Positions 1 through 64,000 of a stretch of DNA of 64,000 nucleotides are shown here, piece by piece (the first letter of the stretch is position 1; the number at the start of each line of letters is the position of its first letter). Below the pieces are notes generated by a model. The model did no database searches, was not told where the DNA came from, and worked only from the letters and a program-made list of their open reading frames with translations. Both the position numbers and the translations under genes were made by a program. Origin of the DNA: Oceanibaculum nanhaiense (lineage in GTDB: Bacteria; Pseudomonadota; Alphaproteobacteria; Oceanibaculales; Oceanibaculaceae); assembly GCF_002148795.1 (NCBI RefSeq), contig NZ_MPOB01000003.1, positions 248,001-312,000 on the forward strand, in the 5' to 3' direction.

Positions 1-297
1 ATATTCACCCGGCTTGAAGAGATGGCGGTCGAGCTTGTAGAGCGTCTCGTCATCCTCCTCCCCCTTTTCGTAGGAGAAGGCCCAGCCCTTGCGGGTATGG
101 ATCAGCAGCCCCTGGCGGATCGGCTCGCCCGGCCAGAACCGTGCGATCCGGCACTCGGCCTTGTGCTGCTTGTAGGCCTCGGCATCAAGGTGCCCGTCCG
201 CCGTCAGCGGCGCGGTGATCTCGTAGCGATGATCGCCGCTGCCCTCCGGAAATTCGGCGCTGCGCCCCAGTTCCATGCGAATTTTCTTCAAAGCCAT
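1..297 (-). CDS. Conserved hypothetical protein, C-terminally truncated by window edge
   Basis: The first 99 codons of a gene that continues past the left edge. The reading frame opens with MALKKIRMELGRS and is acidic and charged, with no signal peptide or membrane segment. Its wording (FPEGSGDHRYEITAPL, then RFWPGEPIRQGLLIHT) looks like a small soluble alphaproteobacterial protein of unknown function, but I cannot assign a family. It lies 22 bases downstream of the CBS-domain gene on the same strand, so the two are probably co-transcribed. The coding call rests on an uninterrupted frame with typical codon usage. Confidence 0.6.
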   Translation of the reverse strand, partial: MALKKIRMELGRSAEFPEGSGDHRYEITAPLTADGHLDAEAYKQHKAECRIARFWPGEPIRQGLLIHTRKGWAFSYEKGEEDDETLYKLDRHLFKPGEY

Positions 298-319
298 TCC
301 GTTTACTCCGTTTCCGGCC

Positions 320-742
320 TCAGATGCGTTCCCAATAGCCGGTTTCCTCGTCCAGTCTTACCTGATCCATCAGCCGGAAATCGCCACGCGAAACCAGGCC
401 GACGATCTTCCCATCCTGCACCACCGGCAGGTGCCGATAGCCGCAATCGCTCATCTGCCGCAGCGCGTCCAGCGTAACCCAGTCGGGCGACACGCAATCC
501 GGCTTTTCCGTCATCACCTCGCGCAACAGCGTCCGTTTGCCGTCCAGCCCGTTCGCCAGCACACGGTTCACCGCGTCACGCCCGGTGAAGATGCCAACCG
601 GCCGCTTCTGCTCATCGACAACGATGATGGCACCGACACGATGCTGATGCATGATTTTGCACGCCTCCTGCACCGTCGCACTATCCCGCATCACAACAGG
701 ACTGCGGTGCAGGATCAGCTCGGAAATCGCAGATTTCGACAC
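320..742 (-). CDS. Tandem CBS-domain protein (140 aa)
   Basis: A stand-alone Bateman module: CBS 1 lies at about residues 8-62 (VGAIIVVDEQKRPVGIFTGRD) and CBS 2 at about 76-128 (YRHLPVVQDGKIVGLVSRGD). CBS pairs bind adenosyl ligands (AMP, ATP, SAM) and usually regulate a partner. No effector domain is attached. I chose the GTG start at 742 because a consensus AGGAGG lies five bases upstream; the longer frame opening at 844 adds residues that do not resemble the family. The gene precedes the hypothetical gene at 1-297. Ligand and partner cannot be read from the sequence. Confidence 0.85.
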   Translation of the reverse strand: MSKSAISELILHRSPVVMRDSATVQEACKIMHQHRVGAIIVVDEQKRPVGIFTGRDAVNRVLANGLDGKRTLLREVMTEKPDCVSPDWVTLDALRQMSDCGYRHLPVVQDGKIVGLVSRGDFRLMDQVRLDEETGYWERI

Positions 743-883
743 CGCATCCTCCTCTCGCCGCCGTTCGGCCACTGCCCCCCGATCATCCGTAATAATTCTG
801 ACATGATAGGGGCCGGCCGGTGCAGTGTCTTTGACCTGCATCAATGGGGCGGCAGGGCGAAGGGAGAACGGGACTATCCGGGT

Positions 884-2515
884 TTAACGCCGCCGCAGAT
901 ATATTTCGTACCGATCATATTCGAGGAGCGGCTCATAGTCGAGGAAACGCTCGGCGAACAGCGGATTGCGGTTGAAATAGTCGAGGTAGCTGAACGGCAT
1001 GTCCGCGATACATTCGGGAATACCGGCGATCTTGTCGACGACCAGTATCGACGGCCGGCCCTTGTTGAAATCCTCGGCGACACTGCGGAACACCATCGCC
1101 TCATTCTCCGACATGCGCGCGGGGTCATTATAGAGTGCGCCATTATCGTTGCATTCGGCATAGACACCCTGCAGCAGCCACATGCTCTCGAACCGCATGG
1201 TCATCTTCATACCAGTATAGTTCAGCAGGGGGAAATGCGGATAGATGCCCGGCGACAGGATCAGGATGCGGTTGTCCAGGCGCTGCGGCGTGATGATGTC
1301 GGCCAGCTTCTTCACTTCCGAATCGGCATAGGCCAGCTGCTGCGCGAACGGCACGCGCGCCAGCCCGTGCTGGTAGAACACCAGCAGCATCAGGGCACTG
1401 GCAAACCAGCGCGCCGGGCGCCGGTCGCCACGTCGCATCCAGGCCGTGTTGTCGAGCACCGAGGCGATCGCCGTGCCGGCCAGGAACAGGGTGAAGGCGC
1501 GTGCCGGCAGGGCGTGATAAGGCCAGCCCTTGCCCTGCGCATAGGCGGAGATCAGCCCCGCCACCCCGGCCAGGAAGATCACCCGGGACAAATGCGAGCG
1601 CACCCCCCAGAAGGCAACGATGCCGAGCAGCGGCAGGATGATCGTCGGCGCCGCCAGATTGGTGCCGGTTGCCAGGTCGAACAGGTCGGTATCCGCCACC
1701 CGGCTGTAGAAATCCTGCGCCATCGGCAGCACTTGCGTGAAATATTCCGGCGTCACCAGCACCGCGAACAGCGCATGCGCGATGCAGACCGCCAGCACCG
1801 ACCAGGGCGCGGCATCGGTCGCCGTGCTGCGGAAACCGCGCCGCGACAGCACATAGAGTTCAACCAGCAAAGGGAAGGCGAGAAAATAGGGCTTCATGGC
1901 GAAGCCCAGCCCCGCCATCAGACCGGTCGCGATGCGCAGGCGTCGCGGCATGTCGGTGCCGCCGGCACGCGCGCTGGCGACCAGCAGATAGGGCATGCCC
2001 AGCACCATCATGATGTGCTCGCGCTGGGTGAACATGTAGTTCGGAAAGACGATCAGCAGGAACAGCAGCAGCACCGGCAGCAGCGCCGCCGAAAACGCAC
2101 GGTAAGGTTCCAGGCTCGCCGCCAGCACCGTCCGGCAGGTCTGGAAGGAGGCCAGGATCCCAAGCCCCAGCAGGGCGACCAGCACGGTCGGGCCGCCGAG
2201 GCCGGTCAGCTTGGCCAGCGCCTCCGGCAGCAGGTGCAGCACGAAGACCAGCGGCGTGTTGATGTCGATGGCATCGACATAGAGCCGCCCGCCCTCCAGC
2301 CAGAGTTTCGAGATATAGAGCAGGACCGCCGTGTCATGGTTGATCGGCGGCAGGAAATAGCCGGCCAGCCAGACGATGCAGACGCTCAGGACCAGTGTGT
2401 GGAACAGCCGCGACCAGTCGAAGCCGGCAAGCCGGTCGAGGGAACGCGCGTCTCTGGGCTGCGCGGTGTCCCGCTGCGCCAGATCGTCCGGTGCGGAATT
2501 GTTGGAATTGCTCAT
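884..2515 (-). CDS. GT-C type polytopic membrane glycosyltransferase (PMT/ArnT-like)
   Basis: About 543 residues with roughly ten hydrophobic helices and a C-terminal periplasmic-type domain. After the first helix comes NHD (D61), then an amphipathic segment with D81 and D84 followed by NTPLVF. This matches the first-loop acidic motif of GT-C enzymes, which transfer sugars from polyprenyl phosphate donors outside the cytoplasmic membrane. Homology to GT39/GT83 is inferred from architecture, not an alignment. I prefer the ATG at 2515; the frame is open to 2629 but those extra residues look non-native. It diverges from the methyltransferase-GT2-SMR operon, which would make and flip its lipid-linked donor. 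Confidence 0.7.
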   Translation of the reverse strand: MSNSNNSAPDDLAQRDTAQPRDARSLDRLAGFDWSRLFHTLVLSVCIVWLAGYFLPPINHDTAVLLYISKLWLEGGRLYVDAIDINTPLVFVLHLLPEALAKLTGLGGPTVLVALLGLGILASFQTCRTVLAASLEPYRAFSAALLPVLLLFLLIVFPNYMFTQREHIMMVLGMPYLLVASARAGGTDMPRRLRIATGLMAGLGFAMKPYFLAFPLLVELYVLSRRGFRSTATDAAPWSVLAVCIAHALFAVLVTPEYFTQVLPMAQDFYSRVADTDLFDLATGTNLAAPTIILPLLGIVAFWGVRSHLSRVIFLAGVAGLISAYAQGKGWPYHALPARAFTLFLAGTAIASVLDNTAWMRRGDRRPARWFASALMLLVFYQHGLARVPFAQQLAYADSEVKKLADIITPQRLDNRILILSPGIYPHFPLLNYTGMKMTMRFESMWLLQGVYAECNDNGALYNDPARMSENEAMVFRSVAEDFNKGRPSILVVDKIAGIPECIADMPFSYLDYFNRNPLFAERFLDYEPLLEYDRYEIYLRRR

Positions 2516-2802
2516 GGTCGGGTCGGGGATACGCGCGAACACTGCTCTGTCTTGGGGAACGCACCGGCGCGGCCAGAGTTGCACCAGGATCGTTTTATCT
2601 GCCGCGAAGCGCGGATAATGCGCCTTCATCCTATAAAAAACGAGCGGTTTTTATCAAATAGCGTGACGATTTTTTTCTTTACCACCTTAATAAACCCGTG
2701 CAAATCCATTTGCCGACCATGGGGTGTTCATGTCACGCTGCGGTAAATAAGCGCAGGACCAGCAGGTTTTACCCCCCAACATCGTATATATGGCGTTCGG
2801 TC
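2516..2802. promoter_or_regulatory. Divergent intergenic region with AT-rich core
   Basis: This 287-base gap separates the GT-C gene (leftward) from the methyltransferase operon (rightward). Bases 2630-2700 are strikingly A/T-rich against a GC-rich background, with runs of A and T and an inverted repeat AAAAAC-GAGC-GGTTTTT near 2635-2655. It presumably holds both promoters. No exact sigma-70 pair is assigned. AT-rich islands of this kind are also binding sites for nucleoid proteins such as MucR/Ros, which is speculation here. Confidence 0.4.
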
Positions 2803-3531
2803 ATGGAGCGGACGGAGTATCGCCGCATGGCGGCGGTCGAGGACGGCATGTGGTGGTTCCGCGCGCTGCGCGCAGAGCTGTCTGGCCGTTTGCCGGCACA
2901 TTTACCCGCACTTCGGCTGCTGGATGCGGGATGCGGCACCGGCGGGCTGCTGCGCCATCTGGCGCGCGAACGGCCCGATATCGATCTGCACGGGCTGGAG
3001 TATGACCCGGAGGCCGCGCAGATCGCCGCCACCAAGTCGGGCGCCAGGATCACCAGCGGATCTGTTAATGCGATGCCGTTCCCGGATGCGAGCTTCGACA
3101 TCATCGTCAGCACCGATGTGATGTGCCATGCGGGGGTGGACGAATCCTCCGCGCTGGCGGAGTTCCGGCGCTGCCTGAAGCCGGGCGGCCTGCTGCTGCT
3201 GAACCTGCCGGCCTATCAATGGATGGCCTCCGCGCATGACCGCCATGTCCACAATGTGCGCCGCTACACCGCAGGGCAGGCGCGGCAACGCGTCGCGGCG
3301 GCCGGGTTCGGCCCGGTGCAATCAGGCTATTGGAACAGCCTGCTGTTTCCGCTAATGCTGCTGCACCGACTGCTGGCGGCGCGACAGAAGCAGGATAGCG
3401 ACGTGTCGTTTTTTCCGCCCTGGCAGGATCGGCTGTTCTTCACCGTCACGGCGCTCGAACGCAGGATGGCCAGACACGGGCTCACCCTGCCCTTCGGCGG
3501 TTCCGTCTGGATATCGGCAACACGGCCATGA
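2803..3531 (+). CDS. Class I SAM-dependent methyltransferase
   Basis: A 242-residue Rossmann-fold methyltransferase. Motif I is LLDAGCGTG at about residues 39-47; an acidic residue ending strand 2 (LEYD) follows, then the post-I region AMPFPDASFDIIVSTDV and LKPGGLLLLNLP. The class is typical of small-molecule or sugar/lipid methylation. The start at 2803 opens directly into MERTEYRRM; the upstream in-frame extension to 2698 runs through the AT-rich intergenic zone. The stop overlaps the next gene's start in an ATGA, so it is translationally coupled to the GT2 gene and may methylate a lipid-linked sugar or the carrier. The substrate is unknown. Confidence 0.82.
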   Translation: MERTEYRRMAAVEDGMWWFRALRAELSGRLPAHLPALRLLDAGCGTGGLLRHLARERPDIDLHGLEYDPEAAQIAATKSGARITSGSVNAMPFPDASFDIIVSTDVMCHAGVDESSALAEFRRCLKPGGLLLLNLPAYQWMASAHDRHVHNVRRYTAGQARQRVAAAGFGPVQSGYWNSLLFPLMLLHRLLAARQKQDSDVSFFPPWQDRLFFTVTALERRMARHGLTLPFGGSVWISATRP

Positions 3532-4556
3532 GCGCCCCCACAGCAAGCACCCCCGCAGCAAGCACCCCCCAGGCTCCCGAATACCCGTTCGCCCTGTCCA
3601 TCGTCGTTCCGGTCTATAATGGCGCGGACAGCGTGCCGGCCCTGGTCGCGGCGCTCAGCGCCCCAGAGATTGCCGGCGACGTTCCCGGCGGGCTGGAGAT
3701 CGTGCTGGTGAATGATTGCAGCCCGGACAATTCGCTGGAAGTGTGCCGCCGCCTGGCAAAGGAAGCCAGCATCCCGCTGACGGTGGTGAATCTGGCACGC
3801 AATTTCGGCGAGCATAATGCCGTCATGGCCGGCCTTGGCCATGCCCGCGGTGCCTACATCATCACCATGGATGACGACCTGCAGAACCCGCCGGAGGAGG
3901 TGGTGCGGCTGTGGCGCTATGCCAGCGATAACAGCTATGACGTGGTCTATACCTATTACGCGCAGAAGCAGCATGCCGCCTGGCGCAATCTCGGCAGCCG
4001 CTTCACCAACTGGTGTGCCGACATTCTGATCGACAAGCCGAAGGGACTGTACCTGTCCAGCTTCCGCTGCATGAGCGGCTTTGCCGCCCGCGCCATACTG
4101 GACCATGCCGGCCCCTTCCCCTATGTGGACGGGCTGCTGATGCAGGTCACACAGAATATCGGCCGGCTGCCGGTCACCCACCTGCCGCGCGCCGCCGGTC
4201 GGTCGAACTACACGCTGCGGCGGCTGGTGCGGCTGTTCCTGTCGATGTTCCTGAATTTCTCGGTCATGCCGCTCCGCCTCAGCACCATGGCTGGCGCCGG
4301 CATGGCGTCGCTCGGCCTGCTGGGTTTCCTGATCGTGATCTACGAGGCGCTGGCCGGCGAGACGCCGCAGGGCTGGGCCTCGCTGATGGCGGTCACGCTG
4401 CTGCTGGCCGGCGTGCAGCTCATCATGCTGGGCGTGCTGGGCGAATATCTGGGCCGGCTGTTCCTGACGGTGAACCGCAAGCCACAATTCGTGGTGCGCG
4501 ATGTCACCCGCAGCGCCACCGCCGAAATGCCCCCCCAGCCGGGAGAAACCGTATGA
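3528..4556 (+). CDS. GT2 family polyprenyl-phosphate glycosyltransferase (ArnC/GtrB-like)
   Basis: 342 residues. The GT-A fold starts with IVVPVYNG at about 25-32, VNDCSPDNS at about 61-69 and the metal-binding DDDLQNPP at about 115-122. Two C-terminal transmembrane helices follow (about 245-320), as in ArnC, GtrB and DPM1-like enzymes. Such proteins move a sugar from a nucleotide donor to undecaprenyl phosphate on the inner face of the membrane. ATGA overlaps on both sides couple it to the methyltransferase and to the SMR gene. The SMR neighbour and the nearby GT-C transferase support a lipid-linked donor pathway. Sugar identity cannot be read. Confidence 0.85.
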   Translation: MSAPTASTPAASTPQAPEYPFALSIVVPVYNGADSVPALVAALSAPEIAGDVPGGLEIVLVNDCSPDNSLEVCRRLAKEASIPLTVVNLARNFGEHNAVMAGLGHARGAYIITMDDDLQNPPEEVVRLWRYASDNSYDVVYTYYAQKQHAAWRNLGSRFTNWCADILIDKPKGLYLSSFRCMSGFAARAILDHAGPFPYVDGLLMQVTQNIGRLPVTHLPRAAGRSNYTLRRLVRLFLSMFLNFSVMPLRLSTMAGAGMASLGLLGFLIVIYEALAGETPQGWASLMAVTLLLAGVQLIMLGVLGEYLGRLFLTVNRKPQFVVRDVTRSATAEMPPQPGETV

Positions 4557-4888
4557 CCCTGTCCATCGCCGCGCTCGCCATCGGCATCCTGATCGGTGTC
4601 GCCGGTCAGATGCTGCTGAAGGCCGGCGCCTCGGGCGAGACGCTGCTGAAGCAGTTCCTGTCGCCGCAATCGATCCTCGGCCTTGGCCTCTATTTCGCGG
4701 CAGCGCTCTGCTACATGTACGCGCTGCGCAAGATTCCGGTGTCCGTCGCCTTCCCCAGCGTGTCGCTGTCCTATGTGCTGGTGGCGCTGCTGGCCCACTG
4801 GATGCTCGGCGAGAGCATGGGGCCGCAGAAGCTGGCCGGCATCGCGCTGATCGTCGGCGGCGTCTTCCTGGTCACCCGGCAGGCCTGA
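4553..4888 (+). CDS. SMR/EamA-like small membrane protein, probable ArnE/F-type flippase
   Basis: 111 residues with four predicted helices, ending in the typical GIALIVGGVFLVTRQA. Sequences such as IGVAGQMLLKAG and VAFPSVSLSYVLVALLAHWMLGE fit the small multidrug resistance fold. Members encoded directly after an ArnC-like GT2 gene generally act as flippases for undecaprenyl-phosphate sugars (ArnE/ArnF) rather than as drug exporters. The start ATG at 4553 overlaps the GT2 stop by four bases. A drug-efflux role is possible but less likely in this context. Confidence 0.78.
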   Translation: MTLSIAALAIGILIGVAGQMLLKAGASGETLLKQFLSPQSILGLGLYFAAALCYMYALRKIPVSVAFPSVSLSYVLVALLAHWMLGESMGPQKLAGIALIVGGVFLVTRQA

Positions 4889-4908
4889 GGCGCTTCAGGC
4901 CGCCTGCC
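4878..4908. terminator. Hairpin between convergent genes
   Basis: An 11-pair stem (GGCAGG + CCTGA against TCAGG + CCTGCC) with a three-base bulge and a six-base loop spans the junction of the convergent SMR and aminotransferase genes, which are only six bases apart. There is no T-tract on either side, so termination efficiency is uncertain. Confidence 0.4.
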
Positions 4909-6025
4909 GCCAGGCGTCGCGGATCGCCGCGATCACCTGCTCCATCTGTGCATCGGCAAGCTGCGGGAACATCGGCAGGCTGAGGACCGCCAGCGCCGCC
5001 GCCTCGGTGCGCGGCAGCCCGCCCGCGCCCAGCGGCACACGGCCCTTATAGGCCGGCTGCAGATGCACCGGCACCGGATAATGCACCAGCGTGCCGACAC
5101 CCCTCTCACGCAAGGCCGCCTGCAGCGCGTCGCGCCTGCCCGGCGCCTCCACCACATACTGGTGATAGACCGGCTCGGCCCCCGGACGGGTCAGCGGCAG
5201 GCGCAGCCCCTCGATGCCCGCAAGCCCCTTATCGTACACGGCAGCAATGGCGCGGCGGCGTTCCGTATCGGCCGGCAGGTGCGACAGCTTCACGCGCAGG
5301 ATCGCCGCCTGCAGCGGGTCGAGCCGGCTGTTCATGCCGGCAATCGCGCTGACATAGCGCTCGCGCCAGCCATATTCACGCAGTTCTTTCAGCGCCGTGG
5401 TGAGTTCCGGATCGTCGGTGGCGACGATGCCGCCATCGCCGATGGCGCCCAGATTCTTCGTCGGATAGAGGCTGTAGGCGGCGATCCGCCCGAACCGCCC
5501 GACCATCGTGCCATCCAGCGTCGCACCATGCGCCTGGGAATTATCCTCCAGCACGGCCAGCCCGTGCTGCTCCGCAATCGCCATGATCTCATTCATCGCC
5601 GCCGGCTGGCCATAGAGATGCACCGGGATGATGGCCTTCGGCTTCGGCGCGCCGGATGGCCAGGCAGCCAGCGTCGCCGCCAGCTTCTCGGGATCGAGGC
5701 CATGGCAGACATCGACATCGACCAGCACCGGCATGGCCCCCACCAGCTCCACCGCCGCCACGGTGGCGACCGCGGTGTGCGAGACGGTGATGACCGCATC
5801 GCCCGGCCCGATGCCCAGCGCCCGCAGCGCCAGGATCAGCGCATCGGTGCCGCTGGCCACGGCCACGGCATGGCGCACACCGGCATAGGCGGCGAATTCC
5901 TGCTCGAAACCCTCGACCTCCGGCCCCAGGATATAGCGCCCGCTCTCCAGCACGCGGGAAATCGCGGCATCGATCTCCGCCTTGCGTTCGTGATAGGCGG
6001 CCTTCGGATCGGTCTGCGGGATCAT
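4895..6025 (-). CDS. DegT/DnrJ/EryC1/StrS family PLP-dependent sugar aminotransferase
   Basis: 376 residues. The PLP lysine is K190 in AAYSLYPTKNLGAIGDGG, preceded by the cofactor-contacting LEDNSQAHGA (about 159-168); the N-terminal SGTDALILALRALG motif is typical. Family members transaminate nucleotide-linked keto-sugars (ArnB, perosamine and QuiNAc-type pathways). It lies 11 bases downstream of the SDR epimerase, so the pair probably turns a keto-sugar made by, or fed to, the epimerase into an amino sugar. Within the surrounding envelope cluster it occupies the ArnB position. The exact substrate is not determinable. Confidence 0.87.
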   Translation of the reverse strand: MIPQTDPKAAYHERKAEIDAAISRVLESGRYILGPEVEGFEQEFAAYAGVRHAVAVASGTDALILALRALGIGPGDAVITVSHTAVATVAAVELVGAMPVLVDVDVCHGLDPEKLAATLAAWPSGAPKPKAIIPVHLYGQPAAMNEIMAIAEQHGLAVLEDNSQAHGATLDGTMVGRFGRIAAYSLYPTKNLGAIGDGGIVATDDPELTTALKELREYGWRERYVSAIAGMNSRLDPLQAAILRVKLSHLPADTERRRAIAAVYDKGLAGIEGLRLPLTRPGAEPVYHQYVVEAPGRRDALQAALRERGVGTLVHYPVPVHLQPAYKGRVPLGAGGLPRTEAAALAVLSLPMFPQLADAQMEQVIAAIRDAWRQAA

Positions 6026-6036
6026 CGGATCGGCTT

Positions 6037-7047
6037 TCAGAGATAATGTTCGGCGTTGGCCCGGTAGTAGGCGATTGTGCGGCGCAGCCCTTCTTCCAGA
6101 TCGATATGCGGCTGCCAGCCGGTCGCAGTACGGAACGGTGTGTCGTCGCAGTAATAATCGCCGATATCGATCTTCTTGCGCTCTTCCGGGAAGATTTTCC
6201 GCTCGAAACTGCCGCTGCCGGCGATGCGCACCAGCAGCTCGGCAAGGTCGAGCAGGCTGACGGCCGGACAGCCGCCGAGATTATAGACATGCCCGACCGA
6301 GGCATCCGAGTGGGCGGTCGCCAGCAGCGCGTCCACCAGATCCTCGACATAGGAGAAATCGCGCAGCTGGTCGCCGCCCCATACCTCGAAACGGGTTCCC
6401 TCGACGGCATGGCGCACCCAGATGCCGAGGAAGGTCTGCTTGGCGTCGCGGATACGCATGCGCGGGCCGAACACGTTGGTCAGCCTCAGCGCCGTGGTGC
6501 GCATGCCGTAAATCTTGGCATAGAGCATGTGATAGCTCTCCGCCGCGTATTTATGCACGCCGTTGATGTCCGGCGGATTGATCGGATGATCCTCGTCCAC
6601 CGGCAGGTAGCGCGGCGGGCCGTAGAACTGCCTTGTGCTGCTGAACACCACGCGGGCTGTCGGGTTGACCCGGCGGATGAGGTCGAGGAAGCGCAGGTTG
6701 GATTCCTGATTGAGCCGCATATCCTCCAGCGGATCCTTCATCGAATCCATGTGCGAGGTCTGGCCGGCGATGTTGAAGATCACCTTGGCCTCGCTCACCA
6801 CCTTCTCGATCAGCGCGGTGGCACCGATATCGGCTTCGATCACCTGCAGCGGCGGGGTCGTCCGGTTTACCCGGATCGGGTCGGCGATGTTCTGGGGGTT
6901 GGCCCCATAATCGGTCAGCATCTTGTCAATAAGGGTAACCCTCGCGCCCAGCGATTCGAGCCGCAGCGCAAGGTTGGAGCCGATGAACCCCATGCCGCCG
7001 GTAACGACGACGGGAAGGTCACGGCACCAGTCCGTATCGGTTGTCAT
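6037..7047 (-). CDS. NAD-dependent epimerase/dehydratase (extended SDR)
   Basis: 336 residues of the extended SDR type. The nucleotide-binding motif is TGGMGFIGS (16-24), followed by FNIAGQTSH (about 91-99) and the substrate-region RLTNVFGPR (about 188-196). The usual catalytic YxxxK appears as N162-GVH-K166, so the tyrosine position seems to be asparagine. I recall related nucleotide-sugar epimerases with the same pattern, so this may be a subfamily trait. It is first in a two-gene unit with the DegT aminotransferase. Likely substrate is an NDP-sugar; the reaction (epimerase, dehydratase or decarboxylase) is open. Confidence 0.82.
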   Translation of the reverse strand: MTTDTDWCRDLPVVVTGGMGFIGSNLALRLESLGARVTLIDKMLTDYGANPQNIADPIRVNRTTPPLQVIEADIGATALIEKVVSEAKVIFNIAGQTSHMDSMKDPLEDMRLNQESNLRFLDLIRRVNPTARVVFSSTRQFYGPPRYLPVDEDHPINPPDINGVHKYAAESYHMLYAKIYGMRTTALRLTNVFGPRMRIRDAKQTFLGIWVRHAVEGTRFEVWGGDQLRDFSYVEDLVDALLATAHSDASVGHVYNLGGCPAVSLLDLAELLVRIAGSGSFERKIFPEERKKIDIGDYYCDDTPFRTATGWQPHIDLEEGLRRTIAYYRANAEHYL

Positions 7048-7167
7048 TTTGGAGGTAACCCGCAGTACGAGCTAAAACGCCGCGATCATGACCGAAATCC
7101 CGGCGCTTGAGCAGTGGGAATTTAGGGTTAACGAAAAATCGTTCCCCTGTGTTCCCCTGTTACGCCC

Positions 7168-9117
7168 CTAGGCGGCCCTGACGTTCGACAGGAAGCCCTC
7201 GACACGGGTGCTGAGCCGCTCCGACTGCTCGGCCAGATCCTCCGATGCCGCCCGCACCGAGGCGCTCGCCTGCTCGGTCTCGTTGGAGGATTCGCTGACC
7301 TTGGCGATGCTGCGCGTCACCTCGTCGGTGCCTGCCGCCGCCTGCTCGACATTGCGGGCGATCTCACGGGTCGCCGCTGTCTGCTCCTCGATGGCCGCGG
7401 CGATGGCGGTCGAGGCCTCATGCATCCGCTCGATGATCTTCGTGATGCTCTGGATCGCACTTACCACGGTCTGGGTCGAATCCTGCACATCGCCGATCTG
7501 CTGGCCGATCTCCTCGGTCGCCTTGGCGGTCTGGGTAGCCAGATTCTTCACCTCCGACGCCACCACGGCGAAGCCCTTGCCGGCCTCGCCGGCACGCGCC
7601 GCCTCGATGGTGGCGTTCAGCGCCAGCAGGTTGGTCTGTTCGGCAATGTCCTGGATCAGCCGGACCACTTCGCTGATGCGGTCAGCGGTCGTCACCAGCC
7701 GGTTGATACCCTCATTGGTGCGCTGCGCTTCGGCAACCGCGTCCTGCGCGATCGTGGCCGACATCGAGACCTGGTCGGAAATCTCGCCGAAGGTGCTGTT
7801 CAGCTCCTCCGTCGCCGATGCCACGGTCTGCACATTGCCGGCGGCCTGCTGCGCCGCCGCCGAAACCGAGCTGGACTGCGTATTCAACATCTTCGCGGCG
7901 TCGCTCATCGAGGAGGATGTCTCGATCATGGTCTGCAGGGCGAAATTCACACTGCCCAGCACATCCTTGACCTCGCTGTCGAAATCCTGTGCGAGATGTT
8001 GCAGCCGCTCGGCCCGTTCGATCTGCACGCGCTGGTTTTCGGCCTGTTCCGCCGCCAGCCTGTCGGCCTGAATCATGGAGGTGCGGAACACATCCAGCGC
8101 CTGCGCCATCTCGCCCAGCTCGTTGCGGTAGTCGGTGGCCGGTATCTCCAGTTCCTTGTCGCCCTCGGCCAGGTGCCGCATGGCAGCCGTCATCCGGCTG
8201 ACCGGTGCGGCGATGGCGCGCCCGACCAGGGCCGCAATGACAATGGACAACACGATAACGCCAATCACTGCGCCAATGACGATCAGGCGGGCCAGATCGG
8301 CAATACTGCGCGCCTGGGTCTCGGCGGCCTCATAGGAAGCCTGCACGGCATCGCCCAGGGACGACACCATCGGATCGACGCGCGCAAATTCTTCCTGCAG
8401 CGCCTCTTCCGCGGCAAGGATCTGAACCCTCAGATCGCCGACGCGCTGCATGTTCTCGACATAGACCTTGAAGCGGGCCAGCAGCTCTTCCTTGTCGGCC
8501 GCATAGAGGTCGGAACGTTCCAGCACTTTCTGGAATTCCTCGAAGCGCGCCGCGATCGACCTGATCTGGCGAGGATCGATCTGCACCAGGAAGTCCTTCT
8601 CGTGCCGGCGCATCATCAGCATGATCGCGGAGAGATGGTGGTTGCGGAACTCGTCCAGCTTCTCTTCCGCGGAATCGATGGAGTTGCGCAGTTCGCCCAT
8701 CAGGCCGAAACGGTCGGTCAGACCGATGGTCTTCCAGGCCTCGGCCAGCGCGCGGAACTGCTGGTCGTAGGAGGCCAGCCCCTCGCGGATCGCCGGCAGC
8801 TCGCCGCGGATCGCCTCGCCAACCTTCGGCTGCAGGGCATCGAGAGAGGCGCCAATGGCCGCCATCGTCCCGCTATGGCTGGCGATGCTTTCCTCCTGCT
8901 TGTAGAGCAGGAAATCCTTCTCGTGACGGCGGGCATCGAGGAAGGCGTAGCGCACCTGGTCGGACAGCAGCTTGGCCTCGATGGCCCGGTCGGCTTCGCG
9001 CTGATAGCCGCCGCGCACCTGGTCACCGATCAGATAAACCGCCGTGAATATCGCGAAACCGATAACGGCGATCAGCGTGATGAGCTGAACCTGAAAACCG
9101 ATACGTAGGGACTTCAT
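7168..9117 (-). CDS. Methyl-accepting chemotaxis protein with HBM-type sensor domain
   Basis: 649 residues. TM1 lies at about 10-30 and a long all-helical periplasmic region follows with two ARRHEKDFL-type repeats ([11 protein letters not shown] and [11 protein letters not shown]), the signature of helical bimodular (HBM) sensors. TM2 (about 275-300) leads into HAMP. The signalling hairpin tip is at about 490-513 ([19 protein letters not shown]). HBM receptors of known function sense organic acids; the ligand here is unknown. No C-terminal CheB/R-binding pentapeptide is seen. It is monocistronic, with a promoter presumably in the 113 bases before nrdB's end, and no che genes are nearby. Confidence 0.93.
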
Positions 9118-9230
9118 CGCTTTCCTCCGCCTTTCACTGAGATGGAAAGGTTAATTCCCCTACGCTTTTATGCGACCCCTCTTAATAAATGGCTAACTAT
9201 ACCCGGCATTTATTCTGCTTTGCCCGGAGA

Positions 9231-10328
9231 TCAGGAGACGAGCGCGGCCCGTTCCTTTTCCATATGCTCGAAACGCGACCAGACGCCGGCGTCGCCGTCC
9301 CAGCTGCCGCGGCTGGCACCCTTGGAATATTCGGTCGCGCGCTGCTCGAAGAAATTGGCGTGCTCGACCCCGTTCAGGATCTCCACAAGCCAGGGCAGCG
9401 GGTGCGGCGTGAGCTGCCTGTAGCCGGTGTCGGTCTTCTCGAAACAGCCGAAGACCGTGGGCAGGCGCAGCTGGGTCAGCCGCCAGTCGGCGATGTAGCG
9501 GACATAGGATTTGATATCCTGGGCTGTCATCCCTTCGATCTCGCCGAGGCCGAAAGCCAGATCGACGAAATTCTCCTCCAGCCCGACCATCGTCTTGGCG
9601 ACATCGATGATGTCGTCGCGCACGGCGGGGGTGACCGCCCCGGTCTCACGGTGCCATTCGTGGAACAGCCGGATGATGCCTTCGCAATGCAGGCTCTCGT
9701 CGCGCACCGACCAGGAGACGATCTGCCCCATGCCGTTCATCTTGTTGTGGCGCGGGAAGTTCAGCAGCATGGCGAAGCTGGCGAACAGGCTCATGCCCTC
9801 GGTGAAGGCGCCGAACATGGCCAGCGTACGCGCCACGTCGGAGACCGTGCCGACGCCAAAGGTGTGCATGTAGTCGGCCTTGGCGCGCATCTCCGAATAG
9901 TCGCGGAACGCCTCGAACTCCGATTGCGGCATGCCCAGCGTCTTCAGCAGCAGCGCATAGGCGTCGATATGCACCGTCTCCATGTTGGAGAAGGCGGCCA
10001 TCATCATCTGCAGTTCCAGGGGCTGGAACAGCGGGATGTAACGCTTCAGGTAATTGTCGCCAACCTCGACATCCGACTGGGTGAAGAAGCGGAAAATCTG
10101 CGTCAGCAGCAGGCGTTCCGACTCGCTGACACGGTCCGAGGCCCAGTCCTTGATGTCGCCGCCCAGCGGCACTTCCTCGCCCATCCAGTGGGTCTGCTGC
10201 TGGCGCTTCCAGTAGTCATAGGCCCAGGAATAACGATTCACATCATAGGTGCCGGTGGCGGTCAGCAGGCCGACCTTGCCGGTGCCGACCAGATCGCGCG
10301 GATTCAGATGGCCGAGATTTACTGACAC
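9231..10328 (-). CDS. nrdB: Ribonucleoside-diphosphate reductase class Ia, beta subunit
   Basis: 365 residues, the small subunit that houses the diferric-tyrosyl radical. Visible iron ligands include D86, E117 and H120 (NMETVH) and a second set in SVRDESLHCEG; the radical tyrosine is Y124, at the usual spacing from E117. I chose the GTG at 10328, which overlaps the nrdA end by ten bases; the upstream in-frame residues are nrdA sequence in another frame. Translation is probably coupled to nrdA. Like nrdA it would be controlled by the upstream cobalamin riboswitch. Confidence 0.93.
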   Translation of the reverse strand: MSVNLGHLNPRDLVGTGKVGLLTATGTYDVNRYSWAYDYWKRQQQTHWMGEEVPLGGDIKDWASDRVSESERLLLTQIFRFFTQSDVEVGDNYLKRYIPLFQPLELQMMMAAFSNMETVHIDAYALLLKTLGMPQSEFEAFRDYSEMRAKADYMHTFGVGTVSDVARTLAMFGAFTEGMSLFASFAMLLNFPRHNKMNGMGQIVSWSVRDESLHCEGIIRLFHEWHRETGAVTPAVRDDIIDVAKTMVGLEENFVDLAFGLGEIEGMTAQDIKSYVRYIADWRLTQLRLPTVFGCFEKTDTGYRQLTPHPLPWLVEILNGVEHANFFEQRATEYSKGASRGSWDGDAGVWSRFEHMEKERAALVS

Positions 10329-12328
10329 GCCAGGCACTCCTCGTAATCGGTCGGCGCCTGATTGTCGAAGGCCGGCTTCTCGCCCTCCTCCGCCTTTGCT
10401 TCCAGCTTGCCGGCGAAGGCGGCGCGGCTGATCGACTTGGAGCGGCAGTAATACAGGCTCTTGATGCCGCGCTTCCAGGCCGTCCAGTGCAGCATGTGCA
10501 GGTCCCACTTGTCGATGTCGGCCGGCAGGAACAGGTTCAGCGACTGGCTCTGGCAGATGAAGGGCGCGCGATCGGCCGCCAGGTCGATGATCCAGCGCTG
10601 GTCGATCTCGAAGGCGGTACGGAAGGTCGCCTTCTCGTCCTCGTTGAGGAAGTCGAGATGCTGGACGGAGCCTTCCTTCTCGACGATGGACTGCCAGACT
10701 TCGGCGGTATTCTGGCCCTTCTCCTCCAGCATCGTCTCCAGATGGCGGTTGCGCACCGAGAACGCGCCGGACAGCGTCTTGTGGGTGTAGATATTGGCCG
10801 GGATCGGCTCGATGCCGGCACTGGTGCCGCCGCAGATGATGCTGATCGAGGCGGTCGGCGCGATGGCGATCTTGTGGCTGAAGCGCGCCTTCATGCCGGC
10901 GTCATGCGCGTCCGGGCACGGCCCGCGCTCCTCGGCCAGCGCCACCGAGGCGGCATCGGCCTCGCGGCGGATCTTGCGGAACATCTTGAAATTCCAGGAT
11001 TTGGCGAGCGCGCTCTCGAACGGAATGCCGCGCGCCTGCAGGAAGGAATGGAAGCCCATGATACCGAGCCCGACGGAGCGCTCGCGCATCGCCGAATATT
11101 TCGCCCGCTCCATGCCATCCGGCGCGTTCTCGATGAACTGCGTCAGCACATTGTCGAGGAAGCGCAGCACGTCCTCGATGAAGCCGGGTGCCTCCTCCCA
11201 TTCCTCCCAGGTCTCGACATTCAGCGAGGACAGGCAGCACACGGCGGTGCGCTCCTTCTCGTCCTGGTCCTGGCCGGTGACCAGCGTGATCTCGCTGCAC
11301 AGGTTGGAGGTGGAGACCTTCAGCCCCAGCTTCTGCTGGTGCTTCGGCAGTGCGCGATTCACCGTGTCGATATACAGCAGATAGGGCTCGCCGGTCTGCA
11401 GGCGGGTTTCCAGGATGCGCTGCCACAGCTGGCGCGCATCGACCTGGCGGAGCACCGCGCCATCCTTCGGGCTCTTCAGTCCGAACATGCCGCCATCGCG
11501 CACCGCCGCCATGAACTCGTCGGTGACATTGATGCCGTGATGCAGGTTCAGCCCCTTGCGGTTGAAATCGCCCGAAGCCTTGCGGATTTCCAGGAATTCC
11601 TCGATCTCCGGATGATGGATATCGAGATAGACCGCCGCCGAGCCGCGCCGCAGAGAGCCCTGGCTGATCGCCAGCGTCAACCCGTCCATGACATGGATGA
11701 AGGGAATGATGCCCGAGGTCTCGCCCGCGCCCTTCACCGCCTCGCCGATGGAGCGGACCTGGCCCCAATAGGTGCCGATGCCGCCGCCATTCGAGGCCAG
11801 GGCGACATTCTCGTTCCAGGTGCGCACGATGCCGTCCAGCGAATCCGGCACCGCGTTCAGGAAGCAGGAAATCGGCAGGCCACGCGTGGTGCCACCGTTG
11901 GACAGCACCGGCGTCGCCGGCATGAACCACAGCCGCGACATGGCGTCATACAGGCGCTGGGCATGGCCGATATCGTCGGCAAAGGCGCAGGAAACCCGCG
12001 CGAACATGTCCTGATAGCTTTCGCCGGCCAGCAGATAGCGGTCATTCAGCGTCGCCTTGCCGAAATTCGTCAGCAACGCGTCGCGGCTGCGATCCAGCTT
12101 CAGGTCGGAAGGCTGGGGGCGCGGCGCCAGCGGATAGGGCAGCGGCGCGCGGCGCTCCAGATTCAGGGCCTGCTGATGCGGGAAGTCCGGCTCCGGCGGC
12201 TGAACGCGCGGACGCGGCGCGCGCGGCTGCTCGGCAGGGCGCTGCACATGACGCTGCTGCGAAGGCCCGCCCGGTGTCTGCGGAACGAGATTGCCGTCAT
12301 AATCGAAATCGAAAGCCAGAGAGGACAT
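10319..12328 (-). CDS. nrdA: Ribonucleoside-diphosphate reductase class Ia, alpha subunit
   Basis: 669 residues, the catalytic subunit that reduces NDPs to dNDPs. Visible are the GLPISC cysteine, the active-site NLCSE motif (Asn, Cys, Glu), the AVCCLSSLN partner cysteine and a C-terminal CLACQ redox pair that recharges the active site. The first ~85 residues are proline/arginine-rich and show no recognisable ATP-cone, so overall dATP inhibition may be absent or different. Start chosen at MSSLAFDFD, 12328; the open frame runs on to 12406, which is untranslated leader. The leader contains a cobalamin riboswitch. Confidence 0.95.
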   Translation of the reverse strand: MSSLAFDFDYDGNLVPQTPGGPSQQRHVQRPAEQPRAPRPRVQPPEPDFPHQQALNLERRAPLPYPLAPRPQPSDLKLDRSRDALLTNFGKATLNDRYLLAGESYQDMFARVSCAFADDIGHAQRLYDAMSRLWFMPATPVLSNGGTTRGLPISCFLNAVPDSLDGIVRTWNENVALASNGGGIGTYWGQVRSIGEAVKGAGETSGIIPFIHVMDGLTLAISQGSLRRGSAAVYLDIHHPEIEEFLEIRKASGDFNRKGLNLHHGINVTDEFMAAVRDGGMFGLKSPKDGAVLRQVDARQLWQRILETRLQTGEPYLLYIDTVNRALPKHQQKLGLKVSTSNLCSEITLVTGQDQDEKERTAVCCLSSLNVETWEEWEEAPGFIEDVLRFLDNVLTQFIENAPDGMERAKYSAMRERSVGLGIMGFHSFLQARGIPFESALAKSWNFKMFRKIRREADAASVALAEERGPCPDAHDAGMKARFSHKIAIAPTASISIICGGTSAGIEPIPANIYTHKTLSGAFSVRNRHLETMLEEKGQNTAEVWQSIVEKEGSVQHLDFLNEDEKATFRTAFEIDQRWIIDLAADRAPFICQSQSLNLFLPADIDKWDLHMLHWTAWKRGIKSLYYCRSKSISRAAFAGKLEAKAEEGEKPAFDNQAPTDYEECLACQ

Positions 12329-12435
12329 CGCTACCCCGTCGATCAGGTGGTGACGGGATAACAGGTCAGCCTGCGGGCAAATTCCCCCTACCCGCAAGCG
12401 ACCCAAAGGACACCCCGCCCAAGGTCATACGTCTG

Positions 12436-12633
12436 GTTACGGCAGGTCTCCTGGCTCGCGGGTCTCGGCTCCGGCCCGGCCTTCCCGAATCCCGGCCTCG
12501 CTCCGGGCATTCAGTGGCACGAAAAGGGCAAAAGCTCGCCGCTCACAGTTGCGGGGACAGCTTCGGATTAAGCAAGAAAACCGCCGCACCGAATTCCCAT
12601 CTTAGCCCCAAATCTACCGACCCGGGGAACCAT
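12436..12633 (-). promoter_or_regulatory. Cobalamin (B12) riboswitch in nrdAB leader
   Basis: On the minus strand the conserved elements occur in canonical order: 5' GGTTCCCC (near 12632), GGGGCTAAGATGGGAA, TTAATCCGAAGCTG, the B12-box-type CCCCGCAACTGTGAGC (around 12540-12560), GCCACTG, GGGAAGGC, and the 3' signature AGCCAGGAGACCTGCCG (12440-12456). This is the full adenosylcobalamin aptamer core. It ends about 110 bases before the nrdA start, leaving room for an expression platform. Known logic: B12 binding turns off the downstream B12-independent enzyme. No classical T-tract terminator is seen, so control could be at translation. Confidence 0.95.
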
Positions 12634-12666
12634 AACCACTAGATACGGTAGCGGTTATCCCGATCC

Positions 12667-12691
12667 TGTCAAGGCGATTGTGTCCTTGACA
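12667..12691 (-). promoter_or_regulatory. Inverted repeat and possible nrdAB promoter
   Basis: A perfect 8+8 inverted repeat, TGTCAAGG-N9-CCTTGACA, sits between the TauD-like gene's stop (12701) and the riboswitch. Read on the minus strand the second arm supplies a consensus -35 TTGACA, with a weak -10-like TACCGT about 16 bases further. It could be the nrdAB promoter with an overlapping operator. It lacks a T-tract, so it is a poor terminator for the upstream gene. Confidence 0.45.
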
Positions 12692-12700
12692 AGCCCCTGA

Positions 12701-13771
12701 TTACGCAGGCGCCAGCGCTTCCTGACCGATGCCGCCACGCACCGCGCCAGCCTCCACATTGCGCCACAGGACCGTGTGGTCCGCCGGCAGCGGGCGGCTG
12801 TTCGGCATCGACAGCCAGAGCCGGAACAGCATGCGGCTGCGACCCTGCGTGTCATCGTCGGTGAAGGGCGTGCGGCCGTGATAGACGACATGGTTGTTCA
12901 GAAGCTGAATGTCGCCCGGCTCCAGCACCATCTCGAAAGACAGTTCCTCCATCGTGGCCTGGAACAGCGCCAGCGCCTCCTTCTGCACGTCACTCATCGG
13001 TGGTACGCCGGGAATGAAGGAAGCCGCCTCAATATAGGTCAGCGAGTAATGGCTGGTCAGCTTGCCGTCGTGAAGCCCGAAGATCGGCAGCGGGTAGGCC
13101 ACCTGCTCCGCCCCCTTCTCCTCGCCGAAACGGCTGCGGTAATAGGGCTGGCACAGCACTTCCAGCAGATCCGGCCGGCGCTCCCGGATGGTGTTGTACA
13201 CCATGGGAGAGGAGCACAGCTTGCTCACCCCGCCATTGGCGGCCTGGCGCACGCACAGCAGCCCGACCACATCGCAGCGGTCGGTGTGGAAGCGCAAGGC
13301 CCCGTTCGACAGGGTGCGGGCATAGGAGGACAGGAAGGTGCCGTTATCCTGCGTCTGCACCTGGCCGTAGCGTTCGCCGACGACGGCAGCGCCCTCGTCG
13401 CGGATCTCGCGCATCAGCTCGCCGCGGTTGTTCTGGAACAGCGTATGGCCCAGCTGCTTGCCGAGACCGAAATACAGCTTCTTCAGCTGGGCTTCGGAAT
13501 AGCGATCCACCGGGATACGGCGCAGCTTCACCATGCCGCTGCCATTCTCAAGCTCTTCCCGAACCGCATCCAGCCTTGCGGACAGCGCGCCCAGCGGAAA
13601 ATTCTCGCGGGTGATGTCGTGCCAGGCGATGCCCTGCGCCTCGACATGGGCAAGGGCCGCGTCCAGCGCCGCAATCTCCCCCGCTGTCAGCTCGAAAATC
13701 CAGCGGCGCGACATCGCCATGTCGCTGCCATGCCAGACGCAATCGCCGTCAATCCTCGGTAACGCGGTCAT
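12701..13771 (-). CDS. TauD/TfdA-family Fe(II)/2-oxoglutarate-dependent dioxygenase
   Basis: 356 residues. The iron-binding HxD is H162-T-D164 in ALRFHTDRCD; the distal histidine is in NNHVVYHGRTPF near residue 300, and an arginine for 2-oxoglutarate follows in RMLFRLWLSM. These enzymes hydroxylate unactivated carbons, often releasing sulfite, phosphate or amines. The start at 13771 has GGGAGGAGA seven bases upstream; the open frame to 13810 lacks an RBS. It is a single gene with no clear partner; a link to the sulfite dehydrogenase 7 kb away is only speculative. Confidence 0.85.
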   Translation of the reverse strand: MTALPRIDGDCVWHGSDMAMSRRWIFELTAGEIAALDAALAHVEAQGIAWHDITRENFPLGALSARLDAVREELENGSGMVKLRRIPVDRYSEAQLKKLYFGLGKQLGHTLFQNNRGELMREIRDEGAAVVGERYGQVQTQDNGTFLSSYARTLSNGALRFHTDRCDVVGLLCVRQAANGGVSKLCSSPMVYNTIRERRPDLLEVLCQPYYRSRFGEEKGAEQVAYPLPIFGLHDGKLTSHYSLTYIEAASFIPGVPPMSDVQKEALALFQATMEELSFEMVLEPGDIQLLNNHVVYHGRTPFTDDDTQGRSRMLFRLWLSMPNSRPLPADHTVLWRNVEAGAVRGGIGQEALAPA

Positions 13772-13846
13772 ATCAATCTCCTCCCCCGGTCTTGCTGCCG
13801 TTCGCGGCAATCATGTCACGCGGGCAAGCCGGCAGACAAGAAACCG

Positions 13847-14770
13847 CTACCAGACGAACCGGCCCATCAGATATGTCGGGCGCACAGGCTTGTCGGCGAT
13901 GAAGCCGCGCCAGGCGGCATCGCTGGGCAGCATATTGCCGCTCACGCCCAGCGCCGGCCCATGGATGCCGTCGGCCACCAGCGCGCTGTCGCAGCCGAAG
14001 CGGCTGGCCCCCTCGATATCATGGCCCAGCGAATCGCCAACGGCGAGGATGCGCCCCTTGTCGGACAGGCCCAGGCTGGCGAGGCAGCTGCGGTAGATCG
14101 GCGGGTGCGGTTTGCCGTGCCACTGCACGCGGCCGCCGCGGCGTTCATATTCTTCCGCCACCAGGCCGATGGCCTCGGCCAGCTTTCCGCCATCGACGCG
14201 GTGCGTGTCCGGGTTGGCGCAGACCATCGGCAGGCCGCGCGCCAGCCCCTGCGCGATCAAGCCCTTATAGGCCTCCAGCAGGCCGGAATCGCGCGCATCG
14301 CCGATCAGCAGCAGGAAATCCGCCTGACCGACATCCTCAACCAGATCGATATCGACCCCATCCAGGAAGCTCGAATCGCCGGGCCGTCTGGTCGCGTAGC
14401 AGCGGCGGCCAAGCCCGGCATAGAAATCATCTGCCCCGTGCTTGCCCCGGCTGGCGAGGCCGCGCCAGGCATCCTCGCCCGCCGAGATCATCTCGTCATA
14501 GAGATCGGGCGTGAAGCCGATGCGCGCCATCAGCGCGACATTGTAATCGTTGCGCTTGCCGGAATTGGACAGCACCACCACCCGCTTGCCGGATTCCCGC
14601 AGGGCCTTCAGGCAGTCCAGCGCCCCCGGATAAGGCGTCTTGCCGTCATGCAGCACGCCCCATTGATCCAGGATGAAGCCGTCATAGCGGTCCGCGACCG
14701 CGCCGAGGCCGGCGATCGGCTGCGTGCCGGACCAGCCGGTATCGGCTTGCGGAGAGCTACCGGCGGACAT
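13847..14770 (-). CDS. HAD-superfamily hydrolase (TIGR01459-like)
   Basis: 307 residues of the NagD-like HAD class: the nucleophile motif is FILDQWGVLHDG near residue 34, motif II is VVLSNSGKR, and the C-terminal metal site is LAVGDSLGHDIEGASRFG. WGVLHDG-type enzymes are cytoplasmic phosphatases of sugar phosphates or nucleotides. Start chosen at MSAGSSPQ, two bases after the stop of the sodium channel gene, so the two are likely co-transcribed. Why a phosphatase accompanies an ion channel is not apparent from the sequence. Confidence 0.85.
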   Translation of the reverse strand: MSAGSSPQADTGWSGTQPIAGLGAVADRYDGFILDQWGVLHDGKTPYPGALDCLKALRESGKRVVVLSNSGKRNDYNVALMARIGFTPDLYDEMISAGEDAWRGLASRGKHGADDFYAGLGRRCYATRRPGDSSFLDGVDIDLVEDVGQADFLLLIGDARDSGLLEAYKGLIAQGLARGLPMVCANPDTHRVDGGKLAEAIGLVAEEYERRGGRVQWHGKPHPPIYRSCLASLGLSDKGRILAVGDSLGHDIEGASRFGCDSALVADGIHGPALGVSGNMLPSDAAWRGFIADKPVRPTYLMGRFVW

Positions 14771-14772
14771 CC

Positions 14773-15561
14773 CTAGCGCCCCTCGCGGCGCAGCGCCGCC
14801 ACTTCCTCTTTCAGCGCGCGAATCTCGGCGATGATCTCGTGATGATCGCCGCCCAGCGCCGCGCGGGTTTCCCCTTCTTCGGCATGGTGCTCCTGCGCCA
14901 TCGCATCGACGATGATGGCGATGAACAGGTTCAGCACGGCGAAGGTGGTCAGCAGGATGAAGATGATGAAGAACAGCCAGGCATAGGGATAGACCTCCAT
15001 GACCGGCCGCACGATGCCCATCGACCAGCTTTCCAGCGTCATCACCTGGAACAGCGTGTAGAAGGACGCACCGATGCTGCCGAACCAGTCCGGGAAGCTG
15101 GCGCCGAACAGCTTGGTCGCCATCACGGCGGCGACATAGAATACCAGCGACAGCAGCGCCACCACGGAGCCCATGCCGGGTATCGCGCGCAGCAGCGCAT
15201 GCACCACCTTGCGCAGCGAGGGCACGACGGAGATCAGCCGCAGCACGCGCAGGATGCGCAGCGAGCGCAGCACCGACACACCCTCGCCCGCCGGCATCAG
15301 GGTGACGCCGACCACCAGGAAATCGAAGATGTTCCAGGCATCGCGGAAGAAGCGCAGGCGATAGACGACCAGCTTCAGGACGATCTCGATGATGAAGATC
15401 GACAGCGCGATCCGGTCGAGCACGATCAGCACCGGCCCCGCTAGATTCATCGCCGTCGCCGAGGTTTCCAGGCCCAGGGTGACGGCGTTCACGATAATGA
15501 CGCCGATGATGAAATTCTGGAACGCGCCCGATTCGATGAAGCCCTTCAGCCTGTCCACCAT
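14773..15561 (-). CDS. Bacterial voltage-gated sodium channel (NaChBac family)
   Basis: 262 residues, six helices. S4 carries arginines every third position (R99, R102, R105, R108 in LRSLRILRVLRLI). The pore helix/selectivity filter is TLESWSM at 175-181, matching the LESWxx filter of BacNav channels (TLESWAS in NaChBac), which makes Na+ the expected ion. S6 is LLTTFAVLNLFIAIIVDAM. The tail EIRALKEEVAALRREGR is a heptad coiled coil that would hold the homotetramer together. It is followed at once by the HAD phosphatase gene. BacNav proteins affect motility and pH homeostasis in alkaliphiles and marine bacteria; the role here is inferred only. Confidence 0.93.
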   Translation of the reverse strand: MVDRLKGFIESGAFQNFIIGVIIVNAVTLGLETSATAMNLAGPVLIVLDRIALSIFIIEIVLKLVVYRLRFFRDAWNIFDFLVVGVTLMPAGEGVSVLRSLRILRVLRLISVVPSLRKVVHALLRAIPGMGSVVALLSLVFYVAAVMATKLFGASFPDWFGSIGASFYTLFQVMTLESWSMGIVRPVMEVYPYAWLFFIIFILLTTFAVLNLFIAIIVDAMAQEHHAEEGETRAALGGDHHEIIAEIRALKEEVAALRREGR

Positions 15562-15684
15562 GTACGCCCTGTTCCGCCAGATGCAATTGCGAGGCTTTCA
15601 TGCCGTGAAGCGGCAATAAAAGCAATCGGGCACCATTGACCAGCTGCCATAGGATCGACGGCCCGCTTCTGCTATAGCTGCCCG

Positions 15685-16575
15685 ATGGCTGACGATCTCG
15701 CCCCCTCCCCGCGGCGCCGGAAATGGCGTCGGGCCACGCTGCTGCTGGCAGCACTGGCGCTTCTGGCGCTCGCCGCCCTGGTCCCGATGGACAGCGCCGT
15801 GGTCGGCGGCTTCCTGCAGGATGCCAGCCAGACATTGAAGGGCTGGGTGGACGATCACCCGATTATCGGCGCCATCGCCTATGTGCTGGCCACCGCCTTC
15901 GGCAAGCTGGTGCCGTTGCCGGCCGGCGGGCTGCTGATCCTGACCGGCGGCTACCTGTTCGGCACCCTGCCGGGCGGCTTGCTGGCGGCCATGGGCGGCG
16001 CGCTGAGCTCCGGCATCGCGCTGATTGTCAGCCGGCAGCTGCTGGCCGGCTTTGTCGAGCGGCGTTTCGGGGCGCGTGTGGAGGCGGTTAAATGGATCAT
16101 CGCCGAGGATGCCTTCAACTATATCCTGTCGATACGGCTGATCCCGATCATGCCGGCCTGGCTGTCCAATATCCTGCCGGCCCCCTTCGACATACCGGTG
16201 CCCAAGGCGATGCTGGCCACCTTCATCGGCGTGCTGCCGGTGTCCTTCATCCTGGCCAGTATCGGTGACGGCATCCAGACCCTGACGGCGGAGGCCGAAG
16301 AGCTCACCGTCGCGGTTCTGCTGAAGCCGGAAATCCTGCTGCCGCTGACCGCCATGGCCGTGCTGGCGCTGCTGCCGGTGGCCGCCAAGCACTGGCGGCG
16401 CCGGCGCGCGAAAAGGCGATTACAGCCGCCCCCAGCGGACCGCCAGCCAGAGCCGTTCGTGCAGGATATAGCAGAACAGGCCCGTCCCCGCCGTCACCAG
16501 GGCGAAGCCGCCGGCCTCGGCGAAGGAACCGGTCAGGGCATAGGCGAGAAGCCCGGTCGTCAGCAGCCCCAATAG
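15685..16575 (+). CDS. TVP38/TMEM64 (DedA-superfamily) membrane protein
   Basis: 296 residues. An N-terminal basic cap and helix (about 14-35) precede the family core FGKLVPLPAGGLLILTGGYLFG (about 73-94), the glycine-rich GGLLAAMGGALSSGIALIVSR, and RLIPIMPAWLSNILPAPFDIP with the conserved arginine-proline region. The superfamily includes lipid-carrier transporters/scramblases. The last ~50 residues after HWRRRRAKR are Q/P/R-rich and are the reverse-complement reading of the converging DUF2061 gene, so the real C-terminus is functionally short. Convergent overlap is 156 bases. Confidence 0.82.
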   Translation: MADDLAPSPRRRKWRRATLLLAALALLALAALVPMDSAVVGGFLQDASQTLKGWVDDHPIIGAIAYVLATAFGKLVPLPAGGLLILTGGYLFGTLPGGLLAAMGGALSSGIALIVSRQLLAGFVERRFGARVEAVKWIIAEDAFNYILSIRLIPIMPAWLSNILPAPFDIPVPKAMLATFIGVLPVSFILASIGDGIQTLTAEAEELTVAVLLKPEILLPLTAMAVLALLPVAAKHWRRRRAKRRLQPPPADRQPEPFVQDIAEQARPRRHQGEAAGLGEGTGQGIGEKPGRQQPQ

Positions 16576-16620
16576 CTGCCAGGAACAGGCCTTCAAAAGG
16601 GTGCGCAGTCTGGTCTCCAT
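16420..16620 (-). CDS. DUF2061 small membrane protein
   Basis: 66 residues: METRLRTLLKACSWQLLG opens a two-helix protein with GLLAYALTGSFAEAGGFALV and the conserved ending CYILHERLWLAVRWGR. This is the DUF2061 pattern, function unknown, often found beside sulfur-assimilation or envelope genes. The start at 16620 is preferred; upstream in-frame starts exist. Its 3' half lies entirely within the antisense of the TVP38-family gene, yet its residue pattern is strongly family-like, so both genes appear real. Confidence 0.75.
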   Translation of the reverse strand: METRLRTLLKACSWQLLGLLTTGLLAYALTGSFAEAGGFALVTAGTGLFCYILHERLWLAVRWGRL

Positions 16621-16644
16621 GATTGGCGCCTTCGGGAAAACGGG

Positions 16645-16770
16645 TTGATAAAATCGGGTGCCCGATATCTGCGCGCGCCACCCCTTCCCGGCAAGGAGAG
16701 TGTTATGCGCTTTATCCATAAAAATACTGCTTCTACCTATTTTGTGATTTTTATCCCGATTTCTGATAAA
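16645..16770. promoter_or_regulatory. Cluster of TTTATC/GATAAA boxes between DUF2061 and XRE genes
   Basis: The divergent intergenic region holds GATAAA at 16647-16652, TTTATC at 16711-16716, TTTATC at 16750-16755 and GATAAA at 16765-16770. The last pair forms an inverted repeat TTTATC-N9-GATAAA just before the XRE start codon, and the box at 16647 carries the same AATCGGG flank as the one at 16750 in opposite sense. This looks like an autoregulatory operator set. Not experimentally known. Confidence 0.4.
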
Positions 16771-16780
16771 CTCCCTCACC

Positions 16781-17641
16781 ATGAAACATGACAAGCGCCT
16801 GCTGTCCCGGCTGTTCCGCGAAAGATTGGCCATTGCCCTGGCCGAGCGCGACATGACGGTAAGCGTCCTGGCGGCGCGGGCCGGCGTGGACCGATCGACC
16901 GTGGCGCAGCTTCTCTCCGCCCCCGACCCGAGGTTGCCGAACGGCCTGGTGCTCGCCAATCTGGCCAGCGCGCTGGGGGAGAGCGCCGACTGGCTGCTCG
17001 GCCTGTCCAGCCAGCGCGGCGCGGTCACCGATATCGTCGAGCAGTCGGTGCAGGTCGCCGAAGCGGCGCGCCATCCGTTCGACGAGCAATTGCGCCGCTG
17101 GTATCGTGAAGCCGCCGGCTACAAGGTGCGCCATGTGCCGCAGACCCTGCCGGACCTGCTGAAGACCCCGGCCCTGCTGGAGGTGGAGTATGGCAGCTCC
17201 CTCGCCCGGTCTTCCGACCAGGCGATTGCCGATGCCGCCGTGCAGCTCGACTATATCCGCCAGCCCGATACTGATATCGAGGTCGCTTTCGCGGCGCACC
17301 GGCTGCGGGATTTCGCCGATGGCGCCGGTATCTGGGGCCGCATGCCGCCGGCCAGGCGGCGCGCGGAACTGGAGCAGATGGCACAGATGGCGCGCGATCT
17401 GTACCCGTCGCTGCGCGTCTTCCTCTACGATGGCAGCGCGCTGTATTCGGCCCCCTTCACCGTGTTCGGGCCAAGCCGCGCGGCGCTTTATCTCGGTCAG
17501 CGCTTCCTGGTCTTCAGTTCAGCCGTACATATCCGGCTGATGATCCGCCATTTCGACGATCTGATCCGGGGCGCCATCGTGCAGGCGCACGACTACGCCG
17601 ACCATGTGATGCGGGAGGTCGCACGCCGCGACTGGCGCTAG
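16781..17641 (+). CDS. XRE-type helix-turn-helix regulator with long C-terminal domain
   Basis: 286 residues. The N-terminal HTH is at about 24-75 (DMTVSVLAARAGVDRSTVAQLLS then LANLASALGESADWLLG). Residues 95-286 form a conserved but unassigned domain containing QTLPDLLKTPALLEVEYG and YSAPFTVFGPSRAALYLGQRFLVF, which suggests a ligand-sensing domain. It diverges from DUF2061 across a 160-base region with repeated TTTATC boxes, consistent with self-regulation. Targets beyond its own region are not evident. Confidence 0.8.
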   Translation: MKHDKRLLSRLFRERLAIALAERDMTVSVLAARAGVDRSTVAQLLSAPDPRLPNGLVLANLASALGESADWLLGLSSQRGAVTDIVEQSVQVAEAARHPFDEQLRRWYREAAGYKVRHVPQTLPDLLKTPALLEVEYGSSLARSSDQAIADAAVQLDYIRQPDTDIEVAFAAHRLRDFADGAGIWGRMPPARRRAELEQMAQMARDLYPSLRVFLYDGSALYSAPFTVFGPSRAALYLGQRFLVFSSAVHIRLMIRHFDDLIRGAIVQAHDYADHVMREVARRDWR

Positions 17642-17658
17642 AGCCTTTCTCTCTCGCT

Positions 17659-18570
17659 CTATTTCTCCACCATCGCTTCCTTCAGCCAGCCGCGCACGGT
17701 CTGGGTGGCAATGTCGGAATCCCGGCGCGGGTGCCATTGCAGGAACAGGTCCAGCCTCGGCATGTCGATGGGTGGCGGCCGGCCGATCAGCCGGTATTCG
17801 CGCGGTACAGTGGACAGGAACCGGGCCGGTAGCATGGCCAGAAGATCGCTGGTCGCCAGCAGGCGCGGAATCGTCATGAAACTGTTCACCGTTACCCGCA
17901 CCTGCCGCCGCAGCCCCATGCCGGCCAGGATATCGTCCACCACACCGTACGGATCGCCGAGCGCCGACAGAATCAGGTGCGGATAGGCCAGCCAGCGGGC
18001 GAGGTCGAATTCTTCCGCCGCCGGATGGTCCGGCCGCATTGCCACCGCATAGCTCTCGCAGGATAGCAGTTCCCGGCGCATCTCCGGCCGCGAGGAGGGC
18101 AGCACGATGGTGATGGCGATATCCGCCTCGCCGCGCAGGATCGACCGGTCCGTCTGCTCCGGCCCCAGCCAAGGCAGCACGGCGATGCCCAGCCCGGGCG
18201 CCTCGCGCGCTGCCCGCGCATAGAGTTTTGGCGTCAGCAGCTCTGCCGCCAGGTCGGTCATCACGATGCGCACCGTCTGCTCGATCTGCGAGATATCGGG
18301 CGCGACCGGCCCTGCAACGATCACCGCCAGGTCGGCCAGAGCCTGCCGCAGCGGCTCACGCAAGGCCTCGGCTCGCGGCGTCGGCTTCATGGCCGGGCCG
18401 GCGCGTTCCAGCAGGGGATCCTTGAACAGATAGCGCAACCGCTCCAGCGCGTTGGAGACGGCCGGCTGGGTCAGTCCCAGCCGCTTGGCCGCACGGGTCA
18501 CATGCTGCTCCTGCAGCAGCGCATCCAGCGTCACAAGCAGGTTGAGGTCAAAATTCCGCAAATTCACCAT
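17659..18570 (-). CDS. LysR-family transcriptional regulator (NodD-like branch)
   Basis: 303 residues. The winged HTH is at about 5-65 (FDLNLLVTLDALLQEQHVTRAAKRLGLTQPAVSNALERLR), followed by the linker helix and a periplasmic-binding-protein-like effector domain. The sequence LRNFDLNLLVTLDALLQE is typical of the NodD/LinR/PcpR branch that responds to aromatic inducers. It diverges from the small secreted protein gene at 18687, and a dyad matching a T-N11-A LysR box lies between them, so that gene is the most obvious target. Inducer unknown. Confidence 0.88.
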   Translation of the reverse strand: MVNLRNFDLNLLVTLDALLQEQHVTRAAKRLGLTQPAVSNALERLRYLFKDPLLERAGPAMKPTPRAEALREPLRQALADLAVIVAGPVAPDISQIEQTVRIVMTDLAAELLTPKLYARAAREAPGLGIAVLPWLGPEQTDRSILRGEADIAITIVLPSSRPEMRRELLSCESYAVAMRPDHPAAEEFDLARWLAYPHLILSALGDPYGVVDDILAGMGLRRQVRVTVNSFMTIPRLLATSDLLAMLPARFLSTVPREYRLIGRPPPIDMPRLDLFLQWHPRRDSDIATQTVRGWLKEAMVEK

Positions 18571-18589
18571 ATCAATTATCTAACATAAT

Positions 18590-18612
18590 AACTATCCATT
18601 GGAGGAATAGTT
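18590..18612. promoter_or_regulatory. Candidate LysR operator (AACTAT-N11-ATAGTT)
   Basis: A perfect dyad of six-base arms separated by 11 bases contains the T-N11-A core of LysR binding sites. It sits 20-42 bases upstream of the LysR gene start and about 75 bases upstream of the secreted protein gene, inside an AT-rich divergent promoter region. Confidence 0.55.
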
Positions 18613-18686
18613 TAACACAGCCGATATCCCTCTCAACACGACGGGCAACAGGCCCTTCGCACACACTTACGAGAAGGAATATCGCC

Positions 18687-18998
18687 ATGATCGCATTTAC
18701 CAAGAATGCCTTCCCTGCCCTGCTGATCGCCGGTTTCGTCGGCCTCGGCTTCACCTCCGCCAATGCCGCCAACTTTTCCGGCGCCAGCGATGGCGGCCCG
18801 GCCGTCAGCGTCTCTGGCAACCCGCAGGCCGCGGCTCAGCCGCAAATCACCCTGGTGGACCGTGGCAATGGCCTGAGCGATGCCGGCCCGGTTGCCGTCA
18901 TCCGCTATGGCGAGGGCCGCAGCTACGCCAGCACCAGAATCACCGACGCACCGCGCAACGCCCCGGTTGCGCTGGAAGAGATCGACGTGAAGAACTGA
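18687..18998 (+). CDS. Small secreted protein of unknown function
   Basis: 103 residues with a signal peptide: positively charged start, hydrophobic core FPALLIAGFVGLGF and a likely cleavage after TSANA (about residue 28). The mature part is short and polar, rich in G, S, A and P, with no cysteine or recognised domain. An AGAAGGAATATC stretch before the ATG supplies the RBS. It stands alone between the divergent LysR gene and a strong terminator, which argues for a dedicated, regulated single-gene transcript. I do not recognise a family. Confidence 0.7.
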   Translation: MIAFTKNAFPALLIAGFVGLGFTSANAANFSGASDGGPAVSVSGNPQAAAQPQITLVDRGNGLSDAGPVAVIRYGEGRSYASTRITDAPRNAPVALEEIDVKN

Positions 18999-19035
18999 GC
19001 CCTCCCGCTTCACGTTCCCTCTTCCTGAACGAAAA

Positions 19036-19070
19036 GGCCGGCGCCTCCCCCAGCGCCGGCCTTTTCTCGT
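19036..19070. terminator. Bidirectional intrinsic terminator
   Basis: GGCCGGCGC and GCGCCGGCC form a nine-pair GC stem with an eight-base loop. It is followed by TTTT on the plus strand and flanked by AAAA on the other side, so it can end both the secreted-protein transcript and the converging sulfite dehydrogenase transcript. Confidence 0.88.
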
Positions 19071-19083
19071 TAAGCGGCAGCGA

Positions 19084-19494
19084 TCAGCGTTCTGAGCTGA
19101 AATGCTGCTTCAGATAGCCAAGGATGAGCTGCTTTTCCTCCTCGGGATAGTCCGGCATACCCTGCGTCTCGATCATCCAGCCCCACAGATCGTCCCAGCG
19201 GGCGTCGGTGATGTGCTGCTGCTTGATGATCGCCGACGAATGGCAGGCAGTGCAGGCATAGAACGTCTCCTCCGCCCCCTTGCCGTCGGGCAGGCCACCC
19301 AGTTCGGGATTGCCTTCGGCCTGCTTTTCCGCCGGCTTGCCCGATTGAGTGCCGGGCGCCAGCGGATTGAAACCGGGACGGGCCAGCGGGTTGTAGCCCT
19401 GCGCCAGAGTGCCAATCAGGGGGGCGCCGGTCAGGGGAAGCGCCAGCAGAAGGGCAAGAACAAGCATTGATGAAAATCGCATCGGGCGGTTCAT
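19084..19494 (-). CDS. Sulfite dehydrogenase cytochrome c subunit (SorB-like)
   Basis: 136 residues. A signal peptide (MLVLALLLALPLTGAP) is followed by a single heme c site, C81-TA-C84-H85, and candidate methionine ligands in WMIETQGMPDY. This small monoheme protein is encoded 64 bases after the molybdoenzyme gene, as in SorAB-type sulfite dehydrogenases, where it takes electrons from the Mo centre and passes them to a cytochrome oxidase. An intervening hairpin (19516-19539) may tune its expression relative to the large subunit. Periplasmic. Confidence 0.85.
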   Translation of the reverse strand: MNRPMRFSSMLVLALLLALPLTGAPLIGTLAQGYNPLARPGFNPLAPGTQSGKPAEKQAEGNPELGGLPDGKGAEETFYACTACHSSAIIKQQHITDARWDDLWGWMIETQGMPDYPEEEKQLILGYLKQHFSSER

Positions 19495-19515
19495 CCTGAG
19501 AAAGTCGAAAAGAGA

Positions 19516-19539
19516 GCCACCCGCATCGCTGCGGGTGGC
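19516..19539 (-). other. Intercistronic hairpin between sulfite dehydrogenase genes
   Basis: GCCACCCGC-ATCGCT-GCGGGTGGC, a perfect nine-pair stem, lies between the two subunit genes. On the minus strand it is followed by TCTCTTTTC, a weak T-rich stretch. It could act as a partial terminator or an mRNA-stability element. Confidence 0.5.
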
Positions 19540-19558
19540 ATGGGAAGAGTGTCTCGAA

Positions 19559-20893
19559 TCAGGCCGCGAACATCGCGATGCGGTGCATCATGTTGTTGCC
19601 GTAACCGCGCGGGTTCCAGCCCGGCACGGTGGCCGGCTGCATGTTGCCGTCCTTGTCGGTCGCGCGCGCCCAGACCTCGTAATAGCCCTTCTGCGGCAAG
19701 GTGACATTGGCGCGCCAGCGCTGCCAGGCGAAGCCGTTGGCCGGCTTGTCCAGCTTGGCTTCCTGCCAGGTCTGGCCGAAATCGATGGAGACATGCACCG
19801 ATTTCACGTCGCCCTTGCCGGACCAGGTCTGGCCGCGCACCTCGGTCGCCTTGCCGATGCCGACCTGCACCCCGGTTTCCGGGAAGGTGACCAGCGACTT
19901 CACCGGCATCTGCTCCATGACCACCATGTCGGATTTCGGCACTTCCGTGCCCGGCGCCACCGGATAGGCCGGCAGGCGGTAGGAATAGCCGGTCATCTTC
20001 GGACCATCATGCTCCTTGTCCCTGAGCGTGATCTTCTGCAGGTATTTGTGCGAGGCGGACCCCGGATAGCCCGGAATGACAAGGCGCAGCGGGAAGCCGT
20101 GCAGGGCCGGGATCGGCTGGCCGTTCATCGACCAGGCAATCAGGTTGGTCTCCTCCATCGCCTTTTTGATCGGCACGCCGCGCGAGATGACGACCTTCGC
20201 CGGGTCGCCCGACAGGTGCACGTCATTGCCGTAATGCGCGGTATAGACGGCGCTGTCCTTCACGCCGGCCGCCTTCAGAACGTCGCGCAGACGCACGCCG
20301 GTCCATTCCGGGCAGCCGACCGCGCCGAAGGTCCACTGGTTGCCCGAGGCCCCCGGCTGGAAGAAGGCCCGGCCATTGCCGCCGCATTCCACCCACAGCC
20401 GGTAGGTCACGGTCTCGAAATTCTTCTTCAGATCGTCCATCGTCAGCGTCAGCGGCTTATTCACCTCGCCGTCGATGGTCAGCGTCCAGCCGTCGGCCTT
20501 CGCATCCAGCGCCGACTGCGGCACCATGCCGTTCATGCGCACGAACATGCGTTCATAGGGCGTGATGTCGTCATCCAGCAGGTGCGCCGGCGTCTCGGCA
20601 TTGACCGGCCGGTCGTTCAGCACGGTGAGCCCCTTCTTGGCGCTCATCAGATCCATGCCGGTATCCTGCGCGAAAGCCGCCGGAATCAGCCCCGCCGGCA
20701 TGTTGCGGTGGAACGGAATCGTGGCCCCGACCATCGCGGCCATGGTGGCGAGGCCGGCATTCTTCAGAAAGCCGCGCCGGTTGGCGTCCGGCACTCGGCC
20801 GAAGACGATCTGGTCGGCATCCTCCGGCTTTTCAGCATAGATAGTGCGGATTTCCTCGGCGGTGAGATCGCCCGGCTTGCGGTCTTCTGACAT
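19559..20893 (-). CDS. Sulfite dehydrogenase, molybdopterin subunit (SorA/SoxC-like)
   Basis: 444 residues of the sulfite oxidase family. A twin-arginine motif RRGFLK at 39-44 after a long N-region indicates Tat export of the folded molybdoenzyme. The Mo-ligating cysteine is C170 in WVECGGNGR; GCPEWTGVRLRDVL and the C-terminal dimerisation domain (about 320-444) follow. The enzyme oxidises sulfite to sulfate in the periplasm. The start at 20893 has GGAGG five bases upstream. Downstream lies its cytochrome subunit; upstream lies an anti-sigma/ECF sigma pair. SoxC versus SorA cannot be settled, but no other sox genes are present, favouring a Sor-type system. Confidence 0.9.
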   Translation of the reverse strand: MSEDRKPGDLTAEEIRTIYAEKPEDADQIVFGRVPDANRRGFLKNAGLATMAAMVGATIPFHRNMPAGLIPAAFAQDTGMDLMSAKKGLTVLNDRPVNAETPAHLLDDDITPYERMFVRMNGMVPQSALDAKADGWTLTIDGEVNKPLTLTMDDLKKNFETVTYRLWVECGGNGRAFFQPGASGNQWTFGAVGCPEWTGVRLRDVLKAAGVKDSAVYTAHYGNDVHLSGDPAKVVISRGVPIKKAMEETNLIAWSMNGQPIPALHGFPLRLVIPGYPGSASHKYLQKITLRDKEHDGPKMTGYSYRLPAYPVAPGTEVPKSDMVVMEQMPVKSLVTFPETGVQVGIGKATEVRGQTWSGKGDVKSVHVSIDFGQTWQEAKLDKPANGFAWQRWRANVTLPQKGYYEVWARATDKDGNMQPATVPGWNPRGYGNNMMHRIAMFAA

Positions 20894-20936
20894 GCTTTCC
20901 TCCACAGACTTTTCTGGTTCGACGCAATACGCATCG

Positions 20937-20975
20937 AAAGAGGAAACGGACAGGCCCGCCGGTTTATTCCATCCG
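20937..20975 (-). promoter_or_regulatory. Candidate ECF-type promoter upstream of sulfite dehydrogenase
   Basis: On the minus strand a GGAATAAA element is followed, 17 bases after GGAAT, by CGTTT, about 45 bases before the start codon. GGAAT/GGAAC-N16-17-CGTT is a common ECF sigma promoter shape. The ECF gene lies just upstream, so this is a plausible target promoter, read by eye only. Confidence 0.4.
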
Positions 20976-21017
20976 GCTGCGACATTCTGTCAAAAGAGCG
21001 GATAAAGGCGCCGGCTG

Positions 21018-21821
21018 TCAGCCGACGCAGGGTGCTTCGTGGATCGTCTGGCCAGCGCTGGCGATGCGGCTTGCACCAATCTGGCGGCTCCAGCGCTCGA
21101 TATGGGCGATAATGTCGGACAGGCGCTGCGGATCCATGCCGATGGCGACCACGGCATAGCCGGTATCGCCGACACGCCAGGCATAGCGCGTGACATCGCC
21201 CTTGCTGAAATCCTGGACCGTCTCGTCCAGCGTCTGCGGCACCGTGCCGATCCACAAGCCGACCTGACAGCCGCGCCTGCCCATATAGCCGGCGAACAGG
21301 CCGGCCTTCGAACCCGACGGCGAAACGACGACGCGGGCCAGCGACAGGCGAGCGGCATGCAGGTCGGGGATCGGCGTCCACACGCCGGAACGGTTGACCA
21401 TGGTGTCGTTGGCGTCGAGCAGGAAGCTGACGTCGCGCTCGCCATTCACCCAGGCGAGGTGCAGCTCCGTCGCCTCCCCGATCCAGCCGGCGACCTGGTC
21501 ATTGCCAGCACGCTCCTCGAGCAGGAAGGCACCGCCGACGATCAGCAGCAGCACTGCCGCCACTGCGGCCACGGCACGCATCCGCCCCAACCGGCGGCGC
21601 CGGCCGAGCGCCCCGTCCAGCCGGCGCAGGCTGGCCGTCAGCAGCGCCGGATCGGGTTCCAGCGCGGCACGCGCCCCGGCCTTCAATCGGCTGATCTCGG
21701 CGACAGTCGCGGCGAAACCGGGATCGGCGGCAATATGCCCGGCCATGTCGGCGCGGCTGGCGGCATCCAGCTCGCCATCGACATAGGCGTTCAGCGCTTC
21801 CCAATCGGCCTGCTTCATCAT
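21018..21821 (-). CDS. Transmembrane anti-sigma factor
   Basis: 267 residues. The N-terminal domain (LNAYVDGELDAASRADMAGHIAADP) resembles anti-sigma domains but lacks the HxxxCxxC zinc motif, so it is not a redox ZAS type. One transmembrane helix lies at about 82-101 (AVAAVAAVLLLIVGGAFLLE) and a ~165-residue periplasmic domain follows, likely the sensor. It starts 24 bases after the ECF sigma gene and would hold that sigma factor at the membrane. The periplasmic domain places signal detection in the same compartment as sulfite oxidation. Confidence 0.82.
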   Translation of the reverse strand: MMKQADWEALNAYVDGELDAASRADMAGHIAADPGFAATVAEISRLKAGARAALEPDPALLTASLRRLDGALGRRRRLGRMRAVAAVAAVLLLIVGGAFLLEERAGNDQVAGWIGEATELHLAWVNGERDVSFLLDANDTMVNRSGVWTPIPDLHAARLSLARVVVSPSGSKAGLFAGYMGRRGCQVGLWIGTVPQTLDETVQDFSKGDVTRYAWRVGDTGYAVVAIGMDPQRLSDIIAHIERWSRQIGASRIASAGQTIHEAPCVG

Positions 21822-21845
21822 CGCCGTGCTCTCACGATCCCCATC

Positions 21846-22376
21846 TCACGATCCGCGTTTGGCGCGCAACGCCCGTACATTGCTCTGCTGCAACGCAGCA
21901 TGCAAGGCCGCACGCGCGCGGCTGATGCGGCTCATCACCGTGCCGACCGGAACTTCCAGCAATTCCGAGGCCTCCATGTAAGTGAAACCGGCAAGATCAA
22001 CAAGACACAGGATTTCCCGCGCCATCGGGGAAAGCCGGTCGAGCGCCTGGTGCACGGTGATGCCGTCGATCAACCGCCCCTCCGATGCCGACAGATCGGG
22101 GATCAGCAGGGATTCCTCCGCATCCAGCAGGGTTTCCATGATTTTGCGCTGCCGGTCGATCCACAGATTCCGCAGGATCTTGAACAGCCAGGCCCGCAGG
22201 GCGGCCTCGTCCTCCGGCACGCGCATGGCGTCCAGCGCCCGCATCGCGCATTCCTGCACCAGATCCTGCGCCTTCTCCTCGTCGCCGGTCAGGCTCAGCG
22301 CATAGCCGAACAGACGCGGCAGATAGCGTCTGAGACCCCTTTCCAACTGGTCGGCTCGGCTGGCTCTGTCGAACAT
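21846..22376 (-). CDS. ECF (group IV) RNA polymerase sigma factor
   Basis: 176 residues. Sigma-2 is at about 10-80 (EEKAQDLVQECAMRAL, then AWLFKILRNLWIDRQR) and sigma-4 at about 115-165 (LSPMAREILCLVDLAGFTYMEASELLEVPVGTVMSRISRARAAL). The start at 22376 is preferred over the open frame to 22430, whose extra codons would run through a perfect 10-pair palindrome. The anti-sigma gene follows and then sulfite dehydrogenase. Sinorhizobium meliloti has sulfite-responsive ECF factors (RpoE1/RpoE4), so a similar role is plausible. Confidence 0.9.
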   Translation of the reverse strand: MFDRASRADQLERGLRRYLPRLFGYALSLTGDEEKAQDLVQECAMRALDAMRVPEDEAALRAWLFKILRNLWIDRQRKIMETLLDAEESLLIPDLSASEGRLIDGITVHQALDRLSPMAREILCLVDLAGFTYMEASELLEVPVGTVMSRISRARAALHAALQQSNVRALRAKRGS

Positions 22377-22404
22377 GCGGCTGCGGCTGGCCTCCGCGCG
22401 ACGG

Positions 22405-22426
22405 GCCGGCGGGACATCCCGCCGGC
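22405..22426. repeat. Perfect 10+10 inverted repeat upstream of the sigma gene
   Basis: GCCGGCGGGA-CA-TCCCGCCGGC lies between the end of the CMD-family gene (22443) and the sigma factor start (22376). There is no T-tract, so it is either a weak terminator or an attenuating hairpin in the sigma operon leader. Confidence 0.6.
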
Positions 22427-22442
22427 GCATCGCGTGTTGAGC

Positions 22443-22823
22443 TTATTTCTTATCCACCTCGGCAAACACTTCGCGGGCGTTGCGGAAGGCATCGATGGCA
22501 GCCGGCACACCGCAATAGATCGCGGTCTGCAGGAACACTTCCATGATCTCCTCGCGGCTGACGCCATTGTTCAGCGCGCCACGCACATGCAGCTTCAGCT
22601 CATGCGGACGGTTCAACGCCGTCAGCATGGCGAGGTTCAGCAGGCTGCGGGTCTTCGGCGGCAGGCCGGGACGGTTCCAGATCTCACCCCAGCAATAGCT
22701 GGTCACCAGCTCCTGCATCGGCATGTTGAAATCGTCGGCGCTGGCAATCGACTTGTCGACATACTCCGCGCCCAGCACGGCGCGGCGCATCTTCAGGCCC
22801 TTTTCGAACATTTCCTTGTCCAT
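22443..22823 (-). CDS. Carboxymuconolactone decarboxylase (CMD) family protein
   Basis: 126 residues matching the small all-helical CMD fold: LVTSYCWGEIWNRPGLPPKTRSLLNLAMLTALNR then ELKLHVRGALNNGVSREEIMEVFLQTAIYCGVPAAIDAF. The length and HVRGALNNG pattern resemble 4-carboxymuconolactone decarboxylase (PcaC) more than the AhpD type, which carries a CxxC pair that is absent here. No other protocatechuate-pathway gene is nearby, so substrate is uncertain. It follows the alcohol dehydrogenase gene by 19 bases in the same direction. Confidence 0.82.
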   Translation of the reverse strand: MDKEMFEKGLKMRRAVLGAEYVDKSIASADDFNMPMQELVTSYCWGEIWNRPGLPPKTRSLLNLAMLTALNRPHELKLHVRGALNNGVSREEIMEVFLQTAIYCGVPAAIDAFRNAREVFAEVDKK

Positions 22824-22842
22824 CGTTTCCTCTTGCTTGGAT

Positions 22843-23973
22843 TTACGGAATCAAAATCTGCCGGACGGTCGCCCCGTCAGCCAGCCGGTCGAAGGCCTCG
22901 TTCAGCCCCTCCAGCCCCTCAATCGTCTCGGACAGCAGCCGGTCCACCGGCAGCCGGCCGCGTCGGAACAAGTCGATATAGCGCGGAATGTCGCGCTTCG
23001 GCACGCAGCTGCCGACATAGCTGCCCTTCAGGGTGCGTTCCTCGGCAACCAGCGTGACCGGGAACAGGCTCATCGCCTTTGCCGGGTTGGCGAGACCGGC
23101 CGTTACCGTGGTGCCGCCGCGCCGGGTGATCTTGTAGGCCAGTTCCAGCGCCGGGACGGAGCCCGCCATCTCGAAAGCGTAATCGACGCCGCCGCCAGTC
23201 GCTTCCTTCACCTTCTCGACGATATCGGGATCGCCGGCATTGAAGGCATCGGTGGCGCCGAGCTGGCGCGCGAGATCGAGCTTGCTGTCCAGCAGGTCGA
23301 TGGCGACCACGCGCTCCGCACCGCTGACCAGCGCGCCCAGCAGCGAATTCAGCCCGACGCCGCCCAGCCCGATGACCGCCGCCTTGGTACCGGGCTTCAG
23401 CTGCGCCGTGTTCACCACCGCGCCGACGCCTGTCAGCACCGCGCAGCCGAACAGCGCCGCCTGCTCCCACGGCAAATCCTTGTCGATCTTCACCACCGAT
23501 CCGCGCGACAGCACCGCATAGTCAGCGAAGGCCGACACGCCGACATGGTGATGCACGTCGTGGCCCTTGTCGTCATGCAGCCGGTGCGCGCCGGACAGCA
23601 GCGTGCCCTTGCCATTGGCGACCGCGCCCGGCTCGCACAGGGCGGGCCGGCCCTCGGCGCAGGGCGTGCACTGGCCGCAGCTGGGCGCGAACACCATGAC
23701 GACATGGTCGCCCGGCTGGAAATCCTCCATGCCGGGACCGCACTCGACGACCTCGCCCGCCGCCTCGTGGCCCAGCGCAAGCGGGGTGGAACGCGGCCGG
23801 TCGCCATTGATGACCGACAGGTCGGAATGGCACAGGCCGGCGGCGCGGATGCGCACCAGAAGCTCCCCCGGCCCCGGCGGGTCCAGCGTCAGCGTCTCGA
23901 CCCGCAGCGGCCGGCTGTCCCGATAGGGACGCGGCAGCCCGGCCTGATGCAAAACGGCGGCCTTGATCTGCAT
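22843..23973 (-). CDS. Zinc-dependent alcohol dehydrogenase (MDR superfamily)
   Basis: 376 residues. The catalytic zinc site includes the cysteine in AAGLCHSDLS and LGHEAAG; the structural zinc lobe is CGQCTPCAEGRPALC. The NAD-binding motif is VIGLGGVGLNSLLGAL. The arrangement resembles class III-type alcohol/formaldehyde dehydrogenases. A good RBS (GGGAGGATCGAAC) precedes the start. It leads a two-gene unit with the CMD-family gene, suggesting a small catabolic or detoxification step on an alcohol or aldehyde. Substrate unknown. Confidence 0.9.
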   Translation of the reverse strand: MQIKAAVLHQAGLPRPYRDSRPLRVETLTLDPPGPGELLVRIRAAGLCHSDLSVINGDRPRSTPLALGHEAAGEVVECGPGMEDFQPGDHVVMVFAPSCGQCTPCAEGRPALCEPGAVANGKGTLLSGAHRLHDDKGHDVHHHVGVSAFADYAVLSRGSVVKIDKDLPWEQAALFGCAVLTGVGAVVNTAQLKPGTKAAVIGLGGVGLNSLLGALVSGAERVVAIDLLDSKLDLARQLGATDAFNAGDPDIVEKVKEATGGGVDYAFEMAGSVPALELAYKITRRGGTTVTAGLANPAKAMSLFPVTLVAEERTLKGSYVGSCVPKRDIPRYIDLFRRGRLPVDRLLSETIEGLEGLNEAFDRLADGATVRQILIP

Positions 23974-24063
23974 GTTCGATCCTCCCGGCAGTCTCGTTCT
24001 TGTTCGTTGCCGGGATGATAGACCAGCTCCGCCGCCGTGTGCCTTGCAAAATATGCAGCGGCT

Positions 24064-25950
24064 TTATCGGCGCCAGAACAGGCTGCGCTCAAACAGGCCA
24101 CGCCAGGAGGCTGTCAGCCGCGAGGGACGGCGTTCGGCCGTTTCAGCCGTGCCATCGACCGATACCGGCCGTCGCCGCAGCCGGCGGACGACCGCCTGTA
24201 CCTGCGACAGCAGGCCCGGCGGCAGCAGGTGCGGCCGGCCCGGCTCCAGAATGAGGCCGACCTCGGCGATCTCGCCATCGCGCATGTCGCGGATCACCAG
24301 CTCCACCGCGCCCAGCGTCACCCGATCGCCGACATTGGGCGTTCCCGGCAGCAGCGTGGCCATCAGCGCGCCGACGGTCAGGTCGCGCTGATGGCGGCTG
24401 ATCGGCAGATCGTACTCGTCCGCCAGTGCCGACATCTTCCGGCCGCCCTCGAACACGAAATCGCCAAGCCTTACTTCCATCTTGCGATCGGCACCGCGCC
24501 GCGCGGTGAACAGCCGGTCGGCGGCCAGCGCCTGCTCCGGCGGGCAGAGCAGCAGCACATAATCGCCCGGATACAGCGCCTCGATCTTGTATTTCGGCAC
24601 CACGGCGCCGTCCCGCAGCACGGTGATCAGGCGCACCCGTGGCGGAATTTGTATCTGCTTGAACGGCTTGTTCGCCGCCATCGCCGATTCCGGCAGACGA
24701 TAGCCGATCAGGTCGCGGTCGATCTGCGGCGACAGATCGAGGTCGAGCCTTCCCTCGCCTTCCGGTGTCGGCGGCAATTGCAGGTCGAGCCGGCGGGCCA
24801 GCCAGGGCACGGTCCAGCCTTGCAGCAGCAGCGACAGCAGCACGACGATGAAGGTGACGTTGAAATACTGCATGCCATGCTCGATGCCGCCCAGCACCGG
24901 GATGATCGCCAGGAAAATCGGCACCGCGCCGCGCAAGCCCACCCAGGAAATGAACAGCAGTTCCTCGCGGCTGAAACGGAAAAGCGTGAGGCACAGGAAC
25001 GTCGCCACCGGACGGGCGACAAAGATCAGCACCAGCGCAATGATGGTGCCGGGCACGATATCGTCGATCAGCCGGCTGGGCGTCACCAGCAGCCCCAGGA
25101 TCAGGAACATCACGATCTGGCTGATCCAGGCCATCCCGTCATGGAATCGGCGGATCAGCTGGTTGGCGCGCATGCGCCGGTTGCCGGCGACGATGCCGGC
25201 CAGATAGACGGCCAGGAAGCCACTGCCCCCCACCATCTGCGTGCCGCCGAACAGCGCGCAGGCCACCGCGATAACGAACACCGGATAGAGGCCGGGCGCC
25301 AGTTCCAGCCGGTTCACCACCAGGGCCAGCGCAAGCCCCACCGCGACGCCTGCCACCGCGCCAACGCCCAGCTGCAGCAGGAAGGAATGGACGATGGTGA
25401 AGGTGACGTCGCCGCCGCCGGCAACCAGCAATTCGACCAGGGTGATGGTGAGGAACACCGCCATCGGATCGTTCACGCCGGATTCCACCTCCAGCGTGGC
25501 GCCGATGCGCTTGCGCAGTTCCATGCCGCGCTGATGCAGCAGCAGGAACACCGCCGCGGCGTCGGTCGAGGCGACGATGGCGCCGGTCAGCAATCCCGCG
25601 ATCCAGGGCAGATCGAGCAGCCAGACCGCGGCCAGACCGGTGATGGCGGCGGTGACCAGAACACCGATTGTCGCCATGACGCTGGCCGGCGCCCAGGCGA
25701 TGCGTATCGACCGCAGCGGCGTGCGCAGCCCGCCATCGAACAGGATGATCGCCAGCGACAGGCTGCCCAGCAGGTAGGCCGCCTGAAAATTATCGAACTG
25801 GATGCCAAGTCCATCTTCCCCTGCCGCCATGCCGAGCGCCAGGAAGACCAGCAGCAAGGGTGCGCCGATCCGCGAGGACAGCACCCCCGCAATGATACTG
25901 ACGACCAGCAGCGCGCTGCCGAGAAAGATAAGCTGGTTGGCTAACTCCAT
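24064..25950 (-). CDS. Potassium/proton antiporter, CPA1 family (NhaP2/CvrA-like)
   Basis: 628 residues. About twelve helices (residues 1-390) form the cation/proton exchanger core, with TGAIVASTDAAAVFLLL as the TM5 acidic motif region. A soluble C-terminus contains a TrkA-C-like domain (about 400-485; RVRLITVLRDGAVVPKYKIEALYPGDYVLLL) and a CorC/HlyC-associated domain (about 495-575). This domain order is the NhaP2/CvrA type that exports K+ in exchange for H+. It is monocistronic, oriented away from the COG0523 gene. Confidence 0.9.
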   Translation of the reverse strand: MELANQLIFLGSALLVVSIIAGVLSSRIGAPLLLVFLALGMAAGEDGLGIQFDNFQAAYLLGSLSLAIILFDGGLRTPLRSIRIAWAPASVMATIGVLVTAAITGLAAVWLLDLPWIAGLLTGAIVASTDAAAVFLLLHQRGMELRKRIGATLEVESGVNDPMAVFLTITLVELLVAGGGDVTFTIVHSFLLQLGVGAVAGVAVGLALALVVNRLELAPGLYPVFVIAVACALFGGTQMVGGSGFLAVYLAGIVAGNRRMRANQLIRRFHDGMAWISQIVMFLILGLLVTPSRLIDDIVPGTIIALVLIFVARPVATFLCLTLFRFSREELLFISWVGLRGAVPIFLAIIPVLGGIEHGMQYFNVTFIVVLLSLLLQGWTVPWLARRLDLQLPPTPEGEGRLDLDLSPQIDRDLIGYRLPESAMAANKPFKQIQIPPRVRLITVLRDGAVVPKYKIEALYPGDYVLLLCPPEQALAADRLFTARRGADRKMEVRLGDFVFEGGRKMSALADEYDLPISRHQRDLTVGALMATLLPGTPNVGDRVTLGAVELVIRDMRDGEIAEVGLILEPGRPHLLPPGLLSQVQAVVRRLRRRPVSVDGTAETAERRPSRLTASWRGLFERSLFWRR

Positions 25951-26034
25951 CGCACCCCATGTCCGGCGCGGCCCGGGAGTGGCCGCAAGACCTGCCTTTC
26001 CCGGCCATTATCCATGGCCGGGCCGTGAAACCAA

Positions 26035-26057
26035 AACGGGGATATGCCAGCCCCGTT
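26035..26057 (-). terminator. Probable terminator after the COG0523 gene
   Basis: On the minus strand AACGGGG-N9-CCCCGTT forms a seven-pair stem followed by TTGG, giving a TTTT run across the stem base. It lies 23 bases past the COG0523 stop. A second palindrome, CCCGGCCA-N7-TGGCCGGG, follows at 26000-26022 before the antiporter start. Confidence 0.55.
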
Positions 26058-26079
26058 CCAAACTATCCGTTCGGGGCAC

Positions 26080-27186
<1,107 letters not shown>

Positions 27187-27215
27187 GGCAACCTTCACAG
27201 GGTAACGGACAGGAT

Positions 27216-27230
27216 CGTTATATTGTAACG
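27216..27230 (-). promoter_or_regulatory. Candidate Zur box upstream of COG0523 gene
   Basis: CGTTATATTGTAACG is a 15-base palindrome with perfect CGTTA/TAACG arms, closely resembling the proteobacterial Zur consensus (GTTATANTATAAC). It lies 30 bases upstream of the COG0523 start codon, the position expected for zinc-dependent repression. Confidence 0.7.
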
Positions 27231-27232
27231 TT

Positions 27233-27640
27233 TCAGTCGATGTTGAAAGGGTCGAGCAGCGGCACGCCGAAAGATTGAAAATCACGCGTATTGCGCGTCA
27301 CGACCGTCAGCCCGTGAACCAGCGCCGTCGCCGCGATCATCGCATCCTCCATCAGGCTATCCGGCCTGCCCTGCATCAGCCGCGCCCATTCACGGAAGGC
27401 CGGCCCATCCATCGGCAGGATATGGCGGGTCGCCATGACAGCATCCAGCCAGGTCTCGATCTCGCCGGCCTTGGCGCTATCCTGCCGCCGGGTCATCTCG
27501 ATGCCCGCCTGGATTTCGCCGACCGTAACGGCGGAGAGGTAGAGGTCGGTTTCCGCCACACCGTCCAGCCAGGCCAGCACCGCGCCGTGCGGCTTTGGAC
27601 GGCGCAATTCCGACAGGATGTTGGTGTCCAGCAGATACAT
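27233..27640 (-). CDS. vapC: VapC-type PIN-domain ribonuclease toxin
   Basis: 135 residues. The PIN acidic tetrad is visible: D5 in LLDTNILSE, E42 in VGEIQAG, D99 in MEDAMIAATA and D120 in TRNTRDF. Such toxins cleave RNA (often tRNA or rRNA) with Mg2+ and are held inactive by the partner antitoxin. It starts three bases after the antitoxin stop, and antitoxin-first order is standard. Domain length is normal and no residue is missing, so it is probably active. Confidence 0.92.
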   Translation of the reverse strand: MYLLDTNILSELRRPKPHGAVLAWLDGVAETDLYLSAVTVGEIQAGIEMTRRQDSAKAGEIETWLDAVMATRHILPMDGPAFREWARLMQGRPDSLMEDAMIAATALVHGLTVVTRNTRDFQSFGVPLLDPFNID

Positions 27641-27643
27641 GGC

Positions 27644-27895
27644 TCAGAATGCGGCCGTCGCCCGGCGGTGCAGCTTTCCGCGCGGCAACGCAAGGGCTTC
27701 AGTGCGGCCTTGTTCTGCCAGCAGGAGTTCTTTAAGGCTCGGGCGGGCTGCCGTCAGCCGGCGCCATTCCGTGATCGGCACCAACACGGCGGTTTCCACG
27801 CCACGTAGCGTCACCACCTGCGGTCCCTGCGTCAGGCTGGCCCGCACGAATTCGCTGAACCTTGCCTTCGCCTCCTGCACGCGCCAGATTGCCAT
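27644..27895 (-). CDS. vapB: Phd/YefM-family antitoxin
   Basis: 83 residues. The N-terminal WRVQEAKARFSEFVRASLTQGPQVVTLRG and AVLVPITEWRRL match the Phd/YefM DNA-binding fold; the C-terminal half (PSLKELLLAEQGRTEALALPRG) would wrap the PIN toxin. AGGAG lies eight bases before the ATG. Two overlapping palindromic operators lie just upstream. The gene name is by partner; Phd-type antitoxins also pair with PIN toxins. Confidence 0.88.
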   Translation of the reverse strand: MAIWRVQEAKARFSEFVRASLTQGPQVVTLRGVETAVLVPITEWRRLTAARPSLKELLLAEQGRTEALALPRGKLHRRATAAF

Positions 27896-27906
27896 CGCTT
27901 CTCTCC

Positions 27907-27928
27907 TGACCAGTCAGATGACCAGTTA
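27907..27928. promoter_or_regulatory. Antitoxin operator: tandem TGACCAGT(C/T)A
   Basis: TGACCAGTCA (27907-27916) and TGACCAGTTA (27919-27928) are direct repeats with a 12-base period, and the first is also palindromic apart from its two central bases. They lie 12-33 bases upstream of the antitoxin start, as expected for toxin-antitoxin autoregulation. Confidence 0.65.
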
Positions 27929-28013
27929 TATCATGCCCCTCCCCGGATTTCGCAATGGTATAGCGGCGCGGCGTCCCTATAGTTTGCCCTGCCCAATCCA
28001 AGGAGAAGACCCG

Positions 28014-28934
28014 ATGCCCTATGCCGACCGCCAGCTGCCCGAATCGACGGAACTGTTCCTCGATCATATCGCGCATTTCGTGCCCGACATGGACGCGGCC
28101 GGGGCGGCGCTGGAGCGGCTGGGCTATCGGCTCACCCCGTTCACCCATCAGCAGAACAGCCTGAAGCCGGGCGAACCGCCGGTGCCGGCGGGGACCGCCA
28201 ACCGGCTGGTCATGCTGCGGCGCGGCTATCTGGAATTCCTCACCTCCGTCGCCGACACGCCGCTGGCGCAGCAGCTGCAGGCGGCGGTACGGCGCTATAT
28301 CGGGCTGCACCTGCTGGCGTTCGCCGTTGGCGATGCCGAGGCCGCCTGGAACCGGCTTCAGGAGCAGGGCTTCGCACCGACACCGCTGGTGCATCTGACC
28401 CGTCCGGTCGAACTGCCGGCGGGCGGCACCGAGGATGCTCGCTTCTCCGTCGTGCGCGTGCCGCCGGGGACCATGCCGGAAGGCCGCATCCAGATGCTGA
28501 CCCACTATACGGAAAGTGCCGTCTGGCAGGAGCGCTGGATGGATCACCCGAACCGCATCGAGGAACTGCACGACGTGCTGCTGGCGGTCGCCGACCCGGA
28601 GGAGGCCGCGACACGCTTCGCCCGCTTCCTCGACCGCAAGGCAGAGAAGAAAGGCAGCGCCTGGCACCTGGAGACGGATCGCGGGGCGCTGAGTTTCGTG
28701 GCACCGGACGCCCTGCCGGACACGCTGCCCGGTGCGGTTGTGCCGGCCGCGCCCTTCATGGCCGGCTACAGCCTGATCAGCGCCGACCTTGCCGCCAGCG
28801 CGCACCACTTCCTGAAGGGTGGTGGTGCTGTGGAGGAAATCGGCAGCGGCATGCTGAAACTCACCCTGCCGGCACCGCTGGGCGGCACGCAGATCGTCTG
28901 CGCCCGCGGCCAGCGCGCGCCCTGGCGGGGATAG
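28014..28934 (+). CDS. VOC-superfamily (glyoxalase-like) protein
   Basis: 306 residues containing two VOC modules: the first opens with LDHIAHFVPDMDAAGAALERLGYRLTPF (about 17-44) with a metal-ligand-type histidine, and the second with LHDVLLAVADPEEAATRFARFL (about 183-204). The pattern is that of glyoxalase-like (PF13468-type) proteins, whose reaction is often unknown. AAGGAGAAG precedes the ATG. It converges with the TRAP permease gene, leaving only ten bases between, so it may belong functionally with that locus. Possible roles: dioxygenase, epimerase or resistance protein. Confidence 0.78.
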   Translation: MPYADRQLPESTELFLDHIAHFVPDMDAAGAALERLGYRLTPFTHQQNSLKPGEPPVPAGTANRLVMLRRGYLEFLTSVADTPLAQQLQAAVRRYIGLHLLAFAVGDAEAAWNRLQEQGFAPTPLVHLTRPVELPAGGTEDARFSVVRVPPGTMPEGRIQMLTHYTESAVWQERWMDHPNRIEELHDVLLAVADPEEAATRFARFLDRKAEKKGSAWHLETDRGALSFVAPDALPDTLPGAVVPAAPFMAGYSLISADLAASAHHFLKGGGAVEEIGSGMLKLTLPAPLGGTQIVCARGQRAPWRG

Positions 28935-28944
28935 ATAGGCGGGG

Positions 28945-30912
28945 TTAGGCCAGCGCCGCCCGCTGCCGCTTGCGGTCCACAAGCTGCCAGAGTGTCACCA
29001 CCGCGAAGAAGCACAGCCCGATGGCGGAGCTGGTCAGCCCCGGCAGCAGCAGCCCGCCGGCCGCCGGCAGCAGCAGCACGCGCTGAATCCAGTTCAGCGG
29101 CAGGATGTACTGCCCTTCCAGGATCAGGTTCACCGACATGACACCGATAAAGGCCATCGCCGAGACCATCGCGACATAGGGCAGCGTGCTGTCGATACCC
29201 AGAATCTCCGGATGGATGGCGAACAGGAAAGGCAACAGGAAGCCCGGCAGGCCCAGCCGGACGCCGATCATGCAGGTCTTGAAATAGGGTGCACCCGCGA
29301 TCTTCGCCGCGATCAGCGAGGACACCGCCACCGGCGGGGTGATCGCGGAGATGTTGGCGAAGAAGAACACGAACATGTGCGCCGCCAGCATGGGCACGCC
29401 CAGCTCGATCAATGCCGGCGCGCCGAGCAGCGCTACCAAGATGTAGGCTGCCGAGGTCGGCAGGCCGAGGCCGAAGGCGATGCAGGAGACCGCGGCGATA
29501 ATCAGCAGCAGCCACAGCTCCCCGCCGGCCATGTCCAGCATCGCGAAGGACAGCTTCTGCGCAAAGCCGGTGACCACCAGAATGTCCACCAGCACGCCGA
29601 TGACGGCGACGACGATGGCGACCTGCGCGCCGCGCAGTGCGCCGTTATAGCCGATCCGCCCCAGCATCTGCAGCGTATGGAGAATGCGGCCGGCGATCCC
29701 GCCCTGGCCGATCAGCCAGTCACGCAGGATGGTCAGCGCCACAAGGATGCCGGTCGCCTCAATGGCGACACCGCCCGGCGAGCGGCCGGTGATCAGCACC
29801 AGCACCAGATAGATGATGGCGACATAGAACGGAATGTTGCGCAGGCTCGACTTCAGGAAGGATTCGGGCAGGAATTCCTTGCGCAGTTCCTCGGCGCGGT
29901 CGCGCACGTCGATACCCGCCTTCATCGCCCGGATATGCACCGCGACCATCAGATAGGCGTAATAGATCAGCGCCGGGAACACCGCCGCCTTCACAATCTC
30001 GACATAGGGAATGCCGGTGATGCCGACGATCAGGAACGCCGCCAGACCCATGATCGGCGGGGTGATCTGCCCGCCTGTGGAGGCCACCGCCTCGACCGCC
30101 CCGGCGAATTCCCCACGAAAGCCGAAACGCTTCATCAGCGGAATGGTCAGCGCCCCGGTCGAGGCGACATTGGCGACCGAGGAGCCGGAAACCATGCCCA
30201 TCATGCCGCTGCCGACCACGGCGACCTGGGCCGGGCCGGCGCGCGTCTTGCCGCCGATCCGATAGGCGACGCCCATGATGTAATCGACGCAGCCGGTGAT
30301 CTCCAGCGCCGCGGCGAACAGCATGAAGGGAAAGATGGTGCCGGCCGACAATTCCGACAGGCCGCCGAGCAAGCCCTGGAAATACGGGATAGAGGTATAG
30401 CCCAGCAGCCGCTTCAGCCCGATGCCGGCATGGAAGAACAGCTCGCCCGGAATGAGGTAGCCGAAATAGCCATAGAGCAGCGTGCCCAGTGCCAGCGCGC
30501 TCATGATCCAGCCCCATTCGCGCCAGGCGGCATACATCGCCAGCAGCAGGAACAGCACACCGATGCCGATATCGACATCGCTGACGATGAACTGGCGCTC
30601 CGTGGTGATCGCCTCATGCTCGATGAAGATGTAGAGCAGCGGAATCAGCGTGATCGCCGCCATCGCCACGAAATGCCAGCGCTGGAACCGGCTGGTACCG
30701 TCCTTCACCGCCAGCGCCAGGAAGGTCAGCAGGATGCCGCCGGCGATGTGCACCACCTTGAACTGCCCGCCGGGCAGGAAATAGTTGGTGAGCTGGAACA
30801 CATGCACCAGCACGAAAGCCACGGACAGCAGGCCGGCGAGGACGATCAGTCCGGCATGCGGCGTTTCATCGGCGAGGAAGAAATTGGCGAGACGGGGCGT
30901 CCAACTCGTCAC
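28945..30912 (-). CDS. TRAP transporter fused DctQ-DctM permease (TAXI type), locus 1
   Basis: 655 residues. The N-terminal four-helix DctQ-like part (about 20-150) is fused to a ~12-helix DctM domain with signatures such as GMVSGSSVANVASTGALTIPLMKRFGF and STGGQITPPIMGLAAFLI. Fused permeases work with TAXI-type periplasmic binding proteins and use ion gradients for high-affinity uptake. Its binding protein gene lies upstream, separated by 121 bases containing a 13-pair hairpin. The TPP-enzyme gene further upstream may metabolise the imported substrate. Confidence 0.92.
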   Translation of the reverse strand: MTSWTPRLANFFLADETPHAGLIVLAGLLSVAFVLVHVFQLTNYFLPGGQFKVVHIAGGILLTFLALAVKDGTSRFQRWHFVAMAAITLIPLLYIFIEHEAITTERQFIVSDVDIGIGVLFLLLAMYAAWREWGWIMSALALGTLLYGYFGYLIPGELFFHAGIGLKRLLGYTSIPYFQGLLGGLSELSAGTIFPFMLFAAALEITGCVDYIMGVAYRIGGKTRAGPAQVAVVGSGMMGMVSGSSVANVASTGALTIPLMKRFGFRGEFAGAVEAVASTGGQITPPIMGLAAFLIVGITGIPYVEIVKAAVFPALIYYAYLMVAVHIRAMKAGIDVRDRAEELRKEFLPESFLKSSLRNIPFYVAIIYLVLVLITGRSPGGVAIEATGILVALTILRDWLIGQGGIAGRILHTLQMLGRIGYNGALRGAQVAIVVAVIGVLVDILVVTGFAQKLSFAMLDMAGGELWLLLIIAAVSCIAFGLGLPTSAAYILVALLGAPALIELGVPMLAAHMFVFFFANISAITPPVAVSSLIAAKIAGAPYFKTCMIGVRLGLPGFLLPFLFAIHPEILGIDSTLPYVAMVSAMAFIGVMSVNLILEGQYILPLNWIQRVLLLPAAGGLLLPGLTSSAIGLCFFAVVTLWQLVDRKRQRAALA

Positions 30913-30982
30913 GGGCGTGGCTTTCCTATTGGGCGGGCCTAATCGGCGGATCGGGATTTCAAGAACGGTACGGCAGATACGA

Positions 30983-31013
30983 TACGGGGCAGCCCCTGTT
31001 GGGCCGCCCCGTA
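30983..31013 (-). other. Strong hairpin between TAXI binding protein and permease, locus 1
   Basis: On the minus strand TACGGGGCGGCCC pairs with GGGCTGCCCCGTA (13 pairs with one G-U) around an AACAG loop. No T-tract follows. It probably protects the 3' end of the binding-protein mRNA or partly stops transcription, giving more binding protein than permease. Confidence 0.6.
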
Positions 31014-31033
31014 CCTTACATCATATGACGGCG

Positions 31034-32032
31034 TCAGCTGGCAATCGTCAGCTCGTCGCGCCAGATGCCCTTTTCCTTGAAGTACTTCGCGGCACCCGGA
31101 TGGACCTTGAAACCGGTCATCAGGTAGCGTGCGCCGAACTTGGCATCGATGTCCTTCAGCTGCTTGCCGATGGACTGCACCTCGGCAGCATTATCGAAGA
31201 TCGCCTTGCAGACGTCATAGACATCCTGCTCGCTCATCTTCGGATGGCAGGCCAGGATGCCCGAGAAGGAGGCGACATTCATCGGCTTGTCGATGGTCTT
31301 CCAGTCGGTCGGGTTCAACTCGCCGGAGACGACGCCCGGATTGATGGCCTGGGCCTTCTTCATGACGTCCTCGGGGACCGGCAGGATGCGCACCGGCGTG
31401 GTGGCTTCCAGCTCGGTCAGGATCGGCGCCGGGCGGCTGTTGGTGAACAGCGAGGGGATGCAGTCCACCGCACCCGCGCGCAGCGCGTCATAGCTCTCGC
31501 GCCAGGAACCGTAGGTCCAGTTCACCTTGACGCCCGCCGCCTCGAACAGCACGCGCCACATGGCGGCCGTCGAGCTGCCGGCCGGGGACGGCATGCAGCG
31601 CTTGCCTTCCAGATCGGCCAGCGTCTTGATCGGGCTGTCGGCGCGCACCATCGGGGTGCAGTTGAACACCGTGTAGGCCAGCACCTGATTGACATCGATC
31701 TTCTTGCCGTAGGGCTTCTCGCCATTCACGGCGGGCTGCCAGTCGGTCGAGGTGGTCTGGCAGAATTCCAGCTGGCCTTCGCCGATCAGCGCCATGTTCT
31801 CGGCGCCGCCGCTGGTGGCCATCGAGGAGTTCTTCAGCTTGGTGTGCTTGTTCACCGTCGAGGCCAGCGCCTCGATGATGACGTAGCCGGTGGAGCCGAT
31901 CGAGGACGAGCCCCAACGCTTCGCCTGCTGCGCCAGGACGCTGGTGCTGGGAATCAGCATGCCGGCGGCTGCCGCCAGGCCGAGACTGCCCAGAAGCGTC
32001 TCGCGGCGGGAGATCGAATAATCCTTAGTCAT
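31034..32032 (-). CDS. TAXI-family TRAP solute-binding protein, locus 1
   Basis: 332 residues. The N-terminus SISRRETLLGSLGLAAAAGML is a twin-arginine-type signal, with cleavage after SVLAQ near residue 36. The mature protein shows TAXI features: GSTGYVIIEALASTVNKHT, ATSGGAENMALIGEGQLEFCQ and GKRCMPSPAGSS. It captures an organic acid-like solute in the periplasm for the fused permease. The specific ligand is unknown; the TPP-enzyme gene 189 bases upstream hints at a keto-acid or related compound. Confidence 0.92.
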   Translation of the reverse strand: MTKDYSISRRETLLGSLGLAAAAGMLIPSTSVLAQQAKRWGSSSIGSTGYVIIEALASTVNKHTKLKNSSMATSGGAENMALIGEGQLEFCQTTSTDWQPAVNGEKPYGKKIDVNQVLAYTVFNCTPMVRADSPIKTLADLEGKRCMPSPAGSSTAAMWRVLFEAAGVKVNWTYGSWRESYDALRAGAVDCIPSLFTNSRPAPILTELEATTPVRILPVPEDVMKKAQAINPGVVSGELNPTDWKTIDKPMNVASFSGILACHPKMSEQDVYDVCKAIFDNAAEVQSIGKQLKDIDAKFGARYLMTGFKVHPGAAKYFKEKGIWRDELTIAS

Positions 32033-32221
32033 ACATGTGCCTCCTTATGTTCGCTTCCGGCCTCGATGCGGCCGGATTGTCGCCCTATCGCCAAACCTGC
32101 GATCGACTGGTGTGGAACGGACAAATCCGTGTGCCCTGATCGGTTCCAACTCTTTTCGCCCCGGTCCAGCCTGTCAATGGAATTTACATCCCATCTTACC
32201 CAGGCCGTCCGGTTTCGTGAT

Positions 32222-33922
32222 TTAGGCCACCCACTCGCTGACCGGCGCGCGCGCCTCGTGCAGCGGCTGGCAGACGATATCCACCAGCGTCGGGCCCTGA
32301 TATTCGGTTGCCTGCTTCAGCACCGACTTCAGCTCGGCCGGGTCCTCAACGCGGAACGCCTTGATGCCGAAGGCCTCAGCGACCTTGGCATGCTGGGTCT
32401 GCGAGAAATCGACCGAGAAGTAGCGCGCATCGAAGCCGGTCTTCTGGCCGGCCTTGATCCAGCCATAGACCGAATTGGAGATGACGATCATCGTCACCGG
32501 CGCGCCGATGCGGGCGATGGTCTCCATCTCGCCGGCGGTGAAGCAGAAGCTGCCATCGCCCATGATGGCGACAGTCTTGGCACTGGGCCGGCCATAATGC
32601 GCGCCGACCGAGGCCGCCATGGAATAGCCCAGCGCACCATGCGCCCGGTTGGAGATGAAATGTCGGCCCGGCTTCAGGAACTCGTAATAGCCGGAGAAAT
32701 ACGGGCACGGCGTGCCCGGATCGCAGACGATGATCGAATCTTCCGGCAGGATCTCGTTCAGCGTCGCCACCACACGCTCCGGCTTGATCGGCGCGTCATT
32801 GCTCTGCGCCAGGGCGCGGAACGCCTCGAACTTCTTGCGCTTGGCGTCGGCAACGGAAGTCCCCCAGGCCGTGGTCGGCTTGTGGGTCTTGAACTCGCCT
32901 TCCATCGCGTCATACAGCGCTTCCAGCGCCACGCGGGCATCGCCGATCAGCGTCGCGTCGGTGCGATAGATCGCCCCCGGCACCATCGGATCGGCGTCGA
33001 TATGCACGATCTTCGCCGAACCCGGCGCCGGATAGCGCCAGCGTTCCGTGGTGACGGAGCCGGCGCGGCACCCGATGAAGATCACCAGATCGGCCGAATT
33101 CACGATCGCGCGGGTTTCCACAACGCCGCCATTGGAGCCGACGACGCCGACCGACAGCTCATCCCCCTCGCCGATCGAGCCCTGGCCGCTGATCGTGGTG
33201 GCAACCGGCGCGCCCAGCGCCTGGGCCAGTTTCAGCAGGATCGCCTCGGCACCGGCGATGACAACGCCGCCGCCGCAGACGAACAGCGGCTTCTTCGCCG
33301 CCAGGATCAGCTCCGCCGCCTTCTCCACATCCTTCGGGTCCGGCCCGTAGCGGCGCGAGGGGTAGGAACCCATCTCCGGATCGGCCCAGACATCGCTCTC
33401 ATCCACCGGGCCCTTCTGCACGTCGAAGGGCAGGCCCAGATGCGCGGCACCCGGCTTGCCGGTGGTCATCTGCTGGAAGGCGGCGCGCAGCGTGCGCGGG
33501 ATATCCTCGGCCCGATCGATGACGGTGTTGTACTTCGACAGCGGGCGGAACAGCGCGTTCTGGTCCAGCTCGGTCAGCGTGTAGCGGCCGCGCGAGGAAA
33601 CCGCGATATCCGTGGTCACCGCCAGGATCGGGATCGAGCTTTCATTGGCTTCCACCACGCCCGGCAGGATGTAGGTGGCGCCGCCGCCGCTCGGCCCCTC
33701 GCAGATACCGACCTTGCCGGAGGTGCGGGCATAGCCGTCCGCCATGTAGGACGCCGAGCGCTCATCGCGCGTCAGGATGTGCTTGATGCCATGGTCCAGG
33801 CGGTAGAAGGCGTCATACAGCGGCAGGCTGGTGTCGCCGCACAGGCCGAACACGATCTCCACCTTGTGATGCTGCAGCATGCGCACGAAAGCATCGGCGC
33901 CGGATAGCTGATTGGTTGCCAT
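32222..33922 (-). CDS. Thiamine-diphosphate enzyme, acetolactate-synthase-like
   Basis: 566 residues with the three TPP-enzyme domains. The catalytic glutamate is E54 in TRDERSASYMADGYAR; the central domain holds VVGSNGGVVETRAI; the TPP/Mg motif is GDGSFCFTAGEMETIARIGAPVTMIVISNSVYGW. Relatives include acetolactate synthase, glyoxylate carboligase, oxalyl-CoA decarboxylase and sulfoacetaldehyde acetyltransferase. No regulatory subunit is adjacent, so it is probably catabolic. Position directly upstream of the TAXI-TRAP genes suggests it acts on the imported compound. Reaction unassigned. Confidence 0.85.
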   Translation of the reverse strand: MATNQLSGADAFVRMLQHHKVEIVFGLCGDTSLPLYDAFYRLDHGIKHILTRDERSASYMADGYARTSGKVGICEGPSGGGATYILPGVVEANESSIPILAVTTDIAVSSRGRYTLTELDQNALFRPLSKYNTVIDRAEDIPRTLRAAFQQMTTGKPGAAHLGLPFDVQKGPVDESDVWADPEMGSYPSRRYGPDPKDVEKAAELILAAKKPLFVCGGGVVIAGAEAILLKLAQALGAPVATTISGQGSIGEGDELSVGVVGSNGGVVETRAIVNSADLVIFIGCRAGSVTTERWRYPAPGSAKIVHIDADPMVPGAIYRTDATLIGDARVALEALYDAMEGEFKTHKPTTAWGTSVADAKRKKFEAFRALAQSNDAPIKPERVVATLNEILPEDSIIVCDPGTPCPYFSGYYEFLKPGRHFISNRAHGALGYSMAASVGAHYGRPSAKTVAIMGDGSFCFTAGEMETIARIGAPVTMIVISNSVYGWIKAGQKTGFDARYFSVDFSQTQHAKVAEAFGIKAFRVEDPAELKSVLKQATEYQGPTLVDIVCQPLHEARAPVSEWVA

Positions 33923-34235
33923 GAATGGCCTCTCCTGAACGGCTGGCGAATGGGCTGAATTCGCAGGAAGGAATGATCGGACCGGCGGCGCGGCCCGTCA
34001 ACGAAATATGATGACAGATTTGTCAACAATCTCGTCAGCAATGTCAAGATGGCGGGATCAGGCCGATAATTTTCTGGTTTGATGGACGGGCCTGCCGGTC
34101 CTCTCAGGCTGTCATTCCCGGCCTTGTGCCGGGAACCCAGACTTCAGTTCGCTCCGGCATTGCCAAGACTGGCTGAACCCTGGGCCCCCGCAACAAGTGC
34201 GGGGGCGACGGACAGAGTACTGTCCCAGAAATCCG
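33923..34235. repeat. Intergenic region with a two-hairpin REP-like element
   Basis: No gene is evident in these 313 bases. Bases 34111-34210 hold an element bounded by TTCCCGGC-CTTGT-GCCGGGAA (34115-34135) and GCCCCCGCA-ACAAG-TGCGGGGGC (34184-34206). This two-stem form, beginning GTCATTCCCG and ending GGGGGCGACG, is a recurrent intergenic palindromic element in alphaproteobacteria. It lies downstream of the DUF3047 gene and could also terminate it. Bases 33923-34080, AT-richer, probably hold the TPP-enzyme promoter. Confidence 0.6.
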
Positions 34236-34919
34236 TCACTCCACGCCCTGAAACCGGATATCCGCGATGCGGGCGAGCGTATGGCCGGGCTGGTCGTCGG
34301 CGTCGGCGGAAATCGCGATATAGGCGACCGGCGGCGGCGCATAGCCGAAGAAGCGCTGGAAATCGGCGTGCAGATCGACACGCTCCTCCACCCAGTCGCC
34401 CAATGGCGCATTTCCGGGACGCAGGATGACGATCCGCCCCTCGTCGCCCAGATAGGGGCTGACCAGCACCGCGCCCGCTGCCTGCGTGCCGCCCCAGGTA
34501 TAGGTGATGACCCGGCCCGGCGGCGGCGCCCCCGTCATCCGGGCGGCGAGCGTGCGCATGAAACCGTCGGTGCTGTCATCCTGTTCGAAGCCGACATGCA
34601 GGGCAATGGGCCGGTCCGCGCGCTCCTTCCGGCCGAGATCGACCGGCTGGATATCAGACCGGTCCACCCGCCAGCGCCAGGACAGCAAAGGCTTCGCCGC
34701 CTCCGCCTTGTCGACCCCGCGATAGAGCACGGCGACGCTGCCCCTGGCCTCCGCCTCGATGCCGCCCTCTTCCAGCTGCCGGAATTGTGCGGGCGGCGGA
34801 TCGAAGGTCAGCAACCGCCAGCCGGCCTCGGTCAGCCTCGCATCGACCGGCTGCGCCGACGCAAGGCTTGGCAGCGCCAGCAGAATGATGGCCAGGACAA
34901 CGAATATCTTCATCTTCAA
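34236..34919 (-). CDS. DUF3047 family exported protein
   Basis: 227 residues. The signal peptide is MKMKIFVVLAIILLALPSLASA; the mature part has the DUF3047 pattern: LLSWRWRVDRSDIQPVDLGRKERADRPIALHVGF, ITYTWGGTQAAGAVLVSPYLG and VDLHADFQRFFGYAPPPVAYIAISADADDQPG. The fold is probably a beta-sandwich carbohydrate-binding type, function unknown. A second ATG two codons in is equally possible. It diverges from the serralysin gene across 125 bases. Confidence 0.82.
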   Translation of the reverse strand: MKMKIFVVLAIILLALPSLASAQPVDARLTEAGWRLLTFDPPPAQFRQLEEGGIEAEARGSVAVLYRGVDKAEAAKPLLSWRWRVDRSDIQPVDLGRKERADRPIALHVGFEQDDSTDGFMRTLAARMTGAPPPGRVITYTWGGTQAAGAVLVSPYLGDEGRIVILRPGNAPLGDWVEERVDLHADFQRFFGYAPPPVAYIAISADADDQPGHTLARIADIRFQGVE

Positions 34920-35044
34920 TAAAGAAGCGCGATCCCTGCGGGTTACAAGGGCATGACATTACTGGCGGCAACAGGCCAATAGTGTGGACTCGATCTCCTG
35001 CGCTCTTATAATTCTTCCATCGTAACAGGAAAAACGAGTCTGAG

Positions 35045-36226
35045 ATGGCACTGTCCACGAACGCGCTCGCGATCACCGGCTATGACGATCCTTATCGCTG
35101 GAACAAGGCCGCGCCGGTCGGAACGCCGGTCGTCGTGACCTACGCGTTCTCCAGCAGCCAACAGAGCTACGACACCGGTAACCGGCCCGGCTTCACAGCC
35201 ATGTCCGAGGCCCACCAGGCCTATGTAACGCAGGCGCTCGGCAAATGGGCGGCGGCCAGCGGTATCGCCTTCGTGCAGGTGCCGGAAAGTGCCGGCGGTC
35301 AGATTCGATTCGCCATGTTCGACATGGCAGCGGCCGGGCAGACCAATTCCGTCGGCAATCCGCTCAGCGGCTTTGGCTATTACCCGCAATCCGTCACGAC
35401 GACCGTAAATGGGGCAAGCACCGTCTCGACCTATTTCAATGCCATTGGCGGCGACGTTTACCTGAATTCCGTCACCTTCGCTGATGCCTCCAGTCTGGCG
35501 CCGGGCCAGCGCGGCTATTCCATTACCCTGCACGAGATCGGCCACGCCATCGGCTTCAAGCATCCCTTCGAGGGATCGCCCAGCGTCCAGGACAGCCTGG
35601 CCCTGGGCACGCTGACCGTCATGTCCTACGAACGCTCGCGCTCGACAACGGAGCTGGGCTCGGTCGATGTCGAAGCGGTACAGCATTATTATGGCTCGGC
35701 CAATTACGCGACGGAATGGGACCCCACGACGCTGACACTGCGTCAGACCGGCACCGATGGCGGCGAATGGATTCTGGGCACCGAGCTGGGCGATGTGATC
35801 TTCGGCCAGCGCGGCGGCGATACGCTGCGCGGCGAGCTGGGCAATGACGATCTGCGCGGCGGCAAGGGCCATGATTTGATCATCGGCGGGGACGGTAACG
35901 ATACGCTCTATTCCGGTCTCGGCTTCGACACGATGACCGGCGGATCGGGCAATGATGTCTTCGTGGTGCGCGGCTATGATGCGCGCTTTCCGCTAGCCGA
36001 CCTTGAGCCGACCATCACCGATTTCCAGGATGGCATCGACCGTATCGGCATCGAGGGCGTGACCGACGCCGACATTGCCACGATTCTGGCCACGCAGCAG
36101 AGCCTGTCCGGCCAGATCGGCGTGACCATCACCGTGGCGGGTACGAAGCCGGCAACCATTACTGTCATGGGCGTGTCGAGCCTCGACAGCAGCGACGTAT
36201 TTGCTGCCGATACGCTCCTGGCGTAA
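35045..36226 (+). CDS. M10 (serralysin-like) metalloprotease with RTX repeats
   Basis: 393 residues. The zinc site is HEIGHAIGFKH at 163-173 (HExxHxxGxxH) and the Met-turn is VMSYE near 193. RTX nonapeptides follow at about 240-305 (GGDTLRGELGNDDLRGG, GGDGNDTLYSG, GGSGNDVF), which bind Ca2+ and assist folding outside the cell. There is no N-terminal signal peptide, fitting type I secretion through a C-terminal signal, but no ABC exporter, membrane fusion protein or inhibitor gene is seen nearby. The spacing of HEIGH to Met-turn is normal, so it is likely active. Confidence 0.9.
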   Translation: MALSTNALAITGYDDPYRWNKAAPVGTPVVVTYAFSSSQQSYDTGNRPGFTAMSEAHQAYVTQALGKWAAASGIAFVQVPESAGGQIRFAMFDMAAAGQTNSVGNPLSGFGYYPQSVTTTVNGASTVSTYFNAIGGDVYLNSVTFADASSLAPGQRGYSITLHEIGHAIGFKHPFEGSPSVQDSLALGTLTVMSYERSRSTTELGSVDVEAVQHYYGSANYATEWDPTTLTLRQTGTDGGEWILGTELGDVIFGQRGGDTLRGELGNDDLRGGKGHDLIIGGDGNDTLYSGLGFDTMTGGSGNDVFVVRGYDARFPLADLEPTITDFQDGIDRIGIEGVTDADIATILATQQSLSGQIGVTITVAGTKPATITVMGVSSLDSSDVFAADTLLA

Positions 36227-36230
36227 GGGC

Positions 36231-36737
36231 TTACCTGCGGGCGATGACGCCGTCGAGCAGCGGGCCGAGCGCCCCCAGCTTGCGGCGGCTCGTCGGCAGA
36301 TCGACGGCATCGCGGTCGGCCAGAATCCAAGGCAGCGGCCTGTTGTCCAGCTTCACGTCGGCGAACAATTCCTTCTGCGTCAGCTTGCCGTCGCCATTCA
36401 GATCGTAATTGCCGAATAGCGTCGGCAGCCCCGCCGAATCGACAAGCATCAGCCCCATGACGATTGAGCCCTGCTGGCGCGGCGGCAGGCTCTTGCCCTT
36501 GCTCAGCACCCATTGCTCGGTCAGTCGGCGGACGCGCTGGATTTCCGTCAGCTCCAGCACGCCATCACGGTTGGCGTCGGCAAAGGCCCAGCCGGCATCG
36601 ATGCAGCGCTGCGCCGGCTTGGTCTCGCAGACCGACCGGTTGCTCTCGATCAGCCGGTCCAGCGCCGGCACATCGGCCAGAACGGAAGCGGGCAGCAGCA
36701 GGGAAGCGGCGAAGGTCAGGCGCGAAAGAGTTTTCAT
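36231..36737 (-). CDS. Exported EF-hand protein
   Basis: 168 residues. The signal peptide is MKTLSRLTFAASLLLPASVLA. Two canonical EF-hand loops are visible: DANRDGVLELTE (54-65) and DLNGDGKLTQKE (about 118-129), each with the D-x-N-x-D-G pattern and terminal E, so calcium binding is expected. The start at 36737 begins the signal peptide; the open frame extends to 36953 but that part is poor. It converges on the Ca2+-dependent RTX protease gene, stopping four bases away, so a shared calcium role is possible. Confidence 0.82.
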   Translation of the reverse strand: MKTLSRLTFAASLLLPASVLADVPALDRLIESNRSVCETKPAQRCIDAGWAFADANRDGVLELTEIQRVRRLTEQWVLSKGKSLPPRQQGSIVMGLMLVDSAGLPTLFGNYDLNGDGKLTQKELFADVKLDNRPLPWILADRDAVDLPTSRRKLGALGPLLDGVIARR

Positions 36738-36912
36738 GCTGCATAGATAATCCGAACTTCGCGGCAAGACGATGGCAAAACGCCCGTTCTGCCCTCTCCC
36801 CTCACCCTCTCCTTTCCCCTTTGCATGCCGCCATGCGCGACGCGCCGCCGATAAGCGATTGCGCATGAAGCCTGGCCGCGCTGCAATGACCACAATAACA
36901 AAGGGGAGCCTC

Positions 36913-38373
36913 ATGACCACGACACGCATTGCCGATATCGGCTGGGCCATCATCTGGGACGCGGACGCGAAACGGCACGTCTACAAGCAGGGCATCGACA
37001 TCGTCTTCACCGATGACCGCATCACCCATATCGGCGACGGCTACACGGAAAAGGTGGACCGCACCATCGACGGCACGGGCCTGATGGTTATGCCGGGGCT
37101 GGTCGATATCCATTCCCATCTGCTGTCGGAGAATGTCGGGCGCGGCGTCACCGAGGAGATCGGCAACCCCGCGCTGTATATGAGCGGCGTCGCCGACCCG
37201 AAGCCGCTGTTCCTGCCCGGCCATTCGATGGACAGCGACACCCTGTCCGCCGAGGGCTTGCGCGCCGCCACCCGCATGGCGATCTCGGAATTGCTGATGA
37301 GCGCCACCACCACCGTGGTCGATCTCGCCATCCCCTATGAGGGCTGGCTGGACACGCTGGCCGACACCGGCATCCGCGCCGTTGCCGCGCCGATGTACCG
37401 CTCCGCCGCCTGGGTCGCGCGCACCGGCCATACGGTCGAGTATGACTGGGACGAAAAGGCCGGCCGCAAGGCGATGGAGGCTGCTTTCCGCACCATGGAC
37501 CTTGCCGTGCAGCATCCCAGCGGGCGGCTGTCCGCCATGGTCAGCCCGGCGCAGGTCGATACCTGCTCCGTCGAACTGCTGCGCGACAGCAACGATATGG
37601 CGCGCGAGCGCAACTGGCCAATCACCCTGCATACCGGCCAGTGCGTCTGGGACCATCTGGAGATCACCCGCCGGCATGGCCTCACCCCCGTGCAATGGCT
37701 GGGCGATATCGGCCTGTTGTCGGACCGCATGATCCTGGCCCATGCGATCTTCCTGGATCACCATTCCTGGATCCGCTGGCACACCCACCGCGACGTGCCG
37801 CTGCTGGCCGAGACCGGCACCCGCGTCGCGCACTGCCCGCTGGTGTTCAGCCGCTATGGCCAGATGATGGAAAGCTTCGGCCAGTATGTGAAGGCCGGCG
37901 TCGCCATGGCCATCGGCACCGACACCCAGCCGCACAACATGCTGGAGGAGATGCGCCTCGCCGCCACGCTGGGCCGGATCGGTGGCCGCCATGTGGAGGA
38001 TACGAACATCGGCGAGGTGTTCCATGCCGCCACCATCGGCGGCGCTGAGGCACTGGGCCGCGACGATCTGGGCCGCATCGCCGTGGGCGCCAAGGCCGAT
38101 ATCGTGCTGGTGGACCTGACCCATCCCGCCATGCGGCCGGTGCGCGACCCGCTGCGCAGCCTGGTCTATTCCGCCGCCGACCGCGCAGTGAAGGAGGTCT
38201 ATGTCGATGGCCAGCAGCTGGTGCGCGACGGCAAAGTGCTGACCGTGGACCGCGACGCCGCCGCCGACACGCTGCAGAAGGTGCAGGCCGACATGCTGCA
38301 GGCCGTCTCCAGCCGCGACCGCCTCGGCCGCAGCGCCGAACAGGTCTCCCCGCTGTCGCTGGCGCGGGGATGA
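36913..38373 (+). CDS. Amidohydrolase-superfamily deaminase/hydrolase (ATZ/TRZ-like)
   Basis: 486 residues. Metal ligands are visible in order: HSH in GLVDIHSHL (about 58-66), a histidine in ITLHTGQC, a histidine in MILAHAIFLD, and the catalytic aspartate in AIGTDTQPHNM. The C-terminal DLGRIAVGAKADIVLVDL is typical of the family. These enzymes deaminate or dechlorinate aromatic or triazine-type rings such as guanine, cytosine or S-adenosylhomocysteine. A GGGGAGCC RBS precedes the ATG at 36913. It is followed 41 bases later by a beta-hydroxyacid dehydrogenase gene, so a short catabolic operon is likely. Confidence 0.88.
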   Translation: MTTTRIADIGWAIIWDADAKRHVYKQGIDIVFTDDRITHIGDGYTEKVDRTIDGTGLMVMPGLVDIHSHLLSENVGRGVTEEIGNPALYMSGVADPKPLFLPGHSMDSDTLSAEGLRAATRMAISELLMSATTTVVDLAIPYEGWLDTLADTGIRAVAAPMYRSAAWVARTGHTVEYDWDEKAGRKAMEAAFRTMDLAVQHPSGRLSAMVSPAQVDTCSVELLRDSNDMARERNWPITLHTGQCVWDHLEITRRHGLTPVQWLGDIGLLSDRMILAHAIFLDHHSWIRWHTHRDVPLLAETGTRVAHCPLVFSRYGQMMESFGQYVKAGVAMAIGTDTQPHNMLEEMRLAATLGRIGGRHVEDTNIGEVFHAATIGGAEALGRDDLGRIAVGAKADIVLVDLTHPAMRPVRDPLRSLVYSAADRAVKEVYVDGQQLVRDGKVLTVDRDAAADTLQKVQADMLQAVSSRDRLGRSAEQVSPLSLARG

Positions 38374-38414
38374 AAAGAAAGCCTCATAACAAACTGAAAA
38401 ATCTGGAGGAATCT

Positions 38415-39323
38415 ATGGAACGGATCGGCTTTATCGGCCTGGGCGCGATGGGGCGGCCGATGGCGCGCAACCTGCTGCGTGGCCTCAGGGCGGGCGGCGG
38501 GGCGGAGATGATCGTCTATGACATGAACCCGGACGCCGTCGCGGCGCTGGTCGCCGAAGGGGCGAAAGCCGCCGGCAGCATTGCCGAGGTCGCGGCCAAT
38601 GCCGACATCATCGTCACCATGCTGCCGGATTCGCCGGATGTGGAGGCGGTCGTGCTCGGCCCCGGCGGGCTGGCCGACTCGGCCAAAACGGAAATCCTGG
38701 TGATGGATATGAGCACCATCGACCCGTCCGTTACCGACCGGTTGTCGAAGACGCTGGGCGAGCGCGGCCACGGCTTCGTCGATGCCCCGGTCGGCCGCAC
38801 CGTGACCTTCGCCGAGCAGGGCAAGTCGCTGTTCATGGTCGGCGCCAGCTCGAACGATTTCGGCCGGGTGAAGCCGCTGCTGGAGGCGATGGGCAACACC
38901 ATCCATCATTGCGGCGCGCCGGGTGCGGGCATCCGCACCAAGCTGGTGAACAATTACATCGCCATCGTCATGAACCAGGTGAATGCCGAGGCGCTGGCGC
39001 TGATCCAGAGCTTCGGCCTCGGCCTGCAGCAGACGCTGGATGTGGTGAACGGCACGACGGCGACCAACGGCCACCTCGTCAGCAACTACCCGGCCAAGGT
39101 GCTGGGCGGCGATCTCGATCCCGGCTTCCGGGTGAAGCTGGCCGACAAGGATCTGAACCTGGCGCTGGACGCCGCACGCGCCGCCGATATCCCGATGTTC
39201 CTCGGCCATGCGGCACGCGAATGCTATGGCCTGGCCCGGGCGGCGGGGCATGCGGAGACCGACTGGACCGTGCTGGTCGATCTCGCCTGCGCCCGCGCCG
39301 GGCTGACGCCGCCGCGTCTGTAG
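38415..39323 (+). CDS. Beta-hydroxyacid dehydrogenase, sulfolactaldehyde-reductase (YihU)-like
   Basis: 302 residues. NAD(P) motif GFIGLGAMGRPMARN (5-19); substrate motif DAPVGRT at 123-129; catalytic lysine K176 in TKLVNNY. Most family members have a GG pair after APV/APVS; the VGRT variant with arginine is the form I associate with sulfolactaldehyde reductase YihU, where the arginine holds the sulfonate. YihU also uses an asparagine (N179 here) and a serine seven residues after the lysine, which is A183 here, so the exact substrate may differ (succinic semialdehyde-type acids are alternatives). GGAGG lies eight bases before the start. Confidence 0.85.
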   Translation: MERIGFIGLGAMGRPMARNLLRGLRAGGGAEMIVYDMNPDAVAALVAEGAKAAGSIAEVAANADIIVTMLPDSPDVEAVVLGPGGLADSAKTEILVMDMSTIDPSVTDRLSKTLGERGHGFVDAPVGRTVTFAEQGKSLFMVGASSNDFGRVKPLLEAMGNTIHHCGAPGAGIRTKLVNNYIAIVMNQVNAEALALIQSFGLGLQQTLDVVNGTTATNGHLVSNYPAKVLGGDLDPGFRVKLADKDLNLALDAARAADIPMFLGHAARECYGLARAAGHAETDWTVLVDLACARAGLTPPRL

Positions 39324-39327
39324 CGGG

Positions 39328-39876
39328 TTAGCGGATCAGCTGCTCAATGAAGCCCTCGCCGAGGCCGTTCTGGCGGTAGTAGGCGCGGAACTTCTCGATG
39401 CGGGTGAACACATCCTCATAGCCGGTCTGCTTGCCGTTCTCATCGACATAGAGCAGCGGGCCCATATTGTGGAACAGGGTGGTCATGTGCCCGACCTTGG
39501 GATCGACCACCAGCGTATGGGTCTCGCCCGCCGGCTCGAAGATGAAGGTGCCCTTGGTGGCGACCCAATCATGCTCCAGATAGCCCCAGGCGCCGTCCAG
39601 CGTGTAGCCGGTGACCATCGCCGGATGGCGGTGGCGGCTGACGATGCCGCCGGCCTTGGCCTTTAGGATGTTCACCCAGCTGCCCTGCACGACATTCAGC
39701 ATCAGCGGGCGGATCCAGACATTGTCAGACAGCTGCATCCACATGCGCTCGTCATCGCCGGAGGTGTCGATCACCAGTTCCGGCGCCGCATCCATCGGCA
39801 GCGGGACACGCACGAAATTCTTGCCCGGCTTGCCCGGCGCAAGCTCTTCGGTCATCGGCACCACATTGCTGCTCAT
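39328..39876 (-). CDS. Cupin protein, 2,4'-dihydroxyacetophenone-dioxygenase-like
   Basis: 182 residues with one cupin barrel of the ChrR-cupin type. Metal-binding residues appear in SRHRHPAMVTGYTLDG (HxH and the following region) and in EPAGETHTLVVD (glutamate and histidine). The length and the sequence VGHMTTLFHNMGPLLYVDENG match the 2,4'-dihydroxyacetophenone dioxygenase-like family. Start chosen at 39876 with GGGAGG about eight bases upstream; longer in-frame starts are possible to 39945. It converges on the dehydrogenase gene, four bases apart, so could act on related metabolites. Confidence 0.8.
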   Translation of the reverse strand: MSSNVVPMTEELAPGKPGKNFVRVPLPMDAAPELVIDTSGDDERMWMQLSDNVWIRPLMLNVVQGSWVNILKAKAGGIVSRHRHPAMVTGYTLDGAWGYLEHDWVATKGTFIFEPAGETHTLVVDPKVGHMTTLFHNMGPLLYVDENGKQTGYEDVFTRIEKFRAYYRQNGLGEGFIEQLIR

Positions 39877-40033
39877 CGGTCTTTTCCTCCCAGAGTGATT
39901 GGTTGGCCAGAGTGGCTGATTGGCTTTCGCTCCTAGCATACACATAAGAAAAGCCGGTTAAACATTGCGCACCGCGCATGGGCGCCACGCGGGAGATTCA
40001 CACGGAGCGGAAACTGCACTAGCATCCGCTGCC

Positions 40034-40819
40034 ATGATGCATCGACCTGCCCTTCCCTGTCTGTTCATTGCGCTTGCCGCGCTGCTCACGCTGCCCGCGC
40101 AGGCGACTCCGATCGTCAATCAGGCCGAGACATACGCGCCCGGCTGGGACTATCAGGGACCGAACGGCCCCGTGCACTGGGGTACGCTGTCGCCATCCTA
40201 CTGGGCGTGCGGGCAGGGCACACGGCAATCGCCCATCGACGTGACCGCGCTGACCCCGGCCGATTTGCCGGAACTGACGCTGCATTATCCCGGCGGCCCG
40301 TTGTCGGTGATGCATACCGGCCGTCTGCTGAAGCTGCGCGGCGGGCCGCGCGATGTGCTGGACAGCGGCTGGAGCGCTTATAACCTGCGCCATATCGACA
40401 TAAGGGTGCCGGCGGAACACCGGCTGGACGGACGCGAATTCGCCGCCGAACTGCAGCTTGTGCATCAGCGCGCCGACGGCCATGTCGCCATCCTGTCGGT
40501 GCTGATGGAAGAAGGCCGGGCGAACCGCGCCATCGACCGGGTGCTGGCCGCCCTGCCGAGCGGGCCGGGGCTGGAACGCACCCTGCCCGACCAGGCTTTT
40601 TCCGCGCACGAGCTGCTGCCCGCCGATTTTTCCTATGCCCGCTATACCGGGTCGCTGACCACCCCGCCCTGCACCGAACGGGTCGACTGGGTCGTGCTGC
40701 GCACCCCGGTCACGCTGTCCGCCGAACAGGCGAAGCTGCTGCGCGAAGCGGTGGGCGGACGCGGCAATGCCCGCCCGCTGCAACCGCGCAATGGCCGGGA
40801 AATACCCGCCCGGTACTGA
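40034..40819 (+). CDS. Alpha-carbonic-anhydrase-like protein lacking zinc ligands
   Basis: 261 residues. Signal peptide at 1-24 (LFIALAALLTLPAQA). The alpha-CA fold is unmistakable: GPNGPVHWGTLSP, CGQGTRQSPIDV, LVHQRADGHVAILSVLMEEGRAN and SLTTPPCTERVDWVVL. The three zinc histidines are all replaced: the HxH pair of the usual FHFH-PSEH segment is D122 and R124 (IDIRVPAEH), and the third, before LVH, is Q141. The proton-shuttle position also appears to be R. So it should not hydrate CO2 and is probably a periplasmic binding or structural protein, analogous to animal CARPs. Confidence 0.9.
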   Translation: MMHRPALPCLFIALAALLTLPAQATPIVNQAETYAPGWDYQGPNGPVHWGTLSPSYWACGQGTRQSPIDVTALTPADLPELTLHYPGGPLSVMHTGRLLKLRGGPRDVLDSGWSAYNLRHIDIRVPAEHRLDGREFAAELQLVHQRADGHVAILSVLMEEGRANRAIDRVLAALPSGPGLERTLPDQAFSAHELLPADFSYARYTGSLTTPPCTERVDWVVLRTPVTLSAEQAKLLREAVGGRGNARPLQPRNGREIPARY

Positions 40820-40825
40820 CGCGGT

Positions 40826-43800
40826 TCAGCGCGTGGGCTGCGCCGGCGCAGTGTCGCCGCCACGGTCGCCGAAGAAGCGGAACAAATCGCGCAGGAAACC
40901 CGGCGCCAGCGCGGTCAGCGGATTCACCGTGACGCGCGGATTATCCGCCGGCCCGTCGAGACGGAATTCGGTCGCCAGCAGCCCCTCATCCTTGCCGCCG
41001 ACGATCAGCGGCCCGAGCAGCGGGATTGAGCCCAGTGCCTGGCTCAGCTGATAGGCCGGCACGATCAGCCCGGAGACATTGATGCCACCGTTCCCGTCAT
41101 CGATCACGCCATCGACCGACAGGCCCAGCGCCGCCCCCACGGCGCGCGCATTGCGGATACGCGTCACCTTGTCCTGGCGTTCGATATCGCCGGTGAGACG
41201 CGTAAAGACGATGCCTTCTCCGGCCAGGGCCGACTGGATATCCTGCGATCCGGTGACGCGCAGCACCTCGGCCAGCGCCTCGGCCCGGACGATCCGGAAA
41301 TCGGCAATGTCGAGCGCAGCCTGGATCGGTTTCCGGAAATCGTCGAAATCGGCGCGGCCATCGACACGCAGACGCCCCCCCACCATCCGGTCGAACAGGC
41401 CGAAACTGCGCAGCGCCGCACCGGCATCGTCGGAAACCAGAATGAATTCGTGGCCGCTGGCACCGGTGATCGGCGTGGCCACAAGATCGAAGCGTCCGGC
41501 TTCCGCCAGACGGCCGGCGATCTTCACATCGCGCCAGGTGGTGCCATCATGCACCAGATTGGCCTCGACCCCGTCCAGCAGCCGGTCATCCTCCAGCAGC
41601 ACGCGCTGGAACCGGCCATTCAGCCGCAGCGCCGGAAAGGTCGGCGGCGTGTCGTCCGCTTCGCCCTCTTCCTCCGCCAGGGCCGGGCGCAGATCGAGAC
41701 TGCGTCCCGACAGGTCGATGTCCAGCCCCCCGTCCGGCTGCCGGACGACGCTGCCCTCGATATCGGTCTGTCCCAGCTTCAGCTCGGTGAAATCAACCCG
41801 GCGGAGATGCTCGAAATCCGGTGTGAATTCGGCCTGGCCCACCGCCGCCAGATCGGAAGCGGCGATCTGGAACCGCTCGAAACGGGGGTCTCCGCCCTTC
41901 GGGATCGCGATATTCAGCCGCGCCATGCCGGCGATCTGCGGCGGCTTTGTCCAGCCCACCTCCGGCAGCGACAAGGTGGCGTCGCGCAGATCATGGGTCG
42001 CGGCGATGCGGTCGGTGCCGTCGCTGGCCTGCCGGTAATCGATCTCGGTCGCGACCGGCCCGGTCAGATAGGGCTGGAAATCGAAGCCAAGCCGGATGCG
42101 CGCGGCATCGTCCAGAATACCGGAGGCCTGGATGCGCCGGCGCACCTCGACATTGCTGCGGAATTCCTCGCGCCATGTCACCGGGATCGGTACATCGGCG
42201 AAACGCCCCGTCCCTTCGATGGTCATGCCGCGCCCGTCCAGCGTCAGGGCCAGTTCGCCGTCGCGGAAATCCTGATCCAGCAACACCTTGCGCAGGGAGA
42301 CGCCGCGCATGTTCGCCGCCGCCGCCAGCTTCACCCGGTCCAGCCCCAGATCGTTGACCAGCGGGAACTGGAACACCAGCCGCGCCGCCGCCAGCCCGTC
42401 CACATTGGCCGGCGGGATGCCCAGCGCCGTCGCATAGTCCAGTGGCTTGTGATCGATCACCCGCATGACATCGCGCAAGGGGCCGCGTACCACCACCTCG
42501 ATATCGGCCAGTTCCTTTTTGCCGTCGAGCCCGGTCAAATCGATGGTGGCGGGGCCAGCCGCCAGATCGTACAGCCGACCGCTTTCCACATCGATCTTGA
42601 ACCGTCCGGGCGAGAATTCTGCCCGACCCGTCGTTTCCAGCACCGGCGGCAAGGGCCGCATGTAATGGGTGGTGACGCCGGAAAAGGCGATCTCGCCGTC
42701 AAAATCCTCCACGGCGAGGTCGCTGGGATCGTCCCGCGCCATCCGCCCGCGCAGCGAGATGCGCGCTCTTGAGACGCCGCCGCCTTCCAGATTCGCCGTG
42801 ACCCAGCGCCGAGGGTTGCGGCCAACCTCGCGCGGCCAGTATCCGGCGAGATCGTCGGTTGTGACATTCTCCGCCACCGCCTCGGCGACCAGCCCGTAGC
42901 TGTCGGCATTGCCCACATCGATGAGCGTGCCGGTAAGGCTCAACCGCGGCCCCGCCTTCGCCGCCGTTCCCAGATCGATGACCAGGCTGGGCAGCATCAC
43001 CATCGCGCTCTCACGGCGGTAATTCACCGTCGCCTGGATGGCGCGCACCGGCAGCGGCAGATCGTAGAGCGTGGGCAGGTCGATCTGTCCGCCCTGCCCG
43101 CGCACATTCACCTCGATGCTGCGCGCCACGGTCAGCGCCTCGGCCTCGATCTCCACACTGCCGGACAGCGGCACGCCGACGGCCGACAGCGCGGCCAGTT
43201 CCGGCACCTTGCGGGCCAGCGCATCCGGCTCCAGCCCGCTGAACTCGACGGACAGGCGCGAGGTCCGGTCGTCCAGGCGATGGCTGCCCTCGAAGCTCAC
43301 CATCAACGGCATGGTGCCAAGATCGAATTCCAGCATGCCGCGGCTGCGCACACCTCTCTCGCCACGCCGCAGCAGGATATCCGCGCTGGGCACCGACCAT
43401 TGCGTGCCCAGCGCCAGATCGATGATGGTGAGGCTGGCGCGCCGCACCCGCACGATCTCCAGATAGCCGGTGGCGCTGTCCGGGTCGGGCGCGCGGTTCA
43501 GCTCCTCGGCGATGAGGGTGAGCGCATCGTCCGTCACCGCCGTCTTGCTCACCTCATCCGGCAGGCTGTCCGGCGGTCCGAGGCGCAGGCTGCCATCGCG
43601 CAGCCGCACGACGGAGAAGGCCGGCTCGACCGCCTCGATTTCCACCGGCGCCAGCAGGCCGCGCAGCAGGCCGCGCAGGCTGAACCGGATCTGGATCGCC
43701 GGCACCGATGCGGTCGGCCCGCCCGCATGGCCGGCGATCCGAACATCCGTCGCCTCCAGCTTCAGCGATTTTTCCTCGGCCTCCCAGACGATCTGCGTGC

Positions 43801-43999
43801 GTTCCAGCGCAATATCGTAGCCGGGCAAAGCCTGTTCGAGGGCCGATTCGGTGTAGGGACGCAGGAAATCCAGCGCGATCGGCCCGGCGGTCAGGCGCCA
43901 GAAGGCCAGCATCAGCAGGACACTGAGCGCCGCGACCGAGCCGGCCATCACCTCAAGGGCGATGACGGCGCTTCGCCGCAAGGTCGGGCGCCGAATCAC
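40826..43999 (-). CDS. AsmA-like/DUF3971 envelope protein (YhdP/TamB-related)
   Basis: 1057 residues: one N-terminal transmembrane helix (about 10-37) followed by a very long beta-rich periplasmic part with DUF3971-type sequence and a C-terminal AsmA-2-type segment ending near PLLGPLIVGGKDEGLLATEFRLDGP. Members of this group span the periplasm as hydrophobic grooves and carry phospholipids toward the outer membrane. Size and topology match. It diverges from glnE by 104 bases and ends seven bases from the converging carbonic-anhydrase-like gene. Confidence 0.85.
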   Translation of the reverse strand: MIRRPTLRRSAVIALEVMAGSVAALSVLLMLAFWRLTAGPIALDFLRPYTESALEQALPGYDIALERTQIVWEAEEKSLKLEATDVRIAGHAGGPTASVPAIQIRFSLRGLLRGLLAPVEIEAVEPAFSVVRLRDGSLRLGPPDSLPDEVSKTAVTDDALTLIAEELNRAPDPDSATGYLEIVRVRRASLTIIDLALGTQWSVPSADILLRRGERGVRSRGMLEFDLGTMPLMVSFEGSHRLDDRTSRLSVEFSGLEPDALARKVPELAALSAVGVPLSGSVEIEAEALTVARSIEVNVRGQGGQIDLPTLYDLPLPVRAIQATVNYRRESAMVMLPSLVIDLGTAAKAGPRLSLTGTLIDVGNADSYGLVAEAVAENVTTDDLAGYWPREVGRNPRRWVTANLEGGGVSRARISLRGRMARDDPSDLAVEDFDGEIAFSGVTTHYMRPLPPVLETTGRAEFSPGRFKIDVESGRLYDLAAGPATIDLTGLDGKKELADIEVVVRGPLRDVMRVIDHKPLDYATALGIPPANVDGLAAARLVFQFPLVNDLGLDRVKLAAAANMRGVSLRKVLLDQDFRDGELALTLDGRGMTIEGTGRFADVPIPVTWREEFRSNVEVRRRIQASGILDDAARIRLGFDFQPYLTGPVATEIDYRQASDGTDRIAATHDLRDATLSLPEVGWTKPPQIAGMARLNIAIPKGGDPRFERFQIAASDLAAVGQAEFTPDFEHLRRVDFTELKLGQTDIEGSVVRQPDGGLDIDLSGRSLDLRPALAEEEGEADDTPPTFPALRLNGRFQRVLLEDDRLLDGVEANLVHDGTTWRDVKIAGRLAEAGRFDLVATPITGASGHEFILVSDDAGAALRSFGLFDRMVGGRLRVDGRADFDDFRKPIQAALDIADFRIVRAEALAEVLRVTGSQDIQSALAGEGIVFTRLTGDIERQDKVTRIRNARAVGAALGLSVDGVIDDGNGGINVSGLIVPAYQLSQALGSIPLLGPLIVGGKDEGLLATEFRLDGPADNPRVTVNPLTALAPGFLRDLFRFFGDRGGDTAPAQPTR

Positions 44000-44103
44000 T
44001 GTGTTTCATTCCTTCCGCTGCGGGATTTTGGCTTGCGCGACCGCCGAACGACCGTCATGCAGGGGCTTGACGTCGGCATGGCGATCACCCCCAGCATAGC
44101 GTT

Positions 44104-47100
44104 ATGACCAATTTGACCCTGCTACTTCAATCAAAACAACTGCCGCGCCCGGCAAATCCGCAGGCTGCGGCCATCGGGCTGGAACGCTGGATCGAAACGG
44201 CGGACCGCACCGACGACCCGGCGCTTGCCAGCTTCGCCCGGCAGGTGGCGGAAACGCCGGAGGCCCGCGCCCTGCTGGAAGGGCTGTTCGGCAATTCGCC
44301 CTTCCTGACCGACTGTCTGCTGAAGGATATCGGCTTCGCCCGGCTGCTGTTCCGAGACGGTGTCGATTCCGGCTTCGCCGCCGCACTTGCCCAGTGTGAC
44401 CTAGCAGGCGAAAGCGACGATATGAAGGCGCTGATGAAGGGGCTGCGCATCGCCAAGCGGCAGGCCGCCCTGTCCATCGCGCTGGCCGATATCACCGGGC
44501 AATGGACGCTGGAGCAGGTGACGCAGGGCCTGAGCGCGCTGGCGGAACGCAGCCTGCAGGTCGCCGCCGATCACCTGCTGCGGGCATTGGCGAAGCAGGG
44601 CAAGATTCCCCTCGCCAACCCCGACAATCCGAGCGAAGGCAGCGGCCTGGTGATCCTGGGCATGGGCAAGCTGGGCGCGCGCGAGCTGAACTATTCCAGC
44701 GATATCGACCTGATCGTCTTCTATGACGACGAGCTGCCGCTCTATGCCGATATCGAGAGCCTGCGCCAGCCGATGGTGCGCCTGACCCAGGATCTGGTGC
44801 AGATCATCGAGGCGCGCACGGTGGACGGCTATGTCTTCCGCACCGATCTGCGCCTGCGCCCGGACCCCGGCGCCACACCGGTCGCGGTGTCGGTCGCGGC
44901 CGCCGAGAGCTACTACACCAGCGTCGGCCAGAACTGGGAACGCGCGGCGATGATCAAAGCGCGCCCGGTCGCCGGCGACATTGAGGCGGGCCAGCGCTTC
45001 CTGTCGCACATCGCCCCTTATATCTGGCGCAAGCATCTGGATTTCGCGGCGATCCAGGACATCCATTCGATCAAGCGCCAGATCGCCGCGCACAAGGGCG
45101 GTCGGACCATCGCCGTGCTGGGCCACAACATCAAGCTGGGGCGCGGCGGCATCCGCGAGATCGAGTTCTTCGCCCAGACCCAGCAGCTGATCTGGGGTGG
45201 CCGCAACGCCGAGCTGCGCATCTCCGACACCTGCAGCGCGATGGATGCTCTGGTCCGCGCCGGGCGGCTGACGGAAGCGGCGGCCGAGGAGATGAAGACG
45301 GCCTACCGCTTCCTGCGCCAGGTCGAGCACCGGCTGCAGATGATCGAGGATGCGCAGACCCAGACCCTGCCGAAGGACGAGGCCGGCATCGAACGGCTGG
45401 CTGCCTTCCTGGCCTATCCCGATGGCGCCGCCTTCCGGCGCGACCTGCTGCACCATCTGGAAACCGTGGAAACCCATTACAGCGAGTTGTTCGAGGAATC
45501 CCCCAGCCTGACGGTGGCCGGCGAACAGACCCGCGGCAACCTGGTCTTCACCGGCGGCGAAAGCGATCCGGACACGCTGGAGACGCTGGCCGAGATGGGC
45601 TACGACAATCCCGAGCGCGTCGCCAGCCTGGTGCGCGGCTGGCATCATGGCCGCTATCGCGCGACGCGCAGCGAACGCGCCCGGCAGATACTGACCGAGC
45701 TGATGCCGCTGCTGCTGGAAACGCTGTCGCGGGCCGCCTCGCCCGATACCGCCTTCCTGCGCTTCGACCAGTTCCTGTCGCGGCTGCCGGCGGGCGTGCA
45801 GCTGTTCTCCATGTTCCAGGTCAATCCGAAGCTGCTGGAGGCGATGGCGCAGGTGATGGGCGGCGCGCCTTTTCTGGCGGAGCAGCTCAGCCGCCGGCCC
45901 GGACTGCTGGAGAGCCTGCTGACCGAGCCGGATGTCGCGACCCTTCAATCCACCGAGGCGCTGCGCGGCGATCTCGACCACGCGCTGGGGCTGGCCAAGG
46001 ATTACCAGGATGTGCTGGATATCGTGCGGCGCTGGAACAATGACCGGCGCTTCCTGATCGGGCTGCATATCCTGTCCGGCAAGCTGGACGCGGACGCCGC
46101 CGGGCCGCTGCTCAGCCGGGTCGCGGAAACCACGATCCGCACCCTGCTGCCGCATGTCGAGGCGGAGTTTGCGCGCCAGCATGGCATGCCGCCCGGCCCG
46201 GACGGGGGGATCAGCGGCGGGGGGATCAGCAGCGGGGAGACCGGCGGCATCGCGGTGGTGGCGCTGGGCAAGCTGGGCGGCGGCGAGATGACCATAGGCT
46301 CCGACCTGGATCTCGTCTTCCTGTACGACGCGCCGATCGACGCCCAGTCCGACGGGCCACGCCCGCTGCCCGCCGTGCAGTATTACGCGCGGCTCGGCCA
46401 GCGGCTGATCTCGGCGCTGACCGCGCAGACCGGCGAAGGCGACGTCTATCCGGTGGATATGCGGTTGCGCCCCTCGGGCAAGACCGGGCCGATCGCCTCC
46501 AGCCTGGAAAGCTTCGCGAAATATTATGCCGAAAGCGCCTGGAGCTGGGAGTTCATGGCACTGACCCGCGCCCGGCCCATCGCCGGCCCGGGAACGCTGC
46601 TGGACAAGGCGGCAGAGACGATCCGGCACATCCTCACGCAACCGCGCGATCCGGCGACGCTGCTGGCCGATGTCGCCAGCATGCGCGCCCGAATCGCCAA
46701 GGAAAAACCCGGCGATATCCTGTGGGATGTGAAGATGGGGCGCGGCGGGCTGGTCGATGTGGAGTTCATTGCCCAGTACCTGCAGCTGCGCCATGCCGCC
46801 GACGATCCCTCTGTGCTGGACCAGAACACCACCGCCGCCTTCGAGAAGCTGATCGGGGCCGGGCACCTCGCCCCGGAGAACGGTGCGGCGCTGATCGCCG
46901 CCACCCGGCTGTGGCGCCGCCTGCAGGGGCTGCTGCGCATCGCTGTGGGCGATGCCACCTTCGATGAGGAGGCCGCCACCCGCGACCAGAAGGATGCCCT
47001 GCTGCGGGCCGGCGATGCGGTTGACTTCGACGCCTTGAAACAGAATATCCTAGCCACCGCCGGGGCGGCGCAGGCGTGCTATCGTGCGCTGATCGACGAC

Positions 47101-47148
47101 CCCGCCGCCGCACTTCCAGACAAATCCCCGCAGGAGAAGACGCGATGA
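44104..47148 (+). CDS. glnE: Bifunctional glutamine-synthetase adenylyltransferase/deadenylylase
   Basis: 1014 residues, normal for the family. It has two nucleotidyltransferase domains: the N-terminal deadenylylase domain with ELNYSSDIDLIVFYDDE (about 195-211) and the C-terminal adenylylase domain with MTIGSDLDLVFLYDAP (about 730-745), each followed by a helical domain with GRGGIREIEFFAQ or GRGGLVDVEFIAQ. GlnE adds or removes AMP on glutamine synthetase in response to PII proteins. A short Gly/Ser insert (DGGISGGGISSGETGG) precedes the second domain. It overlaps the bcp gene by four bases. Confidence 0.96.
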   Translation: MTNLTLLLQSKQLPRPANPQAAAIGLERWIETADRTDDPALASFARQVAETPEARALLEGLFGNSPFLTDCLLKDIGFARLLFRDGVDSGFAAALAQCDLAGESDDMKALMKGLRIAKRQAALSIALADITGQWTLEQVTQGLSALAERSLQVAADHLLRALAKQGKIPLANPDNPSEGSGLVILGMGKLGARELNYSSDIDLIVFYDDELPLYADIESLRQPMVRLTQDLVQIIEARTVDGYVFRTDLRLRPDPGATPVAVSVAAAESYYTSVGQNWERAAMIKARPVAGDIEAGQRFLSHIAPYIWRKHLDFAAIQDIHSIKRQIAAHKGGRTIAVLGHNIKLGRGGIREIEFFAQTQQLIWGGRNAELRISDTCSAMDALVRAGRLTEAAAEEMKTAYRFLRQVEHRLQMIEDAQTQTLPKDEAGIERLAAFLAYPDGAAFRRDLLHHLETVETHYSELFEESPSLTVAGEQTRGNLVFTGGESDPDTLETLAEMGYDNPERVASLVRGWHHGRYRATRSERARQILTELMPLLLETLSRAASPDTAFLRFDQFLSRLPAGVQLFSMFQVNPKLLEAMAQVMGGAPFLAEQLSRRPGLLESLLTEPDVATLQSTEALRGDLDHALGLAKDYQDVLDIVRRWNNDRRFLIGLHILSGKLDADAAGPLLSRVAETTIRTLLPHVEAEFARQHGMPPGPDGGISGGGISSGETGGIAVVALGKLGGGEMTIGSDLDLVFLYDAPIDAQSDGPRPLPAVQYYARLGQRLISALTAQTGEGDVYPVDMRLRPSGKTGPIASSLESFAKYYAESAWSWEFMALTRARPIAGPGTLLDKAAETIRHILTQPRDPATLLADVASMRARIAKEKPGDILWDVKMGRGGLVDVEFIAQYLQLRHAADDPSVLDQNTTAAFEKLIGAGHLAPENGAALIAATRLWRRLQGLLRIAVGDATFDEEAATRDQKDALLRAGDAVDFDALKQNILATAGAAQACYRALIDDPAAALPDKSPQEKTR

Positions 47149-47609
47149 CCGTGACTGTTGGCGACAAGGCCCCTGACTTCTCGATGCCGACCGATGGCGG
47201 CGGCAGCGTCTCGCTGTCCGGACTGAAGGGCAAGAAGGTGGTGCTGTATTTCTACCCGAAGGACGACACGCCCGGCTGCACCAAGGAGGCCTGCGCCTTC
47301 CGCGATGCCCTGCCCGACTTTTCCGGGGTCGATGCGGTGGTGATCGGCGTCTCGCGCGATCCGGTGGCCAAGCACGACAAGTTCAAGGCGAAGTACGAGC
47401 TGAACTTCCCCATCGCCTCCGACGAGGACGGCAAGGCCTCGGACGCCTATGGCACCTGGGTCGAGAAGAGCATGTACGGCAAGAAATATATGGGCATGGA
47501 GCGCGCCACCTTCGTCATCGACGGCCAGGGCATCGTGCGCAATGTCTGGCGCAAGGTGAAGGTCGATGGCCATGCCGACGAGGTGCTGAAGGCCGTGCAG
47601 GCGATCTGA
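47145..47609 (+). CDS. bcp: Thiol peroxidase, peroxiredoxin Bcp/PrxQ type
   Basis: 154 residues. The motif [14 protein letters not shown] holds the peroxidatic cysteine and a resolving cysteine five residues later, the classic PrxQ pattern; FYPKDDTPG and the [16 protein letters not shown] region complete the fold. It reduces hydroperoxides using thioredoxin in the cytoplasm. The start overlaps the glnE stop (ATGA), a pairing frequent in alphaproteobacteria. Confidence 0.95.
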
Positions 47610-47626
47610 CGCCGAAGGAGGTTCCG

Positions 47627-47947
47627 ATGGCGTGGGTTGCCCTGTTCTTCGCCGGACTGTTCGAGATTGGCTGGGCCGTCGGGCTGAAATACACCGAGGG
47701 CTTCAGCCGGCTGTGGCCGTCGCTCGGCACCATCGCGGCGATGGCGGCCAGCTTCTTCCTGCTGGCCTTCGCGCTGAAGAGCCTGCCGCTGGGCACCGCC
47801 TACGCGATCTGGACCGGCATCGGCACGGTGGGCACGGTGGTGCTCGGCATCTTCCTGTTCAATGAGGCCGCCGATGTCATCCGCATCGGCTGCATCGCCA
47901 TGATCGTTGCCGGCATCGTCGGTCTGAAGCTCATCACGCCCGCCTGA
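47627..47947 (+). CDS. SMR-family exporter, SugE/Gdx-like (guanidinium type)
   Basis: 106 residues, four helices. [24 protein letters not shown] carries the essential glutamate (E13) and the Gdx-type GWAVGLK signature; [22 protein letters not shown] is the subgroup's second hallmark. Gdx proteins export guanidinium in exchange for protons. The leader between bcp and this gene is only 17 bases, so there is no room for a guanidine riboswitch. It is co-transcribed with bcp and the DUF455 gene. Confidence 0.9.
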
Positions 47948-47952
47948 GCTGA

Positions 47953-48783
47953 ATGGAAATCCTGCCTTTCACGAGCCTGACCGAGGCCGCTGTCGCCGTG
48001 CTGCAAACGCGCGACCCGGTGGAGAAGGCCCGGCTCGGCCGCCAGGTTGCCGGGGCCTGGCGCGAGGGTGTGCTGGTCGAAATCGGCAGCGCCATCCCGC
48101 CCGACCGACCGGCGCGGCCGGAAAAGCCGGAGCTACTGCCGCCCAACCGGGTGAAGAAGCGCAAGATCACGGCGTTGCCCGCCGGACGCGCCGCCTTGCT
48201 GCACGCGCTGGCGCATATCGAGCTGAACGCCATCGACCTGGCCTGGGACATCGCGGCGCGCTTTGCCGGCTGCGATCTGCCGCGCGGCTTCTTCGATGAC
48301 TGGGTGCGGGTGGCGGATGATGAGGCGCGGCATTTCCTGATGCTGTGCGACCGGCTGGCGGCGCTGGACAGTTTCTACGGCGCCCTGCCCGCCCATGACG
48401 GGCTGTGGGAAGCGAGCCAGAACACCGCGCACGACCTGCTGGCGCGGCTTGCCGTGGTGCCGCTGGTGCTGGAGGCGCGCGGGCTGGACGTGACGCCGGC
48501 CATGGTCGAAAAACTGCGCACCGCCGGCGACGAGGCCAGCGCCGGGGCGTTGCAGATCATCCATGACGACGAGATCACCCATGTCGCCGCCGGGCGGCGC
48601 TGGTTCGAATGGGAGGCGGAACGGCGCGGGGTCGAGCCGGTTTCAACCTACCACGATCTTGTTCGGCGATATTTCCGCGGCCTGCTTAAGCCGCCCTTCA
48701 ACACGCGCTCACGCGACCTCGCGGACTTCAAGGCGGTCTATTACGAGCCGCTGGCCATGCCTTTGAAGACCGCCCCTCAGTAA
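47953..48783 (+). CDS. DUF455 ferritin-like protein
   Basis: 276 residues. Helical pairs carry carboxylate/histidine motifs: HIELNAIDLAWD (about 85-96), ADDEARHF (about 117-124) and IHDDEITHV (about 200-208), matching a di-metal ferritin-like four-helix core. The family is widespread but of unassigned function. It is the fourth gene in the glnE-bcp-gdx run, five bases after the exporter. It overlaps the converging membrane-protein gene by seven bases. Confidence 0.85.
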   Translation: MEILPFTSLTEAAVAVLQTRDPVEKARLGRQVAGAWREGVLVEIGSAIPPDRPARPEKPELLPPNRVKKRKITALPAGRAALLHALAHIELNAIDLAWDIAARFAGCDLPRGFFDDWVRVADDEARHFLMLCDRLAALDSFYGALPAHDGLWEASQNTAHDLLARLAVVPLVLEARGLDVTPAMVEKLRTAGDEASAGALQIIHDDEITHVAAGRRWFEWEAERRGVEPVSTYHDLVRRYFRGLLKPPFNTRSRDLADFKAVYYEPLAMPLKTAPQ

Positions 48784-49640
48784 GGTAGGCCGCCGCCCAG
48801 CAGCAGCGACACCAGCACCGCCGCCGCAACCGGCAGCAAGGCCGCCAGCCCGTGCATCACCGGCACCAGCAGCTTCGCCACCCCGCCGGAACCGAAGCGC
48901 AGACGCGCCGCCAGCGGATCGCCAAAAAAGCACAGCACCAGCAGCGCCAGTGCGATGGGATTGGCATTGCCGAACAACGCCGCCATCCCGGCCAGTGCCA
49001 TCAGCACCACCCCGGCGAACAGTGCAGCGGCACCGAACGGGCTGGAAAAGGCGAGCCAGGCCAGCACGAAATAGCCGGCAATGGCAGCGGCCATGCCGCC
49101 CGCCATCTGGCCATAGGCGGCACTGCCGGTCAGCGTGACGACCAGCGCTAGGCCAAACCCCGCCGCCAGCAGCTTCGCCGCAGCGACCGCGCCATCCTCG
49201 GCCACCAGCGTCAGGCGCCACAGCGCGATGCCGCCAAGCGCCCAGCAGAGGGCCAGCGCGATGCCGGTGCCCAGTGGCGTGCGCAACAGCGGGCTCCAGC
49301 CCAGCCAGACCAGCACGCCGGCCAGCCCGAGCACTGCCACCGCCAGCGCGGTCGAGCGCTTCACCGGCCGTGTATCGAGCAGGAAGCCCAGCACGGCGGC
49401 GGCAATCCCGACATGCGCCAGTTTCGGCAAGGCTGCCGGCGGCAGGAAGGGCGGCAGGCCGAAGGTCAGCCAGTAGCAGACCAGCCAGCCGACCGGGATA
49501 CCGACACCGGCCAGCAGCGCGCCGCGCCCCGGCCCGCCGGCAAGCCGCATCACCAGTGCCACCAGCAGGGCGGCGATGAACGGAAAGAAGGCGCTCTGGC
49601 CGAACGGGCCGGCGACGAAGTTCTGGATCGTGGACATCAT
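48777..49640 (-). CDS. Polytopic membrane protein of unknown function
   Basis: 287 residues, about nine or ten hydrophobic helices rich in A, L, G and V, with short loops and few charged residues (for example SAFFPFIAALLVALVMRLAGG and WLGWSPLLRTPLGTGIALALCWALGG). I do not recognise a family. The frame has normal codon usage and starts at ATG 49640, 20 bases downstream of the IclR gene's stop and in the same direction, so it may be co-transcribed with that regulator. Confidence 0.65.
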   Translation of the reverse strand: MMSTIQNFVAGPFGQSAFFPFIAALLVALVMRLAGGPGRGALLAGVGIPVGWLVCYWLTFGLPPFLPPAALPKLAHVGIAAAVLGFLLDTRPVKRSTALAVAVLGLAGVLVWLGWSPLLRTPLGTGIALALCWALGGIALWRLTLVAEDGAVAAAKLLAAGFGLALVVTLTGSAAYGQMAGGMAAAIAGYFVLAWLAFSSPFGAAALFAGVVLMALAGMAALFGNANPIALALLVLCFFGDPLAARLRFGSGGVAKLLVPVMHGLAALLPVAAAVLVSLLLGGGLPY

Positions 49641-49660
49641 GGCCGCAGGATTGACCGGGC

Positions 49661-50482
49661 CTAACGCGCCGTCAACTGCCGGGCGATCTCGGCCAGGCGC
49701 GGGCCGGCCTCATTCTTCAGATAATCCGGCGACAGGATGAAGGACGGGCCACCGCAATTCAGTGCGAACACCGCCGACCGGTCCGCCGACAGCAGCGGCA
49801 CCCCCACCGCATGCACATCGGACTGCCAGTCGCCCAGCGACAGGCAGAATCCGTAACGGTCCATCTCCTCCATCGCCTTCTCGATGCCGGCCTTCACATC
49901 CGGATAACGGTCGGGGAACCGCTCGCGCATCGAGTCCATCAGATAGGTGCGCTCGGTCTCCGGCAGCACGCTGAGCAGCGAGCGCCCCATCGCCGTGGTG
50001 GCGATCGGCACGCGCGAGCCGACATCGAGCCGCAGCGTTACCGTGCCCGGCCCCTTGCAGCATTCGACATAGACCATCGACAGCCGGTCGCGGGTGCCCA
50101 GCGCCACCGAAGCGTTGGCGTCGTTGGCAAGTTCCTGCATCAACGGGCGGGCGCGTTCGCGGATATCGAGGCCGGACAGCATCGCATAGCCCAGCGCCAG
50201 CACGCCGGAGCCGAGCTGATAGACGCCCAGCCGCTCGGAATAGGTGAGATACCCCAGCCTTGTGAGCGTGTAGGTCAGGCGCGAGATGGTCGGCTTCGGC
50301 AGGCGGGTGCGCTCGGCGATCTCCTGATTGCCGAGCCCGACATCGCCGGGCCGGAAGCAGCGCAGCACGTCCAGTCCCCGCGCCAGCGCGGTGACGAACT
50401 GCCGCTCCTTCGCGTCCTCATCCAGAAGATCGTCCTCGTAGAGCGGCGCACTCTTCCCGCCAACGTCCACAGATTTCAGCAT
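49661..50482 (-). CDS. IclR-family transcriptional regulator
   Basis: 273 residues. The winged HTH is at about 30-90 (ALARGLDVLRCFRPGDVGLGNQEIAERTRLPKPTISRLTYTLTRLGYL); the effector domain covers about 105-270 with the typical VPIATTAMGRSLLSVLPE and SLGDWQSDVHAVGVPLL. The branch resembles regulators of aromatic or acid catabolism. It diverges from the permease gene at 50645, and a palindrome with a repeat half-site lies between, so it likely controls the permease-dehydrogenase-ligase genes. Confidence 0.9.
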   Translation of the reverse strand: MLKSVDVGGKSAPLYEDDLLDEDAKERQFVTALARGLDVLRCFRPGDVGLGNQEIAERTRLPKPTISRLTYTLTRLGYLTYSERLGVYQLGSGVLALGYAMLSGLDIRERARPLMQELANDANASVALGTRDRLSMVYVECCKGPGTVTLRLDVGSRVPIATTAMGRSLLSVLPETERTYLMDSMRERFPDRYPDVKAGIEKAMEEMDRYGFCLSLGDWQSDVHAVGVPLLSADRSAVFALNCGGPSFILSPDYLKNEAGPRLAEIARQLTAR

Positions 50483-50561
50483 TATGTGCCCCGTGCAACC
50501 CCGTCCGCTATCCGCCGCGCATTGTTGCAGCGCAGCATTCTCTTTACTATCACATCAGTAT

Positions 50562-50575
50562 AACGGAATTTCGTT
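50562..50575. promoter_or_regulatory. Candidate IclR operator
   Basis: AACGGAATTTCGTT is a 14-base palindrome with a single mismatched pair. A second AACGGAAT half-site occurs at about 50638-50645, next to the permease start. Both lie in the 162-base divergent region between the IclR gene and the permease. Confidence 0.45.
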
Positions 50576-50644
50576 TTGCCACGCGGAATATATCCACCCC
50601 GTGGCACAAACCACCGCAACAAACCGGCCACGGATCATAACGGA

Positions 50645-52066
50645 ATGGCGTCACAGATTCAGCCAGCCTTGCCGGCCCGCCCTGTCCTGGGGCTTGCCCT
50701 GCTGCTCGTGGTGCTGGCCACGCTGGCGGAGCGGGCCTTCGGCCTGCACGACGCGCAATATGTGGCGGCGGCAGCCTATCTGGCCTTCGTGCTGGGCTGC
50801 CTGCACAGGCTCGGGCGGCGCGAGGCGGTCCTGCTGTCGGTCGCGGCGCTCCTCACCGCGCTGGCGATCCTCTGGCAGGACGATCCGCTGGCGATCCTGC
50901 TGCAGGGGCTGGATACCGCGACCTACATGGCGACCTTCCTGTTGACGCTGGGCATGCTGCGTACCGCGGCGGCAACCTCCCCCGACGTGCTGGAATGCGG
51001 CATCTATCTCACCCAGCAGCCGCCGGGGCGGCGCTATGCGGCGCTGCATGTCGGCGGCCATCTGCTGGGCCTGCTGCTGAATTTCGGGGTGTTGAACCTG
51101 CTCGGCCCGATGATCCGGCGCGGCGTCGAAAGCGGCGACCCGGCGCTGGCGGAAATCCGCGAACAGCGCCAGATCTCCGCCGTGCTGCGCGGCTTCCCCA
51201 CCATCCTTCTGTGGTCGCCCGCCACCATCACCCAGGCGCTGATGATCAGCCTGCTGCCGGGCGTCGATGCCGCGCGGCTGCTGACGCTGGGGCTTGTCCT
51301 CACCCTCATCATGCTGGGGGTCGGCTGGCTGGAGGACCGCGTGCGCTGGCACAAATTCCAGCGCGCCCGCGCCCATATCAAGCGGCCGCCGCCACCGCCG
51401 GCCCCGTGGCGGGCATTCGGCGGCATGGCGTTCATCTGTCTCGCCCTGGCCGGGTCGGTGGTGCTGGTGAAACTGGCGCTCGACATCCCCATCGTGCCGG
51501 CGCTCATCACCGCCATCCCCTGCGTGGTGCTGGTCTGGATCATGCTGCAAAATACCGGGCAAGGTCTTGGAACCGCCATCGCCGCTGCCGGGCAGCGGCT
51601 GTCGCAGATCGTGACGATGTCCTTCCCCAACGCCTCGCCGGAGACACTGACCCTCAGCTCCTCCGCCTTCATCGGCGTGCTGGTGGCGGCGCTGCTGCCG
51701 CCGGAGCTGGTGGCGGCGGCAATCCGGCCGCTCGAGGACCAGCCGCTGCTGCTGCTGGCCATCATCATCGCCATCGTGCCGCTGGCCTCGCAAATCGCCT
51801 TCAACCCGATCATCTCGGTCGTGGTGCTGGGCGGCGCGCTGATCCGGGTGCCCGGCCTGCCGGTCGAGCCGACGATCCTGGCGCTGGCCCTGGCCTCCGG
51901 CTGGATGCTGGCGCTGCCCGGCTCCCCCTTCTCCATCCCCTGCCTGATCCTCGGCCGGCTGCTGAACCGGCCGGGCACGCAGATATCCTGGCGCTGGAAC
52001 GGCGTCTATACGCTGATGGCCTATGCGACCGTGCTCGGTTTCATCGGCTGCGCACGGCTGCTCTGA
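50645..52066 (+). CDS. Polytopic permease-like membrane protein
   Basis: 473 residues with about eleven or twelve helices. It starts at MASQIQPALPARP and ends GFIGCARLL. Repeated inverted features (LLWSPATITQALMISLLPGV in the first half, PLASQIAFNPIISVVVLGGAL in the second) suggest an ion-transporter/TRAP-DctM-like fold, but no family is certain. The start at 50645 avoids the operator region that a longer frame would include. It is the first gene after the IclR regulator and precedes an acyl-CoA dehydrogenase by 84 bases, so it may import or export a carboxylate metabolised by those enzymes. Confidence 0.68.
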   Translation: MASQIQPALPARPVLGLALLLVVLATLAERAFGLHDAQYVAAAAYLAFVLGCLHRLGRREAVLLSVAALLTALAILWQDDPLAILLQGLDTATYMATFLLTLGMLRTAAATSPDVLECGIYLTQQPPGRRYAALHVGGHLLGLLLNFGVLNLLGPMIRRGVESGDPALAEIREQRQISAVLRGFPTILLWSPATITQALMISLLPGVDAARLLTLGLVLTLIMLGVGWLEDRVRWHKFQRARAHIKRPPPPPAPWRAFGGMAFICLALAGSVVLVKLALDIPIVPALITAIPCVVLVWIMLQNTGQGLGTAIAAAGQRLSQIVTMSFPNASPETLTLSSSAFIGVLVAALLPPELVAAAIRPLEDQPLLLLAIIIAIVPLASQIAFNPIISVVVLGGALIRVPGLPVEPTILALALASGWMLALPGSPFSIPCLILGRLLNRPGTQISWRWNGVYTLMAYATVLGFIGCARLL

Positions 52067-52150
52067 TTCTTGCAATTTCGCATTGCAGAATGCCCTTTCG
52101 CTTTCCTATAGTCGGGCAACCGCTAAAGAAACGCATATGGGAGTGACATC

Positions 52151-53305
52151 GTGGCCCTCGATCCGGAAACCTTCGACCAGCTTGTCCAGACTGTCCGCCG
52201 CTTCATCCGCGAACGGCTGGTGCCGATTGAGCGGCAGGTCGATGAGGCCGATAAGATCCCCGACGATATCGTCAATGAGATGAAGGAGCTGGGCCTGTTC
52301 GGCCTGTCGATTCCGCAGGAATATGGCGGCATCGGCCTGACCGTGACCGAGGAGGTGAAGCTGGCCTTCGAGCTGGGCTACACCTCGCCCGCCTTCCGCT
52401 CCATCATCGGCACCAATAACGGCATCGGCTCGCAGGGCATCGTCAATGACGGCACGCCGGAGCAGAAGGCGAAATACCTGCCGAAGCTGGCCAGCGGCGA
52501 GATCATCGGCAGCTTCTGCCTGACCGAGCCGGATGTCGGCTCCGACGCCGCCTCGCTGCGCACCAGCGCGCGGATGGACGGCAATGAATATGTGCTGAAC
52601 GGCACCAAGCGCTACATCACCAACGCGCCGCATGCCGGCGTGTTCACCGTGATGGCGCGCACCGACCCGGACAACAAGGGCGCCGGCGGCATCTCCGCCT
52701 TCATCGTCGAGAACGGCCTGCCCGGCCTTAAATTCGGCAAGGCCGACAAGAAGATGGGCCAGAAGGGCGCGCATGTCTGCGACGTCATCTTCGAGGATGT
52801 GCGCATCCCCGCCGATTCGATCATCGGCGGCAAGGAAGGCATGGGCTTCAAGACCGCGATGAAGGTGCTGGACCGGGGCCGCATCAACATCGCCGCGGCT
52901 TGCGTCGGTGTCGCCCAGCGGCTGATCGAGGAAAGTCTGCGCTACGCCACCGAGCGCAAGCAGTTCGGCCAGGCCATCGCCAATTACCAGCTGATCCAGG
53001 CGATGCTGGCCGATTCGCAGACCGAATGCTACGCCGCCAAGATGATGGTGCTGGACGCGGCGGAAAAGCGCGACCGTGGCGAGAACACCATCCAGGAAGC
53101 CGCCTGCGCGAAATACTATGCCTCGGAGATGGTCGGCCGTGTCGCCGACCGCGCCGTGCAGATCCATGGCGGCGCCGGCTATCTGGCGGAATATAATGTG
53201 GAGCGCTTCTACCGCGATGTCCGGCTGTTCCGCATCTATGAGGGCACCTCGCAGATCCAGCAGCTCATCATCGCCCGCGAAATGCTGAAGCGGTTCGCCG
53301 GCTAA
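52151..53305 (+). CDS. Acyl-CoA dehydrogenase
   Basis: 384 residues, standard length. The FAD/substrate signature is SFCLTEPDVGSDAASLRTSA (about 118-137), RYITNAPHAGVF lies in the middle domain, and the catalytic glutamate is in RIYEGTSQIQQLIIAREML near the C-terminus. The start codon is GTG at 52151 with GGGAG about eight bases upstream. It oxidises an acyl-CoA to enoyl-CoA, passing electrons to ETF. The next gene, 22 bases on, encodes the CoA ligase that would supply its substrate. Confidence 0.94.
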   Translation: MALDPETFDQLVQTVRRFIRERLVPIERQVDEADKIPDDIVNEMKELGLFGLSIPQEYGGIGLTVTEEVKLAFELGYTSPAFRSIIGTNNGIGSQGIVNDGTPEQKAKYLPKLASGEIIGSFCLTEPDVGSDAASLRTSARMDGNEYVLNGTKRYITNAPHAGVFTVMARTDPDNKGAGGISAFIVENGLPGLKFGKADKKMGQKGAHVCDVIFEDVRIPADSIIGGKEGMGFKTAMKVLDRGRINIAAACVGVAQRLIEESLRYATERKQFGQAIANYQLIQAMLADSQTECYAAKMMVLDAAEKRDRGENTIQEAACAKYYASEMVGRVADRAVQIHGGAGYLAEYNVERFYRDVRLFRIYEGTSQIQQLIIAREMLKRFAG

Positions 53306-53327
53306 GCCGGCGGAAGGAGCCGCCGCC

Positions 53328-54878
53328 ATGCGCCCCACACACGCCGATACGCCGGCGCTGGATATCTACGATAATGTCTGGGGCTCGATCCGGCACTGGG
53401 TCGAGACCGCCCCCGACCTGCCCGCCATCGACCAGGAAGGCACCGTCTGGAGCTATGGCCAGCTTGGCCAGGCCGTGGACCGGCTGACCTATTTCCTCGG
53501 CGCGCACGACGTCGCAGCCGGCGACCGCGTACTGTTCGTCATGGAAAACAGCATCGGCGCGATTGCCGGCATGCTGGCGGCGATGCGGCTCGGCGCCTGG
53601 GCGATTCCGCTGAACGCGCGCCTGTCGGTGCGCGAGATCGACGAGATCCGCAAGCATGCCGGCCCGCGCCTCACGCTCTACACCACGGACGTCTCCAAAG
53701 ACGCCCTGGCCCATGCCGAACGGCATGGCGCACGAGAGGCCCCCAGCCTGAAGGAGGCCGGGCTGCTCTATGCGCCCGCCGACACTGTCGCCCATCGCAT
53801 GCCCGCCTTCGGGCCACAGCGCGACCGGGTAGCGGCGTTGATCTATACCTCCGGCACCACCGGCAACCCCAAGGGCGTCATGCTGACGCACGGCAATCTG
53901 CTGTTCATTGCCGGGCGCAGCAGCCAGGCGCGGCTGACCACGCCGGCCGACAAGGTCTATGCCGTGCTGCCGATCAGCCATGTCTTCGGGCTGGCCTCGG
54001 TGTTCCTTGGCAATATGTATCGTGGCGCGCAGCTGAAGCTGGTCTCGCGCTTCGCCCCGGCGGAGGCGGCGCGGTCGCTGGCCGAGGATGGCATCACCAC
54101 CTTCCATGGCGTGCCGGCGATGTTCAGCCATCTGGTCAGCCTCGCGGCCAGCACCGGCCAGCCGGTCCGGGCGCCGAAGCTGCGCTACATGTCGGTCGGC
54201 GGCGCGCCGCTGGATTTGTCGCTGAAGCAGCGGGTGGAATCGATGTTCGGTATCCCGCTGAACAATGGCTATGGGCTGACCGAAAGCGCGCCCACCGTCT
54301 GCATGACGATGATCGGCAAGGAACGCGACGATGATTCCGTCGGCACGCTGCTGGATGGCGTCGAGGTCCGCATGGTCGATCCCGCCACCGGCAAGGACGT
54401 TCCCACCGGCGGCGTCGGCGAGATGTGGGTGAAGGGCGGCCTGGTGATGAAGGGCTATTTCCGCGATCCCGCGCGCACCGCCGAGGTGCTGACCCCGGAC
54501 CATTGGCTGAAGACCGGCGATCTCGCCCGCATGGAAGAAGATGGCAGCCTCTATATCGTCGGCCGGCTGAAGGAACTCATCATCCGCTCCGGCTTCAACG
54601 TCTATCCCTCCGAGGTCGAGGGCGTCATCACCAGCCATCCCGATGTCGCGATGGCGGTGGTCGTTGGCCGGTCCCGCGACGGCAATGAGGAGGTGGTCGC
54701 CTTCGTGCAGCCGATCCCCGGCCGCAGCGTGACGGCGGAGGCGCTGGACAGCTTCGTGTCCGACCGGCTGGCGCCCTACAAGCATCCCTCGCAGTACCTC
54801 ATTCGCGACACGCTGCCGGCGACGCCGACCGGCAAGATCCTGCGCCACCAGTTGCAGCAGGAAGCCACAGGCCTGTAA
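53328..54878 (+). CDS. Acyl-CoA ligase (AMP-forming)
   Basis: 516 residues of the ANL superfamily. The P-loop is YTSGTTGNPKGVM (about 182-194), the A5-type motif is NNGYGLTES, the A8 hinge is RLKELIIRSGFNVYPSEVE and the catalytic lysine is in PTGKILRH near the C-terminus. It activates a carboxylic acid with ATP and CoA. The AGGAGC RBS and its place directly after the acyl-CoA dehydrogenase suggest the pair degrades a fatty or branched/aromatic acid under IclR control. Chain length or ring preference cannot be read. Confidence 0.92.
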   Translation: MRPTHADTPALDIYDNVWGSIRHWVETAPDLPAIDQEGTVWSYGQLGQAVDRLTYFLGAHDVAAGDRVLFVMENSIGAIAGMLAAMRLGAWAIPLNARLSVREIDEIRKHAGPRLTLYTTDVSKDALAHAERHGAREAPSLKEAGLLYAPADTVAHRMPAFGPQRDRVAALIYTSGTTGNPKGVMLTHGNLLFIAGRSSQARLTTPADKVYAVLPISHVFGLASVFLGNMYRGAQLKLVSRFAPAEAARSLAEDGITTFHGVPAMFSHLVSLAASTGQPVRAPKLRYMSVGGAPLDLSLKQRVESMFGIPLNNGYGLTESAPTVCMTMIGKERDDDSVGTLLDGVEVRMVDPATGKDVPTGGVGEMWVKGGLVMKGYFRDPARTAEVLTPDHWLKTGDLARMEEDGSLYIVGRLKELIIRSGFNVYPSEVEGVITSHPDVAMAVVVGRSRDGNEEVVAFVQPIPGRSVTAEALDSFVSDRLAPYKHPSQYLIRDTLPATPTGKILRHQLQQEATGL

Positions 54879-54905
54879 CCCGCACGCTACAGCTACCCAG
54901 AAACA

Positions 54906-54934
54906 ATCACCCCCGGACTGGCGCCGGGGGTGAT
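54906..54934. terminator. Bidirectional terminator-like hairpin
   Basis: ATCACCCCCGG-N7-CCGGGGGTGAT is a perfect 11-pair stem between the converging CoA-ligase and TRAP permease genes. Short T-rich stretches follow on both strands (GTCGTTT and TGTTTCT). Confidence 0.75.
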
Positions 54935-54957
54935 GTCGTTTGGACAGGGAGGTTGGG

Positions 54958-56943
54958 TCAGGCCGCCGCCAGTTTCCGCCTGCCGGTTTCCAGCAGCAGC
55001 GACGCGCCGACCAGCGCCAGCGCGATGGCGGTCAGCTCGATCTGGCTCAGATGGAATTCCTCGAAGCCGGGGAAGATCAGCAAGATGCCACCAACGAACA
55101 GCAGCGCCCGGTTGAACAGGCTGGCCCAGCCATCGGCGAACTTGCCGAAAAAGGCGAGATAGCCCTGCGTCGCCGAGGCGATCAGCCAGACGCCGGGGAA
55201 GGCCGTCGCCAGCACCAGCAGCACCTCAGCCGTCGTGCCCTGGCCGATCAGCGCCGGGTTCAGTACGAAGAAGAAGGGCACGAAATAGATCACGCTGCCC
55301 AGCCGCATCGCCGCGATGCCGGCCTTGATCGGCCCGGTCCCGGCAATGGTGGCCGCCGCGAAGGCGCCCAGCGCCACCGGCGGCGTGATGAAGGACACCA
55401 TGCCCCAGTACATGATGAACAGATGCACCGCCAGCGGGTTCATACCGGCCTGCACCAGCGCCGGGGCCAGCACGATGGCAAGGAAGATGTAGCAGGCGGT
55501 GACGGTCATCCCCATGCCGAAGATGAAACTGGTGATGGCGCCCATGATCAGCAGCACGATGGTGGCATCGCCGGCGATGAACAGCAGGTCGTTCACCAGC
55601 GTGCCGGCAAGGCCGGTCGCGGAGAAGGCGCCGACGATCAGGCCGACGCCCAGCAGCACCGACACCAGTTCCGCCAGCGAGCGGCCGATGGCCTGGACGA
55701 GGCTGAGGAAGGCGTCGAGGGACAGCCGCGTGCTCGGGAAAATCTGGGTGATCACCAGCAGCAGGCCGGTGGCGTAGAACGGCGCCAGGGTTTCCTGGCG
55801 GAACACCACCATCACGAAGATCAGCACCGCAAACACGAAGAGATACTGCCAGCCCTCGCGGAAGGTTTCGCGCAGGCTCGGCACCTCGGCCCGCTCCAGC
55901 CCCTTCAGGCCGCGCCGCGCGGCATAGGAATCGAGCTGCACGAACAGGCCGAAATAATACAGCATCGAGGGCAGCGCAGCCGCCATGGCGATCTCGATAT
56001 AGGGAATGCCGAGGAAGGAGGCCATGACGAAGGCGGTAGTGCCCATCACCGGCGGCATCAGCACGCCGCCCGTGGAGGCGCAGGCCTCGGTCCCGGCCGC
56101 ATATTCGCGCGAGAAGCCGGTGCGGCGCATTGCCGGAATCGACACCACGCCAGTGGTCAGCACATTGGAGATCACGCTGCCGCTCATCGAGCCCATGAAG
56201 CCGCTGGCGAAGATCGCGACCTTCGCCGCGCCGCCACGGAACTGGCCGACCAGCGCCAGCGCCAGATCGTTGAAGAACCTGCCGCCGCCAGTCTGTTGAA
56301 GGGCGGCGCCGAACACGATGAAGCCGACGACAAGCTCGCCGAACGCCCGCATCGGAATGCCGAAAGAGCTTTCGCTGGAGACGATGTGGAAGGCAATCGC
56401 GTCTTCAAGCGGCAGCGGATAGCCGGAAATCGGCCCCGGCACCTTGTCGGCGAAGGCCGGATACAGCGAGAACAGCAGCACGATGGCGAAGATGATGGTA
56501 CCGCCGGTGCGGCGCGTCGCCTCCAGGATCAGGATCCAGAAGACGAAGGACAGGATCATCGCCGTCTGGGGTGCGGCATATTCCCAGCCGGAGGATAGCG
56601 CCTCTTCGCCGGTCCAGATGAAATAGCCGGCGACCGCCAGAGACAGGGCGCCAAGCAGGATATCGTACCAGGGCACCGCACCTGCGGTATCGCCCTTCCC
56701 GCGCAGCGGAAAGACGATAAAGGTCAGGCAGAGGAAGATACCGGCCAGCGAATAGAGATACCGGTTGTCCAGAATAACGATGCCGAACAGCTGCAGATTG
56801 AACAGCTGGTTTACCGACAGCAGCACGGCAGCCAGCGTAAGGATGACGAAAATTGTCCTCAGCGGGCCGTGGATCGTACGGTACTGCAGCACATCCGATA
56901 GGGACTTGGCGCCATCAGCGCCATCATTCTCTGCCGAAGTCAT
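54958..56943 (-). CDS. TRAP transporter fused DctQ-DctM permease (TAXI type), locus 2
   Basis: 661 residues; N-terminal DctQ-like helices (about 30-165) fused to a DctM domain with GSMSGSVISNVLTTGVVSIPAMRRTGFS and STGGVLMPPVMGTTAFVM. The architecture equals locus 1 (28945-30912), but the sequences differ clearly, so this is a paralogue for a different solute rather than a recent duplicate. The TAXI binding-protein gene is upstream, with a strong intrinsic terminator between them. Confidence 0.92.
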   Translation of the reverse strand: MTSAENDGADGAKSLSDVLQYRTIHGPLRTIFVILTLAAVLLSVNQLFNLQLFGIVILDNRYLYSLAGIFLCLTFIVFPLRGKGDTAGAVPWYDILLGALSLAVAGYFIWTGEEALSSGWEYAAPQTAMILSFVFWILILEATRRTGGTIIFAIVLLFSLYPAFADKVPGPISGYPLPLEDAIAFHIVSSESSFGIPMRAFGELVVGFIVFGAALQQTGGGRFFNDLALALVGQFRGGAAKVAIFASGFMGSMSGSVISNVLTTGVVSIPAMRRTGFSREYAAGTEACASTGGVLMPPVMGTTAFVMASFLGIPYIEIAMAAALPSMLYYFGLFVQLDSYAARRGLKGLERAEVPSLRETFREGWQYLFVFAVLIFVMVVFRQETLAPFYATGLLLVITQIFPSTRLSLDAFLSLVQAIGRSLAELVSVLLGVGLIVGAFSATGLAGTLVNDLLFIAGDATIVLLIMGAITSFIFGMGMTVTACYIFLAIVLAPALVQAGMNPLAVHLFIMYWGMVSFITPPVALGAFAAATIAGTGPIKAGIAAMRLGSVIYFVPFFFVLNPALIGQGTTAEVLLVLATAFPGVWLIASATQGYLAFFGKFADGWASLFNRALLFVGGILLIFPGFEEFHLSQIELTAIALALVGASLLLETGRRKLAAA

Positions 56944-56985
56944 CGAGGGAAGCCCTGCGCGAAACGGAATGGGTCAAGGATAAGG

Positions 56986-57020
56986 AAAAAAACGGCGCCC
57001 GGTGGGATTCCGGGCGCCGT
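56986..57020 (-). terminator. Intrinsic terminator between TAXI protein and permease, locus 2
   Basis: On the minus strand ACGGCGCCCGG-N7-CCGGGCGCCGT is followed directly by a run of seven T. It lies between the binding-protein stop (57038) and the permease start (56943). Read-through would be needed for permease expression, so it probably sets a high binding-protein to permease ratio. Confidence 0.9.
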
Positions 57021-57037
57021 CTTCAGACTGGCGTCGA

Positions 57038-58207
57038 TCAGCGATAGACCACGTCGAAGCCGCCGGCTTCCAGCGCCTTGGCGCGGGCTTCCATCCAGGC
57101 TTTCTTGAAGGCCTCATCGTCGCCGATCTTCTTGGCGGTGACCTCGGCCCAGGCCTTCTTCAGCACCTGCTGACGCTCGATCAGCTTGTCATTGTGCTTC
57201 TGATGCGCGTCCTTCCAGACGCCGGCTTCCTTCAGATAGGCGATGGCGCCCTCATGATAGGGCACCGCCCACTTCAGGATCTGCCGGTCCAGCGCCCAGC
57301 CATTGATGCCCGGTGCCGCCCCCTTATATTTCGGGAACTGCTCGACCATCGCCTTGGTCATGGAATAGGCGAGGCCCTTGTCCTGTGTCGGGTAGGCGAT
57401 CAGGATCGGGTAGGGGTAGGCAGCGCCCTCATGCGGCTTCTCCGCCGACAGGCCGGCGCCGACCGTGCCCATGTTGGGTGCGAAGAACGGCGCGTTCGCC
57501 TGCAGCCGCTTCCAGCCTTCCTTGTCGCCATGCGGCAGCGGCGGCCAGAACAGGCCGCGCGGCGAGGCTTCCAGCTGATAGGCCTTGCCCGAGGTGGTGG
57601 AGGCGAAGGCGGCATCCGCCTGGCCGTTCACGATGCCGTCCCAGGACGGGCCGAAACCGCCGAATTCCACCTTCACCACATCGTCCCAGGTGAGGCCGCC
57701 GAAGGCCAGGATCGCCCGGACATTCTCGTTCAGCGCCGGGGCGCCGACGACCCAGGCGACGCGCTTGCCCTTCAGGTCCGCGATGGTCTTGATGCCGATA
57801 TCGGCGGCGACGCCGACCGACATATTGCCCTCGCTGTTGGAGGCGAGCAGCACGCGGTTCTCCTGCGGGCCCCACTCCTTGCTGCCGAACTCGAACACGC
57901 CTTCCTGCGCCATGAAGCTGGCGCCGACGCCGGTGGCCGAGAAATGCACCTTGCCGGCGCGCAGCGGCACCTGGCGGGACACGTCGTTCTTGCCCGGCAG
58001 CACGCGCAGATCGGTGCCATAGGCATCCTTCAGCGCCTTGCCGATGGCGACCGACTGGTTATAGCCGGCGGAGCCGACATCATAGGCCGTCCAGGCGATG
58101 GTCGAGGGCAGATCGACCTTGCCCTGGGCAAGGGCAGAACCGGCGGAAAACGCCACGCCAGCCGCCAGAACGGCGCCCCAGACGGATTTCGAACGCAGAT
58201 ATGTCAT
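57038..58207 (-). CDS. TAXI-family TRAP solute-binding protein, locus 2
   Basis: 389 residues. Signal peptide SVWGAVLAAGVAFSAGSALAQ with cleavage near residue 27. Mature TAXI features include IAWTAYDVGSAGYNQSVAIGKALKD, SATGVGASFMAQEG and GKRVAWVVGAPALNENVRAILAFGG. It is longer than the locus 1 protein, with a charged helical tail (KDAHQKHNDKLIERQQVLKKAW). The start at 58207 has GGGAGG ten bases upstream; the open frame to 58366 is leader. The ligand is unknown. Confidence 0.9.
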   Translation of the reverse strand: MTYLRSKSVWGAVLAAGVAFSAGSALAQGKVDLPSTIAWTAYDVGSAGYNQSVAIGKALKDAYGTDLRVLPGKNDVSRQVPLRAGKVHFSATGVGASFMAQEGVFEFGSKEWGPQENRVLLASNSEGNMSVGVAADIGIKTIADLKGKRVAWVVGAPALNENVRAILAFGGLTWDDVVKVEFGGFGPSWDGIVNGQADAAFASTTSGKAYQLEASPRGLFWPPLPHGDKEGWKRLQANAPFFAPNMGTVGAGLSAEKPHEGAAYPYPILIAYPTQDKGLAYSMTKAMVEQFPKYKGAAPGINGWALDRQILKWAVPYHEGAIAYLKEAGVWKDAHQKHNDKLIERQQVLKKAWAEVTAKKIGDDEAFKKAWMEARAKALEAGGFDVVYR

Positions 58208-58468
58208 GGATAAGTTACCTCCCTTAAGGTACCGGCCGCTCCGGTTCTTCTCGGTTTTGCCGAATGCGGCCGCGTTATCGTTTCGTTGCCTGTACCCCAC
58301 CGACAGGGGGATACATCCGTATTCACTCCTCTGCCGCAACTCGGCATTTGCGGAATTGAATTTCACACATCAAAAATAGCCAGCACCGCGGGCATCCGCA
58401 ACAGCCAACTTGAAAAGCCGATAAATGCCGTGGAGCATGCCCGGCAATCGAAACAGGAGGATAGCCCA
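58208..58468. promoter_or_regulatory. Divergent promoter region, TAXI locus 2 and SDR gene
   Basis: The 261 bases between the TAXI gene (leftward) and the SDR gene (rightward) contain no convincing gene. The stretch 58340-58390 is AT-richer (TTCACACATCAAAAATAG) and could hold promoters. AACAGGAGG before the SDR start is a strong RBS. I see no clear operator. Confidence 0.35.
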
Positions 58469-59227
58469 ATGCTGAAAGCCGACTTCACCGGAAAACGCGC
58501 CCTGATCACAGGCGGCGCCTCGGGCATCGGACTAGCAACCGCCCGGGCGCTGGCCGCCTGCGGTGCTGCCGTCGCGGTGAATCATCTGGCCGACGATCCG
58601 CGCGGACCGGAAGCGGTGGCCGCGATCCGGCAGGCCGGCGGCACGGCGGTAGCGGCGCCGGGTGACGTGTCCAACCCGGAACAGGCAGCGGCGATGGTCG
58701 AGGCGGCGGCGAAAGCGCTGGGCGGGCTCGACATCCTCATCAACAACGCGGCGACGCCGGGCTCGCTGGAGCCGATCCCCTTCGCCGATCTCGACGCAAT
58801 GACCGAGGAATTCTGGGGCACGCTGCTGTCCACCAATCTGGTCGGGCCATTCCGCTGCACCCGCGCCGCCGTGCCTTACCTGCGCGAATCGCGCGGCTGC
58901 ATCGTCTCCACCGCCTCTATCGCCGGCATGGGCGGCAATGCCAGCTCGCTGGCCTATGGCGCGGCCAAGGCCGGCCTTATCAACCTGACACGCAACCTCG
59001 CCAAGGCGCTGGGGCCGGACATCCGCGTTAACGCGGTCGCCCCCGGCCTCACCCGCACACCCTGGACCGATACCTGGCCCGCCGAACGCAAGGACCGCTC
59101 GGTCGCCAACACCATGCTGCTGCGCATGGTGGAGCCGGAGGATATCGCCGACGCGATGGTCTATCTCTGCGCCAACAAGGCGGTCACCGGCCAGACCGTC
59201 GTGGTCGATTGCGGCCGGATGTTCTGA
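58469..59227 (+). CDS. SDR-family oxidoreductase
   Basis: 252 residues of the classical SDR type. Cofactor motif TGGASGIG (14-21), NNAAT (about 91-95), catalytic serine in VSTASIAG and YGAAK (Y about 157). NHLADDP after strand 2 suggests a preference other than simple NADP(H), not resolvable by eye. The AGGAGG RBS precedes the ATG at 58469. It diverges from the TAXI-TRAP locus 2 and may act on the transported compound; converges on the NHLRC2-like gene by six bases. Confidence 0.9.
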   Translation: MLKADFTGKRALITGGASGIGLATARALAACGAAVAVNHLADDPRGPEAVAAIRQAGGTAVAAPGDVSNPEQAAAMVEAAAKALGGLDILINNAATPGSLEPIPFADLDAMTEEFWGTLLSTNLVGPFRCTRAAVPYLRESRGCIVSTASIAGMGGNASSLAYGAAKAGLINLTRNLAKALGPDIRVNAVAPGLTRTPWTDTWPAERKDRSVANTMLLRMVEPEDIADAMVYLCANKAVTGQTVVVDCGRMF

Positions 59228-59233
59228 GCCCCC

Positions 59234-60730
59234 CTACCCCGCCCAGGTTCGGTAGCGGCGTGCGGCGGGGAAATATTCCAGGATGCGGTGATTGTTGGTG
59301 TCACTGACCAGCAGCCTGTCGCTGCCATCCGCAGCAATACCGGCAGGCTCGGCCAGCGGCAGGCAGAGCGAATCCTCGCACAGGAAACCGTCATCGAGGT
59401 CGCGCAGCGTGCGGCTGGCGAAATCCACCACGCGCAGTGCGTTGTTGTAGCTATCGGCAACCAGCAGCCCGCCTTCCGGCCCGGCTTCCTGCCACCAGTC
59501 GAGGCCGAGGCAGTGCTGGAGCCGCGCGCTGTCGTAATCGCCATTCAAATGGCCGAACTCGAACAGCCCTTTGCCGACAAGCGTCTCCACGAGCGGGCCT
59601 TCCGGCGTGCTGACGATGGCGCGGATCGCGGAAGTCTCGCTGTCGGCGAAGTAGAGCGTGCCGCCATCGGGCGACAGCGCGAGGCCGCTGGGCTGCGCCA
59701 GCGTCGCCTCCCTGGCTGGTCCGTCGGTGATGTTCTCGCCGCCGCTGCCGGCCAGCCGCACCACCTCGGCGCGGGCGAAATCGATATAGCCCAGCTGATG
59801 CGTACCGGCATTGGCGAAATACAGCGTGCCGCCGGACAACGCCAGATCCCAGGGCGAGGCCAGCTCGGCATCGCCGAAGGGCACCGCACTCTCCAGCACA
59901 TAGCCGCGCCGGCCATTGCCGGCCAGTGTGGTGACCTGGCCGGTCTGCCGGTCGATGCGGCGGATCGCGTGGTTGCCGGTATCGGCGACATAGATCGCCC
60001 CGGCATCCGCCGCCAGCCCCTGCGGGTCGCGGAACCGCGCCCGGTCGGACGGCCCGTTGGCGAAGCCGGCCTCGCCGCTGCCGAAGCGCATCAGCTCCCG
60101 CCCCTCATCATCCAGAAGGACGATCTGGTGATGCCCGGAATCGGCCAGCATCCAAAGCTTTCCGGGGGCTTCCGGCGCCTCCGACAGCGGCTTGATCTTG
60201 CCGGGAAAGCAGAATTGTGCGGCGGGCACCGCCTCCGGCGCGAGGTCGAGCGGCCGCGGGTCCATCGCGCCCTTGCGCCGGTAGTCCTTCACGGTCTGGC
60301 CGACCACTTCCAGCAGCCGCTCGGCATCCGGTTCGCCGGAATGCTGGCCGATCACATAGCCGTCCGGCGAGACAAAGATCAGCGTCGGCCAGGCCCGCAC
60401 TGCATATTCCTGCCAGATCAGAAACTCCGGATCGTGCACCACCGGATGCGCGATACCATGGCGCGCGATGGCGCGCCGTACATTCTCCGGCTCGCGCTCG
60501 GCGGCGAACTTCGGCGAATGCACGCCGATCACCGCGACATCCTCGGGGAAGGCCTGCTCCAGCCGCCTCAGCGTCGGCAGGATGTGCAGGCAATTGACGC
60601 AGCAGAAGGTCCAGAAATCCAGGATCACCAGCTTGCCGCGCAGATCGGCCAGCGACAGCGGCTCGGGCACATTGAACCAGACGAGGCCGGGGCGGTCGAT
60701 CTCGGGCGCGCGGACGGCGGCGGCTCGCAT
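59234..60730 (-). CDS. NHLRC2-like protein: thioredoxin-like domain plus NHL beta-propeller
   Basis: 498 residues. The N-terminal thioredoxin-like domain (about 25-150) carries FWTFCCVNCLHI with C43, C44 and C47, the CCxNC motif of NHLRC2 homologues instead of CxxC. The C-terminal half is a six-bladed NHL propeller with repeated units (GLAADAGAIYVADTGNHAIRRID; GLALSPDGGTLYFADSETSAIRAI; GIAADGSDRLLVSDTNNHRILEY). No signal peptide, so cytoplasmic. The start at 60730 has AGGAG five bases upstream. Function of the bacterial group is unknown; a redox or scaffold role is inferred. Confidence 0.88.
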   Translation of the reverse strand: MRAAAVRAPEIDRPGLVWFNVPEPLSLADLRGKLVILDFWTFCCVNCLHILPTLRRLEQAFPEDVAVIGVHSPKFAAEREPENVRRAIARHGIAHPVVHDPEFLIWQEYAVRAWPTLIFVSPDGYVIGQHSGEPDAERLLEVVGQTVKDYRRKGAMDPRPLDLAPEAVPAAQFCFPGKIKPLSEAPEAPGKLWMLADSGHHQIVLLDDEGRELMRFGSGEAGFANGPSDRARFRDPQGLAADAGAIYVADTGNHAIRRIDRQTGQVTTLAGNGRRGYVLESAVPFGDAELASPWDLALSGGTLYFANAGTHQLGYIDFARAEVVRLAGSGGENITDGPAREATLAQPSGLALSPDGGTLYFADSETSAIRAIVSTPEGPLVETLVGKGLFEFGHLNGDYDSARLQHCLGLDWWQEAGPEGGLLVADSYNNALRVVDFASRTLRDLDDGFLCEDSLCLPLAEPAGIAADGSDRLLVSDTNNHRILEYFPAARRYRTWAG

Positions 60731-60809
60731 GGGAGCTCCTGTCATTTCGGACAGTGCCAATTTAACCGCTCGATCCCTGCGGACACGAAAAAATTCGCGC
60801 GGCGCGCCC

Positions 60810-61613
60810 TCAATAGAGGTGCTGGCCGCCGGTGACGAAGATTTCGGTGCCGGTCACATAGCCGAACTGGTCGGAGCACAGCGCGAAGACGGTCGAGGCG
60901 ACATCCTCCGGCTTGCCGAGGCGGTGCATCGGGATGCGCGGCAGCAGCATCTCATATTCCGGCGACAGCATCGCGGTCTCGATCTCGCCCGGCGCCACCG
61001 CATTCACCCGCACGCCAAGCTGCGCGAAATCGGCCGCCATCTCGCGGGTCAGTGCCGACAGCGCCGCCTTCGAGGTCGAATAGGCCGATCCGGCAAAGGG
61101 GTGAATCGAATGGCCGGCAATCGAGGTGATATTCACGATCGAGCCCTTGCCCTTGTGCAATGCTGCGGCAAAGCCGCGCGCCAGACGCAGGGGGGCAAAG
61201 CAGTTCAGCTCGAACACCTGCTGCCAGGCGTCGATATCGCCATTCAGGCAACCCAGCCTTTCCTTGAAATCGGTCTTGGGCGACCAGCCGGCATTGTTGA
61301 TCAGCGCATGGACCGGGCCGCCATCGAGCAGCGCATTCGCCTCGTCGATGAAGCTCTTCACGCTGGCAGGATCGAACAGATCGGTCGGGATATGCGCCGT
61401 CCAGTACGGATCGCGCTGGCATTCCGCCGGTGCTTCGTCGCGGCTGCAGGTGATTATCTTCCAGCCCCGGTCACGAAAATAGCGCGCGGTGGAATGGCCG
61501 ATGCCCCGGCTGGCGCCGGTGACGATGCAGGTCTTGGCATCTGACAGATCCGGCGCGGAAAGGTCCGGGGCGGGCTCGGTCTTGCGGTCCATCGGGCAGG
61601 CATTCTCGGACAT
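60810..61613 (-). CDS. SDR-family oxidoreductase
   Basis: 267 residues. Classical motifs: TGASRGIG (about 32-39), NNAGW (about 104-108), a catalytic serine in VNITSIAGHS and YSTSK (Y about 175). The C-terminal VNAVAPGEIETAML and FVTGGQ are typical. The N-terminus has a ~25-residue polar extension (MDRKTEPAPDLSAPDLSD), so a start at the second methionine is possible. Substrate unknown. It is separated by 79 bases from the NHLRC2-like gene and by 105 from the kinase fusion, all in the same direction. Confidence 0.88.
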   Translation of the reverse strand: MSENACPMDRKTEPAPDLSAPDLSDAKTCIVTGASRGIGHSTARYFRDRGWKIITCSRDEAPAECQRDPYWTAHIPTDLFDPASVKSFIDEANALLDGGPVHALINNAGWSPKTDFKERLGCLNGDIDAWQQVFELNCFAPLRLARGFAAALHKGKGSIVNITSIAGHSIHPFAGSAYSTSKAALSALTREMAADFAQLGVRVNAVAPGEIETAMLSPEYEMLLPRIPMHRLGKPEDVASTVFALCSDQFGYVTGTEIFVTGGQHLY

Positions 61614-61718
61614 GACGCACTCTCGGATATGGCACGGGATACAGGTGGAAGCTTCTGCGGCGCAGCATATACCATCGCGCGGTCGCGCGGGAGGTATTGC
61701 GAGCGACTCTCAATAGAT

Positions 61719-63254
61719 TTACGGCATACCCAGTGCTGCCCGCGCCGCCACCAACGCCGCGTCCCTGCCACCGCCGGCATCGACCCTTGCCCAGCCGGCA
61801 GGCGGCCTGATCCGGGCGGCCTGTGCGCGTACCACGGCGGATGTAGCATCCGAGGCATCGCCGCGCCTGTTATCGACGCGTTCCTCCAGGACGCGCTGCG
61901 GTGCCTCCAGCCACAGCCCGTCGAAAGCCACCCCGGCCTTGCCGGCAACGGCGGCGATGCCGCTGCGCTGCCAGTCCTCGCCATAGACCGCATCGGCGAT
62001 CACGGCATGGCCCTGCGCCAGCACCTCCGCCGCCAGCCGCTCGATCTCCGCGAAGACGCGGCGCGAGACCTCCGGCTTGTAGGCCTCCTGCGGCAGGGTC
62101 TCGGTTTCCGCCACGCCGAACAGCCGCTTGCGGATCACGTCACTGCGCAGCACGACAGCGCCGGGGGCCCCGCCAAGGGCAGGCGCCAGACCGCGCGCCA
62201 GCGTCGATTTGCCGGTGCCGGACAACCCGCCGACCGCCACCAGCCGCGCCGGAGCGGGATCGAGATAGGACAGCGCCAGATCGAGGTAGGCCCGCGCCTC
62301 GGCCGCCGCCCTCTCCCGCTTCTCGCCCTCCAGACTATCAACCAGCCGCGCCGTCACATGGGCACGGATTACCGCCCGGCAGGCCAGCATCAGCGGCAGC
62401 GCCGCCAGCCCGTCATAGCCGGTCTGCGCCAGATAGCGGTTCAGCACCCGGTTGGCAGGGCCGTGCAGACCGCGATAGCCAAGGTCCATCAGCAGGAAGC
62501 TGAGGTCATACAGCGTGTCGATAAGGGCGAAATCGTCGTTGAACTCGATACAGTCGAACAGGGTCGGCCGGTCATCGATCAGGCAGATGTTGCGCAGATG
62601 CAGATCGCCATGGCAGCGCCGCACATGGCCTGCCGAACGCCGTGCATCCAGCACGCCGGCCACCTGCTTCAGCGCGGCGCGGCAGTCCTCATTGACCCGT
62701 TCGACCCGGCCCGCCTCGAACACCGTGCCGATGGCGCGCTCCAGCTCCACCGCATTGCCCTCGACATACCCCCGGAACGCCGGTGCACCGCCGCGATCCG
62801 GCGCCGGTTCCGCCGCTTCGTGCAGATCGGCCACGGCATCGGCCAGCCCGTCCATCAGCGGTTCGGTCAGCGCGCCGCGTTCCGCCATCGCGTCGAACAG
62901 CGCCGACTGGTCGAAGCGCCGCATGACGACCAGCCAATCCAGCGCCTCCCCCTCTTCCTGCCCCAGAATCAGCGTCTCATCGGGCAGACGCCGCACCGCC
63001 CGCACTTCCAGATAGAGTTCCGGTGCGGTGCGGCGATTCAGGCGCAGTTCCTCCTCGCAGAAAGACCGGCGCTTTTCGACGGTGGAGAAATCCATATAGG
63101 GAAAATGCACCGCCTTCTTCAGCTTGTAGGCCCGCTCGCCGGCCAGGAAGACATGGGCGGTGTGGGTCTCCAGCCGCTCCACTGGTCCGGCGACGCCATA
63201 GGCCTCCGGTCGTGACAGGAAATCGACGACGGCCTGCTGGGACTCGCCAGTCAT
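61719..63254 (-). CDS. Fused aminoglycoside-phosphotransferase-like and P-loop kinase protein
   Basis: 511 residues. The N-terminal ~320 residues are APH-like, with the catalytic loop RRCHGDLHLRNICLID (about 213-228) and metal motif in LFDCIEFND. The C-terminal ~165 residues are an AAA/zeta-toxin-like kinase with a Walker A GGLSGTGKST (about 353-362) and a VVLRSDVIRKRL nucleotide/sugar-kinase loop. This COG2187-COG0645 fusion is common in proteobacteria; its substrate is unknown. It starts four bases inside the end of the CDF gene (ATGA overlap). Confidence 0.86.
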   Translation of the reverse strand: MTGESQQAVVDFLSRPEAYGVAGPVERLETHTAHVFLAGERAYKLKKAVHFPYMDFSTVEKRRSFCEEELRLNRRTAPELYLEVRAVRRLPDETLILGQEEGEALDWLVVMRRFDQSALFDAMAERGALTEPLMDGLADAVADLHEAAEPAPDRGGAPAFRGYVEGNAVELERAIGTVFEAGRVERVNEDCRAALKQVAGVLDARRSAGHVRRCHGDLHLRNICLIDDRPTLFDCIEFNDDFALIDTLYDLSFLLMDLGYRGLHGPANRVLNRYLAQTGYDGLAALPLMLACRAVIRAHVTARLVDSLEGEKRERAAAEARAYLDLALSYLDPAPARLVAVGGLSGTGKSTLARGLAPALGGAPGAVVLRSDVIRKRLFGVAETETLPQEAYKPEVSRRVFAEIERLAAEVLAQGHAVIADAVYGEDWQRSGIAAVAGKAGVAFDGLWLEAPQRVLEERVDNRRGDASDATSAVVRAQAARIRPPAGWARVDAGGGRDAALVAARAALGMP

Positions 63255-64000
63255 GCCGCCCCCGCCGGCGGGTTGGGTTCGCGCGGTGCATCCGGAATGC
63301 CGTGCGGATCCTGATGCACAATGACGTCGGCACCCGGAAAGGCCGCCTCGATCTCCGCCTCCACCGCATCGGCGATCTCGTGCGCCTCGGCCAGGCGGGT
63401 ATCGCCATCCAGTTCCAGATGCATCTGGATGAACCGGATTGGCCCGGCGGCGCGGGTGCGCAGATCGTGGACGCCCAGCACGCCGGAGTGGGCACGCGCC
63501 AGCGCCAGGATCGTCTGCCGTTCCTCGTCGGGCAGTTCTCGGTCCATCAGCATGTCCAGCGCCTCGCCGCCGATCCCCTTGGCGTTCCACAGCAGATAGG
63601 CGGCGATGCCCAGCGCGAAGACCGGATCGGCCAGCGGAAAATCGAACCAGCCGGTCAGCACCAGCGAGGCGATGATCGACAGGTTGATCAGCAGGTCGCC
63701 CTTGTAGTGCAGGCTGTCGGCGGAGACGACCAGCGAGCCGGTGCGGCGGATCACATGAGCCTGGAAGGCAACCAGCGCCAGCGTCACCAGGATCGAGAAC
63801 ACCATGACGGCGATGCCGATTTCCTGCTGCCCGACCGGCTGCGGCGACCACAGCCGGCGCACCGCCTCGACGCTGAGAAACAGCGCTGACCCGACGATGA
63901 AGGCCGCCTGCCCCAGCGCCGCGATGGGTTCTGCCTTGCCATGGCCGAAACGGTGCTCCTTGTCCGCCGGGGTCAGCGCCTGACGGATCGCCACCAGGGC
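63251..64000 (-). CDS. Cation diffusion facilitator (CDF/FieF-like), N-terminus beyond window
   Basis: About 250 residues are present and the frame is open through the window's right edge; TM1-TM2 are missing. Visible are HRFGHGKAEPIAALGQAAFIVGSALFL (the TM2-TM3 loop and TM3), SADSLHYKGDLLINL (TM5-type metal-site region, with HxxxD) and the cytoplasmic C-terminal domain HDLRTRAAGPIRFIQMHLELDGDTRLAEAHEIADAVE with conserved histidines. The FieF-like pattern suggests export of Zn2+ or Fe2+ by proton exchange. It is co-transcribed with the APH/kinase fusion gene. Metal identity not determinable. Confidence 0.9.
   Translation of the reverse strand, partial: ALVAIRQALTPADKEHRFGHGKAEPIAALGQAAFIVGSALFLSVEAVRRLWSPQPVGQQEIGIAVMVFSILVTLALVAFQAHVIRRTGSLVVSADSLHYKGDLLINLSIIASLVLTGWFDFPLADPVFALGIAAYLLWNAKGIGGEALDMLMDRELPDEERQTILALARAHSGVLGVHDLRTRAAGPIRFIQMHLELDGDTRLAEAHEIADAVEAEIEAAFPGADVIVHQDPHGIPDAPREPNPPAGAA

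Follow-up and report, generated by a model that had tools for sequence, protein, structure and literature searches.

The 64,000-nucleotide stretch of Oceanibaculum nanhaiense DNA analysed here (the window) includes a gene on the forward strand at 40034–40819 which encodes a homologue of the α-carbonic anhydrases (α-CAs) without the zinc-binding histidines. The open reading frame has an ATG start and a TGA stop and is unbroken over 261 amino acids, and residues 1–24 (MMHRPALPCLFIALAALLTLPAQA, cut before T25; 40034–40105, forward strand) were read by eye as a putative signal peptide in which no lipobox could be seen, with a similar leader found in the orthologue described below. This is the sole α-CA gene (PF00194) of its genome, which also encodes a β-CA, and it is solitary at the locus. 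On the divergent side lies a cupin (ChrR-like) gene (39328–39945, reverse strand; PF12973) whose conserved part begins at about 39891 and which shows synteny with genomes G001–G003, while the convergent neighbour encodes a YhdP-like envelope protein (40826–43999, reverse strand; PF13116, 106.7 bits). As the YhdP and CA homologue genes are convergent, we rejected the possibility that they form an operon. A recent arrival as foreign DNA was also unsupported (gene GC 0.68 and GC3 0.80, within or near the range of the neighbourhood), as was a phage or viral origin, since the viral contigs held no matches; we note that a few matches titled 'Listeria phage' look like host DNA. Further upstream in the window, 35045–36226 encodes a serralysin-like protein that has a Peptidase_M10 domain and RTX calcium-binding repeats.

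The window protein matches the PF00194 profile with 106 bits (E 3e-30; cut-off 27 bits), and we assigned ligand positions by phmmer and MAFFT alignments to bacterial α-CAs using hCA II numbering. In these alignments D122 (40397–40399, this and the following codons on the forward strand) is paired with zinc ligand H94, R124 (40403–40405) with H96 and Q141 (40454–40456) with H119, and R97 (40322–40324) is found at the position of the proton shuttle His64. The gatekeepers Glu106 and Thr199 are retained as E128 (40415–40417) and T209 (40658–40660), together with the QSP motif, GSLTTPPC, E139 (E117), W219, R247 and the Cys pair C59/C213. An earlier note on this DNA had described well-kept fold motifs with all three ligands and the shuttle changed, and the alignments confirm that description. 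The His64 proton shuttle is not universal in the α-CA family, and Arg at position 96 is incompatible with normal zinc geometry. No plausible set of three alternative histidines was found at the metal site, as by the established hCA II structure H120 (position 92) points into the pocket, and H129 and H144 are the buried 107/122 histidines which are present in canonical enzymes too. From the missing ligands we infer that the window protein would have no catalytic activity. All three histidines are missing in both orthologues, which places them among the CA-related proteins (CARPs) as broadly defined, that is, α-CA homologues without one or more of the zinc histidines (PMC2873310), and the D-R-Q site of the window protein differs from the His-His-Gln site of eta-class enzymes.

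The α-CA fold itself is predicted to be intact. An AlphaFold2 model, for which an alignment of the window protein and 61 Gln119-type homologues was used as input, had a mean pLDDT of 93.5 and a pTM of 0.88, and the top PDB matches of this model in Foldseek were all α-CAs, with bacterial proteins first (TM 0.88/0.94 for 6im0 and 0.86/0.92 for the Neisseria protein 1koq, and 0.86–0.94 over the bacterial α-CAs).

An orthologue in a genus-mate (L003 in genome G003) is 82% identical and has the same D/R/Q triad, and sequencing error can therefore be excluded as the source of these residues. Nei-Gojobori estimates for the two genes gave a dN/dS of 0.278 over the whole gene, and three neighbouring genes gave values of 0 to 0.20. 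Over residues 99–160, which span the former metal-site strands (40328–40513, forward strand), dN/dS was 0.025, with one amino-acid change in 62 residues and 19 synonymous changes; by the same counts, two non-synonymous changes were observed where ~17 would be expected if these were evenly spread. Recent gene conversion does not explain this near-invariance, as the dS of 0.58 in the same residues is not lowered, and the conserved pocket which the earlier note had suggested looking for is evident between the orthologues. The gene is cleanly absent from two of the four sequenced genus members, where ~70–125 bp separate the conserved cupin and YhdP parts, and it is therefore dispensable: an accessory gene which is under constraint where present. 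Although this absence and the β-CA encoded elsewhere in the genome might be expected of a decaying pseudogene of a lost α-CA, we regard such decay as highly improbable, as it is contradicted by the pattern of selection, with both carriers showing an intact frame, a dN/dS of 0.28, a near-invariant pocket, the same triad and a confidently predicted fold. The earlier argument that a non-catalytic function has been retained is supported by the intact predicted fold, by the clean frame in the 82%-identical orthologue and by purifying selection focused on the metal site.

Retention could also be explained if the protein were still an enzyme, perhaps of weak activity, whose metal site had been remodelled; H120, D122 and Q141 might, for instance, be placed around zinc or another metal in a manner comparable to the eta-class His-His-Gln site of Plasmodium. 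The conservation of H120 and D122 in the orthologue and the retained gatekeepers E128 and T209 are consistent with this, but Arg124 occupies the central ligand position, the shuttle is an Arg, and we know of no metal site comparable to H120/D122/Q141. While Gln at position 119 is compatible with activity in the Plasmodium enzyme PfCA, a Toxoplasma homologue (CA_RP) remained inactive when His residues were put back (PMC5437132). Taken together, we consider a remodelled enzyme to be improbable.

Most of the homologues aligned in class- and phylum-level samples were canonical HHH proteins, with ligand loss seen in eight loci outside the genus (QRQ, DHH, EHQ, THQ, EHH, NHH, ERQ and KHQ), though these samples were of the best-scoring loci and the frequency of loss in them is not unbiased. 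A scan of genome contigs for close relatives with the protein alone gave no match, but a degenerate DNA pattern for the metal-site strands, in which Gln was required at position 119, was successful (we estimate that ~2 matches would be expected by chance in the whole collection, and there were none in 100 shuffles of the window). This identified at least 117 bacterial loci; 116 of the matches listed were homologous to the window protein, and about 110 of those listed lacked at least two zinc ligands. The triads among the matches listed included DHQ (17), VHQ (13), EHQ (10), SHQ (9), NHQ (9), QHQ (7), RHQ (7) and LHQ (6), plus forms with Arg or Lys at the middle position (x-R/K-Q), and a further five bacterial loci among them were HHQ and could be eta-like enzymes. 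In the survey for the D/R/Q triad that the earlier note had proposed, the exact triad proved rare, being found in this genus and in one Methylophilales locus among the matches listed, and the common theme is the loss of H94 with H119 replaced by Gln and sometimes H96 replaced by Arg or Lys. Judged by record titles the loci are spread over at least 11 named phyla (12 with one short fragment), but these counts are approximate as some titles are probably wrong, for instance 'Rickettsia typhi' given to contigs from lake metagenomes (L092, L153, L189 and other bins). Many of the listed loci are from metagenome bins with doubtful labels. No zinc-less relatives were found in the viral contigs searched, and the three plasmid homologues we checked were all canonical HHH. 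By sequence reading, two loci have a CA-like domain fused to an apparent β-propeller (L183) or to an apparent membrane region (L158).

Phylogenetic trees were constructed with the three ligand columns removed and no animal sequences included. A tree of 138 rows needed 19 changes between HHH and non-HHH states and a more careful tree of 51 rows needed eight, six of which were forced by well-supported branches, though such counts alone do not separate the loss of ligands from their gain; in the 51-row tree, the non-HHH forms made up one group in none of 200 bootstrap trees. Two cases stand out most clearly: the QRQ protein L007 (G275:C99:9549-10307) groups with the HHH orthologues of its own genus, with which it shares 65–73% identity, and DHQ proteins from cultured species of Citrobacter (L087, L107 and L125) are nested in a canonical clade; no near relative of this Citrobacter gene was found in E. 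coli genomes. A long branch leads to the window protein and its orthologue, without a supported nearest neighbour. Zinc-less CA relatives have arisen repeatedly in many bacteria, which suggests that the fold has often been put to new use in binding and is not simply decaying. In the genus of L007, the α-CA orthologues of three genomes (L064, L029 and L066) are HHH and that of the fourth is QRQ, and the L007 changes at positions 62, 64, 67, 92, 96 and 119 resemble those of the window protein.

The residues around the lost site show trends of their own. Positions 64, 121 and 200 are relaxed in the Gln119 proteins and Arg or Lys emerges at 67, and the net charge over 11 pocket positions, with kinship ignored, was +0.2 for HHH, +0.8 for xHQ and +1.4 for x[RK]Q proteins and +3 for the window protein. 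T199, W209 and R246, which were not demanded by the search pattern, are near-invariant in the Gln119 proteins (again with kinship ignored). These trends suggest a pocket that may have been re-tuned toward an anionic group.

We think it probable that the window gene encodes an exported periplasmic protein of α-CA fold which has lost the catalytic zinc and CO2 hydration and has been retained because its pocket binds something. The protein would be located in the periplasm, hold no zinc, hydrate no CO2 and serve in binding, with a pocket which, by alignment, would be lined by R97, K100, H120, D122, R124 and Q141. A β-CA encoded in the same genome is in keeping with this reading, whereas the absence of the gene from two genus members counts against it. 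Zinc-less homologues have the more positively charged pockets, and on that basis our guess is that the ligand may have an acidic group and could be a lipid head group, glycan, peptide or small anion. The outer surface might instead act as a structural or protein–protein module, with the pocket conserved for folding stability only, as animal CARPs work through partner proteins (neurexin, PMC8024894; MCT1, PMC6609565) and linker-tethered and fused bacterial forms exist. We consider this unlikely, since the near-invariant stretch corresponds to the pocket strands and not to outer segments, and the changes in pocket charge consistently point the same way.

In Hyphomicrobiales (L143, L088, L120, L163, L166, L171 and L190) the zinc-less homologue heads an Mla phospholipid-transport cluster of ABC ATPase, MlaE, MlaD, MlaA and MlaC genes, and in Methylophilaceae (L112:1005–2339 and others) the gene is between those for LolB and an IspE-like kinase and encodes an Adhesin_E domain, a long Ala/Lys/Pro-rich linker and the zinc-less CA domain. 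In Kordiimonadales and relatives (L081:4472–5347; L145, L152 and L224) the CA homologue is followed on the same strand by a conserved lipoprotein-like gene which has no Pfam match, an N-terminal hydrophobic segment occurs together with a linker in several forms from Bdellovibrionota, and many relatives have signal peptides, membrane anchors or long linkers. As read from these sequences, the cell envelope is the theme common to these contexts. We rejected a general association with lipid transport, as this is limited to two CARP clades (Hyphomicrobiales with Mla and Methylophilaceae with LolB) plus the convergent YhdP gene, and one canonical control locus has a weak MlaE homologue nearby; a lipid-transport role is therefore a lead only, and any tie between the window protein and outer-membrane lipid or lipoprotein transport would be a guess.

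A broader proposal, which we offer tentatively and think rather doubtful as a whole, is that bacterial CARPs are a widespread class derived repeatedly from α-CAs by a preferred path, in which H94 is lost, H119 becomes Gln, H96 then becomes Arg or Lys and the pocket becomes more positive. The outcome would be binding modules of the envelope, which some lineages would have linked to the transport of outer-membrane lipids or lipoproteins (Mla, LolB and YhdP). We regard the recurrent bacterial CARP set as a more valuable result than the window gene alone. It indicates that bacteria, too, have many times undergone the kind of conversion seen in animal CARPs, once between 65–73% identical orthologues of a single genus, and such close pairs of canonical and zinc-less proteins, together with cultured carriers (Methylophilus, Kordiimonas and Citrobacter), open the question of CARP ligands to bacterial genetics. 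Zinc-less genes of this kind will probably carry carbonic anhydrase annotations despite the missing zinc ligands.

The earlier remark that little has been written about bacterial counterparts of the animal CARPs holds within the open-licence literature searched, where animal, apicomplexan and viral proteins are covered and we found no description of bacterial CARPs, though such absence is not proof; in a bacterial CA review (PMC5746736) the term 'acatalytic' is absent and the passages using 'inactive' concern β and γ enzymes. Animal CARPs VIII, X and XI and the CA-like domains of RPTP β/γ have the α-CA fold without the zinc histidines, as does the window protein, and Gln at 119, also seen in the window protein, and sometimes Arg at 94 recur amongst them; cnidarian CARPs are often R-H-Q (PMC4981384). 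In contrast, the window protein is D-R-Q and is nearest to bacterial CAs (161 bits vs ~77 bits for human-type CAs), from which we infer an origin independent of the animal CARPs. The apicomplexan proteins TgCA_RP of Toxoplasma (F-H-Q, inactive and membrane-tethered) and PfCA of Plasmodium (an active H-H-Q enzyme of the eta-class; both PMC5437132) share Gln at 119 with the window protein but keep His96. Dioscorin (4twl), a plant CA-like protein whose structure was solved with ascorbate bound, has the CA fold and 31–32% identity to the window protein in Foldseek, a likeness of overall fold, metal-site residues aside. The bacterial periplasmic α-CAs of Persephonella (6im0), Neisseria (1koq) and Thermovibrio (4c3t) are like the window protein in fold (TM 0.86–0.94), export leader, Cys pair and gatekeepers and are 34–35% identical to it, but the window protein differs from them in that none of the three zinc ligands, nor the proton shuttle, is retained.
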